DNA from: Actinomycetota bacterium
GTDB lineage: Bacteria; Actinomycetota; Thermoleophilia; BMS3ABIN01
Direction: 5' to 3'
DNA: 40,699 bases
Assembly: GCA_023489275.1 (NCBI GenBank)
Contig: JAMDDD010000030.1
Span: forward strand, 1-40,699
Below the pieces are notes generated by a model, which worked only from the letters and a program-made list of their open reading frames with translations, ran no database searches and was not told the origin of the DNA. Position 1 is the stretch's first letter; every line of letters begins with the position of its first letter. The position numbers were made by a program, and so were the translations under genes. This document shows, in pieces, positions 1 through 40,699 of the stretch.

Positions 1-20
1 GACGTGTGCTCTTCCGATCT
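1..20 (+). other. Illumina adapter remnant at contig start
   Basis: The first 20 bases, GACGTGTGCTCTTCCGATCT, match the 3' part of the Illumina TruSeq read-2 adapter. The sequence is technical, not genomic, so the contig really starts at base 21. An open frame that begins inside the adapter is therefore artificial at its N terminus. Confidence 0.97.
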
Positions 21-2750
21 GAGAAGGTAAAAATTGACGCCAGGGGGTCACCAAAAGTCAAGAAAGAAGCAAGAATGGTGGAGGCGGCGCGCAAAGCGTG
101 CCTGCTTCACCTGCAGTCCCTGCAGGCAAAGCCAGTGATTATGTTGATGGACCGTCTGCTTAAATCGTACGCGGATCAATACCGGTATCTGAAGCAGCAG
201 CGGGGCATGCTCGATTTTGCCGACCTGTCACTGCTGGTTCGTGATTTGCTCTTAAGTCACGTTGAGGTTCGGGACAGGCTCAGCGCTGGGTTCAAACTGG
301 TGATGGTGGACGAGTTTCAGGACACAAGCCTGTTGCAGTATCAGATTGGGTCGATGCTGTCACGGAACAACCTGATGACAGTCGGCGATCGCAACCAGTC
401 TATCTATCGCTTCCGTGACGCCCGCATTGAGCTGTTTGACCGCGAAGACGAGCTGGCCCGAAAAGGGGATTATCGCGTGCCGCTCCTGGAAAATTTCCGT
501 AGCCAGCCCGAAATTCTCCGGTTCGTCGATCATCTGTTTGACGCCGAAAACATGCTTGGCTCCCGGTATCTGAAGCTGATTCCAGCCGCCGGTCCCGAAC
601 CGGCGGAAGAACAGCGAGTGGAGGTGATCTTTGTTGATGTCCGCCCGCCTGGCCGGGAAAAGAAGCTGCTTGACGGCGAAGCCCGGGAGGTTGAAGCGGA
701 GCTGATCGCCGAGAGGCTGGGTCAGCTTTTCCGCCCCGGACAGGGTTATGCGCCGGGGGATGCCGCTCTTTTGCTCCAGACCCGCAAGCATGCGGAGGTT
801 TACCGGGACGCGCTCAAGCGCCGCGGCATTGATTGCTACCTGGCCATCGGCGACAGCTACTTCCAGCAGCTGGGGCCGGGCGTCATGATCGCCGCCTTCC
901 GGCTGCTTCTGAACCCGCTGGATGACGAGGCGCTGGTGACCGTGCTGCGCTCGCCGATGGTGGGCGTATCCGATGATGCCCTTTACTGGCTGCGGCATGC
1001 GCCGGATGCCGGCAGGTTTTTCTGGCCCACGCTCAAATCTGGGCTGGCGTCGGAATATCTGGCTGAAACCGAGGTCGGCAGGCTGGATAAATTCGCCGCC
1101 CGGCTGGAAGAGCTGCGCCTGTTTGCCCGCCGCCACTCGCTGAGAGACACGACCCGGCGGTTGTTAGACTTTAATGATTATGCTGCTATCGAGGCGTCTG
1201 CCGGACGGCAGCAGTTTGCCAATCTGGTTAAACTGCTTGACCTGGCCGCTCAGTTTGAAGCCACCTGGGGACGCGACTTGGCCGCATTCACCAAGTTTCT
1301 CGTGCACCAGAAATCTCTTCAGGCGAGAGAGCCGGATGCGCCGATCTCTGAAGAAGGAGTGAACGCCGTCAGGATCATGACGATGCACAGCGCCAAGGGG
1401 CTGGAGTTTCCGCTGGTGGTGCTGCCGAAACTTGGCGGAAAAAAAGGCGGATCCGGCAAGGCGTCGTTGCTGCTGGCAGGAACCGAAGAGGGGTCGAAGC
1501 AGATCGGGATGGTACTCAAGCGGCCCGGACGGAACGCCGCCAGGGTTTTCGATTACGAGGAACTGGGAGAGGCTAAAAGGCGTGGTGAACTTGAAGAAGA
1601 GAAACGGCTCCATTATGTCGCCATGACCAGGGCCAAACGGCATCTGATCCTGGCGGGCTCCGCCTCGGCCGACAAACCTGCCGCCACGGGCGAAGACGTC
1701 CGGCCATTTGAATGGATTCGCGCCCGCCTCCGCCTGGACCGGGTCAACCGTCCCGGCCTGGATGGCATTTCCGTCGTTGACGATCTCGATGAAGTGAGCG
1801 TATCGTTAACAGTATGCGCTGATCCCGACGCCCTGTTGGCGCAGGCTGCCGCGGACGCTCCCGCGGCTGCCCCCAAGTCAGATCCTGTCAAACTTGACTC
1901 AAACATCAACAGGTTGCCCGGGGGTTCCGTCTTCATTCCGGCAACTGTCTCACCCACAGCTTTGGATACATACAGTCACTGTCCCCGCCGGTTTTATCTT
2001 GACAGCGTTCTGCGGCTGGGAGATGTTTACCAGAGCAAGAGCGCGGGCGGCGGCGATTCCGGCGGACTTACGGCAACGCAACTGGGATCGCTGGTCCACA
2101 AAATGCTGGAAAAGGATCTGCGGTCTATCAAAGCAGAATTGCCCCAAAGGGAAATGATCGAAGAGAGATCGCGAGAAGCCTTCGGGGGAACGGTCAAATT
2201 GACTGACGATGATATCGCCCGCGTGCGGCGCCGGATGGACAATTTTCGCCGCACTCCGGCGGCGGGTGCCTTGCTTGAGGCGGCGGCAGCCGGAGCCCTC
2301 ATGCAGGAAACAGTTTTTTCCACCCTGGTTGGCGGCACGATTCTCCAGGGGCAGATAGATGCGATGTTTCCCCTGGAGGCGGGCGGTTCAGATGCTGCCG
2401 CGGAGGGCGGCTTCGTGGTGGTCGATTACAAAACCGGAGAGGCCGGCGGGGAGGCGGGACCAAAAACGGAAGTCTACCGGTGGCAACTGGCGTGCTACGC
2501 TCTGGCTGCCGGCAGGATGCAGCCGGGTCCGGTCCGGGTGGTCCTGATTGACCTCGGCGGTGACGAGCCGGTTGAGATACGGCAGGATTTTACGCCTCCG
2601 GTAATAGAAAAGCTGGCGGCAGATATTGCCTCGTTGATCGAGGGCATGAGCAGCGGGGATTTCCCGCCGCTGAAATTTTTTGATAAATATTACTGTATGT
2701 GGTGCTCTGGCGGACCCAACCGCGCCGCGATCTGCCACGTTTGTCAATAG
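21..2750 (+). CDS. UvrD/AddA-type helicase-nuclease, 5' truncated
   Basis: Superfamily 1A helicase joined to a C-terminal PD-(D/E)XK nuclease, the layout of AddA/RecB-type enzymes that resect double-strand breaks for recombination. Visible helicase motifs: DEFQDT (Walker B, from nt 309), GDRNQSIYRFRDA (motif III), NFRSQPEI (IV), TMHSAKGLEFP (V) and LHYVAMTRAKR (VI). The nuclease core is near nt 2421-2510 with VDYKTG followed by a WQLACYALA segment. A Cys in SHCPRRFY (nt 1980) and a C-terminal CMWC...CHVC cluster suggest a 4Fe-4S nuclease of the AddB/Cas4 type. About 909 residues remain; AddA is usually 1100-1250, and the Walker A/motif I end is missing because the contig starts here. The gene ends four bases before the convergent ybaK-like gene. 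An AddB partner, if any, would lie upstream, outside the window. The family is clear; the exact orthology (AddA versus another UvrD-nuclease) is not. Confidence 0.9.
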   Translation, partial: EKVKIDARGSPKVKKEARMVEAARKACLLHLQSLQAKPVIMLMDRLLKSYADQYRYLKQQRGMLDFADLSLLVRDLLLSHVEVRDRLSAGFKLVMVDEFQDTSLLQYQIGSMLSRNNLMTVGDRNQSIYRFRDARIELFDREDELARKGDYRVPLLENFRSQPEILRFVDHLFDAENMLGSRYLKLIPAAGPEPAEEQRVEVIFVDVRPPGREKKLLDGEAREVEAELIAERLGQLFRPGQGYAPGDAALLLQTRKHAEVYRDALKRRGIDCYLAIGDSYFQQLGPGVMIAAFRLLLNPLDDEALVTVLRSPMVGVSDDALYWLRHAPDAGRFFWPTLKSGLASEYLAETEVGRLDKFAARLEELRLFARRHSLRDTTRRLLDFNDYAAIEASAGRQQFANLVKLLDLAAQFEATWGRDLAAFTKFLVHQKSLQAREPDAPISEEGVNAVRIMTMHSAKGLEFPLVVLPKLGGKKGGSGKASLLLAGTEEGSKQIGMVLKRPGRNAARVFDYEELGEAKRRGELEEEKRLHYVAMTRAKRHLILAGSASADKPAATGEDVRPFEWIRARLRLDRVNRPGLDGISVVDDLDEVSVSLTVCADPDALLAQAAADAPAAAPKSDPVKLDSNINRLPGGSVFIPATVSPTALDTYSHCPRRFYLDSVLRLGDVYQSKSAGGGDSGGLTATQLGSLVHKMLEKDLRSIKAELPQREMIEERSREAFGGTVKLTDDDIARVRRRMDNFRRTPAAGALLEAAAAGALMQETVFSTLVGGTILQGQIDAMFPLEAGGSDAAAEGGFVVVDYKTGEAGGEAGPKTEVYRWQLACYALAAGRMQPGPVRVVLIDLGGDEPVEIRQDFTPPVIEKLAADIASLIEGMSSGDFPPLKFFDKYYCMWCSGGPNRAAICHVCQ

Positions 2751-2754
2751 ATGC

Positions 2755-3243
2755 CTAATAAAGCATTTCCGCGCTCGGCTCCCGCGCCAGGTCGCCGACC
2801 TGCGGGCGCACCAGCTTCAGGAAGTCCTCGCCCGACATTTTTACCGAATCCCGGTGCGTCCCGCCGGGGAAGATGATTTCTTTCGCCTGCTCGAGTCGCT
2901 GATCCAGATAAACCGGCAGGTTGAGCAGTTCCCCCAGCGGTGGCACCGCTCCTAGGGCAAACTGGGGAAAGTCATGCCACAGCTCTTCTTCGCTGGCAAA
3001 GCGGGCATGATTGTCTCCCAGGAGGTCGCGGAGTTTGTGCAAGTCAAGGCGTTCCGAAGCCGGCAGAACCGCAAGCAGATCGCGCCCGCCGGATTTGATC
3101 ACCAGCGTTTTTGCCACATTAACGGCCGCCGCGTCCACCGCCCGGGCTTCATCGAGAGAGGTAAACGCGTCGTAATGGGCAACGATTTTGTAATCAAGCC
3201 CCTGATCGTCAAGAAACCGTTTCACGCTTCCGGCAACAGCCAT
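2755..3243 (-). CDS. YbaK/EbsC-family aminoacyl-tRNA deacylase
   Basis: A 162-residue protein of the YbaK/ProX/EbsC family, which hydrolyse mischarged aminoacyl-tRNA (for example Cys- or Ala-tRNAPro) in the cytoplasm. Family signatures are VAKTLVIK (the conserved Lys region), GAVPPLG near the middle, and FPGGTHRDSVKMSGEDFLKL near the C terminus, where single-domain members carry a glycine-rich substrate loop. The frame is open for another 115 codons upstream, but the ATG at 3243 is chosen because a purine-rich AGAGGGGGAG lies just ahead of it and the family homology starts there. The length fits stand-alone members (about 155-165 residues). It converges on the helicase gene with a four-base gap and stands alone on its strand. 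Substrate specificity cannot be told from sequence. Confidence 0.9.
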   Translation of the reverse strand: MAVAGSVKRFLDDQGLDYKIVAHYDAFTSLDEARAVDAAAVNVAKTLVIKSGGRDLLAVLPASERLDLHKLRDLLGDNHARFASEEELWHDFPQFALGAVPPLGELLNLPVYLDQRLEQAKEIIFPGGTHRDSVKMSGEDFLKLVRPQVGDLAREPSAEMLY

Positions 3244-3461
3244 GGCTCCCCCTCTCTGTCTGCCGAAAGAACCGGATATATAGAATTTACCCAAAACGCG
3301 GGCGTTTATTCGTTTCCGATTAACCGTAAACGCCCTCGAAATCCAGCAACCGGCGGGCCGGAAAATCCGCTGATGCGGCCGCATTAATTTGAAAGGACGT
3401 GAGATTCCCCCATAAATTGGGATATCATTAAAAGCATCTGCTGGCGATTCAAGGAGAAGGC

Positions 3462-4562
3462 TTGAGAATCGGTTTTGACGCACGGATGATAGATTGGCGC
3501 GGCGTAGGCACCTATTCGCGCAATCTGCTGAAGCAGTTTGCCCAGGTTCCCGATCTGGAAGTGGTCTGCTTTTACAACGATCAAACAAAAGCCCATATTC
3601 CCGCTGCTGATAATTTCATTCATCTGCCGCTCAATGAAGAAATTTTTTCTACGCGCAGCCTGACAAAAATAGGGCAGATTGTTAAAAAGGCGGGCTGCCA
3701 GCTTTTTCATACTCCCTATGTCGTTGCTCCCAATAATTTGCGATGCCCCCTGCTGGTGACGGCGCACGACATCATCCCGTTACTGTTCCCGAAAAGCATT
3801 CCCAGTTTCTGGACCAGGCGCACCTATAAAGGACTGCTGCTCGACGCCGTTCAGAAGGCGGACCATATCATTACCGTGTCAACGGTTTCCCAGTCTTATC
3901 TGCTTGCCCATTTCAATCTGCCGCTGGGAAAGGTCTCGGTGATCCTGGACGGGGTCGGCCATGAATTCGGCCCGCGGAGCGAGCGGGAAGTAGAAACGGT
4001 CTTGAGCAAGTACGGAATCGGGCGGCCGAACATTCTCTGGCTGGGCGAGTTTATCGCGCACAAGAACGTCGACGCCCTGGTCAGCGCCTACGCCGCGCTA
4101 TCATCAAAGATCAGGTCACATTACAAACTGGTGCTTGCCGGTGAAAAAAGTGGGGACTGGAAGGAAATACAAAAAGAAGCCGGACGCCGCGGCGTCGGCG
4201 ATCTGGTTGACTTCCCCGGCTTCATCGAGGAACCTGATCTGCCGGCTCTCTACACGGGCGCCTCGCTGTTTTGCTTCCCTTCGCTGTATGAGGGTTTTGG
4301 CCTGCCGCCGCTGGAAGCGATGGCCTGCGGCACGCCGGTAATCTGCTCCAATTCTTCCTCATTGCCGGAGGTGGTCGGCGACGGCGGCCTGATGGTGGCG
4401 CCCCGCTCGGCGGCCCTGAGCGCGGCCATCACGGAAGTGCTCACCAATGATAACCTGCGCCAGCGCATGCGCAAGCGGGGTCAGGCCCGGGCAGCGTTAT
4501 TCTCCTGGGAAGTGACCACTGCCAAAACCCTCGATCTCTACCGCGAACTGGCGAACAGCTAA
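3462..4562 (+). CDS. GT4-family glycosyltransferase
   Basis: A 366-residue retaining glycosyltransferase of the GT-B fold, family 4, which transfers a sugar from a nucleotide-sugar to a glycan or lipid acceptor at the cytoplasmic face of the membrane. The N-terminal domain opens with RIGFDARMIDWRGVGTYSRN. The C-terminal domain has NILWLGEFIAHKN and the EX7E motif EGFGLPPLE (Glu277 and Glu285), followed by AMACGTPVICSNSSSLPEVV. The start is a TTG at 3462 with AAGGAGAAGG directly upstream; no better ATG exists near the conserved N terminus. It is monocistronic as far as can be seen and is followed by tRNA-Thr. Donor and acceptor are unknown; with the GT-C enzymes and deacetylase downstream it suggests envelope polysaccharide synthesis. 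Confidence 0.92.
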   Translation: MRIGFDARMIDWRGVGTYSRNLLKQFAQVPDLEVVCFYNDQTKAHIPAADNFIHLPLNEEIFSTRSLTKIGQIVKKAGCQLFHTPYVVAPNNLRCPLLVTAHDIIPLLFPKSIPSFWTRRTYKGLLLDAVQKADHIITVSTVSQSYLLAHFNLPLGKVSVILDGVGHEFGPRSEREVETVLSKYGIGRPNILWLGEFIAHKNVDALVSAYAALSSKIRSHYKLVLAGEKSGDWKEIQKEAGRRGVGDLVDFPGFIEEPDLPALYTGASLFCFPSLYEGFGLPPLEAMACGTPVICSNSSSLPEVVGDGGLMVAPRSAALSAAITEVLTNDNLRQRMRKRGQARAALFSWEVTTAKTLDLYRELANS

Positions 4563-4653
4563 TCAAAAGGACATTGTCGAGGACAGCAACCACCGGAAGA
4601 AATCCGCTGAGAAATCATCGGGTTACCGGTTCGTTCCCGGGGGATTCCTTGTC

Positions 4654-4659
4654 TATAAT
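4654..4659 (+). promoter_or_regulatory. -10 box upstream of tRNA-Thr
   Basis: A perfect TATAAT lies 57 bases before the tRNA. A matching -35 box is not convincing (TTCGTT-like sequence upstream). The position suits a sigma-70-type promoter for the tRNA. Confidence 0.4.
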
Positions 4660-4715
4660 GTCTTTTATAAAATTGGTTTTTCCAGCATTCAGCATCCGCC
4701 ATTCGCCACTCGCTT

Positions 4716-4791
4716 GCCGACGTAGCTCAGCTGGTAGAGCAGCTCACTCGTAATGAGCAGGTCTGCGGTTCGACTCCGCACGTCGGCTCCA
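4716..4791 (+). tRNA. tRNA-Thr (anticodon CGT)
   Basis: Complete cloverleaf: acceptor GCCGACG/CGTCGGC, D-arm with AGCTGGTAGAGC, anticodon stem GCTCA/TGAGC with loop CTCGTAA (anticodon CGT, reads ACG), T-arm TGCGG-TTCGACT-CCGCA, discriminator T and an encoded CCA end. A second Thr tRNA (GGT) lies at 17330. Confidence 0.97.
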
Positions 4792-4796
4792 GAACA

Positions 4797-4831
4797 AAAA
4801 GCCTGCAAACATGATATTTTATAGGGCTTTT
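4797..4831 (+). terminator. possible tRNA-Thr terminator
   Basis: A 7-bp stem AAAAGCC/GGCTTTT with a 21-base loop begins just after the tRNA 3' end. The T run is short and the loop is long, so this is only a modest candidate. Confidence 0.35.
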
Positions 4832-5001
4832 ATAATTGGCCCGGGGCCATGTTTTATCGCTCATTACAGCCATTTTTGCAGCCGTCGGGGAGGTTTTTCG
4901 GGGAAATAGGTATAATTAAACTGTAAATTTAACTTGCCGATTAACAATAAAAAATAAAAGCTTATAAAGCTTATAATAGTTTTACTTGCTCCCCGTCTGA
5001 T

Positions 5002-5108
5002 ATGCCGAAAGGCCTCGTACGGGGTTATTTTTTTGGAGTCAATTTGCCGCCAGAGCCTCAGATTAAAAGAGCATTTGTATTCATTGATGGGCAAAATCTC
5101 TACCATGC
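5002..5108 (+). pseudogene. N-terminal fragment of NYN-domain (LabA/DUF88) nuclease
   Basis: The frame reads KRAFVFIDGQNLYHA, which is the characteristic first strand and Asp/Asn motif of NYN-domain (PIN-like) ribonucleases of the LabA/DUF88 family. A plausible start is TTG 5044 with GGAG upstream, or ATG 5002. Homology stops after LYHA, and the DNA passes at once into the tail of an IS256-type transposase in another frame. Only about 20-30 residues of a normally 160-250-residue protein remain, so this is a relic. Confidence 0.7.
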
Positions 5109-5338
5109 TCCTTCGCCAACGTGCAGCTCAGAACATACAAAACCAAGGGCTGTCTTTCACGCGCAACGAGGCTGGCGATGGCGTTCAAGCTCTGCCAGTC
5201 GGCTCAGAAGAAATGGCGCAAACTCAACTGATCAGACATGATGGCAGAGGTGATTGAAGGAGTCAAATTTGTTGATGGAGCTCGGCAGGGAAGGATCGCC
5301 GCCTGATTCCTTCAAACACAACTTTTGACAATAACTCC
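5103..5338 (+). mobile_element. IS256-family transposase C-terminal remnant with right end
   Basis: In the frame starting at 5103 the DNA encodes VQLRTYKTKGCLSRATRLAM, then AFKLCQSAQKKWRKLN, a stop (TGA 5229-5231), and after it AEVIEGVKFVDGARQGRIAA ending at 5306. This is the conserved C terminus of Mutator/IS256 transposases (the V-LRT-TKG-SR and FKL--SA-K-WR-L blocks). The following bases to about 5338 (ACACAACTTTTGACAATAAC) look like an IS256-type terminal inverted repeat. About 60 of roughly 400 residues remain and there is an internal stop, so the element is dead. The left part is deleted and replaced by the NYN fragment. Confidence 0.75.
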
Positions 5339-5438
5339 TTAAAGAGGCTAAACTTTTGCTAGCCGAGCAAGATCAGGGATAATCTGGCGTCGATAGATTT
5401 GTATTTCTACAAAAGGTCAAACGTACAAGAGGTCAATC

Positions 5439-5972
5439 ATGGCAGACGAAATTTCATCATCGGGCTTCAAAGAAAAGTTGACAGTTGGTTCGTTATTGCT
5501 TATTGCCGGGGCAATCCTCAGCATTGTCGGTTCTTTTATGTCCTGGGCTAACTTGGGCTTTCTCTCGGTTTCTGGTTCTTCGGGGGACGGAAAAATAACC
5601 GCTATTGCGGGAGCGGTGCTACTTGTTACCGTTATCTTTATTTACAGCTCGAAGAAAAGAAATACAAGAGTGACTTCTGTTGTCGGTTTTATAGTCGGCC
5701 TGCTTTTATTTTTCCTTGCCGCTTACGACGGGACTAATATTAGCAACTCCGGAAGCTCAATAATTCCCGCATCAGTCGGGACGGGAATTTATGTGGTTGC
5801 CTTGGGTGGCATTCTGTCTACCCTCGGCAGCATTAGCGTCATCACTAACTTAAACAAAGATAATTTCTTCAAACTGGGCGAGCTTTCAAAGAGAAATAAG
5901 ATGACAGCGGGATTGATGCTACTTTTAGCCATAGGAGTGATTCTTCTCGGGTATTTCTCCGCAAACGGATAA
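5439..5972 (+). CDS. hypothetical polytopic membrane protein
   Basis: A 177-residue protein whose specific family I do not recognise. Hydrophobic segments lie roughly at residues 15-38, 52-72, 80-96, 113-135 and 155-173, so four or five membrane helices are likely. Short soluble loops are rich in Gly and Ser (near SVSGSSGDGK) and a basic patch SSKKRNTR follows the second helix. ATG 5439 is preceded by AGAGGTC at a normal spacing and by a GATAAT-like -10 near 5377. Base composition is more AT-rich than the glycosyltransferase genes on either side. No neighbour suggests a function; it sits between two decayed gene regions. Confidence 0.65.
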   Translation: MADEISSSGFKEKLTVGSLLLIAGAILSIVGSFMSWANLGFLSVSGSSGDGKITAIAGAVLLVTVIFIYSSKKRNTRVTSVVGFIVGLLLFFLAAYDGTNISNSGSSIIPASVGTGIYVVALGGILSTLGSISVITNLNKDNFFKLGELSKRNKMTAGLMLLLAIGVILLGYFSANG

Positions 5973-6011
5973 GCAAAGAGTAAAGCTCCTGAGAACGTGG
6001 AGGCTCGGTCA

Positions 6012-6263
6012 ATGAAAGTCAAAGTTTATTTGTTGTGAATTTCAACTATATTTGTTGCCGTGATAGCTGGTTGTGGCACTTCATCGGGAAATGCCAATTC
6101 AGGCGCCAACATTACAGCGAATACGAAGACCGCGATTGCTACAAGTACTACAAAATTGGCTGCAGTGATTCCGGATATCACTCTTCTTCATCAAAAGCAT
6201 AGGCTGCCCCACCCAAGGCCTGCCGCCAGTTTCTGTGGCCTCTTTGCTTTTCGTTTCATTTAA
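6012..6263 (+). pseudogene. broken lipoprotein gene (in-frame TGA in signal peptide)
   Basis: From ATG 6012 the frame reads MKVKVYLL, then TGA (6036-6038), then ISTIFVAVIAGCGTSSGNAN and on to a stop at 6261-6263. The parts on both sides of the TGA together form a classical lipoprotein signal: basic start, hydrophobic core, lipobox AVIAGC, then a Ser/Asn/Thr-rich linker. The downstream part is only about 60 residues and its end is not recognisable as a domain. It is best read as a decayed lipoprotein with a nonsense mutation and a truncated C terminus. Translation from GTG 6051 or the internal ATA/ATG-like starts is unlikely to rebuild the signal peptide. Confidence 0.45.
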
Positions 6264-6293
6264 TCCACGGCTCGCAACCCACGACTCGCGGGG

Positions 6294-7955
6294 TTAATGT
6301 CCGGAGCCCGGTTTCGGTCCATAAAGCCGGAGCGGTTGGGATGTGTACTGCCACTTGTGTTCCAGGCGCCAATGTTCCTTCAGGTCCTGCATCACTTGTG
6401 GTGAAGAAGCATCATTATCCGAGCTGATTAACCATACCCGCCGGGCGCCGGCAAGCAGGGTGGAAAGCCACTGATCAAGGGCGGGACCCGACAGCGCCGG
6501 TGGCCTGCCCATGCCGGTGTAATAGCCGGAAAGATAGCCGCCCCAGGTGACTCCCTTGGGCAAGGGATAGACGGCGGCGGCGCCGATCAGAGGGAACCCG
6601 CCGACGATCGGGGGTGGATTGCTTTGGTAAAAACTGCTGGCCACCGTGCACATGTGTACGGGCAGGCACAGCATCACGTCACCCGGGTGCTCGCCGGCGG
6701 AGATCGTCGCCATAACCGAACGCCAGTTCCCGTCCAGGTTGTCATTCCAGTTCATCTCATATATGGAAAATCCCGCAAAAGCGGCCAGCACGGCGCAACC
6801 CAGCACCAGGCTGGTTTTCCGGGGGATGGCCGCGATAAGGGCGCCGGCCAGCAGCAACAGAATGGGAGCGCCCCAAAGGTAATAGCGCACGGTAGGAAGC
6901 CGCGCCAGCATGGTTTCCAGCAGCAGTGGACCGCCAACAAGACCGAAAACGTAAATTGCCAGCGCCAGGAACTGACGATTGCCTAACCGCCGTCGCATCC
7001 CGCGAGGAACCATCATAAACGCCAGAATCGCCGCCACAGCCGTTAGCACCAGGACTGACATGACGGCAAAGGACTGGCCGAAGACGGCTCCCTTGTAGTT
7101 AAGGTCGTCCGCGATCCAGCCGCCGCCGGTCAGGGTCAGAGGAGCCTCGACGGCGCCTTTGAAAAGGCTGGCCAGATCCGGTTTCGTTATCACCAGCCAG
7201 TGAGGGGCGGTCCCCGATCTAACAGTCAGCATCAGGGCTGCATTGGTTAAAACCAGCCCGGCCTGGCTGCCCAGCCACCGGCGGGCGCTGCTGGTTTGCC
7301 GGTTGCGCAGGATCCAGTAAGCGGGCCAGCCGGAAATGATCAGAATCGGAGCAAAGTAATAACTGAGGCTGACCGCAACCGCCGTCAGGGTAAAGCCGGT
7401 CCAGTCCAGCCAGCCGCCGTTTTTAGCACTTCTGATCAGAAAGTAAAATGAGAGCGTTGACAGGAACGCCACCCAGGAATACGATGTGGCGTCCCGCGAA
7501 TACCAGATAAGGACCGGCGACAGCGCCGCCAGCGCGGTTGCCCACAGGCGGGCGCTGCGGGAAAGCAATTGCCTGCCGATCAGGTAAACGAGAACGACGA
7601 TCCCCACGCCGGAGCCCCATGAGACAAGCCGTACCCAGACGCCGCCGGAGGCGAGGCCGAACCAGACATGCCCGGCCAGGTAATACAGCGGGGGATGGCC
7701 GGACGCCATCACTTCCTTCAGGAGAGATTTAAGTGGCAGCCGGCTCGCCCAGACGGTGTATAGCTCGTCGTACCAGAGGCTCCAGTGGCCGATGCGGAAA
7801 ATGCGCACCGTCGCCGCAAGCAGGATTATCAACCCCGGCGGGACCAGCGCCGCGACGTGACCGCGCCCACGGATAACCGGAACGCCGGCCCAGCGCGACC
7901 CCGGCTCCGCGGGCGCGTGCTTGAAACTCGCACCCGTTTCCGGAATTTCTTTCAT
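6294..7955 (-). CDS. GT39/ArnT-like membrane glycosyltransferase
   Basis: A 553-residue integral membrane protein of the GT-C fold, family 39 (protein mannosyltransferase/ArnT-like), which moves a sugar from a polyprenyl-phosphate carrier to an acceptor on the outer face of the membrane. After a soluble N terminus and first helix it has WYDELYTVWA (acidic pair Asp63-Glu64 in the first extracytoplasmic loop, the family's catalytic site) and GHPPLYYLAGHVW, another family hallmark. About ten further hydrophobic segments follow, then a soluble C-terminal domain of about 130 residues. ATG 7955 has AAAAGAGG directly abutting it, which is tight, but no alternative start precedes the conserved region. 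It is transcribed alone. Substrate is unknown. Confidence 0.88.
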   Translation of the reverse strand: MKEIPETGASFKHAPAEPGSRWAGVPVIRGRGHVAALVPPGLIILLAATVRIFRIGHWSLWYDELYTVWASRLPLKSLLKEVMASGHPPLYYLAGHVWFGLASGGVWVRLVSWGSGVGIVVLVYLIGRQLLSRSARLWATALAALSPVLIWYSRDATSYSWVAFLSTLSFYFLIRSAKNGGWLDWTGFTLTAVAVSLSYYFAPILIISGWPAYWILRNRQTSSARRWLGSQAGLVLTNAALMLTVRSGTAPHWLVITKPDLASLFKGAVEAPLTLTGGGWIADDLNYKGAVFGQSFAVMSVLVLTAVAAILAFMMVPRGMRRRLGNRQFLALAIYVFGLVGGPLLLETMLARLPTVRYYLWGAPILLLLAGALIAAIPRKTSLVLGCAVLAAFAGFSIYEMNWNDNLDGNWRSVMATISAGEHPGDVMLCLPVHMCTVASSFYQSNPPPIVGGFPLIGAAAVYPLPKGVTWGGYLSGYYTGMGRPPALSGPALDQWLSTLLAGARRVWLISSDNDASSPQVMQDLKEHWRLEHKWQYTSQPLRLYGPKPGSGH

Positions 7956-8175
7956 CCTCTTTTGCCTGATCTGGGAATCTGCGGAACTTTCGTTTCGGGC
8001 GGAAGGCCGATAGCGCCGTTGCCGGCCCTGCTATCCTCATAAGAATATCTCCAAAAAAATTATTGAAACATCCAGGCATGATTCCGCTGCCGGCGGCATC
8101 AGGCGGGGTTTGAAAACTGCCCCGGAGGGCATGCCAAGGGAAACCGGAAAAACAGGGATGACGAAAGGGGGAAAC

Positions 8176-8757
8176 GTGGCCGATCAGCTGAAAGGAATGA
8201 AGGTAGCCATCCTGGTGACAGACAATTTCGAGCAAGTGGAAATGACAGATCCCAGGGAAGCCCTGGACCGTGAAGCAGCCGGCACCTATCTGATAGCTCC
8301 GCACAACGGCGAGGTGCAGGCCTTTAAGCATGACATGAAGGGCGACAAGTTCGAGGTGGACTTGACTCTGGCCTCCGCGGCGCCGGATGAATTTGACGCT
8401 GTCATGCTTCCCGGGGGAGTTTTCAACGCTGACAAGTTAAGGGCGGTGCGGCAGGCGCAGGACTTCGTTGTCAGAATTGACGAACTGGGAAAGCCGGTGG
8501 CGGTGATCTGCCACGGTTCCTGGCTGCTGGTCTCGGCGGGTTTGGTAGGCGGCAGGACAATGACCAGTTACTACACGCTCAAGGACGACATCCGCAACGC
8601 GGGTGGCCAGTGGCTGGACCGGGAGGCGGTCTGGGACCGTAACTGGGTCAGTAGCCGCAATCCCCGTGATCTGCCGGTGTTTGACCGGCTGATGGTGGAT
8701 CTGTTTGCCTCCTATTGGGATGCGGCCGGTGGAAAACGAAAGGCCGCGGCCGCCTGA
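8176..8757 (+). CDS. DJ-1/PfpI-family protein
   Basis: A protein of about 193 residues of the DJ-1/PfpI glutamine-amidotransferase-like superfamily (proteases, glyoxalase/deglycase-like and chaperone-like proteins). It has the early acidic segment NFEQVEM, the MLPGGVFN loop (residues 78-84) and the nucleophile elbow AVICHGSW with Cys112 followed by His113, matching the PfpI/YhbO type. The GTG at 8176 is preferred since AAAGGGGGAAAC is just upstream; the frame is open to 8110 with ATG 8158 as an alternative. A basic, alanine-rich tail (KRKAAAA) ends the protein. The gene converges on the FTR-rubredoxin gene. A stress or detoxification role is likely, but the substrate cannot be told. Confidence 0.92.
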   Translation: MADQLKGMKVAILVTDNFEQVEMTDPREALDREAAGTYLIAPHNGEVQAFKHDMKGDKFEVDLTLASAAPDEFDAVMLPGGVFNADKLRAVRQAQDFVVRIDELGKPVAVICHGSWLLVSAGLVGGRTMTSYYTLKDDIRNAGGQWLDREAVWDRNWVSSRNPRDLPVFDRLMVDLFASYWDAAGGKRKAAAA

Positions 8758-8903
8758 AAAAGCAGTCGCCAACGCCTCAGGCAATGTCTGCCCGGCATCG
8801 GGGCAGCAACAGTCCGGCATCCGCCACTATTACTGCCGCCGCCAGGCGGGCCCGGGCCCGGTAGACCGGGAACAGCCGGCTGCATTGGCCGCATTTCCCC
8901 CGC

Positions 8904-9410
8904 TCACATAAATCGTTCGAATCGTTCTTTCCCCGCCTTGCAGATCGGGCACACCTCCGGAGGCTCATCGCGGGCACAAAGATAGCCGCAGACGCGGCAG
9001 CGCCAGACAGTGGTGGGTAAAGCGCCAGCCGGCCCGGAAGCGCCGCGTCCGGCCGCCTTTCTTTCCCTGACCTCGACGGGTGGACGCCGCTCGGGAATCG
9101 AGCGAGTCTGCCTTTCGCCGCGCAGGACTTCGCCGGAGACATACAGGGCGCAGTAACACTGGCCGTACTGGCCGAGATCGGCGTCGCGGTAATCGCAGGG
9201 ACAGATGATGTCGAGGTCGGCCTCTTTTTTGCCGGAGGCCAGCCGGCAGGGACAGACCCGGTATCCGTAGCGGTCTTCGTTGACAAGCAGCCCGCTGGCC
9301 AGATCTTCCGTAAACTCAACATCAGGGTTGAGGTGATAGCCACCTGCCTCGGCTTCCCGGCTGAGCCGGTCGCGCAGAGCCGCTGCTTGCTTAAGGCTGA
9401 CCTCGCTCAT
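8904..9410 (-). CDS. ferredoxin:thioredoxin reductase catalytic subunit fused to rubredoxin
   Basis: A 168-residue two-domain redox protein. Residues 1-95 are the FTR catalytic (beta) domain, with three CxC pairs: C53-P-C55, C70-P-C72 (ICPCDYRD) and C85-Y-C87 (QCYCALYV). In this family they hold a 4Fe-4S cluster next to a redox-active disulfide. A Pro/Arg-rich linker follows. Residues 136-165 form a rubredoxin-like knuckle pair, CRVC (138, 141) and CPIC (154, 157), for one Fe(Cys)4 site. Its ATG overlaps the stop of the upstream glutaredoxin by four bases (9407-9410), so the two are translationally coupled. The inferred role is electron transfer from ferredoxin to the partner disulfide protein. 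FTR-rubredoxin fusions are known from methanogens as ferredoxin:disulfide reductases. Confidence 0.93.
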
Positions 9411-9688
9411 TTGCCCAGCGCCTTCCTGATCTCAGCTTCCTGATAGCCGACGATGCATTTTTGATTGCCGATCACAAGCGTGGGAAAGGTGCAGTCCGGG
9501 TTCCATCTTTTAACCTCGTCCATGATTCGCTTTCTCTCGGCGCCGCTGATGAGGTCGACGTCGACGTGGTTGAAGCCGACGCCCAGCTCGCCGAGGAGCG
9601 TCTTGGTCTTGCGGCACCAACCGCAAGTGCTCAGCGCATAAAGCATGACACCGTTTTCCCCGGTGCCGTCATGGTTATTTTTTTTCAT
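9407..9688 (-). CDS. glutaredoxin-like protein (CGWC)
   Basis: A 93-residue thioredoxin-fold protein with the redox motif C22-G-W-C25 after a short first strand ([11 protein letters not shown]) and the cis-proline segment TFPTLVIG (Pro69), then [13 protein letters not shown] at the C terminus. A CGWC site with an NrdH/glutaredoxin-type fold is typical of partners reduced by an FTR rather than by glutathione. ATG 9688 is preceded by AGGGCGG. It is the first gene of a two-gene operon with the FTR-rubredoxin fusion (ATGA overlap). A cytoplasmic disulfide reductase role is well supported by motif and context; the final target (ribonucleotide reductase, peroxiredoxin or other) is unknown. Confidence 0.93.
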
Positions 9689-9844
9689 TCACGCAACCGC
9701 CCTGGCGAAATTGGCGAGGTTAAGCTTTTATCTGTCCGGAAGCGGGATTTTTAAACGCCTTTAAAAAGCAGATGCGCCGTCTCCGGATCAGGAGACAAAT
9801 GACAAACTGTGTACGATCTGGCGGAACGAGAAGAATAAGATGCT

Positions 9845-10165
9845 CTATTCGTCTTCTTTTCCCGTCTCCGGTAGCCCTTCGATATCGCGGCGGGTGAGAT
9901 AGCGGCTGTAGTTTTCCTTGAGGGCCTCCAGAAGGTGCGGCATGAATTCATGGCTGATCATCACTCTGGCAACGACCACCGCCGGGATGTTTCCGGCCGC
10001 ATCCTGTCCCGCAAAATCGGCGTTGGCAAAATCTATCGAAAACTCAAACTCGGAATGGTTCACCCGTGCCATGTTGGCATAAACCCCGCGCTGTACCTCG
10101 GGTGGAACCTGAACTTTTACCTGCGGGCCATGGTGTGATTCCATGCCCGGCTCCTCAACGTTCAT
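9845..10165 (-). CDS. DUF3467 family protein
   Basis: A 106-residue soluble protein of the DUF3467 family (function unknown, widespread as a single small gene). The signature is the run VYANMARVNHSEFEFSIDFA followed by a loop and VVVARVMISHEFMPHLLEAL, then a short helix ENYSRYL. The start ATG 10165 has a strong AAGGAGG seven bases upstream; an internal Met at residue 8 is possible but has no Shine-Dalgarno sequence. It ends about 150 bases ahead of the glutaredoxin start on the same strand, with no evident terminator between, so read-through is possible. Confidence 0.85.
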   Translation of the reverse strand: MNVEEPGMESHHGPQVKVQVPPEVQRGVYANMARVNHSEFEFSIDFANADFAGQDAAGNIPAVVVARVMISHEFMPHLLEALKENYSRYLTRRDIEGLPETGKEDE

Positions 10166-10393
10166 GACGCCTCCTTGGAATTATCAGTAAGCCGGCTGCT
10201 AACACGCTTTCTTGCCGGACCTCGCCAAAAATAACCCTAATGAACCAGTTCTTATTATCACATTTCTCTGGTTGGGCGATGCAGTCCCCCCGAAGCAGTC
10301 GCCTCAAATAAATGTATTAAACCACTAATACCTATTTTCTAAAGAAAAGTTTTATCAGGTCGATAAATAGTTTGAATCACATTACAAAGGACT

Positions 10394-10480
10394 GAGGCAA
10401 ATGCCTCCGCCCTAAAAGGGAGCCCGTAGGTTGTGAGTTTAGCCTCCCCCCCACCTACGGGCTCATCTTTTTCCTGTTTT
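10394..10480 (+). ncRNA. structured intergenic element ending in terminator
   Basis: The 428-base gap between two minus-strand genes (10166-10593) has no credible gene. It carries three consecutive hairpins: GAGGC-AAAT-GCCTC (10394-10407), CCCT-AAA-AGGG (10410-10420), and a perfect 12-bp stem GAGCCCGTAGGT (10420-10431) / ACCTACGGGCTC (10453-10464), followed on the plus strand by ATCTTTTTCCTGTTTT. The T-rich tail makes the plus strand the likely transcribed one, so this may be the 3' end of a small RNA or a leader-like element. The first part of the gap (10200-10380) is AT-rich and could hold a promoter. On the minus strand the same hairpin could end the methyltransferase transcript. The call as an RNA is inference. 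Confidence 0.4.
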
Positions 10481-10593
10481 CTCCATTACCTTCTCCATTA
10501 CCCGGTAACGGACGGACCCATTCCTTGTGACGGACCGAACCTGATGCCGGTCAGCACAGGCGCCTCCCGCGCGACCGCCGGCACGAAGCGCCG

Positions 10594-11388
10594 TCAGTGC
10601 TGCCTCTTATGCCCTGGCGGTGGGACCTCAGCCGCTTCGGGTACCGGTTTTCGGGCCAGCGTTATTATCGTCAGCCCGAAGGGAAGGTTCCGCCCGGATG
10701 CGATCATCTTCCCTTCAAAATCCAACAGCTTGCGCAGCGTCGAATTTACCGGGCCGGGAAGTTCTGACAAATTTGAGCGGGCCTCCTCCGGCTTAACCCT
10801 GGACGGCGGATGCAGCACTCTGCTTGCCAGCCGGAAGGCCGCCAGCCCCGGAAACAGGATGGTGTTGGCTCCGGTCATCAGCTCGATTTCAAAACCGGCC
10901 GCCATCAGCAGCCGTTTCAGACGCCTTCTGGTGTAGCGCCGCACCGCCTGCTGGGAAACATCATGCTGGCTGCGCAGGACGGGATAAGCCTGTTCGGAGA
11001 CGTAATACAGACCGCCAGGCCGAAGCACCCGGAAAGCTTCGCTGATGCCGGCAAAGTCATCGTTGAGATTTTGGAGGACCTCGCAGCAGGTCACGTGCGA
11101 GAACATCTCATCGGGGTACGGGAGGCGGCCGGCGTCACCCTGAACAATATTCTCAAGGCCGCGCCGGCGGCAGAAATCAACCGCCCGCTCATGGTAATCG
11201 ATCCCCCAGGTCCGGCAGCGGCGGCTGAGCATTTCCAGGCGGCCGCCGGTACCACAGCCCACGTCAAGAAGCTTTGAACCGGCCTCGATCGTCGGCCCCA
11301 GAACCCTGTCGGTGACCCCGCGCATGCCGGCAAACCACCAATAGGTGTTCTCCAGCTTGTACATGATGTCATATTCTTGCGGCAGCAT
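10594..11388 (-). CDS. class I SAM-dependent methyltransferase
   Basis: A 264-residue methyltransferase of the Methyltransf_11 type. Motif I is KLLDVGCGTGGRLEML (residues 39-54), followed by the acidic strand TWGIDYHERA and QGDAGRLPYPDEMFSHVTCC (motifs II-III region), then FRVLRPGGLYYVSE (post-motif). A C-terminal helical part of about 90 residues likely binds the acceptor. The N-terminal EYDIMYKLENTYWWFAGMR is typical of methyltransferases encoded in polysaccharide and lipid clusters. It is divergent from the PIG-V-like gene at 11569. The acceptor is unknown. Confidence 0.88.
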   Translation of the reverse strand: MLPQEYDIMYKLENTYWWFAGMRGVTDRVLGPTIEAGSKLLDVGCGTGGRLEMLSRRCRTWGIDYHERAVDFCRRRGLENIVQGDAGRLPYPDEMFSHVTCCEVLQNLNDDFAGISEAFRVLRPGGLYYVSEQAYPVLRSQHDVSQQAVRRYTRRRLKRLLMAAGFEIELMTGANTILFPGLAAFRLASRVLHPPSRVKPEEARSNLSELPGPVNSTLRKLLDFEGKMIASGRNLPFGLTIITLARKPVPEAAEVPPPGHKRQH

Positions 11389-11482
11389 GTGCCAGTTACA
11401 TCGCCAGCTTCCGCTTGCGGGCTTGCCAGGCTAATTATAGCAGTGGCGTTCCCCGCCGGAGACAAAAGGAATGCTTTTCAGA

Positions 11483-11511
11483 TTGACAAAGGCGTCCCGG
11501 ACTTTTAGTAT
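11483..11511 (+). promoter_or_regulatory. sigma-70-type promoter for the PIG-V-like gene
   Basis: TTGACA at 11483-11488 and TAGTAT at 11506-11511 are separated by 17 bases, about 57 bases upstream of the start codon at 11569. Confidence 0.55.
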
Positions 11512-11568
11512 CAATCTCTTGGCGAGCCGGGCAATTGGGGCTCAACACTGGTTTGTCGAGAGGTTGCT

Positions 11569-12672
11569 ATGTTTAATGCCGTGACGCGCTCGTTTACCGT
11601 GAGCCGGGCGCTCATTGTCATTTTTGCTGTGCTGGGCTATCTCCTGCTTTCACCGGTCCATCAGGGCGAATCCGTCACCCTGTTGCACCGGGAGCCCTGG
11701 TTTTTTTCCATCTGGTACCAGTGGGATTCAAACTGGTACATGTCAATTGCACAGTACGGTTACCACTGGGTCGCCGGCGATCAGTCGAACGTCGCTTTCT
11801 TCCCTCTTTATCCGGTCAGCATGAAGGCCCTCGGCTTTCTTCTTGGCAAGAGATACCTGATCGCCGGCCTGATGATCTCAGCCATTTCCCTGTACGCAGC
11901 CATGTTTTTGCTGTTCCGGCTGATCAGGGATGACTTTGGCGAAGACATCGCGCGGAGAGCAACCTGGCTGATGTCGATCTTTCCGACCGCCTTTTTCTTT
12001 ACCGCTCCCTACACGGAATCGCTGTTTCTGCTGCTCAGTGTGGCTTGCTTCTACTATGCCCGCAAAGGGCGATGGGCAACGTCCGGGTATCTGGGGTTCT
12101 TTGCCGCGATGACGCGGATTTCCGGCCTGCTATTGATTATCCCCCTGCTTTATGAGCTAATGGCGCAGCAGTCTTTCTCACCTCTCAAGCGCATGCGGCG
12201 GCAGACCCTGTGGTTGCTGCTGATTCCGGCTGGATTGGCCGTTTATATGACCTTTCTTTACATTGGTTTCGGTGAGCCGGCGGCGTTTGCCCAAGCGCAG
12301 GAAGCAGGGTGGGGGCATACGGTGACGCCGGTGTGGAGCAGCTTCATCAAGGACTTCAACCAGCTAATTCACGGCGAGCGCTGGGTAATCTGGGAAACGG
12401 CGGCAACGGCCCTCGGCTTGACCAGCGCGTTCGTTGCCTTTAAAAAGCTGCCGCTGTCATACGCACTCTACCTGCTGGCCAGCATCATGCTTCCGCTGGG
12501 CGGCGGCACCATGAAATCAATGAGCCGCTATCTGCTGGTTGCATTTCCGGTATTTATTTTACTTGCTATGGCGACCCGCCGCCGGTTTGTTTATTGGGCG
12601 ATTTCGGCCGGCTTCATCATTTTGCTGGCAGTCGCGACGGCCTCGTTTATCTCCGGAAGATGGGTTGCCTGA
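11569..12672 (+). CDS. PIG-V-like GT-C mannosyltransferase
   Basis: A 367-residue polytopic membrane protein resembling the PIG-V family (GT76, GT-C fold), which uses polyprenyl-phosphate sugars on the outer membrane face. The first large loop carries WYQWDSNWYMSIAQYGY with Asp53, followed by NVAFFPLYPV, both hallmarks of this family. FPTAFFFTAPYTESLFL lies in the next segments. About nine to ten hydrophobic helices are visible. ATG 11569 has GAGAGG upstream and a good promoter. The stop overlaps the next glycosyltransferase start (TGATG at 12670-12674), so the two form an operon. Sugar and acceptor are unknown. Confidence 0.85.
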   Translation: MFNAVTRSFTVSRALIVIFAVLGYLLLSPVHQGESVTLLHREPWFFSIWYQWDSNWYMSIAQYGYHWVAGDQSNVAFFPLYPVSMKALGFLLGKRYLIAGLMISAISLYAAMFLLFRLIRDDFGEDIARRATWLMSIFPTAFFFTAPYTESLFLLLSVACFYYARKGRWATSGYLGFFAAMTRISGLLLIIPLLYELMAQQSFSPLKRMRRQTLWLLLIPAGLAVYMTFLYIGFGEPAAFAQAQEAGWGHTVTPVWSSFIKDFNQLIHGERWVIWETAATALGLTSAFVAFKKLPLSYALYLLASIMLPLGGGTMKSMSRYLLVAFPVFILLAMATRRRFVYWAISAGFIILLAVATASFISGRWVA

Positions 12673-14135
12673 TGCCGGGCGCGGGTTTAATCGAAACCGA
12701 AGTTGAAGCGATTGAAGCGGCTCCGGCGCCACTTGGAAGTCAGCCCGGCCTGCGGCTGAGATACCGCCGCTTCCTGATCTGGCTTTGGCTAATCATGTTG
12801 ATCGAGGCGCTGATTTTTGCTTTTATTCAGCCAGTCTGGAGCCGGGTAGACGAAGCACAGCATTTTTCCTTTGTCCAGTACCTTTCCGATCACGGATCGC
12901 TCCCGGTTGAAGGAAAGACTTTTGTCTCAAAACAGGTAATAGATGTGTCCGTGCAGGAAAACCAGTGGGGATGGAGGCAAAACGGAGCGCTGTCGACGCC
13001 GGCAATGCTGGATCCATCCCGCTTCACGACGGTTCCGGCCGGTTTAAACAAGCACGACCGGAAGAAGTGGGTGCGCCGCAACCTGTGGGAATTCAGCTAC
13101 GAAGCAATGCAGCCACCTTTGTACTATGCGATCAACGTTCCTGTGTACAAAGCGCTCCCGGCTGACCCGCTCGTCAAACTTTATGGCATGCGTGTGCTGG
13201 CCGCCTTGCTTGCTTCGACGATGATACCAATTTCCTTCTTTATTGCCCGCGAAGCCTTTCCGGACAGTCGTCTCGTGACCATGGGGACACCGGTGGTGGT
13301 GCTGCTGACCCAGGGATACGCCCTGAACATGTCACAGATAAGCAATGACGCCCTGGCTGTGCCGGTAGCTGCCCTGGCGGTGCTGCTGCTGCTAAGAATG
13401 GTGGGCCGGGGATTGACATGGAAACGGAGTCTCATCGCCGGCGCAGTGATTGGAGCCGCGCTTCTGGCAAAGTTGACTACCATTTTTCTAATTCCGCTGG
13501 CGCTGGCAGCACCGGCGATGCTGGTCATTTATAAACGGGAGCAGATCCGGCGGGCGCTTCACCATGCCGTCCTGATCATGATTCCTCCGGCTTTGATGCT
13601 GGCGCCATGGATGATTCATAACATTTCCCTTTATGGCGACCCCACCGGGGACAGCGCCGCCCGGCCGCTGCTTTCATCCTTTTTTGCTTCACCGTTACAG
13701 TCTCTGCAAACGTTGCGCCTGAACGAGATCCTGCCAACCTTCTGGTTTGGCGAGCCGATTTTCCCCTTTCCATTCTGGACGGTCGCCTGGATCGCGGTAG
13801 GAACGGCGATGGCGGTCGCTCTGGTTGGCGTGCTGTTTTATCTGTCACAGGGAAGCCGCAGCCAGGTGCCGGACGTGCAGATCAGGATAATTTTTCTCCT
13901 GGTGGTGCTGGCGGTAGGGATAGTTGGCACCCTGCTGATTCCGTTTGCTTCGGGGATCGGCGGTGTTCCCGGCCGTTACCTGTACCCGGTTCTGCCGGTA
14001 GGCGCTTTCTTCCTGCTGTTCGGGATAGACCGCCTGCTCCGGCGCGAGCGGGCGCAGTTTATGGCCGAACTGCTTCTCGTATGGATGATATTCTGGGAGT
14101 CGCTGAGCCTGCTGGCCTACATACAGAATCGCTAG
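12672..14135 (+). CDS. GT39/DUF2142-like membrane glycosyltransferase
   Basis: A 487-residue membrane protein of GT-C type. After the first helix it has PVWSRVDEAQHFSFVQYL (acidic pair in the first outer loop, as in the DUF2142 and GT39 families), a long periplasmic loop of about 100 residues, and QPPLYYAINVPVY, then some nine further hydrophobic helices. A GIGGVPGRYLYPVLP motif near residues 430-445 matches the C-terminal signature of these families. The frame is open from 12594, but ATG 12672 is preferred because it overlaps the upstream stop (TGATG), a normal coupling arrangement; ATG 12660 is a weaker alternative. It probably acts with the preceding PIG-V-like enzyme on the same glycan or lipid carrier. 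Confidence 0.82.
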   Translation: MPGAGLIETEVEAIEAAPAPLGSQPGLRLRYRRFLIWLWLIMLIEALIFAFIQPVWSRVDEAQHFSFVQYLSDHGSLPVEGKTFVSKQVIDVSVQENQWGWRQNGALSTPAMLDPSRFTTVPAGLNKHDRKKWVRRNLWEFSYEAMQPPLYYAINVPVYKALPADPLVKLYGMRVLAALLASTMIPISFFIAREAFPDSRLVTMGTPVVVLLTQGYALNMSQISNDALAVPVAALAVLLLLRMVGRGLTWKRSLIAGAVIGAALLAKLTTIFLIPLALAAPAMLVIYKREQIRRALHHAVLIMIPPALMLAPWMIHNISLYGDPTGDSAARPLLSSFFASPLQSLQTLRLNEILPTFWFGEPIFPFPFWTVAWIAVGTAMAVALVGVLFYLSQGSRSQVPDVQIRIIFLLVVLAVGIVGTLLIPFASGIGGVPGRYLYPVLPVGAFFLLFGIDRLLRRERAQFMAELLLVWMIFWESLSLLAYIQNR

Positions 14136-14211
14136 GATTTAACTCCCTGAGCGCTTGACGCCGCGGATGTGTTTTTTGATCTTAACCAAAACCCACCATC
14201 CATCATCCACC

Positions 14212-14364
14212 TCAATACCTTTTCTTGTATTCGTCACATTCAGTGACCCGCGGCCTGTCCAGATTGTGACAGGCGGAGCGCCAGTCATACATGCATGAAG
14301 GGCACAGCGGCACCGGTTTGCCGCCAAACATGCGCCTAAGCATATTTGTAACCTTGATGTTCAT
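14212..14364 (-). CDS. 50-residue CPxC cysteine protein
   Basis: A small gene (50 residues plus stop) that reads MNIKVTNMLRRMFGG at the N terminus, then C21-P-S-C24, MYDWRSAC32HN, LDRPRVTEC43DEYKKRY. The four cysteines (CxxC, C, C) suggest a metal site (Zn or Fe) or disulfides. Its ATG overlaps the stop of the upstream small membrane protein by four bases (ATGA, 14361-14364), strong evidence that it is a real translated gene. I do not recognise a named family; the C-terminal CHN-x-RP-x4-C-x-EY-x-R pattern looks like a conserved small zinc-ribbon-like protein. Function is unknown. Confidence 0.72.
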   Translation of the reverse strand: MNIKVTNMLRRMFGGKPVPLCPSCMYDWRSACHNLDRPRVTECDEYKKRY

Positions 14365-14639
14365 TCTTTCTCAACTCGTACTTTCTCGGAAGCTTGCTGT
14401 CTGCTCATTCCACTCCTGATCCATCCGCCGCCAAACTGGCCCAGCGCCGCGCAGACAAACATTAGCGGTACCAGGTCCCAACTGCCGCCGCTCGCCAGCC
14501 GCATGATTATGACCAGCGGCACCGGCAGATGAATGGCCAGAAACCATCTAAGAGAGAGCCTGGGAACACCCGCACGATAAAATCCAAATGGCAGATTTAC
14601 CGCCACCGCGCTCAGGCAGAGGAGCAAAGCCAGGGTCAT
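14361..14639 (-). CDS. small membrane protein, operon with CPxC protein
   Basis: A 92-residue protein with three hydrophobic segments (about residues 2-18, 29-45 and 54-72) and a basic/acidic tail RQQASEKVRVEKE. The stretch NLPFGFYRAGVPRLSLRWF between helices one and two carries several arginines and suggests the cytoplasmic side. It overlaps the 50-residue cysteine protein by four bases, so the two are coupled and probably work together. No family is recognised with certainty. The start is the first ATG of the frame. Confidence 0.65.
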   Translation of the reverse strand: MTLALLLCLSAVAVNLPFGFYRAGVPRLSLRWFLAIHLPVPLVIIMRLASGGSWDLVPLMFVCAALGQFGGGWIRSGMSRQQASEKVRVEKE

Positions 14640-14746
14640 CAGAAGCGCGCCTCACGCCGGGCGCTGCGATCGGATGTATCAGACAGGACTTCCAAATTCG
14701 CATTATTCATAACATAAGTTGTCGACGGACCTAGTTAAATTCTACC

Positions 14747-15694
14747 CTATCGGGCCTTGTTCGCAAGAATAAGCTGCCTGCCGTTATCTTGCACGTCTTC
14801 GATGGAGATGTTCTCAAAGCCGGCTTTCCGCAGCCAGCCAAGATAATCATCCTCCGTCCAGGTATCGCCGGTATCGGTATTGACGAGCATGGTGACCGCG
14901 AAAAGTGGCGCCCGCGGGCTCAACCCGCGGACTGAATCAACAATAGCCGCGATCCCCCCAGGCGCGAGCGAGGCGTGAACGCGGCGAAGCAGCTTCAGAT
15001 TTTCTTCAGGTCCATAAATATGAAATATGTTGCTCATGAACGCCACGTCAAACGGGCCCGCGGGGATCTTTTGATTGAAGTCGCCGCTGGCAAAGTTCAG
15101 CTCCGGCCCGTCAGACAGCTCTGACTGCGTTATCTTTAGCACCTCGGGCCGGTCATAGATCGTGACCTTCAGGCAATGTTTGGCGAATTCCCGGCCATAT
15201 ATTCCGGGACCGCCGCCGATATCGATGACAGATCTGGCGTCTGGAGCCCGCCGCAGGCACCGGTTGACAATGGCGCCTGCAAACCGCCGGGAAACGTCGT
15301 TCATCGAATGGACAAAAACCATGCGACGTTCCTTGGTGTAAGCTCTTTCCACCTGTTTGCCGCTTCGGACAACCTCAGGAATTGTCAACCAACGCTCAGC
15401 CAGATTGCGACGATGCAGAATGCTGTAAGGCGCGTAGTCCGGACTTTCCTGGTCCACGGCAAGAGAGCGTATTTGTGCCGACGTTCGGTAGCGTCCCTTC
15501 TTTTTCTCGACGTGTCCGAGATCCTCGAGCGCCGCCAACACAATCCGCACCGACCGCGAATCGTAATCAAGCCGCCGGGCCAGCTCGCCGGCGTCAGCGG
15601 GCCTTTGGGCTAGCTCCCGGAAGATGTCCAGCTCGATGGCTGCGGCGACTAGCAGGAGCTCCTGCCAGTCATGGATGTTCAGACTTTCAGCCAA
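14747..15694 (-). CDS. O-methyltransferase with dimerisation/wHTH domain
   Basis: A 315-residue protein of the methyltransferase family 2 (plant-COMT-like/HIOMT type). Residues 1-90 form the winged-helix dimerisation domain (ELLLVAAAIELDIFRELA; LDYDSRSVRIVLAALEDLGH). The Rossmann domain has VIDIGGGPGIYGREFAKH (motif I), VTIYDRPEVL (acidic strand), FNQKIPAGPFDVAFMSNIFH with His at the usual catalytic region, and LAPGGIAAIVDS. The family methylates small hydroxylated metabolites or bacteriochlorophyll/quinone-like substrates. Length is slightly short of the usual 330-360. It is monocistronic; no neighbour hints at the substrate. Confidence 0.88.
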   Translation of the reverse strand: MAESLNIHDWQELLLVAAAIELDIFRELAQRPADAGELARRLDYDSRSVRIVLAALEDLGHVEKKKGRYRTSAQIRSLAVDQESPDYAPYSILHRRNLAERWLTIPEVVRSGKQVERAYTKERRMVFVHSMNDVSRRFAGAIVNRCLRRAPDARSVIDIGGGPGIYGREFAKHCLKVTIYDRPEVLKITQSELSDGPELNFASGDFNQKIPAGPFDVAFMSNIFHIYGPEENLKLLRRVHASLAPGGIAAIVDSVRGLSPRAPLFAVTMLVNTDTGDTWTEDDYLGWLRKAGFENISIEDVQDNGRQLILANKAR

Positions 15695-16030
15695 ATTTCC
15701 TGTCCTTTGTTTTTACTGCTCATCCTGTTTACTCAGGAGCACTGTCATCCCTTCGCTACGCTCAGGGTTGGCTCTGAGGCGAAGGCGCAGGATCAGGGGT
15801 TTAAAACCGGGGTTCTGCGCAGTCTGAGGGCGGCCCAGAATAACAATTTATTCGTGATCCTGAGCGATAGGATGATCAGTTTGTTTTTAAAATATTACCA
15901 CGTCAACGGTTAACGCAATCTGCTACCGGCGTCGCCCGTTTCGCAGGGGGATTCAGCTTTCCCGGCCCGGACTGATAGAGACGGAGCGTAAATCCGATAT
16001 AATGGCTCACCAACGGGGTGGTAGATTTCG
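15695..16030 (+). other. non-coding gap with degraded palindromic repeat
   Basis: No gene is supported here. Bases about 15720-15875 carry fragments related to a dispersed palindromic repeat (TCATCC...CTTCGCTACGCTCAGG, GCAGGATCAGG, GATCCTGAGCGATAGG), a relative of the intact repeat at 36317-36400. A TATAAT at 15998-16003, about 28 bases before the deacetylase start, is a likely -10 box; no clear -35 is seen. Confidence 0.45.
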
Positions 16031-17053
16031 GTGTCCCCAGCGAAAACCGCAACTCTGTCTTTGAAGACCCGACTTAAATCATACGCTAAAACATTAGATC
16101 ATATCGTTACTGATCCTTACCTCAGGTTAATGCCTGAGCGGGGTTCTTTAACAATTCTTCTTTTTCATAGCCTGTTCACGAACGAAGCTGAAGTTGGCTT
16201 GAAGCTCGTTTATCCTCAGCAAAACATGACCGTTGCTAATTTTACTGAGATATTACAATATTACCTGGACAACGGCTTTAATCCGGTTTCACCCTCGGAC
16301 ATCCTTAAGGGGTTGTCAAACCGCAGGAAGCATCTTCTGGTCACTTTTGATGACGGTTACTACAGTAGCAAACTATCACTGCCGGTTCTGAAACAACTTA
16401 AAATACCGGCGGTCTTTTTTGTTTCTTTAAATCACATGTATCAGAACAAGTCTTTTTGGTGGGATGTGCTTTGGCGGGAAAGAATCAAAAGAGGCGCGTC
16501 CGTCAGGTTCATTTCTCATGACCTGAACCGGCTTAAGTCTTTGACAAATGAAGAGATCGACAGATTTTTAGGAAATGAGTTTGGTCAAGAGGCTTTAGAA
16601 CCGGTCTCAGACGTCGACCGTCCTTTCACCGTTGCCGAGTTCCAGGACTTGGCGGTACAGGAGGGAGTCTCGATAGGCAATCACACGTTTGATCATGTGA
16701 TTTTGACGAATTATCCATCGAGCGTGGGTAGAAAACAGATAAAAAGAAGTCAGGAGGAGATTGAGCGTTTGACTGGAATCACGCCTCTGGTAATTTCTTA
16801 TCCAAACGGGAATTATACTGCTGACATTTTGCGTTTCGCCCGCGAAAGCGGGCTGAAGATGGGGATAACCACGACACATGTCAAGAATCGCCTTCCGATC
16901 GGACCGGAAAAGATGATGTATCTCGGCCGCTTCATGCCGGTAGCGGACGACCGGCTCAGGAATCAGCTTGATCTTTTTCGTTCCGATATCGCCGTGACCC
17001 GGCTGCACGCGGTCTTCCGTTTTTGGGCTAAAAGGGGAAAGCTGACTCAGTAA
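16031..17053 (+). CDS. polysaccharide deacetylase (NodB/CE4 domain)
   Basis: A 340-residue enzyme of carbohydrate esterase family 4, which removes N- or O-acetyl groups from glycans using a metal ion. The metal/catalytic motifs are TFDDG (residues 105-109; catalytic Asp107 and metal ligand Asp108) and GNHTFDH (His218 and His222), giving the usual Asp-His-His zinc triad. Motif ISYPNGNY (about residue 257) matches the later CE4 motif RxPxG/Y in degenerate form. A long insert between motifs 1 and 2 (FWWDVLWRERIKRG) is typical of the subgroup found in polysaccharide clusters. No signal peptide is evident. It starts with GTG 16031; a later start would still keep the domain. The gene is more AT-rich than the glycosyltransferases before it, perhaps acquired. 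It is followed by a tRNA cluster. Confidence 0.9.
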   Translation: MSPAKTATLSLKTRLKSYAKTLDHIVTDPYLRLMPERGSLTILLFHSLFTNEAEVGLKLVYPQQNMTVANFTEILQYYLDNGFNPVSPSDILKGLSNRRKHLLVTFDDGYYSSKLSLPVLKQLKIPAVFFVSLNHMYQNKSFWWDVLWRERIKRGASVRFISHDLNRLKSLTNEEIDRFLGNEFGQEALEPVSDVDRPFTVAEFQDLAVQEGVSIGNHTFDHVILTNYPSSVGRKQIKRSQEEIERLTGITPLVISYPNGNYTADILRFARESGLKMGITTTHVKNRLPIGPEKMMYLGRFMPVADDRLRNQLDLFRSDIAVTRLHAVFRFWAKRGKLTQ

Positions 17054-17233
17054 CCGCGCGAAAACGTTTGGCGGTTTTTAAGGCTCTCTTCGATGGGGGA
17101 CAATCTGTAGAAAGATGGCGGCAACGAGGCTTGAAGTACCTCAGCCAGCCATTTCGCTTTTATTCTCTGTGTTATAATTTGGTGCGCGCCCGCGGCGGGA
17201 TATTTGCCGCTTTTTTTCTCTTGGCGCCGCGGC

Positions 17234-17318
17234 GGAGGAGTGCCCGAGTGGCTAAAGGGGGCGGACTGTAAATCCGTTGGCGAAGCCTACGCTGGTTCGA
17301 ATCCAGCCTCCTCCACCA
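17234..17318 (+). tRNA. tRNA-Tyr (anticodon GTA)
   Basis: Class II tRNA with a long variable arm. Acceptor GGAGGAG/CTCCTCC, anticodon stem GCGGA/TCCGT with loop CTGTAAA (anticodon GTA), T-arm GCTGG-TTCGAAT-CCAGC, discriminator A and encoded CCA. A TATAAT at 17173-17178 is a probable -10 box for the Tyr-Thr pair. Confidence 0.97.
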
Positions 17319-17329
17319 TCTGCTTTTAT

Positions 17330-17405
17330 GCCCGGTTAGCTCAGTTGGTAGAGCACCTCCATGGTAAGGAGGGGGTCTACGGTTCAAGTCCGTAACCGGG
17401 CTCCA
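17330..17405 (+). tRNA. tRNA-Thr (anticodon GGT)
   Basis: Acceptor GCCCGGT/ACCGGGC, anticodon stem CCTCC/GGAGG with loop ATGGTAA (anticodon GGT), T-arm TACGG-TTCAAGT-CCGTA, discriminator T and encoded CCA. It follows tRNA-Tyr by 11 bases and is probably co-transcribed. Confidence 0.97.
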
Positions 17406-17558
17406 TTAACCGGATGGCAGATGTTGGATGGCTGGTCATGGATATAACCACATGATTGTCATTCTCGGGAACAACTGACTGAAGCCCGTCACGGGCATGG
17501 GCACAGTGACAGCGTGGTTTATCCAGTTTCCAGAATCCATTATCTGGAGTCTGTTTTT

Positions 17559-17635
17559 GGCGGTGTAGCTCAGCTGGTCAGAGCAGCGGAATCATAATCC
17601 GCGTGTCGTAGGTTCGAGTCCTACCACCGCTACCA
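17559..17635 (+). tRNA. tRNA-Met (anticodon CAT), island boundary
   Basis: Acceptor GGCGGTG/CACCGCT (first pair G-T), D-arm AGCTGGTCAGAGC, anticodon stem GCGGA/TCCGC with loop ATCATAA (anticodon CAT), T-arm GTAGG-TTCGAGT-CCTAC, discriminator A and encoded CCA. CAT anticodons can be elongator Met or Ile2 (lysidine); features here fit elongator Met but I cannot exclude Ile2. The 3' end adjoins the tail of a serine recombinase, so this gene is probably the attachment site of an island. Confidence 0.93.
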
Positions 17636-17933
17636 AATCATTCTTACTCGAACCTGGGTTCAGTAAGAGGCCGAAATGATTAGTGTAATGAAGCTCACTG
17701 ATCTTTTTGTCTTTTATGAGGATTTTCTTGAAAAATGCCTGATTGAACTTCCGTCTGATGTCAGGCCGGGATTTCAGGTAAGCCTTGTGGCACTTTGAGG
17801 CCATTTCCAGTGCGAGATTAATTGTTTCCTTGATCCCGTCGTCGCCATCTTTCAAAGTTTCCAGACGCCCCTGACAGTCCTCGATTTCTCCGCTAATCCT
17901 GTCTTGCTCTTTCTTTAGCACTGGCGGATTCAA
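17592..17933 (-). pseudogene. large serine recombinase C-terminal remnant
   Basis: The 113-residue frame begins NPPVLKKEQDRISGEIEDCQ (coiled coil) and continues with NLALEMASKCHKAYLKSRPD, then RRKFNQAFFKKILI. This is the C-terminal part of large serine recombinases of phage and integrative elements, after the zinc-ribbon/coiled-coil region. The last residues (VGLEPTTRGL) are simply the antisense of the tRNA-Met 3' end, so the reading frame runs into the tRNA. The N-terminal catalytic domain (about 350-400 residues) is gone: the frame stops at the IS30-type inverted repeat at 17930, and no continuation is found on the far side of that element. It indicates a former integration at tRNA-Met. Confidence 0.75.
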
Positions 17934-18996
17934 CTCCCAAGTGCAACACGAGGTCGTTTTAAAGAGGTAAGCTGCGGCAACGGCAGCACTTCTAAACGAC
18001 CAAGTAAAGGAGCACTATGGGATGTTACGCGCAGCTTACCCCAGATGAACGATATCAGATTCGCGGTCTTTTGAAAGCGGGATACAGCCTGAGCGAGCTA
18101 GCCATGGAAATGGGCAGGCACAAGTCGACGATCAGCCGGGAAATCGGCAGGAATAGCGGCCAGAGGGGATATCGACCTGCTCAGGCCCAGCGTCTGGCTG
18201 ATACCCGCCGCCGGGAGGCCGTGACCAGGAGAATCACCGATGAACACTGGCAGATTGTCGAGCGGTTCATCAGATTCGATCTGAGTCCAGAGCAGGCTTC
18301 CGGCAGGCTCTGCCGGGAACAGGGAATCAAAATCAGCCCCGAGTGGATCTACCAGTATATCTACGCTGACAAGGCGGCCGGCGGCGATCTTCACACTCAC
18401 CTGCGCGGTCAGAAACCCTACCGCAAGCGCTACGGAGGCGGCCGGGAGCGCCGGGGTCAGCTCAAAGACCGGGTTTCCATCGACAAGCGGCCGGCGGTGG
18501 TAGAGCGCCGGAGCCGCCTGGGCGACTGGGAGGGCGATACCATCATCGGCGGAAACCGCAAGGGGGCGCTCGTCTCGCTGGTGGAACGCAAATCGAGCTT
18601 TACCCTGATCGGCAAGCTTGCCGGGAAGACGGCGGCCGAGACCCGGGATGCCGCCACCGGCCTGCTGGAGCCGATCAAGGAGATGGTGCATACCATCACG
18701 CTGGACAACGGCAAAGAGTTCGCTTGCCATGGCGACATCGCCAAGAGCCTTAAGGCCGACATCTGCTTCGCCCATCCCTACTCCTCCTGGGAGCGGGGCT
18801 TAAACGAGAATACTAACGGTCTCATCCGCCAGTACTTCCCCAAGAAACACGACTTCACCACCATCACCTTGACGAAGAGATCGCCGAGGCTACGCACCGG
18901 CTCAATCACCGCCCCAGGAAAAAGCTTTGATTCTAAACCCCGTATGAAGTAGTCTTCAAAACATCAACCCTGTTAACTGTTGCACTTCAAAGTTGA
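17930..18996 (+). mobile_element. IS30-family insertion sequence
   Basis: Bounded by inverted repeats TCAACTCCCAAGTGCAACA (17930-17948) and TGTTGCACTTCAAAGTTGA (18978-18996), matching at 16 of 19 positions when one is reversed. A 2-bp direct repeat AT flanks both sides, compatible with an IS30-type target duplication. The internal gene is an IS30 transposase with frameshifts. The right repeat overlaps the ancestral transposase stop codon. Confidence 0.82.
18017..18996 (+). pseudogene. IS30-type transposase with 3' frameshifts
   Basis: An IS30-family DDE transposase. The N-terminal helix-turn-helix reads YSLSELAMEMGRHKSTISRE; the catalytic core has LGDWEGDTI (Asp170/Asp174), HTITLDNGKEF (Asp230) and NENTNGLIRQYFPK (Glu264). 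ATG 18017 has AAAGGAG upstream. After TTIT (about nt 18868) the conserved tail DEEIAEATHRLNHRPR appears one frame over, and PYEVVFKTSTLLTVALQS to the stop at 18994-18996 appears after another shift. At least two indels therefore disrupt the last 40 residues. In the original frame translation ends at 18952 with a non-family tail. The catalytic residues are intact, so residual activity cannot be excluded. Confidence 0.85.
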
Positions 18997-19010
18997 ATGC
19001 AGGAGAAGAA

Positions 19011-19199
19011 TTGAATATGATTTTAATAAATGAGGGTATCGAGGCTGTTCTTGATATTGCTGACGAAATATTATTAATCAAAGGGCTTGGTTTGAGTAAA
19101 GAGGACGTGGCAGCTCTGAGAAATATCTGGGAGAAATTGAGGGATAGAAGAATTAACAGAAAGCGTAAGAAGGTTATCAAGGATTTGGTACTGGTTTAA
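19011..19199 (+). CDS. small helical hypothetical protein
   Basis: A protein of about 60-62 residues, mostly helical and charged: ILINEGIEAVLDIADEILLI, then GLGLSKEDVAALRNIWEKLR and a strongly basic tail DRRINRKRKKVIKDLVLV. The start may be TTG 19011 (AGGAG five bases upstream) or ATG 19017. It lies 14 bases right of the IS30-type element and 41 bases before the DUF5655 gene on the same strand, so it may be the first gene of that group. No family is recognised. The acidic-then-basic profile would suit a small nucleic-acid-binding or antitoxin-like protein, but that is a guess. Confidence 0.5.
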   Translation: MNMILINEGIEAVLDIADEILLIKGLGLSKEDVAALRNIWEKLRDRRINRKRKKVIKDLVLV

Positions 19200-19240
19200 T
19201 GTAAGTTAACAAAATTTATTATTAATGGTAGTATCTGACT

Positions 19241-20155
19241 ATGGCCATTTTTAAAATTGAAAATCAACATTTAGTTCCAATCAAGGAAATGAAGTTTGAT
19301 CTTGAAAAAGATATTCAAAAAACAACTGAGGAAAATCTTGAAGTCGTTTTTGGTTACGCACTTGTAAGATCAGAATTCACTCTTAATAATCTGCGCATTG
19401 ATACCCTAGCATACGATTCAGAAACCCAGGCCTTCGTAATCATTGAATATAAAAAAGATCGAAATTTCAGCGTAATTGATCAGGGCTATTCCTATCTTGC
19501 TTTATTGTTAAATAATAAGGCTGATTTCATTTTAGAGTACAACGCGCGAATGAATGACGGACTCAAGCGGGACGATATTGATTGGTCACAGTCCCGTGTT
19601 CTTTTTATCTCCCCAAATTTTACAACTCACCAAAAAGGCGCGATTGATTTTAAAGATCTACCAATTGAATTGTGGGAAGTGAAAGCATATGAAAATGATA
19701 CGCTGCGGTATAACCAACTGAAAGCTGCCGCCTCAAGTGAGTCAATAAAAACTGTAACGAAAGATAAGACGATCAAAACAGTGAGTCGCGAAGTTAGGGA
19801 ATATACTTTAGAGGATCATTTCAAAACAAGTTGGCAGGCTTCGAGGGAATTATTCGATGAATTAAGAGAGAAAGTGCTCGACTTTGATTCAAATACCAAA
19901 GAAAAAATTTTAAAGCACTGCATAGCGTATGAAATAAATAATCGAAATTTTGCTGAGATTGTTGCTCAAAAATCGGGGCTGAAAATCTATTTAGATGATG
20001 AGATACAAGCTTTTAAGAAGACAAAGATGTCTTTGAAAGATTGTTCCAAAGTCGGTCATTGGGCGACTGGAAATACCGTATTTCATTTTAGCCAACCGGA
20101 GAATATAGACGATGCGGTTTTTTTAATAAAACAGGTATATGAGAAATACAGTTAA
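19241..20155 (+). CDS. DUF5655-type protein with PD-(D/E)XK-like nuclease domain
   Basis: A 304-residue protein of the DUF5655 group. The N-terminal 170 residues resemble a restriction-endonuclease-like fold: an RIDTLAYD strand (Asp54) and FVIIEYKKDRNFSVIDQGYS with Glu69-x-Lys71, a D-x14-ExK pattern, then IDWSQSRVLFISPNF and DLPIELWEVKAY. The C-terminal 110 residues (from about REVREYTLEDHF) are the DUF5655 domain itself. It probably cuts or binds DNA or RNA, but activity is unproved. The gene is clearly AT-rich compared with the flanking chromosome, starts at ATG 19241, and is followed 57 bases later by the HEPN-like DUF3644 gene. Such proteins often occur in defence or accessory islands. 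Confidence 0.8.
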   Translation: MAIFKIENQHLVPIKEMKFDLEKDIQKTTEENLEVVFGYALVRSEFTLNNLRIDTLAYDSETQAFVIIEYKKDRNFSVIDQGYSYLALLLNNKADFILEYNARMNDGLKRDDIDWSQSRVLFISPNFTTHQKGAIDFKDLPIELWEVKAYENDTLRYNQLKAAASSESIKTVTKDKTIKTVSREVREYTLEDHFKTSWQASRELFDELREKVLDFDSNTKEKILKHCIAYEINNRNFAEIVAQKSGLKIYLDDEIQAFKKTKMSLKDCSKVGHWATGNTVFHFSQPENIDDAVFLIKQVYEKYS

Positions 20156-20212
20156 TCAGAGGCCGCTGGAAAGCGGTCTTTTTGTTAACAACCGAATGAC
20201 AACAGGTTCCTC

Positions 20213-21301
20213 ATGAAACGAGAGGCAAAGCTTCTTCTTAACAAATCAATAGACTCCTTGGCCTTGAGCGTGGAGCATTTTAATCGCGTCGAGGAACGTG
20301 GCAGGATCCCTTCCGTTCTAATTTTTCTGGATCATTCGTTTGAAATGCTATTGAAAGCATGCATTGTTGAACGGGGAGGAAAAATTAGGGAACAAAGAGC
20401 GAGTGAAACAATCGGGTTTGATACCTGCGTTAGAAGGGCTCTCGATGATGGGGCTATAAAATTTATCAGTGAGGAACAGGCTATTACGTTGCAAACAATA
20501 AACGGTCTTAGGGATGCAGCTCAGCATTACCTGATCGAGATTACAGAAGAGCAACTATATATCCATGCCCAGTCTGGTGTCACACTTTTCGGCGACATAA
20601 TGAAAAAGGTATTTGATAATGACTTGCGTAGTGTATTGCCGCCACGTGTTCTCCCAGTCTCGACGATGGCTCCCAGAGATATAACTTCCTTGTTCAATGA
20701 TGAGATTAAAGAAATTAAGAAGTTGTTAGAACCCGGAAAACGGAAGAGAACCGAGGCATATGCAAGAATGCGGCCATTTGCAATACTAGACGCGACTATC
20801 CAGGGTTCAAAGAATCAGCCAAGCAACAACGTATTGAAGAAAAAGGGAGAAGGCTTACTAGGTGGTAAAACTTGGCAGGAAATATTCCCGGGCATTGCTT
20901 CAATTGAACTGAAACCTGAATCTGATGGCACTGCCATAGGTTTAAGAATCACAAAGAAAGAAGGAATCCCTATTAGTATAGTTCCGGAGGGAACACCAGG
21001 GGCATCAGTGGTCGCACTAAAAAGAGTAAACGAGCTCGATTTTTACAACCTGGGTCACAAGCAATTGGCAGATCGTGTCGGTTTAACTCCACCAAAGGCT
21101 ACTGCCGTCATTTGGTATGGAAAAATCCAAGATGACCCGGATTTCTTCAAGGAACTGAAGATTGGCAAATCACCATTTAAGCGATATTCTCAAAAAGCAA
21201 TTGAGGCCATGGAGAAAATAATTGAAAAGGAAAGCATAGAAACCATCTGGAAGCAATACAGAGAGCATCAGAAAACTTTCAAGAAGCTAAAATCTTCTTG
21301 A
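20213..21301 (+). CDS. DUF3644 (HEPN-like) protein
   Basis: A 362-residue protein of the DUF3644 family. The first 150 residues are all-helical and contain RDAAQHYL, an R-x4-H motif (Arg100, His105) of the HEPN superfamily, whose members are often metal-independent RNases in toxin and abortive-infection systems. Preceding helices carry IFLDHSFEMLLKACIVE, matching the usual HEPN first helices. The C-terminal half (about 200-360) has GKTWQEIFPGIASIEL and a region NELDFYNLGHKQLADRVGLT that resembles a DNA-binding or specificity domain. Start ATG 20213. It lies downstream of the DUF5655 nuclease gene in the same direction and ends 50 bases before the first of four spaced repeats. A defence or toxin role is inferred from the fold and the neighbourhood. 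Confidence 0.75.
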   Translation: MKREAKLLLNKSIDSLALSVEHFNRVEERGRIPSVLIFLDHSFEMLLKACIVERGGKIREQRASETIGFDTCVRRALDDGAIKFISEEQAITLQTINGLRDAAQHYLIEITEEQLYIHAQSGVTLFGDIMKKVFDNDLRSVLPPRVLPVSTMAPRDITSLFNDEIKEIKKLLEPGKRKRTEAYARMRPFAILDATIQGSKNQPSNNVLKKKGEGLLGGKTWQEIFPGIASIELKPESDGTAIGLRITKKEGIPISIVPEGTPGASVVALKRVNELDFYNLGHKQLADRVGLTPPKATAVIWYGKIQDDPDFFKELKIGKSPFKRYSQKAIEAMEKIIEKESIETIWKQYREHQKTFKKLKSS

Positions 21302-21350
21302 ACTGCCTCTCTACTCGCATTAATATGTATATATCCCCGCGCAGGTCAGA

Positions 21351-21456
21351 GTTCGAATAACGTAGCACCTGGTCTACCATCACCCGATGCCTCGCTTTAG
21401 GCTTGGTTAAGCCAAATTATTTCCTCAATATCGTAAACCCCTGATAGGACTCGAAC
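21351..21456 (+). repeat. spaced repeat A (cassette-like repeat)
   Basis: First of four related ~90-107-bp repeats. It runs from GTTCGAATAACG to GGACTCGAAC; the ends are complementary (GTTCGAAT/ACTCGAAC, 7 of 8). An internal hairpin GGCTT-GGTT-AAGCC is present. Bases 21361-21418 are identical over 58 bp to 22874-22931 in repeat B. It marks the left side of the higBA module. Confidence 0.85.
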
Positions 21457-21478
21457 ATCGAGAAATTTTCCTTGTTTG

Positions 21479-21497
21479 TAGCATGACTACCGTGCTA
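21479..21497 (+). promoter_or_regulatory. operator-like inverted repeat upstream of higB
   Basis: TAGCATG-ACTAC-CGTGCTA is an inverted repeat with 7-bp arms (6 of 7 matching) that ends 10 bases before the GTG start of the toxin gene. The position suits autorepression by the HigA-type antitoxin. Confidence 0.5.
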
Positions 21498-21507
21498 TCA
21501 TGGCATT

Positions 21508-21801
21508 GTGATCCAGTCTTTCAAAAACAGGGGTACAGAGGATATCTTCAATGGCAGGAACACAAAAGAGGCCCGGAAGCTCTGTTCCCGGCTGCTCTGG
21601 AAAATCGCCGCGAGAAAGCTTGATCAGCTGGATTCGGTTCGGATTCTTCAAGAGTTAAAGATACCGCCTGGCAACAAGCTTGAAGCTTTGACGAAGGACC
21701 GAAAGGGTCAGCATAGTATTCACGTTAACGACCAGTATCGTATCTGTTTCAGGTGGACCGAATCAGGGCCGGCAGATGTTGAAGTCACAGATTATCACTG
21801 A
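21508..21801 (+). CDS. higB: HigB/RelE-family toxin
   Basis: A 97-residue member of the HigB (plasmid maintenance killer) branch of the RelE superfamily, ribosome-dependent mRNA interferases. Features are the opening IQSFKNRGTEDIFNG, the helix ARKLCSRLLWKIAARKLDQL, NKLEALTKDRKGQHSIHVND and the final strands QYRICFRW...VEVTDYH, where conserved basic and aromatic residues and the terminal DYH match active HigB proteins. Start GTG 21508. The toxin-before-antitoxin order and the 12-base gap to the HigA gene are typical of higBA. It sits in the first repeat-bounded module. No sign of inactivation. Confidence 0.9.
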   Translation: MIQSFKNRGTEDIFNGRNTKEARKLCSRLLWKIAARKLDQLDSVRILQELKIPPGNKLEALTKDRKGQHSIHVNDQYRICFRWTESGPADVEVTDYH

Positions 21802-21813
21802 AAGGACAGGATA

Positions 21814-22122
21814 ATGGTAAGGATTCCCACACATAGAGAGCCTACACATCCCGGTGAAATGCTACTGGAGGAGTTCCTCGTGCCCATGGGCATCAGCCAA
21901 AGGGATCTGGCCACAGCCATCCATGTTCCGTATCAGCGTGTGAACGAGATAGTCAACAAGCGCCGGGGGGTCACTCCAAGTACCGCTCTGCGTCTCGCCA
22001 GGTTCTTTGGCATGACTGAGGACTTCTGGATGTATCTCCAGCTTCGCTGGGATCTTTTCAAAGCCAGGCAAAACGAGGCTAAAGAGCTAGGGTCAATTCG
22101 TCCCCTCCGAACAGGAACGTAA
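21814..22122 (+). CDS. higA: HigA-family antitoxin (XRE HTH)
   Basis: A 102-residue antitoxin with the HigA signature REPTHPGEMLLEEFLVPMGI followed by the helix-turn-helix SQRDLATAIHVPYQRVNEIV, then NKRRGVTPSTALRLARFFGM and TEDFWMYLQLRWDLF. It neutralises the upstream HigB and should repress the operon by binding the palindrome at 21479. ATG 21814, 12 bases after the toxin stop. The next gene starts 9 bases after its stop, so a three-gene operon is likely. Confidence 0.92.
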   Translation: MVRIPTHREPTHPGEMLLEEFLVPMGISQRDLATAIHVPYQRVNEIVNKRRGVTPSTALRLARFFGMTEDFWMYLQLRWDLFKARQNEAKELGSIRPLRTGT

Positions 22123-22131
22123 ATAGACGAA

Positions 22132-22779
22132 ATGGCTGATTTTGTAATCGAAAATAGTTCTGTTCAAGCCGATCTGAACAAATGGGACGGCAGTGAAACA
22201 ACTGCCTGTGATCGCTTATTTCTTGAAGAGTTTTCGGCCGGTTTGGTTAGTGAAAAGACTTTACGACAGTTTTCAGCGACCAATACGGTACAAAAACGCA
22301 CCGGTGGCTACAGCATTGGCAGGACATTCTGGGGTGGAATTTTTCATTGGGCGACACGAATTGATATCTTTGTGAAAGAAGACGTCGCCATGTATAGAAT
22401 GGAATATCAACAAAGCGGCAATCCAGACATCGCATATAAGATCTTAGATGAGCTAGCAAATATGGAGGGTGCTGGGCCGAGTGGGAAGAAACGGAAATTA
22501 GGTACCGTTTCCGCTTCCAAACTAGCATTTTTTCTTTGCCCAGAAATGCCATTTTTCATATATGATTCCGTTGTCGGCAAGGTCTTTGGCCGGAAATCTG
22601 CTCCAAGGCCGAATGAATATCCAATGTGGTGCGCTGCGCTAGAAAAGCTTTTACCGGATTCTCATTCTTTCAGAGAACAGGTACCCGAGAAGCGACGTCC
22701 AGAATTTGCTAATCGCCTGGACTGGCTTGCTCGTCGCTCTCTCGATTTGGCGCTTTATGCGAACGGCGAGAAAATTTAA
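22132..22779 (+). CDS. hypothetical protein in higBA module
   Basis: A 215-residue soluble protein of no family I can name. The N-terminal half is mixed (FLEEFSAGLVSEKTLRQFSA; RTFWGGIFHWATRIDIFVKE). A central segment SASKLAFFLCPEMPFFIYDS followed by VVGKVFG resembles the helical 'P-x-F-x-IYDS-xV' element seen in several glycosylase-like and accessory proteins. The C terminus is helical and basic (RPEFANRLDWLARRSLDLAL). It begins 9 bases after higA, with no terminator between, and ends 84 bases before repeat B, so it belongs to the same repeat-bounded unit. It could modulate the toxin pair or be unrelated cargo. Confidence 0.6.
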   Translation: MADFVIENSSVQADLNKWDGSETTACDRLFLEEFSAGLVSEKTLRQFSATNTVQKRTGGYSIGRTFWGGIFHWATRIDIFVKEDVAMYRMEYQQSGNPDIAYKILDELANMEGAGPSGKKRKLGTVSASKLAFFLCPEMPFFIYDSVVGKVFGRKSAPRPNEYPMWCAALEKLLPDSHSFREQVPEKRRPEFANRLDWLARRSLDLALYANGEKI

Positions 22780-22863
22780 AAGTTTACTCCACTAACGATT
22801 TATTCAGAATCATTGCATACTCGGCTTTATCTGCCTCAGAAGACAAATTTCATCCTTGTAGGG

Positions 22864-22970
22864 GTTCGAATACCGTAGCACCTGGTCTACCATCACCCGA
22901 TGCCTCGCTTTAGGCTTGGTTAAGCCAAATTCTGTTCTCCGAAATCGTTACCCCCTGGCGGGACTCGAAC
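22864..22970 (+). repeat. spaced repeat B (cassette-like repeat)
   Basis: Second copy, from GTTCGAATACCGTAG to CTGGCGGGACTCGAAC. The end arms pair at about 12 of 15 positions, so the 107 bases could form one long imperfect hairpin. It shares a perfect 58-bp block (22874-22931) with repeat A. The start lies 1513 bases after the start of repeat A. Confidence 0.85.
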
Positions 22971-23014
22971 TTTCTGATTAAATCAAGGAATTCTGGGGAA
23001 AATGATATTGTTAT

Positions 23015-23047
23015 AATCATTATTAATCGATATGATTGATAGTGATT
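23015..23047 (+). promoter_or_regulatory. 33-bp operator palindrome upstream of CopG/ParE operon
   Basis: Half-sites AATCATTATTAATC and GATTGATAGTGATT are inverted copies (consensus AATCAyTATyAATC, 12 of 14 matching) around a 5-base centre. The palindrome overlaps a TATAAT (23012-23017) and lies 16 bases before the antitoxin ATG, as expected for autorepression by the ribbon-helix-helix protein. Confidence 0.65.
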
Positions 23048-23063
23048 AAAAAGGAGGTTTGCC

Positions 23064-23324
23064 ATGAAAACCAAGGTGTTAACTGCTCATGTGCCGCTGC
23101 CGCTGGCAGAAAAGGTCGATCAGGTAGCTGCCCGTCTGGAACGTTCACGAGGATGGGTTGTGAAACAAGCCCTTTCTGCCTGGGTTGAACAGGAAGAAGA
23201 GCGAAGCAGACTAACGCGAGAGGCAATGGCCGACGTTGATGCCGGCCGTGTAATCGACCATCAGGCTGTGCAGGCCTGGGCTGACAGTCTGGACACTGAA
23301 AAGCCGCTTAAGCCACCGCGCTGA
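23064..23324 (+). CDS. CopG-type ribbon-helix-helix antitoxin
   Basis: An 86-residue protein with an N-terminal ribbon-helix-helix: strand KVLTAHVPLPLAEKVDQVAA, then a helix with ARLERSRGWVVKQALSAWVE, followed by a charged helical tail that should wrap the toxin. ATG 23064 has an excellent AAAAAGGAGG upstream. It overlaps the toxin gene by one base (TGATG at 23322-23326). It is expected to bind the 33-bp palindrome just upstream and repress the pair. Confidence 0.88.
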   Translation: MKTKVLTAHVPLPLAEKVDQVAARLERSRGWVVKQALSAWVEQEEERSRLTREAMADVDAGRVIDHQAVQAWADSLDTEKPLKPPR

Positions 23325-23599
23325 TGGAGCTCAAATGGACGAGTAAGGCCCTCTCCGACTTGGTAAGGCTTTACGGGTACCTGGCTCTGGTGGATATTCA
23401 GGCAGCAGCAAAGGCGGTACAGGCCCTATCGGCGGCGCCTCAAGGTTTGCTGACACATCCGCGCATTGGTGAGAAATTGGAAGAGTGCGAGCCGCGTGAA
23501 GTTCGCCGAATTCTTGTGGGCCGCTATGAAATGCGATATGAGATTCAGGCCTCGACAATTTACGTGCTGAGGCTTTGGCATACTCGGGAAACTCGATAA
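23324..23599 (+). CDS. ParE/RelE-family toxin
   Basis: A 91-residue toxin of the RelE/ParE superfamily: MELKWTSKALSDLVRLYGYL at the N terminus, AAKAVQALSAAPQGLLTHPRIGEKL, then VRRILVGRYEMRYEIQ and the final IYVLRLWHTRE. The R-LVG-YEMRYE and LR-WH-R pattern is that of ParE-type toxins (gyrase poisons) rather than mRNA-cleaving RelE. It is translated by TGATG coupling with the CopG antitoxin. Intact. Confidence 0.9.
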   Translation: MELKWTSKALSDLVRLYGYLALVDIQAAAKAVQALSAAPQGLLTHPRIGEKLEECEPREVRRILVGRYEMRYEIQASTIYVLRLWHTRETR

Positions 23600-23750
23600 T
23601 AGGTTGTCAACCAAATAGAACTCAAGAAGATCGATAAACTCGCGAAAACGTGCTCTCGGCTGATTTGTATATTACCCGCTACAAAATATTGAATATTTTC
23701 CGCTAAGAAATATTCACGGATCGCTAGGTTTAATTCCAATGCAACACAAC

Positions 23751-24332
23751 CTAGGAAAGCTTGTAAAGCTCCTTCTCGGTACCGATTACAAATATTTTCT
23801 GGCCCCGGGCAACGTTGCACACGAAGGTTTTTTTCGTTTTTAACTGAATTTTCCACTCGCTGGGACTGAAAATTGAATAGTTTATTTCCCTCCCCAGACG
23901 TTTTTCTGCTCTCATGATGGCTTCGTGAACAGCGTCAACTGAAACGTCGCCGATAACCATGACATCTATATCAGAATGCGCATTTTCCATATTATTGGCA
24001 ACAGATCCATAAATGAATGCTGATCTCACATCATGGTTTTTAACGAAGACCCTTCTGAGCTCATCACCAATGCCTACGGTCTTGAAGATTATGCTTTTGA
24101 TTTCCGGGTACAGAATGAAATCCTTGTTGACCCAGTAAAAGCGGATGTTTCCCTCTTTCTGGCTATATAGTAGACCTGCGGTTTCCAAACGCTTCAACTC
24201 ATTCTGGATCGACTGCTTGCTCGCACTCAGAATGTCTATCAGCTGACGGTAATAGAAGCGTCGGCCAGGATGAGTAACGAACCAGGTGATTAGCTCTACG
24301 CGAGACTTGGATGTAATTAGAGTCGATAGCAC
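23751..24332 (-). CDS. MNT-type nucleotidyltransferase with winged-helix domain
   Basis: A 193-residue protein. Residues 1-70 are a winged helix (VELITWFVTHPGRRFYYRQL; SKQSIQNELKRLETAGLLY) of the ArsR/MarR-like kind. Residues about 95-190 are a minimal nucleotidyltransferase domain with AFIYGSVANNMENAHSDIDV: GS at 109-110 and Asp121/Asp123 as metal ligands. Such proteins are MNT antitoxins that AMPylate a HEPN toxin, or regulators. The start is GTG 24332 with ATAGGA upstream. It is the only minus-strand gene of its module, and no HEPN partner lies beside it; the nearest HEPN-like gene is the DUF3644 at 20213. Function is inferred. Confidence 0.83.
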   Translation of the reverse strand: MLSTLITSKSRVELITWFVTHPGRRFYYRQLIDILSASKQSIQNELKRLETAGLLYSQKEGNIRFYWVNKDFILYPEIKSIIFKTVGIGDELRRVFVKNHDVRSAFIYGSVANNMENAHSDIDVMVIGDVSVDAVHEAIMRAEKRLGREINYSIFSPSEWKIQLKTKKTFVCNVARGQKIFVIGTEKELYKLS

Positions 24333-24454
24333 ATATTCCTATAAATTTAGGGCAAAAGACCTAAAGATATAGTAACACCATTTTCGATTCTCTTGCTGGC
24401 CTAATTATCACAGATGCCGTTTTAGCTCAAAAGGTAAATCTCGTCCTTGTAGTT

Positions 24455-24551
24455 TTTCGAATGACGCAGCAAGTGGTCTACCAAGCTATAATTTCACGTT
24501 TTTAGCGTAACAAAGCCAAATCTTGGCAGATAAAACACCCAGGCCTCGAAC
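24455..24551 (+). repeat. spaced repeat C (divergent copy)
   Basis: Third, more diverged copy: TTTCGAATGACGCAGCA, then GTGGTCTACCA, AAGCCAAAT and a terminal CCTCGAAC. The sequence ahead (TAAATCTCGTCCTTGTAG) matches that ahead of repeats B and D. It starts 1591 bases after repeat B. Confidence 0.7.
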
Positions 24552-24612
24552 TTTTCCGATGATGATCGGAGGCTGGTCTTGCTTCGCGGCGATCGACAGA
24601 CATAATAACCAT

Positions 24613-24828
24613 ATGGGGGAACCAGCCTTCAACATCGACGATCTTTCGCAGGCGGAGCGGCTCACGCTTCTTGAGCAGCTTTGGGATAGTCTTGAGCCGG
24701 GAAGCGTGCCGTTTACGGATGCCCAAAGGGTTGAACTCGACCATCGTCTGGATGAGATCGATCATGGAGACGTGGATGGCATTCCCTGGGAAGAGGTGGT
24801 CCGCCAGATTCGTGGGCGGCAGCGTTGA
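24613..24828 (+). CDS. addiction-module component (antitoxin, TIGR02574-like), orphan
   Basis: A 71-residue protein of the putative addiction-module-component family: DDLSQAERLTLLEQLWDSLE, then TDAQRVELDHRLDEIDHGDV and the signature IPWEEVVRQIR. In this family the gene is normally followed at once by a RelE-type toxin; here no toxin frame follows, and 42 bases later a Fic-protein tail begins. ATG 24613 matches the family start, although the frame is open upstream to 24523. It is probably a stranded antitoxin left after deletion. Confidence 0.72.
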   Translation: MGEPAFNIDDLSQAERLTLLEQLWDSLEPGSVPFTDAQRVELDHRLDEIDHGDVDGIPWEEVVRQIRGRQR

Positions 24829-24870
24829 CCTCTCCTATCTTCCGGCCTACCGCAGCAGCGGACGTGGAAG

Positions 24871-25092
24871 ATGACCATTCATCCCTATTTAGATGGCAAC
24901 GGCAGGGCAGGAAGGCTGCTGATGAATTATCTTTTACTTTCCGCCGGATATCCCTGGGTAACCATTAAGAATGAACAACGAGGCGAGTACTTCGAAGCGT
25001 TGGCGCAGGCACAACTGGATGAAGGCATTCAGCCATTTGGGGAATTTATCCTGGCGATATTGAAAGAGGCGAGCAGGGATAATGAAAAATAA
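24871..25092 (+). pseudogene. Fic-domain protein, C-terminal fragment
   Basis: Begins directly in the catalytic loop of a Fic AMPylase: MTIHPYLDGNGRAGRLLMNY, that is the HPFx(D/E)GNGR motif with His at residue 4, followed by LLLSAGYPWVTIKNEQRGEY and a helical end. The upstream 150-250 residues of the Fic fold are missing, and the preceding DNA belongs to the antitoxin gene. At 73 residues it cannot form the domain. It is a deletion remnant fused to the antitoxin module. Confidence 0.7.
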
Positions 25093-25202
25093 TCCACAAG
25101 GCTCAGGGCAACTAGTACTTTATTGTACTGATCGGTACGTACCATGGCATGGAAGGACGGGGGCGTGAGCCCCCCTCCTACCCGTTGCGGCATCATCGCT
25201 GT
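25093..25202 (+). other. gap with tandem palindromes
   Basis: Between the Fic fragment and the desulforedoxin end lie AGTAC-TTTATT-GTACT (25114-25129), the perfect palindrome GGTACGTACC (25134-25143), and a GC-rich hairpin GGGGGC-GTGA-GCCCCC (25159-25174). The last could stop either convergent transcript but has no T run. No gene is seen. Confidence 0.5.
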
Positions 25203-25325
25203 TTATTTCTCCACCCGCGTCATTGCTTGACCGCAGCAGTGAATTTCAGGGTTGCCGCCGGCCTCGATGACCTCGACGACGTTCCCGCAAAGCTCACATC
25301 GGAATGTTTCTCCCAAGACCGCCAT
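25203..25325 (-). CDS. desulforedoxin-like protein
   Basis: A 40-residue protein: AVLGETFRCELCGNVVEVIE, then GGNPEIHCCGQAM. The CxxC plus CC arrangement (C10, C13, C29, C30 by position) is the Fe(Cys)4 centre of desulforedoxin and the N-terminal domain of desulfoferrodoxin. It serves electron transfer or superoxide/oxygen defence in anaerobes. ATG 25325 is chosen because AAAGGAGGA lies seven bases upstream; the open frame to 25418 precedes any ribosome-binding site. It is divergent from the HxlR regulator, with which it shares a promoter region full of AGTGCTA boxes. Confidence 0.88.
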   Translation of the reverse strand: MAVLGETFRCELCGNVVEVIEAGGNPEIHCCGQAMTRVEK

Positions 25326-25383
25326 GTTTTTCCTCCTTTCCTGTCTCAGCGCGATCAAAATCGCAGAGCCAACAATCTTTATG

Positions 25384-25457
25384 AGTGCTATAATATATAA
25401 TGCACTAAAAAATTGCAAGTGCTAGATTAAAGATAATACAATAATAGTTATAGCACT
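25384..25457 (+). promoter_or_regulatory. AGTGCTA operator cluster between desulforedoxin and hxlR-type gene
   Basis: Four half-sites: AGTGC (25384) facing GCACT (25402-25406), and AGTGCTA (25418-25424) facing TAGCACT (25451-25457). Both pairs are inverted repeats in an AT-rich divergent promoter region with several TATAAT-like boxes (for example TATAAT at 25389). Likely binding sites of the HxlR-family regulator. Confidence 0.55.
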
Positions 25458-25502
25458 TTAGCATCAGGGTTTTTTCCGTTAGAATTGAGTTGGTGAATTG
25501 CC

Positions 25503-25859
25503 ATGGCTGATAAAAGCAATGAAATATTTTGCCCGGTAACGGCGACGACGTCCCTCCTCGGCCAAAAGTGGACGCTTGAGATAATTCGCTCGCTGATCGA
25601 CGGCAAGAAACGTTTCAATGAGCTTTCCCAGGCTCTGGGAGGGCTCAACGCGCGCACCCTCAGTACACGGCTGAAATCTTTGGAAGCAGAGGACATCGTT
25701 GAACGGAGGACACTTTCCTCCATTCCTCCGTGGGTTGAATACGAACTGACTGAGAAGGGCCGAGCCCTTAACGAAGTGATTGAAAGTATGGCGACATGGG
25801 GACGGCGCTGGATTCAGCCGCCGAAAAAACAGAAGCAGCGGGCCAAAACAAAGGCGTGA
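25503..25859 (+). CDS. HxlR-family transcriptional regulator
   Basis: A 118-residue winged-helix regulator of the HxlR/YodB family: FCPVTATTSLLGQKWTLEII, SLIDGKKRFNELSQALGGLN, then ARTLSTRLKSLEAEDIVERR and WVEYELTEKGRAL. Cys10 in the N-terminal C-P motif corresponds to the redox-sensing cysteine of YodB and HypR, which respond to quinones, diamide or hypochlorite. It is divergent from desulforedoxin and probably controls it through the AGTGCTA boxes. The C-terminal tail is very basic (KKQKQRAKTKA). Confidence 0.9.
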   Translation: MADKSNEIFCPVTATTSLLGQKWTLEIIRSLIDGKKRFNELSQALGGLNARTLSTRLKSLEAEDIVERRTLSSIPPWVEYELTEKGRALNEVIESMATWGRRWIQPPKKQKQRAKTKA

Positions 25860-25948
25860 ACAGAAGCTTTCAGGGTGCTAAATTTACGCGGATGCCTTTT
25901 TTGAAAAGACCTTGAGCCTTTTAAAAGGTAAATCTTGTCCTTGAAGCT

Positions 25949-26037
25949 GTTCAAATAGCACAATCAGTGGTCTACCAATATCCGACTTCTCAGATTCGGC
26001 TTAGGTAAGTTAAAAAATTTTTCTCGAAGGTTTGAAC
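25949..26037 (+). repeat. spaced repeat D (most diverged copy)
   Basis: Fourth copy: GTTCAAATAGCACAATCA, GTGGTCTACCA, CGGCTT-AGGT-AAG hairpin remnant, ending near TTTGAAC. It starts 1494 bases after repeat C and marks the right edge of the accessory region. The upstream AAAGGTAAATCTTGTCCTTG matches repeat C. Confidence 0.65.
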
Positions 26038-26111
26038 ACCGATAAGCCGCTTATGCTTCCGAGCTGATCGGGAGGCCACCCTGCATGGAAAGCTATCTTC
26101 AGGTGCCTGGG

Positions 26112-27365
26112 TCAGGTACCAATTATCATTAACGAGATATAAAGAGCCAGCACGGCCAGCAGTAACGCGAACGGAACGGTAAGCAGACCGAGCCTGGTGA
26201 ACTCCCCCAAATTCACCCCGCTGCCGCGCTGGCTGATGATGCGCCGCCACAACATCGTGGCCAGGGAGCCGGTGTACGTCAGATTGGGGCCGATGTTCAA
26301 ACCGATCAGCATCGCCAGAACCGCGGCCGGGCCGGCTGCCAGAGTCAAAGGCAGGAGCACCAGCACTGCCGGCAGATTATTAATGATATTAGCCAGCCCC
26401 GCGGCCAGGATCGCGATGGCCAGCAGCGCGAGCAGTCCCGTGCCGCCAGGGACCAGATGGCTCAGGGCTGCGGCGAGCCCATTGTCAACGACGGCGCGGA
26501 CGATAATTCCCAGGGATATCACAAATGCCAGAAACGGCAGCGCCGCCGCCCGCACAATGATGAAAGGGGTGGTGAGGCGCTTGGCCAGAGTCCGGCCGGC
26601 AAGCACGAGCGCTCCGGCCCAGGCCACCCATGCCGGGTTGATCCCTAAGGCATTAGCACCGGTAAAACCCGCCAGTGTGCAGGCAACGACGACCAGCGGG
26701 AAGACCGCCGCCCCGCGCGGCTTAACCGGCGCGCGCCTGGCGCCGGCATCCAGGTCGGCGGCAAAGAATCGTGAGAAAACTGCATATTCGGCGCCGATGG
26801 CAACTGCCCAGGGGAGCGCCATCAGGGCGGCGAAACGGACAAAGCTGATCCCGCTCTCGAAAAATGCCAGAAGATTGGTGAGGTTGGAAACCGGCAGCAG
26901 CAGCGATGCGGTATTCGCGAGGTGAGCACTGGCGTAGGCGTAGGGCTTGGGCCGAGCCGCCAGCTGAGCCGAAACGGCAAGCACCACCGGGGCGAGCAGG
27001 ACGATCGTGGCATCCAGGCTGAAAACCGCGGTTGTGGCCGATGCTACCACGAATACGTAAACAAGCAACCTGCGCGTCTGTCCCGCGGCGGCACGTGCCA
27101 TCCAGTTGCCAAACGCGCCGAACAGACCCTCGGCCTCACAGAGTCTGGCGAGGACCAGCATCGCCGCCAGGAAGACGATCGCCGGCCCCAGGCGTCTGGC
27201 TTCGGCGGCAGCCTGGCTCAGCGGAATCGCGCCTGTCAGGATCACCACGGATGCCGCCGGCAGAGCGACGACGAGTTCGGGCAGCCCCCATGGCCGGACA
27301 ACCGTCCAGCCGAGCACCACCAGAAGCAAAGCAACTGAAATTGCTTCTGCAAGTGAAGAGCTCAC
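26112..27365 (-). CDS. ArsB/SLC13-type anion transporter
   Basis: A 417-residue membrane protein of the ion-transporter superfamily (ArsB, NhaD, CitMHS). Hallmarks are VFSLDATIVLLAPVVL in the first repeat, SNLTNLLAF, NNLPAVLVLLPL and, near the C terminus, IGLNIGPNLTYTGSLATMLW, which is characteristic of ArsB. About 11 hydrophobic helices are visible, in two inverted halves. It may export arsenite or related oxyanions, but no arsR or arsC lies near, so the substrate is inferred. The start is GTG 27365 with a weak GGGAG at distance. The GC-rich composition fits the chromosome, right of the repeat array. Confidence 0.85.
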   Translation of the reverse strand: MSSSLAEAISVALLLVVLGWTVVRPWGLPELVVALPAASVVILTGAIPLSQAAAEARRLGPAIVFLAAMLVLARLCEAEGLFGAFGNWMARAAAGQTRRLLVYVFVVASATTAVFSLDATIVLLAPVVLAVSAQLAARPKPYAYASAHLANTASLLLPVSNLTNLLAFFESGISFVRFAALMALPWAVAIGAEYAVFSRFFAADLDAGARRAPVKPRGAAVFPLVVVACTLAGFTGANALGINPAWVAWAGALVLAGRTLAKRLTTPFIIVRAAALPFLAFVISLGIIVRAVVDNGLAAALSHLVPGGTGLLALLAIAILAAGLANIINNLPAVLVLLPLTLAAGPAAVLAMLIGLNIGPNLTYTGSLATMLWRRIISQRGSGVNLGEFTRLGLLTVPFALLLAVLALYISLMIIGT

Positions 27366-27773
27366 AGGCGGAAGGCTCCCGCTGGAATTCGAAAATTATG
27401 AAAGATCAACGGCATAAGGCAACACCCAATGCCTGGTTATTGCCCGGCGCGGGCGCGGCGGCGCGGGCCACCGCTGTCAGCAGCTGTCCTGGTGCCATCC
27501 AGCGCCGCATCCCCCTGGCTGGCGTTTCCGTTGGGATAGACCCCGTATTTATTCAGGACCGCGTATTTGGCGGTGATAGTGCCGGTTTGGCCCGCGGGAG
27601 CAGAAAAAGTGGCCGCCAGGTTTCCGCTCTCCGGTATGAAAATATTTAACCAAGCAACAACCGGAAGATGGCTTTCGTGCGTGCGACCATATTCGGCAAA
27701 TTCGTCAGCTTTTGCCGGTAACCCCGCACTTTTCCGGTTTGTTGCCGCTGGCCATAAACCGGCTTTAGCTTGG
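27366..27773 (-). other. 408-base gap between ArsB-type gene and xfp
   Basis: No gene is firmly supported. A minus-strand frame (27437-27832) is open and reads TFSAPAGQTGTITAKYAVLN in its middle, resembling an extracellular-domain fragment. It overlaps the end of xfp, has no start codon of its own outside xfp and ends in a low-complexity Arg/Ala tail. It may be a relic, or chance. Confidence 0.4.
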
Positions 27774-30173
27774 TCAGGATCCTCCCGTTTGGCTCCACTC
27801 CCAATCACGCACCTCGGGCAGATCCATGTCATTTTCCCTGATGTAGGATGCGTGCGCCCGCAGGCGTTCCTGGAAGCGGTCGACCACGTCGCCGGCGATC
27901 GAGCTCAGGCGGCTGGCGTGCGTCGCGGCATCAATCGCCAGATGGAAGCGGCTCATATTGTTGAGCACGAGCATGTCGAACGGCGTGGTCGTGTAGCCTT
28001 CTTCAATATAACCATGTACGTGGAACCTTCCCGGATTGGGCCGGTGATGGATCAGCTCGTGTACAACCCGCGGATAGCCATGGAAGGCGAAGATAACCGG
28101 CCGGTCCTCCGTAAACAGGGCGGTGAATTCCTCCTCGTCGAGACCGTGCGGATGGTCGTGATGTGACATGATCGAGAACAGATCGATGATGTTCACCACC
28201 TGAAAGCGCAGCTCGGGCAGCTCTTTCTTCAGCAGCCAGGCGGCGGCGAGCGTCTCCTCCGTGGGAACGTCGCCGGCGCTGGCGAGGATAACATCAGGAT
28301 CACTTGCGCCGCTGCCGGCCCAGTCCCATGCTGAGGCGCCGCGGTTGCAGTGCTCGCGGGCGGCTTCCATGTTCAGCCACTGGGGTGACAGATGCTTGGA
28401 GGCGATGATCAGGTTGACATAGTCCCTGCTCTTGAGGCAATGGTCGGCGACCTCCAGCAGGCAGTTGGCATCCGGCGGCAGGTAGATGCGGGAGACCGAG
28501 CTTTTCTTGTTGACGACATTGTCGATAAAACTCGGCACCTGGTGCGTGTAGCCGTTATGGTCTTGCCGCCACAGATGTGAGGTCAACAGGTAGTTGAGCG
28601 ACGCCAGCGGTGCCCGCCAGGGGACCTCCCGGCAAACCTTCAGCCATTTGGCATACTGGTTGAGCATCGAATCGATAATAGGTATAAAGGCTTCGTAGCA
28701 GGCAAACAGGCCGTGGCGGCCGGTCAGCAGGTATCCCTCCAGCCAGCCTTCACAGGTGTGCTCGCTGAGGATCTCCATCACCTTGCCGTCCGGCGCCAGG
28801 TGCTCGTCGCTCGCCTCGATCGGCCAGACGAACGCCCGCTGTGTCACCTCGAAGATATGCTCCATCCGGTTCGAGGTAATCTCATCCGGGCAAAAAAAGC
28901 GGAAATTGTTTGGCTCGCCGTTGGCGCGGAAGACGTCGCGCAGGTACTTTGACAGCTCACGGGTGGCCTCGGCCCGCGTCTGCCCGTGGCTGCTGACGTG
29001 CACGGCGTAATCGTCGGGCCGGGGAAGATTGAGTGGCCGGAGCAGCAGGCCGCCGTTCGCGTGCTCGTTGCGGCCGATCTTGAGCTCATCGGGCGGGCAG
29101 GCCGCCACCGTCCCCGGCCGCGGACCGCCGCCGCGGTCAAACAGGCGCTCGGGGCGGTAGCTCTTTAGCCACCGCTCCAGTATCTTCAGGTGATCCGGAT
29201 TCCCCGCCGGATCGGGGACGGGCAACTGGTGCGAGCGGAAGCTGCCCTCGACCTTGAGCCCGTCGACCTCTTTCGGCCCGGTCCACCCTTTCGGCGTCCG
29301 GAGGATGATCATTGGCCAGGAGGGCCGCTCAGGCATGTCACCGGCACGGGAGCGCTCCTGGATGTGCCGGATGCGCTGATAAGCCCAGTCAAGCGCCTGC
29401 CACATCAGCGGATGCATCTCCGCTGGGTCATCCCCGGATACCAGGCTCACTTCATAACCATAACCGCGAAACAGGTCAAAAAGTTCATCGTCGCTCATGC
29501 GCCCCAGCAGTGTCGGTCCGCCGATCTTGTAGCCGTTCAAATGCAGTACCGGCAGGACGGCTCCGGAGCCGGCGGGGTCGAGATATTTGTTCGAATGCCA
29601 GGCAGTTGCCAGCGGCCCGGTCTCGGCTTCACCATCACCGACGATGCAGACGGCGATCAGGTCCGGATTGTCGAATACGGCGCCGTAGGCATGCGACAGG
29701 CAGTAACCGAGTTCACCGCCTTCCTGGATCATCCCGGGCGTTCCGGGATAGATATGGCTGGGGGCGCCATAGGGCCAGGAGAACTGCCGCATCAGTTTTT
29801 TCAGGCCGTCCAGGTCAAAAGCAAGCTCGCGGTCGAATTTTGCCAGGGTGCCCTCGAGGTAGAGGTTTGCCAGGACTGCGGGCGAGCCGTGTCCGGGACC
29901 GACGACCAGCATGATCTGACCGCGGGTGTCCTGAATCAGCCGGTTAAGATGCGCGTAGAGGAAATTGATGCCCGGCTGCGTGCCCCAGTGGCCGAGCAGC
30001 CGTGGCTTGATGTGCTCAGGTTTGAGCGGCTCGTCAAGCAGCGGATTGTCCTGCAGGTAGAGTTGCGCGGCGCCCAGATAATTGGCCGCGCGCCAGTAGC
30101 GCTGCAGGCTGTCGATGCGGGCTCTGGTGATTTTCTGCCGTTCGCGGGCTGCGGTCTTGCCGGGGTCAGCCAT
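27774..30173 (-). CDS. xfp: xylulose-5-phosphate/fructose-6-phosphate phosphoketolase
   Basis: A 799-residue thiamine-diphosphate enzyme that cleaves xylulose 5-phosphate (and usually fructose 6-phosphate) with phosphate to acetyl phosphate and glyceraldehyde 3-phosphate or erythrose 4-phosphate. Signatures are GHWGTQPGINFLYAHLNRLI near residue 61, GPGHGSPAVLANLYLEGT (92-109), EGGELGYCLSHAYGAVFDNP and the ThDP/Mg motif GDGEAETGP (179-187). The C-terminal XFP domains carry EDRPVIFAFHGYPR near residue 705. Length matches full phosphoketolases (790-830). ATG 30173 lies 8 bases inside the upstream acetate kinase gene, so they are translated together: acetyl phosphate made here is converted to acetate and ATP by AckA. 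Confidence 0.97.
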   Translation of the reverse strand: MADPGKTAARERQKITRARIDSLQRYWRAANYLGAAQLYLQDNPLLDEPLKPEHIKPRLLGHWGTQPGINFLYAHLNRLIQDTRGQIMLVVGPGHGSPAVLANLYLEGTLAKFDRELAFDLDGLKKLMRQFSWPYGAPSHIYPGTPGMIQEGGELGYCLSHAYGAVFDNPDLIAVCIVGDGEAETGPLATAWHSNKYLDPAGSGAVLPVLHLNGYKIGGPTLLGRMSDDELFDLFRGYGYEVSLVSGDDPAEMHPLMWQALDWAYQRIRHIQERSRAGDMPERPSWPMIILRTPKGWTGPKEVDGLKVEGSFRSHQLPVPDPAGNPDHLKILERWLKSYRPERLFDRGGGPRPGTVAACPPDELKIGRNEHANGGLLLRPLNLPRPDDYAVHVSSHGQTRAEATRELSKYLRDVFRANGEPNNFRFFCPDEITSNRMEHIFEVTQRAFVWPIEASDEHLAPDGKVMEILSEHTCEGWLEGYLLTGRHGLFACYEAFIPIIDSMLNQYAKWLKVCREVPWRAPLASLNYLLTSHLWRQDHNGYTHQVPSFIDNVVNKKSSVSRIYLPPDANCLLEVADHCLKSRDYVNLIIASKHLSPQWLNMEAAREHCNRGASAWDWAGSGASDPDVILASAGDVPTEETLAAAWLLKKELPELRFQVVNIIDLFSIMSHHDHPHGLDEEEFTALFTEDRPVIFAFHGYPRVVHELIHHRPNPGRFHVHGYIEEGYTTTPFDMLVLNNMSRFHLAIDAATHASRLSSIAGDVVDRFQERLRAHASYIRENDMDLPEVRDWEWSQTGGS

Positions 30174-31419
30174 TGTTCTTCACCTCTTCCTTCCTTTGCA
30201 TTAATCTGGCGGAATGCCGCGCGATCATCAGCTCCTCATCCGTCTCGATCACGTTCACGGTAACGGCGGCGCCGGATCGCGAGATCGTACTCTCGTTACG
30301 CGCGTTCGCGTCCCGGTCAAGCTCCAGACCGATAAAGCCGAGACCGGAACAGATCCGTTCGCGGATGGCGCCGGCGCGCTCGCCGATTCCGCCTGTGAAG
30401 ACGAGCCTGTCGAGCCCGCCCAGCGAGAATGCCAGCGCCCCCAGGTGTTTTCGCGCCTGGTAGCAAAACAACGATATCGCTTCTGCGGCCAGCGGATTTT
30501 CCGCCTCCTGCTTGAGCAATTCTCCCATGTCGCCGGTGGCCTCCGAGACTCCCAGGAGGCCGGCGCCGTCACTGACAAGCGCCGCTGCCGCTTCCGGTTC
30601 CATCTCCTTTTCCCGCAGGAGGAAAAAGATAACTCCGGGATCGAGATCGCCGGTGCGCGTACTCATCACCAGGCCGCCGGCCGGCGTGAAACCCATCGTG
30701 GTGTCGATGCTGCGCCTGTCCCTGACCGCCGTCATGCTGGCGCCGTTGCCCAGATGAGCGATGATGATGCGTGCGGGCGCCGCCGCGGACAGCTTGGTTG
30801 AGGTTTGTTCCGAATTGGATTCAGGAGGTTCGCTGAAGCGGCTCATGATGTATTCGCAGGAAATGCCATGAAAGCCGTAACGCATCAAACCGTCCTCAAT
30901 GAATCTTCCCGGAAGGGGAAGGCGGCGCGCTTCCACGGGCATGTCGCGATGAAAGGCGGTGTCAAAGCAGACTGTCTGCGGCGTGGCGGGATAGCGCTCG
31001 CGGCAGTAATCAATCGCGGCGATCTCATTGGGCAGATGGTCGGGCGCCAGGCGGATCAGCCGGCGGAGGCCGGCGAGCAGTTCGTTGTTAACCAGCTGAG
31101 GTTCACGGTAGAGCGAGCCGCCGTGGACGACGCGGTGGCCAATGCAGTCGATCTGCCGGTCGCCCTTCCTTTCGTCGAGGTATCGGGCCAGCGTTTCAAG
31201 TGCGCTCCGGTGATCGGGAAGCGCTACCGGCCGCGATGATGCTTTGGCCGGAGGCGGCCCGATCCCGCCGCCGGCGAATTCGCGCACATCGAAAGAGCTG
31301 TCTGCCGTGCCGATGCGCTTGAGGCTGCCTGATTCGACCGGGTCTTCCTGCCCGCCGGCGATGTCATGGATCGCATATTTCAGACTTGACGATCCGCTGT
31401 TTATTGACAGAATTTGCAA
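30166..31419 (-). CDS. ackA: acetate kinase
   Basis: A 417-residue ASKHA-fold kinase: acetyl phosphate + ADP to acetate + ATP. Motifs are LSINSGSSSLKY (Asn7, Ser11-12 region), GHRVVHGG (Arg96), VCFDTAFHRDMP (Asp153), RYGFHGISCEYI, IIAHLGNGASM and VFTGGIGERAG. The start is TTG 31419 with AGGACG about 13 bases ahead; no alternative ATG fits. It is the first gene of an ackA-xfp operon with an 8-base overlap. A short insertion (NSEQTSTKLSAAAPA) precedes the adenosine loop and is slightly longer than in model enzymes, without loss of active residues. Confidence 0.97.
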   Translation of the reverse strand: MQILSINSGSSSLKYAIHDIAGGQEDPVESGSLKRIGTADSSFDVREFAGGGIGPPPAKASSRPVALPDHRSALETLARYLDERKGDRQIDCIGHRVVHGGSLYREPQLVNNELLAGLRRLIRLAPDHLPNEIAAIDYCRERYPATPQTVCFDTAFHRDMPVEARRLPLPGRFIEDGLMRYGFHGISCEYIMSRFSEPPESNSEQTSTKLSAAAPARIIIAHLGNGASMTAVRDRRSIDTTMGFTPAGGLVMSTRTGDLDPGVIFFLLREKEMEPEAAAALVSDGAGLLGVSEATGDMGELLKQEAENPLAAEAISLFCYQARKHLGALAFSLGGLDRLVFTGGIGERAGAIRERICSGLGFIGLELDRDANARNESTISRSGAAVTVNVIETDEELMIARHSARLMQRKEEVKNNG

Positions 31420-31526
31420 ATGCTGTCACGTCCTGGTTGTTTACAGCCGTTAGCAGGCGGCTGTAAAACCGGCTTTGACATGGATTGGTTCCGAAATCGT
31501 CTGCGCATGACTCGGCAGGTTATTCT

Positions 31527-31664
31527 TTATACTGGCTGGAAGATCTTTATTGATGCGACATGGCATAGCGGCTCCTCGATGATTCCCAGTCCGTGTCCCC
31601 GCATGATCAGGCCGGCAAGCGAGCCGCCGATCAGGCCTACGGCGATAAGTGCCAGTAAGCCCAT
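31527..31664 (-). pseudogene. GlsB/YeaQ/YmgE (transglycosylase-associated) N-terminal remnant
   Basis: The frame from ATG 31664 (GAGGGAG ten bases upstream) reads MGLLALIAVGLIGGSLAGLI, then MRGHGLGII, the start of the small transglycosylase-associated membrane family (YeaQ/GlsB; normally about 80-90 residues with three helices). After GII the homology stops and a short unrelated tail leads to a stop at 31527. Helices two and three are missing. Either a truncated gene or a non-functional relic. Confidence 0.6.
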
Positions 31665-31868
31665 TTCTAGTCTCCCTCGCTGCGTCCGGTAATGATTAAT
31701 TGCTTCCCGCTTTCCGGCAGCTCAAACAGGTTGCGTGATGCTGGAAACGCCGGCCCGGTTTCCCGGAACCAGGTCGTGGTGCGGAAAATGGTCCGTCAAT
31801 GGTTTAGAAACCCGGCATGGTGGAAATCCAGCCAGAAAGTCAACGCGGTGGAGAAAGGAGCCTCACAG

Positions 31869-32356
31869 GTGTCTGCGGCCGGACCCGGTGAGCTTGAAGA
31901 AAATATCATCAATTTTGAAAACAGCCGGTTTCTTCATTATATCGAATCGCTGATCGGCCCCGTTCGCCGCGGCCGTGTGGCGGCGCGGGCCTCAGCGCTG
32001 GCATACAGTTTTTTCATGGTACTACCGGCGGCGCTCGTCGTCGCCGTGGCGGCGTTGTCATTCCCGCGGCGGCAGCCGCACGGTACTGCTGGTGACCAGT
32101 GCTCTGGGCGCTGATTCTCAGCCTGATCGCGGGGGTTGCTTATCTTGGCAACTACTTCCCTGGTGTTAGTGTGCCGGCGGGCTCGCGCCTGCTGGCGGAC
32201 CACGGCTTCGGAGCGGCCGGAACGGCGCTGACGGGCATCCGCTGGCCCCTGGTGCTGGCCGTGGTGCTCGCCGGCATCGAGGTAAATTATCGCTACGCGC
32301 CGGCCGGCGGCCCGCGCTGGCGTTATGTCAGTCCCGGTGCCTTATCTGTGAAATGA
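31869..32356 (+). pseudogene. YihY/UPF0761 family membrane protein remnant
   Basis: Two frames together recall the YihY (BrkB) family. From GTG 31869 (AAAGGAG eight bases upstream) the first frame has AARASALAYSFFMVLPAALV, the typical first helix. A second frame carries ALILSLIAGVAYLGNYFPGV and then VLAVVLAGIEVNYRYAPAGG with RWRYVSPGAL, the typical last-loop motif. The frames differ, and the central 100-150 residues of a ~280-residue protein are absent. This is a frameshifted, internally deleted copy. Confidence 0.6.
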
Positions 32357-32426
32357 CGACGGTTTGTTTTTTTAGAAACGGGGATTATCAGTCAGGTCCA
32401 GTAATTGGCAAGAGAATGGCGGCGAC

Positions 32427-32858
32427 ATGTCCAGAGTAAGCACAAGCATTAATTTTCCGAGCGGCGCCGGGGAAGCTTTCAACTTTTACAAGAGTGTCTT
32501 TGGGGGGGGATTTTCTTCGGTCAGGCGCTGGTCCGAGCTGCCGGAAATGCCCGGGCGGCCGCCCGTTAAAGAAGAGGAAAAAAATTACATCGTTCACATC
32601 GAGCCGCCGATCATGGACGATCACATCATCATGGGGTCCGGCATACCGGAATCGATGCGGTCAGATCTGGTGGTGGGGAACAATGTCCAGATCATGCTCG
32701 AGCCCGATACCAGGGAAGAGGCGGACAGGATCTTCGCGGCGCTCGCCGATGGCGGCAACGTTCAGATGCCGATGGCCGGCATGTTCTGGGGCGGTTACTA
32801 CGGGGCGCTCACCGACAAGTACGGCATCCACTGGATGCTGAATGTGAGCCAAGAATGA
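32427..32858 (+). CDS. VOC-family (PhnB-like) protein
   Basis: A 143-residue vicinal-oxygen-chelate fold protein of the PhnB/3-demethylubiquinone-9-like group. Signatures are INFPSGAGEAFNFYKSVFGG, NYIVHIEPPIMDDHIIMGSG, the repeat half VQIMLEPDTREEADRIFAAL and the end MPMAGMFWGGYYGALTDKYG with IHWMLN. The family includes metal-dependent enzymes and resistance-like proteins, but many PhnB-like members lack a known reaction. ATG 32427 is the first in frame. Stand-alone, convergent with the next gene. Confidence 0.9.
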   Translation: MSRVSTSINFPSGAGEAFNFYKSVFGGGFSSVRRWSELPEMPGRPPVKEEEKNYIVHIEPPIMDDHIIMGSGIPESMRSDLVVGNNVQIMLEPDTREEADRIFAALADGGNVQMPMAGMFWGGYYGALTDKYGIHWMLNVSQE

Positions 32859-32897
32859 TCGATCCAGGCGGACTGCCACAATAAGGAAATTGTCTGG

Positions 32898-33413
32898 CTA
32901 TTTTGCAATTACGTCCTTCGCTTTATTCTTTGAATTTGCCGGCAAGATGACATCCTCGATCCTGGTCAGGAAAGAAACCATCTTGTATCCGGCAATGAAA
33001 GCCACGACCAGATAAATATAAAAGGTGTTGGGCTTGGTTGCCGTGGAGGTGGACAACGCGAACAGGCCGCCTTTCAGAGCCAGATAACTGATCAGGCCGG
33101 TGGCGGCGCTGCCCACCGGGCGGAAGACAAACCAGAGCGCCCATTTTTTCATCCAGTCCCGGTTGGCGTGATGCCGCCAGAATGCGATCACACAATAGAG
33201 GGCTCCTCCCAGGGCGCCAACATAGCCACATTGGAAGAGCAGCAAATCATCGATATACCAATTCGGCATATTTATCAAATGATGCAGAATCGAAAGAAAA
33301 AAGAGCGCGACAAACAGGAACAGTAAATAAGCGCCGACGAGATTGTTTTCCGTCCGGCGCTCGTGATCCGCGGTTTCCGCCTGGCGCGAATGGTTCCGGG
33401 AATTGTCCGGCAA
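32898..33413 (-). CDS. hypothetical membrane protein
   Basis: A 171-residue protein with four hydrophobic segments (about residues 25-48, 60-82, 98-118 and 129-148) and soluble charged ends (PDNSRNHSRQAETADHERRT at the N terminus; NSKNKAKDVIAK at the C terminus). The last helix and ensuing AFIAGYKMVSFLTRIEDVIL recall small YtxH-independent membrane proteins seen next to transporters, but I do not recognise a family. Start ATG 33413. It is transcribed away from rpmG. Function is unknown. Confidence 0.7.
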   Translation of the reverse strand: MPDNSRNHSRQAETADHERRTENNLVGAYLLFLFVALFFLSILHHLINMPNWYIDDLLLFQCGYVGALGGALYCVIAFWRHHANRDWMKKWALWFVFRPVGSAATGLISYLALKGGLFALSTSTATKPNTFYIYLVVAFIAGYKMVSFLTRIEDVILPANSKNKAKDVIAK

Positions 33414-33520
33414 AATGTATGGCCTCCTGAGTCGTGATTTTCCTGGTTAGCTTCTACGTCCGCAGCCGGCTTCCTTTCAGCGCCGCCGTTTTATGCACGG
33501 TTTGTTGCGCCCGGCCTTGC

Positions 33521-33549
33521 TTGCCGCCTGTCCGTAACTCTGCTACATT
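33521..33549 (+). promoter_or_regulatory. probable promoter of rpmG
   Basis: TTGCCG (33521-33526) and TACATT (33544-33549) with a 17-base spacer, 72 bases before the rpmG start. Confidence 0.4.
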
Positions 33550-33620
33550 ACTGTCAGGTTCTACAAGGACGGCTCGGCCGTCTTTTCTATTGCTGAATTA
33601 AATTTAACATTGAGGGTTTC

Positions 33621-33782
33621 ATGGCTTCTGACAAACGGCCGATGGTGACGCTGGCCTGCACCGAATGCAAGCGGCGAAATTACAACACTACCAAGAACAA
33701 GGTAAACAACAGGGAGCGGCTGGAGTTGAAGAAATACTGCCCCTGGTGTAAAAAACATACCCCGCACCGGGAGACTCGTTAA
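33621..33782 (+). CDS. rpmG: 50S ribosomal protein L33 (zinc-binding form)
   Basis: A 53-residue protein: [20 protein letters not shown], then [20 protein letters not shown] and [12 protein letters not shown]. It is L33 of the large subunit, with the full C+ zinc knuckle (C13-T-E-C16 and C40-P-W-C43). ATG 33621 follows a GAGGG sequence seven bases upstream. It is the first gene of the conserved rpmG-tRNA-Trp-secE-nusG-rplK block. Confidence 0.96.
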
Positions 33783-33805
33783 AGGCGCCGGCGGGGCGGC
33801 GGTTT

Positions 33806-33835
33806 TTGCCTGACTGACCCGTGCCGGGTTATAAT
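33806..33835 (+). promoter_or_regulatory. probable promoter of tRNA-Trp/secE operon
   Basis: TTGCCT (33806-33811) and TATAAT (33830-33835) separated by 18 bases, 24 bases before the tRNA 5' end. Confidence 0.6.
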
Positions 33836-33858
33836 TTCATTTGGCCCGTGGCAGCCAA

Positions 33859-33935
33859 AGGGCAGTAGCTCCAACTGGTAGAGCGCCGGTCTCCAAAACC
33901 GGATGTTGGGGGTTCGAGTCCCTCCTGCCCTGCCA
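33859..33935 (+). tRNA. tRNA-Trp (anticodon CCA)
   Basis: Acceptor AGGGCAG/CTGCCCT, anticodon stem CCGGT/ACCGG with loop CTCCAAA (anticodon CCA), T-loop TTCGAGT, discriminator G and encoded CCA. Located between rpmG and secE, its usual place in many bacteria. Confidence 0.97.
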
Positions 33936-34085
33936 GAAAGATTGCTCACCTTTCGTTTCCCATCTGTTCTGAAGGTGATCAGAATTTATCTTGGAAGATT
34001 GTTTGTTGCCAGGCAGAGCGAGGCTGGGGCGGGGCGCAGGTGGAATATAACTTGAAACTTTGAACTTGGAACCTGGAACTTTAGA

Positions 34086-34487
34086 ATGGCAAAGCCGGCA
34101 AGAGTAAAGAAGAAAAAAGAAGAGGCGGCGCCCTTAAAGAAGGGTGCGAAGGGGGCTGCCAAAGGAAAGGTTAAGGAAGTTCCCGCGAAGGGAAAGGCAA
34201 AAGGGAAGACCGGAGAAAAAGCGAAGGCTGCCCGGGGCCTAAGGGCCAGAATGGCAAAGTCGCAACCAAAGACAGCCAAGGCCAGGGGCAAGGCGGCGCC
34301 GAAAGAGCACAAGGCAATGAAGTTCTTTCGCGAAGTCCGGGTGGAGCTGTCCAAAGTCACCTGGCCTTCCCGCGAAGAGCTGATTCAATCGACCATTGTC
34401 GTCACCATCGCCGTCATCATCGCGGGCGTATTTATATTTCTGTTTGATGATCTTTTTTCCTATATCATCGGTTTGTTCACCGGTTAA
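34086..34487 (+). CDS. secE: SecE translocase subunit with basic N-terminal extension
   Basis: A 133-residue protein. The SecE core is residues about 77-130: FFREVRVELSKVTWPSREEL (amphipathic helix, conserved WP) and one membrane helix IVVTIAVIIAGVFIFLF. The first 75 residues are an unusually long Lys/Ala/Gly-rich extension (KKKKEEAAPLKKGAKGAAKG); SecE of many bacteria is only about 60 residues. SecE links SecY in the protein-export channel. ATG 34086 is the first of the frame; a second MAKxxPK start-like segment occurs at residue 56, so an internal start is possible. It is followed 15 bases later by nusG, whose Shine-Dalgarno sequence overlaps the end. Confidence 0.93.
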   Translation: MAKPARVKKKKEEAAPLKKGAKGAAKGKVKEVPAKGKAKGKTGEKAKAARGLRARMAKSQPKTAKARGKAAPKEHKAMKFFREVRVELSKVTWPSREELIQSTIVVTIAVIIAGVFIFLFDDLFSYIIGLFTG

Positions 34488-34501
34488 GGAGGAGCGTCGC
34501 T

Positions 34502-35026
34502 TTGGCATTTAACTGGTATGTCATCAATACATATTCGGGCCATGAGAACAAGGTCCGGCTCAACCTGCTGCAACGGATCAAATCGATGAACCAGGAGCAC
34601 AGTGTCAAGGAGATCGTTGTCCCGACGGAACAGGTCGTCGAAACGGTAAAGGGCGAGAAGAAACAGGTGGAAAAGCGCGTCTTCCCCGGGTACGTCCTGG
34701 TTAATATGAACATGACAGATGATTCCTGGGCGCTGGTGAAGAATACCCCCGGCGTCACCGGATTTGTCGGCTCGGCCAACAAGCCGGTGCCACTGAACGG
34801 GCAGGAGGTCGATCGCATCCTGCACACGTCCACCGTGGAGAAGCCCAAGGCCGTGGCCCAGTTCAGCGTCGGCGAGACGGTGCGGGTGATGTCCGGGCCG
34901 CTGTCTGACTTTAACGGCGAGATCGCCGAGATCAACGAAGACCAGAGCAAGCTGAAGGTGCTGGTAAACATTTTCGGCCGCGAGACTCCGGTAGAGCTCA
35001 GCTTCGAGCAGGTCAAGAAGGTTTAA
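34502..35026 (+). CDS. nusG: transcription termination/antitermination factor NusG
   Basis: A 174-residue protein with the NGN domain (FNWYVINTYSGHENKVRLNL; PGYVLVNMNMTDDSWALVKN; TPGVTGFVG) and a C-terminal KOW domain (GETVRVMSGPLSDFNGEIAE). NusG travels with RNA polymerase and couples it to Rho or the ribosome. The start is TTG 34502 with TAAGGAGGAG ten bases upstream; the Met set by annotation here would read MAFNWY. Length is normal for the short NusG form without extra insert. Third gene of the secE-nusG-rplK operon. Confidence 0.97.
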   Translation: MAFNWYVINTYSGHENKVRLNLLQRIKSMNQEHSVKEIVVPTEQVVETVKGEKKQVEKRVFPGYVLVNMNMTDDSWALVKNTPGVTGFVGSANKPVPLNGQEVDRILHTSTVEKPKAVAQFSVGETVRVMSGPLSDFNGEIAEINEDQSKLKVLVNIFGRETPVELSFEQVKKV

Positions 35027-35148
35027 AAAGTTGCGGCGCGGGCCGTTTTTGCGGTATCCTTCATGCTTGCGCAAAAATGCGGAGCTGCTCAGCCGCAACG
35101 GGGTTGCGGGCGGAACACTGAACATGGAACTTTGAACCAGGGTTTTTA

Positions 35149-35571
35149 ATGGCTAAAAAAATAATGACAATTATAAAGTTGCAGATTCCGGCGGGGCAGG
35201 CCAATCCGGCGCCGCCAGTCGGACCGGCGCTGGGACAGCATGGTGTCAATATCATGGATTTCTGCAAGGCGTTCAATGCCAAGACACAGCAGGAAGGCAA
35301 CACCATCATCCCCGTGGAAATCACTGTTTTTGAAGACCGCTCCTTCACATTTATCACCAAGACGCCGCCGGCCGCCGTGCTCCTGAAACAGGCTGCCGGC
35401 ATCGAAAAAGGTTCCGGCGAGCCGCACAAAGAGAAGGTGGCCACCGTGCCGGTCGCCAGGGTCAGGGAGATCGCCGAGCTGAAGATGAATGATTTAAACG
35501 CCAATGACGTCGAGGCGGCCATGAAGATTATCGCCGGCACCGCCCGCAGCATGGGGATCGAGGTGCAGTGA
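35149..35571 (+). CDS. rplK: 50S ribosomal protein L11
   Basis: A 140-residue ribosomal protein: [40 protein letters not shown], ending [20 protein letters not shown]. It binds the GTPase-associated centre of 23S rRNA. The ATG at 35149 follows a degenerate repeat (GAACATGGAACTTTGAACC) instead of a clear Shine-Dalgarno sequence. Its stop overlaps the rplA ATG (TGATG at 35569-35573). Confidence 0.97.
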
Positions 35572-36284
35572 TGAGCGTGAAGACGAGCAGGCGTGTCCAG
35601 GAAAATAAATCCCGGGTCGACCGGGCCGCGCTTTATGCGCCACTGGATGCGGTACGGCTTCTCAAAAGCCTCAAATCGGCCAAATTCGACGAAACGGTCG
35701 AGGTCCATTTCCGGCTGGGGGTGGATCCGCGGAAAGCCGACCAGATGATTCGGGGGACACTGATGCTTCCCAGGGGAACCGGGAAGCAGGTGCGCGTGCT
35801 CGTGTTTGCCGAGGGCGAAAAGGAGAAGGAAGCCAGGGACGCCGGCGCTGATTTTGCCGGCGGCGAAGAGCTGGCCAAGAAAATCGAGGGCGGCTGGTTT
35901 GACTTTGATGTGGCCATCGCCACACCGGATATGATGAAAGTGGTCGGCCGCCTTGGGCGCGCGCTTGGCCCGCGCGGTTTGATGCCAAATCCGAAAGCTG
36001 GTACAGTAACCTTCGATGTCGGCAAGGCGGTTGAGGACGCCAAGGCCGGCAAGATCGAATTCCGCACTGACCGGACGGGCATCGTCCATCTGGCAATCGG
36101 CAAGGCTTCTTTTTCCGACGCCGATCTGCTTGAAAATTACGGCGCCGTCATCGATGAGTTGATCCGGGCCAAGCCGGCGGCGGCCAAGGGCCGTTACATG
36201 AAAAGCGTCATTATGGCCACCAGCATGGGACCGGGCATCCCTGTTGATTCGACGATCACCCGTGATTTTATGGGAGAGGGATAA
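35571..36284 (+). CDS. rplA: 50S ribosomal protein L1
   Basis: A 237-residue ribosomal protein of the L1 stalk. Signatures: [56 protein letters not shown] and the C-terminal [12 protein letters not shown] 35571 overlaps the rplK stop; a GTG three bases earlier is possible but gives the same protein with one added residue. L1 normally autorepresses the L11-L1 operon in other bacteria. Confidence 0.97.
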
Positions 36285-36316
36285 AAAAGTTTTAAATAAT
36301 TGCTAAACCGGCGATA

Positions 36317-36400
36317 TTTGTCATCCTGAGCCGAAGGTGAAGGATCTTTGGCTTAAATTACCCAGATTCTTCGTCGCCTTTGGCTCCTCAGGATGACAAA
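36317..36400 (+). repeat. dispersed palindromic repeat (REP/MITE-like)
   Basis: An 84-bp imperfect palindrome with perfect outer arms TTTGTCATCCTGAG (36317-36330) and CTCAGGATGACAAA (36387-36400). The inner arms CCGAAGGTGAAGGATCT and AGATTCTTCGTCGCCTTTGG pair imperfectly. It sits 33 bases after rplA. A degraded relative lies at 15720-15875. Confidence 0.75.
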
Positions 36401-36499
36401 TCAAGCAGCAAATTAAATAGCCAAAGACAGCTGGCGCTCGCATGAAGCCAAGTGAGCTTAAAGGGCCGGGAGGCCCGCCCGCCGAGGTGACAATATCGG

Positions 36500-36548
36500 G
36501 AACAGGGCTCCTGTTCTTTTATGTCTACCTCTGCGGAGGTAGTTTTTT
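36500..36548 (+). terminator. tandem terminator-like hairpins in the L10 leader
   Basis: First hairpin GAACAGG-GCT-CCTGTTC (36500-36516) followed by TTTT; second CTACCTC-TGCG-GAGGTAG (36525-36542) followed by TTTTTT. The region 36420-36598 is the place of the L10(L12) leader that controls rplJ-rplL, so these are likely attenuators or a partial terminator rather than a full stop of the operon. Confidence 0.75.
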
Positions 36549-36598
36549 AATGATCAAAATCTTTGCCTTTGAACTTTAAACTGGCCGGGAGGTGAGAA

Positions 36599-37123
36599 AT
36601 GAACAGGGAAGAGAAGGAAACCAGGGTGGCGGAGCTGGTCGCCAGGATCAAGTCCAGCGGCGCCATGCTGGTCGCTGACTACCGCGGCCTGACGGTGGCT
36701 GAATCGCGCCAGTTGCGCCAGGGGCTCAGGGAAGCAGGCTGCACGAGCTTCGAGGTAGTGAAGAACACGCTTACCAAACGCGCCGCCGAGGAAGCCGGCG
36801 CAGGCGAGCTGAAAGAGTTTCTCACGGGACCGACGGCGATCGCTTTTTGCGACGATGAAGCGGTGAGCCCGGCCAAGGTGCTGGTGAAGTTCGCCAAGGA
36901 GCTCAAGCCGCTGGAGATCAAGGGCGGCATGCTTGACAATCAGCTGATTGATGTTGACAAGATCAAATTTCTGGCGTCGCTGCCGCCCAAAGACGTTCTC
37001 CAGGCTCAGCTGCTGGGGGTCATGATCGGACCCATTCGCGGGCTGGCGACTGTTTGCGCCGGACCGATCCGCGGCCTGGTGACGGTGCTGCAGCGGATTC
37101 AGGAGCAGAAAGAGGCGGCATAA
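36599..37123 (+). CDS. rplJ: 50S ribosomal protein L10
   Basis: A 174-residue protein: MNREEKETRVAELVARIKSS, MLVADYRGLTVAESRQLRQG, YCTSFEVV-like NTL TKRAAEEA, then AFCDDEAVSPAKVLVKFAKE and LKPLEIKGGM. The C-terminal helix (about 150-174, QRIQEQKEAA) carries the L7/L12 dimers. ATG 36599 has GGGAGGTG seven bases upstream. L10 with L12 binds its own leader in the model system; the leader features lie just upstream. Confidence 0.96.
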   Translation: MNREEKETRVAELVARIKSSGAMLVADYRGLTVAESRQLRQGLREAGCTSFEVVKNTLTKRAAEEAGAGELKEFLTGPTAIAFCDDEAVSPAKVLVKFAKELKPLEIKGGMLDNQLIDVDKIKFLASLPPKDVLQAQLLGVMIGPIRGLATVCAGPIRGLVTVLQRIQEQKEAA

Positions 37124-37156
37124 CTTTGAACTTTGAACTTGGAACTGGAGGAAAAA

Positions 37157-37537
37157 ATGGCAGTTGACACACTTATTGAAGAGATTAAAAAACTAAGCGT
37201 CACGGAGCTGGCCGAGCTGGTCAAGGCTCTTGAGGATGAGTTCGGCGTCAGCGCCGCGGCTCCGGTGGCGGTGGCTGCCGCTCCCGCGGCCGGCGGCGGT
37301 GAAGGCGGCGGCGCCGAGGAGGAGCAGACCGAGTTTGACGTTGTCCTCGCGGCCGTCGGCGACAAGAAGATCCAGGTGATCAAGGTTGTCCGGGCCGTCA
37401 CCGGGCTGGGCCTCAAGGAGGCCAAGGAGGTCGTCGATGGCGCGCCCAAGCCGGTAAAGGAAAAGATCGGCAAAGAGGAAGCCGATGACATCAAGGCCAA
37501 GCTGGAAGAAGTGGGCGCCACCGCCGAGGTGAAGTAA
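37157..37537 (+). CDS. rplL: 50S ribosomal protein L7/L12
   Basis: A 126-residue protein. The N-terminal dimerisation helix ([20 protein letters not shown]), an Ala/Gly/Glu-rich hinge ([20 protein letters not shown]) and the C-terminal factor-binding domain ([40 protein letters not shown]). The ATG at 37157 follows CTGGAGG by six bases; the frame is open to 37133 but the upstream codons are a repeat tract. Last gene before the rpoB spacer. Confidence 0.97.
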
Positions 37538-37565
37538 CAGCCGCGATAACGATTGATTTTACATA

Positions 37566-37595
37566 CGGGACGCACGGCTTCAGCCGTGCGTCCCG
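37566..37595 (+). terminator. perfect 14-bp palindrome between rplL and rpoB
   Basis: CGGGACGCACGGCT-TC-AGCCGTGCGTCCCG is a perfect hairpin with 14-bp arms 28 bases after rplL. There is no T run, so it may act as an attenuator, an RNase III-like processing site or a DNA-protein site rather than a Rho-independent terminator. The rest of the 302-base spacer (to 37839) shows no gene. Confidence 0.55.
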
Positions 37596-37839
37596 ATAGA
37601 ACTCCCGAAGAACGGGTGTACCCAGTCGTATCCTGCTGTAATAGACTATAAACGTTTAAGGCTGCTGGATTCAGGATATTGAAAAATTAAGTTGGTAATC
37701 AGGCAGCAATTTCACAACAGCGGGCTGGAAGTTTGACGGTACGCTTGCTTCCCACATCCCCGTATGTTATATTTCATTGTTCGTGCCTCTGCACGGTCCT
37801 GTTACCCTGCAATTTTTCCTCCCAGGAGGGGTGAGCCTT

Positions 37840-40699
37840 TTGGAGCAACTTTCCAACTTCGCCATTATCCCAGCCCGTCTCCTCATCGATATCCAGAAGA
37901 AATCCTATGAGTGGTTTCTCACGGAAGGCATCCGTGAAACGGTAGCCGATATCTCGCCGATCGAAGATTACACCGGCACACTCGCGGTTGAATTCGGCTC
38001 GCACGAATTCGAAGAGCCGTCGAGCAGCATTGAAGAATGCCGTGACAAGGATGGCAGTTTTTCCGCGCCGTTGTTCATGAACGTCAGTTTTGTCAATAAG
38101 GAGACGGGTGAGATCCGCCAGCAGAAAGTATTCATGGGCGATTTCCCCATGATGACCGACTGGGGCACCTTCATCATCAACGGCACCGAGCGGGTGGTCG
38201 TGACGCAGCTGGTTCGCTCGCCGGGGGCCTATGTCATGGAGCCGAAAGACCCGGCCAAGCAGGTGTTTATCGCCAACCTGATGCCTTCGCGCGGTTCCTG
38301 GCTGGAGCTGGAGATCGACAAGAAAGGCCTGGTCAATGTGCGGATCGACCGCAAGCGCAAATTGCCCGTGACGGTGCTCCTGCGGGCGCTCGGCTATTCG
38401 ACGAACAGCGAGATCGAGAAACTTTTTGACAACTCTGTCTATATCAAGAACACGCTGGACAAGGATCCTACCGCCAGTGAAGAGGAGGCGCTGATCGAGC
38501 TGTTCAAGAAGCAGCGCCCTGGTGAGCCGCCCAGTCTCGACAGCGCCCGGTCGCTGCTGAAGGCGCTGTTCTTTGATCCCAAGCGCTACGACCTGACTCG
38601 AGTGGGGCGCTACAAGCTGAACAGCCGCCTCGAGCTCAGCATCGATCCTGACATGCGGGTTCTCACCAATGATGACATCATCGCGCTGATCAAGGCGCTG
38701 ATCGTGCTGCCCGACAAGCTTGGCATTCCTGAGGATGCCATCGATTACGCCGAGGAGGCCCGGTCGCTGATGCAGGAAAACGCCGAAGCGGTCGCCCACG
38801 ACCTCGATGAATATGAACATTTTGGCAACCGCCGCCTGCGCACGGTCGGCGAACTGGTGCAGGAAGCCTTCCGCATCGGACTCTACCGGATGGAGCGGGT
38901 AGTCAAGGAGCGGATGACGACCGAGGATGTGGATGCGATCACGCCCCAGCATATTATCAACATCCGGCCGGTGGTGGCGGCGCTCAAGGAATTTTACGGC
39001 TCCTCGCAACTGTCACAGTTTATGGACCAGACCAACACGCTGTCGGGGTTGACGCATCGCCGCCGCTTGAGTGCTCTCGGCGCCGGCGGCCTCACGCGCG
39101 AGCGCGCCCCGATCGAGGTGCGCGACGTGCATCCGACCCACTACGGGCGGATGTGCCCGATCGAGACTCCCGAGGGTCCGAACATCGGCCTGATGGGATC
39201 GCTTGCCTCATACGCCACGGTCAACGAGTTTGGTTTTATCCAGACGCCTTACCGCAAGGTGGAGAAGGGCAAGGTCACCAACGAGATCATCTATCTGGAC
39301 GCCAGCGAGGAAGACAAATACGTTATCGCCCAGGCCAACGCCAATTTCAGCCCCGAGACGGGCAAGTTCCGCGACAAGCACATCCTGGCGCGCGCCCGTG
39401 ACGGCGAGGTGGTCACGGTTGAACCCAAGGAAGTTGACTTCATGGACGTGTCGCCGCAGCAGATCGTCTCGGTGGCCACTTCGCTGATCCCGTTCCTGGA
39501 GCACAACGACGCCAACCGCGCCCTGATGGGTTCCAACATGCAGCGCCAGGCGGTGCCGCTGCTCAAGGCGGAAGCGCCGCTGATTGGCACCGCCATGGAG
39601 TTCCGCGCCGCTGTTGACACCGGCGACGTCATCCTGGCGCGCCGCGCCGGCAAGATCAAAGAGGTTGATGCCGAGCGGATCATTGTCGAAGGCAACGGGG
39701 GCGAGGAGGATCTGTACATTCTGAACAAGTTTACCCGCTCCAATCAGGGAACGATCATCCACCAGAAGCCCCTGCTGGAGGAAGGCGACCGGGTCAAGAA
39801 AGGAACGGTGCTTGCCGATGGCGCTGCCACCGAGCTGGGCGAGATGGCCCTGGGCAAGAACCTGCTGGTGGCGTTCATGAGCTGGGAGGGATACAACTTC
39901 GAGGACGCGATCATCTTAAGCGAGCGCATCGTCAAGGACGATGTTCTCTCCTCGATCCACATTGAAGAGTACGAAGTCGAGGCCCGCACCACCAAGCTGG
40001 GCGATGAGGAGATCACCAGGGATATTCCCAACCGCAGCGAGGAGTCGCTGGCGGACCTGGATGAGGACGGCATCATCCGCATTGGCGCCGAGGTCAACTC
40101 TGGCGACTTGCTGGTCGGCAAGGTGACGCCCAAGGGCGAGACGGAGCTGACCGCGGAGGAAAAGCTGATCCGCGCCATCTTCAAGGAGAAAGCCCGCGAG
40201 GTGCGCGACACTTCGCTGAAAGTTCCGCACGGCGAGGGCGGCCGCGTCATCGATGTCAAGATTTTCTCCCGGGAAAAAGGCGATGACCTGTCTCCGGGAG
40301 TCAACAAGCTTGTGCGCGTCTATGTGGCCAAGAAGCGCAAGATCGCCGAGGGCGACAAGCTCGCCGGCCGGCACGGCAACAAGGGAGTCATCTCCAAGAT
40401 CGTGCCTGAAGAGGATATGCCGTTCCTGGAGGACGGCACGCCGGTTGACATCATTCTCAATCCTCTGGGCGTTCCCTCCCGTATGAACATCGGCCAGATT
40501 CTGGAGACTCACCTGGGATGGGCCGCGGCGCGCGGCTGGGATAACGGCGAAGGCTTTGAATCGCCAACTTACATCGCCACGCCTGTTTTCGACGGCGCCA
40601 CGGTCGGTGAAGTGGAGGAAGCGCTGATTAAATGTTACGAGCATGATCCGGAGAAAAAGATCACTTATACGTATGACCGCGACGAGCCCAACCCGGCCG
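37840..40699 (+). CDS. rpoB: DNA-directed RNA polymerase beta subunit, 3' truncated
   Basis: The first 953 codons of RpoB; the window ends inside the gene. Landmarks in order: [16 protein letters not shown] at the start, [20 protein letters not shown], the rifampicin region [20 protein letters not shown] followed by [36 protein letters not shown], and [20 protein letters not shown]. The start is TTG 37840 with AGGAGGG ten bases upstream; GTG 37831 is an alternative with the Shine-Dalgarno sequence abutting it. No large insert is seen in this part. Compared with E. coli numbering it has T518 and T520 (for N and P) and A535, conserved lineage substitutions rather than clear resistance. rpoC is expected beyond the window. 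Confidence 0.97.

Follow-up and report, generated by a model that had tools for sequence, protein, structure and literature searches.

A cassette array behind a tRNA-Met gene, probably anchored by a family of large serine recombinases that integrates at tRNA and tmRNA 3′ ends

Behind one of its tRNA genes, a bacterial genome stacks small defence and toxin–antitoxin cassettes; sequence comparison points to a large serine recombinase (LSR) that would dock them there by reading the loop of the tRNA that varies least. We consider it highly probable that this array, found in the 40,699-nucleotide stretch of DNA analysed here in full (the window), is a tRNA-anchored LSR cassette array, made by an LSR family that integrates at the 3′ ends of tRNA and tmRNA genes. 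We favour this reading because of the overlap of recombinase genes with tRNAs, the geometry of the attachment (att) sites, the copies of the core, the repeat right halves that stand behind tRNAs, a block order that changes between genomes, and an empty site.

The anchor is tRNA-Met (anticodon CAT; 17559–17635, plus strand; ARAGORN and Rfam), the presumed attB half-site, whose T-loop, TTCGAGT, lies at 17613–17619 and whose end, CTACCA, lies at 17630–17635 (both plus strand). On the minus strand, an ORF of 113 codons (17592–17933), recognised by homology to its relatives, corresponds to the last ~110 residues of an LSR of ~520 residues. Its last ~14 codons lie antisense in tRNA-Met, within which it terminates (the tail, LVAVVGLEPTTRGL, is antisense tRNA-Met), bearing out the observation in an earlier note on this DNA that a recombinase tail runs into the tRNA 3′ end. 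That note spoke of a large serine recombinase, of which the window holds the C-terminal tail: the remnant matches residues ~409–517 of its relatives only, at 17921–17595, the N-terminal ~400 residues are absent, and the N-terminal part of the relatives had no significant match anywhere else in the window. The remnant ORF itself has no Pfam match. It is truncated by an adjoining IS30-type insertion sequence (17928–18998, plus strand) with 21-bp inverted ends (17928–17948 and 18978–18998) and a transposase ORF (18017–18952, plus strand; Pfam HTH_38 and a weak rve match). By eye, the usual C-terminal frame of this transposase is lost near 18860–18870, and the gene therefore looks like a pseudogene. 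The window's own recombinase is dead, which we count against the model. Calling the tRNA a former integration site suits the window's recombinase gene, but the genome holds further family members with open frames of 515–533 amino acids, and these might still act on the array.

The presumed attL (17610–17655, plus strand) consists of a tRNA T-loop half, the core CTACCA, and a recombinase-side half. The two halves, AGGTTCGAGT (17610–17619) and ACTCGAACCT (17646–17655), are exact, mirrored 10-mers, and the perfect 10-bp inverted repeat noted earlier is present as described. The same geometry recurs at other tRNAs. The arrangement of antisense tail and mirrored T-loop exceeds chance, because it is found again at many tRNAs in many genomes and because a mirrored T-loop-like motif stands 16–17 nt from the tRNA CCA end at those recombinase ends in which such a motif was recognised.

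Relatives of the 113-residue remnant occur in 22 of the 60 genomes searched, including 16 of the 19 genomes of the same bacterial family, the window's own genome included. The earliest loci examined carried several kinds of antisense tRNA at the recombinase ends. One scan of a named genome collection gave 80 loci, mostly in Actinomycetota MAGs labelled Thermoleophilia, Gaiellales, or Actinomycetes; 7 of them stop before the C-terminus, 56 are at least 40% identical, and 17 are less than 40% identical. A tRNA called by ARAGORN on the opposite strand is overlapped by 42/56 of the closer relatives compared to 2/17 of the more distant ones, and the tRNAs overlapped by the 42 are Met, Val, Pro, Glu, Lys, Ile, Ala, Gly, and Leu. 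Inspected by eye, the other 14 comprise four that terminate in a tmRNA 3′ end (L095, L111, L120, and L134), four that terminate in a partial tRNA end (L089, L105, L125, and L158), one with a T-loop plus CCA but no tRNA (L098), and five without either signature (L104, L116, L132, L135, and L153). In genome G010, an intact relative at the same tRNA-Met matches Resolvase (PF00239), Recombinase (PF07508), and Zn_ribbon_recom (PF13408), all above cut-offs. That intact relatives terminate antisense in tRNA and tmRNA 3′ ends supports the earlier proposal that a serine recombinase used the tRNA-Met 3′ end, a proposal that proves largely correct but wider in reach.

At L040 (G013:C8) and L051 (G016:C6), the recombinase end faces a T-loop plus CCA at tRNA spacing where no tRNA gene was found; these are possible secondary sites or tRNA relics. 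A 40%-identical recombinase at L137 in Glycomyces harbinensis (NZ_FNAD01000017.1) ends antisense in tRNA-Glu, and this named strain could become a laboratory model. A phage or plasmid source was considered and rejected; the best identity among the matches listed was <30% in both collections.

The spacing of these sites follows a rule described for LSRs: in the available text of the source, the zinc-domain motif of attB (bp 11–19) stands 5 bp closer to the core than that of attP (bp 16–24) (PMC3783163). In the tRNAs, the T-loop TTCRANY always lies 20 nt ahead of CCA, and, counted from the first T of the TTC in this loop, CCA ends at 23 nt, whereas the distal P sites share TTC[AG][AG]ATA and reach CCA at 28 nt; the zinc-domain-like motif is thus 5 nt nearer the core in the tRNA sites than in the distal P sites. 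On the recombinase side, 17 nt separate the mirrored motif from the complement of CCA, or 16 nt in one group. Using a motif that carries no core information, we found CCA at the exact offset (25) in 22/78 matches on the predicted strand compared to 1/77 on the other strand. Taking the centre of P and P′, we infer a crossover near tRNA position 71–72; the T-loop would then coincide in position with the attB motif, and the distal TTC motif with that of attP. The importance that the earlier note gave to the T-loop-like inverted repeat fits this placement, in which the T-loop would serve as the zinc-domain motif of attB. Counted against the model, the P′ of recombinase-free cassettes only weakly resembles the P′ of recombinase genes.

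The core differs from target to target: it is CTACCA at Met loci, CCACCA at Val loci, CGACCA at Pro loci, CCGCCTCCACCA at the tmRNA locus L053, and GCTCTC at tRNA-Gly loci without an encoded CCA. We compared sites with their own and with other loci's targets, omitting 18 loci (repeats of contigs already counted, or unneeded) and adding five targets by hand where the script had missed them. At 61 sites the mean longest match was 5.13 to the locus's own target, a value reached in 0/2000 permutations, and 4.12 to the targets of other loci; for the opposite-strand control (33 sites), the corresponding values were 3.67 and 3.59, with 283/2000 permutations. The exact own-target match is 4–9 nt at most P sites that have CCA or a match of at least 5, and 12–13 nt at four. 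Exceptions, where the target is not fully matched and which we count against the model, are G002 (GGCCACCA), L125 site 7110 and L126 (CGCCCGCCA), and L131. A long duplication of the tRNA at the far end was rejected, because BLAST searches with the final 45 nt of every tRNA gave short matches only. The second copy of the tRNA 3′ end that the earlier note suggested looking for at the island's far boundary is no long duplication but the 6-nt core CTACCA behind a T-loop-like arm, present four times.

An accidental origin of the antisense tail and T-loop matches would hold that T-loops are alike everywhere and that the ORF happens to enter a tRNA. TTCGA is indeed short and common, and chance overlaps of ORFs with tRNAs do occur, but with 42/56 relatives at many different tRNAs, with strand and spacing specificity, and with the outcome of the permutation test, we give this explanation almost no credence.

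Those four copies of CTACCA lie in repeats A–D, which start at 21351, 22864, 24455, and 25949 (spacing 1513, 1591, and 1494 bases). Each repeat begins with the attP form of the zinc-domain motif (28 nt) and has the core CTACCA, which is the end of tRNA-Met; this combination supports the earlier suggestion that the repeats belong to the same system as the tRNA-Met site. Repeat A (21351–21456, plus strand, as are all four) comprises a P site at 21352–21379 ending in CTACCA, a stem-loop at 21400–21413, and an inverted T-arm mimic that runs to 21456. Repeat B (22864–22970) has its P site at 22865–22892, its stem-loop at 22913–22926, and its mimic to 22970, and repeat C (24455–24551) has its P site at 24456–24483. 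Repeat D (25949–26060; P site 25950–25977), the last recognisable site ahead of the chromosome, keeps the CTACCA core, and its right half has decayed. TTCGA, which the earlier note had placed at the ends of all four, occurs at both ends of A, B, and C, but in D the left end reads TTCAA and the right end has decayed. Identity is 89% between repeats A and B and 61–62% when C or D is compared with A. All full repeats found point the same way with respect to the anchor. One candidate (L036 11399), which looked unrelated once aligned, was dropped from the repeat model.

Between the insertion sequence and repeat A lie two cargo ORFs with Pfam matches, both on the plus strand: DUF5655 (19241–20155; PADLOC candidate defence PDC-S18) and DUF3644 (20213–21301; PDC-S19). 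Three cassettes follow on the plus strand, measured core to core, with genes identified by Pfam. Cassette 1 (21380–22892) holds HigB (21508–21801), a HigA-like gene (21814–22122), and an ORF (22132–22779). Cassette 2 (22893–24483) holds an RHH antitoxin (23064–23324), ParE (23324–23599), and, on the minus strand, a nucleotidyltransferase (23751–24332) that matches the PADLOC candidate family PDC-M05A. Cassette 3 (24484–25977) holds an addiction-module antitoxin (24523–24828) and an HxlR-type regulator (25503–25859), and the sequence between these two genes is non-coding or degenerate. No transfer genes were found among the island ORFs scanned in the window; the G010 element carries Replic_Relax (replication-relaxation), TraG/TraD-like coupling ATPase, MT-A70, and AbiJ-type genes.

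Small anchored arrays of this kind recall integrons and CALINs, which rely on a tyrosine integrase and on attC sites folded as single strands, with the pattern RYYYAAC...GTTRRRY. The repeats are of similar size (about 100 bp), have dyad symmetry, stand in one orientation, and separate toxin–antitoxin cassettes, all of which would suit attC sites of a classical integron (CALIN). Their ends read GTTCGA...TCGAAC, however, which is the reverse of the attC polarity, their core follows the tRNA, and no phage integrase domain was detected by Pfam among the island ORFs scanned. We rejected classical attC sites on polarity and core, and regard this explanation as very improbable. Like the array here, integrons and CALINs are anchored, consist of small cassettes with a single site apiece, are rich in toxin–antitoxin genes, and have a shuffled order; the array here differs in its LSR-type double-strand att geometry and in having a tRNA as anchor.

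In G018, G013, G005, and G002, the right half of the repeat (core, ~15 nt, stem-loop, and inverted T-arm-like end) stands directly behind an intact tRNA-Met, and in the window's own genome it also stands behind tRNA-Val(GAC) (G000 C41), in each case without the left half. A right half alone is the expected look of an inserted cassette next to the tRNA, and a full repeat would thus be the P-core-P′ junction of two successive cassettes. Cassette starts also contain a partial antisense copy of the T-arm of their own target (21421–21456 and 22935–22970 in the window, and 19 further starts): the match to the own target exceeded the mean of the others in 21/21 starts, with mean matches of 9.7 and 6.2, respectively. 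This mimic lies at +58 to +70 behind the core in 18/21 starts (in the other three, L039, L049, and a start in G018, the longest match is elsewhere), is not flanked by a core, and follows each locus's own tRNA. As a guess, it may be a recombinase binding site; the inverted mimic (about +66 to +70) plays no part in the model, and we count this against it.

The order of the blocks differs among the window, G013, G002, G005, and G010. The window has HigBA, then RHH-ParE with the nucleotidyltransferase, then the addiction antitoxin; G005 has antitoxin, nucleotidyltransferase, and HigBA. The block that stands directly behind tRNA-Met in G013 is RHH-ParE-nucleotidyltransferase, with repeat plus HigBA as the second block, whereas in G010 repeat plus HigBA is the last recognisable unit; this block is thus found at other array places in G010, G013, and G005. 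The third block of G013 is the first block of G002, and in both the likeness begins 7 bases past CCA.

RecA-type homologous recombination between the ~107-bp repeats, rather than the LSR, could reorder blocks too, and repeats A and B, at 89% identity, are long enough for some exchange. At most loci, however, the repeats are too different (61–62% for C and D against A), and the cassette directly behind a tRNA has only the core, not the left half, in common; we therefore judge this route unlikely. Plain tandem accretion is a stronger alternative, to which we give somewhat less than an even chance. It supposes that separate LSR elements inserted serially, lost their recombinases, and became cis-mobilizable relics with no ongoing exchange, and it ascribes the differing block order to independent insertions and deletions. 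The decay of repeat D and of the window recombinase fits this account, which is also the reading given, in the available text of its source, for the Dehalococcoides ssrA islands, 15/31 of which are without an integration module (PMC3146451). By contrast, three successive blocks of 1.5–1.6 kb, with one site each, permuted between genomes and with their sites in register, look more like singly moving units.

In relatives without the island, the empty site that the earlier note had called for is present. The ancestral neighbour of tRNA-Met is rpmG (L33; 33621–33782, plus strand), now 15,986 bp away. Among genomes with both flanks on one stretch (in the others a contig ends or tRNA-Met lies outside the stretch), tRNA-Met and rpmG are 44–137 bp apart in 5/5 outgroups (G022, G026, G042, G047, and G052) and 1.2–31.7 kb apart in 7/7 family members (the window, G002, G008, G009, G010, G013, and G018). 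A gene-order artefact was rejected, the same tRNA-Tyr-Thr-Met order being found in relatives. G002 has tRNA-Met, one block, a last P arm (18167–18194 of the oriented stretch), ~400 bp without a recognised gene, and then rpmG, and it looks like a complete small island. In the part of the 1.2-kb G008 insert that was read beside the tRNA, no site belonging to the system was seen. In the window, genes at 26.1–33.6 kb stand between repeat D and rpmG, and the right edge of the island is therefore only approximate. The segment 26112–31419 carries a CitMHS/ArsB-type permease (Pfam) and, by eye, phosphoketolase-like and acetate kinase-like ORFs, and may be an older, fixed insert; parts of 29.5–31.8 kb are kept beside rpmG in the nearest relative, G004. 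An L10 ribosomal leader (Rfam RF00557) at 36403–36558, upstream of rplJ, is ordinary. At L060 (G001:C53) and L064 (G017:C255), the insert just behind tRNA-Met starts differently, with the common sequence TTGACAGCCATTTTGACAGCCACCGG, and is possibly a tyrosine-integrase element at the same tRNA.

In the mechanism that we propose, the LSR family of these Actinomycetota would use the 3′ ends of tRNA and tmRNA genes as integration targets for elements, with the T-loop (TTCRANY) as the zinc-domain motif of the attB half-site and the acceptor end as core. The P arm of the element would carry the same motif 5 nt further out and then a copy of the last ~6 nt of the target tRNA, so that integration would restore the tRNA. 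The recombinase gene points toward the tRNA and borrows its last codons from the antisense strand. Small recombinase-free cassettes (core and stem-loop at the start, P arm at the end) would stack behind the tRNA, and repeats A–D would be the P-core-P′ junctions between them. The sequence evidence covers the tRNA overlap, geometry, core matching, single orientation, shuffled blocks, and empty site; joining by the recombinase, in cis or in trans, and continuing mobility of the cassettes are what we infer from it. A further reading, which we hold tentatively and place just short of an even chance, is integron-like gene capture run by an LSR: since the universal T-loop is what the enzyme would read, any tRNA gene could act as anchor, and recombinase-free cassettes, each marked by the final six bases of whichever tRNA it may enter, would be inserted, shuffled, and re-anchored in cis or in trans.

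Composite SCC/SCCmec islands are likewise arranged in tandem by LSRs behind a single gene's 3′ end and have repeated att sites, but their Ccr recombinases target a protein gene, rlmH, and the elements are large. The nearest known relative in layout, as far as the available text of its source goes, is the Dehalococcoides ssrA-specific genomic islands with the serine recombinase DsiB (PMC3146451), a text that also mentions SCC/SCCmec. There, the LSR gene is adjacent to the target and, on the opposite strand, its 3′ end overlaps attL, as the recombinase 3′ end overlaps the target RNA gene here in 42/56, insertion is at the 3′ part of a tRNA-like gene, and many units of the tandem arrays are without a recombinase. 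Those islands have one target (tmRNA), insertion within the T-loop, a 20-bp direct repeat, and a two-recombinase module (PMC3146451), whereas here the targets are many tRNAs plus tmRNA, the shared core at the CCA end is mostly 5–9 nt, the site has only one recombinase gene, and the cassettes are small; a far-side direct repeat of ~20 bp of the RNA gene 3′ end was not found here. Serine recombinases of Mycobacterium AICEs (tRNA-Leu) and phage phiRSM1 (tRNA-Ser) also use a tRNA gene, but these are reported as rare single cases, and the part of the source available describes no T-loop rule or cassette arrays (PMC3218068). That actinobacterial survey, in the same part, calls serine recombinase use of tRNA rare and gives eight Mycobacterium elements at tRNA-Leu, plus phiRSM1 (PMC3218068).

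Serine integrases have been described as not known to target tRNA genes (PMC4383910), those of mycobacteriophages as not integrating into tRNA genes (PMC9262239), and the word tRNA is absent from the main text of a large LSR survey (PMC10083194). In openly licensed literature, represented mostly by abstracts, we found no account of cassette arrays associated with an LSR family that reads T-loops. Our comparisons suggest that the recombinase family here uses tRNA genes as a rule, with the T-loop as zinc-domain motif and the CCA end as core. If confirmed, this would account for the ability of a single enzyme family to reach almost all tRNA genes without damage to them; it would predict, for each tRNA, an attP/attB pair that could serve as an integration tool; and it would add a second route, based on serine recombinases, by which cassette arrays come to collect defence and toxin–antitoxin genes.
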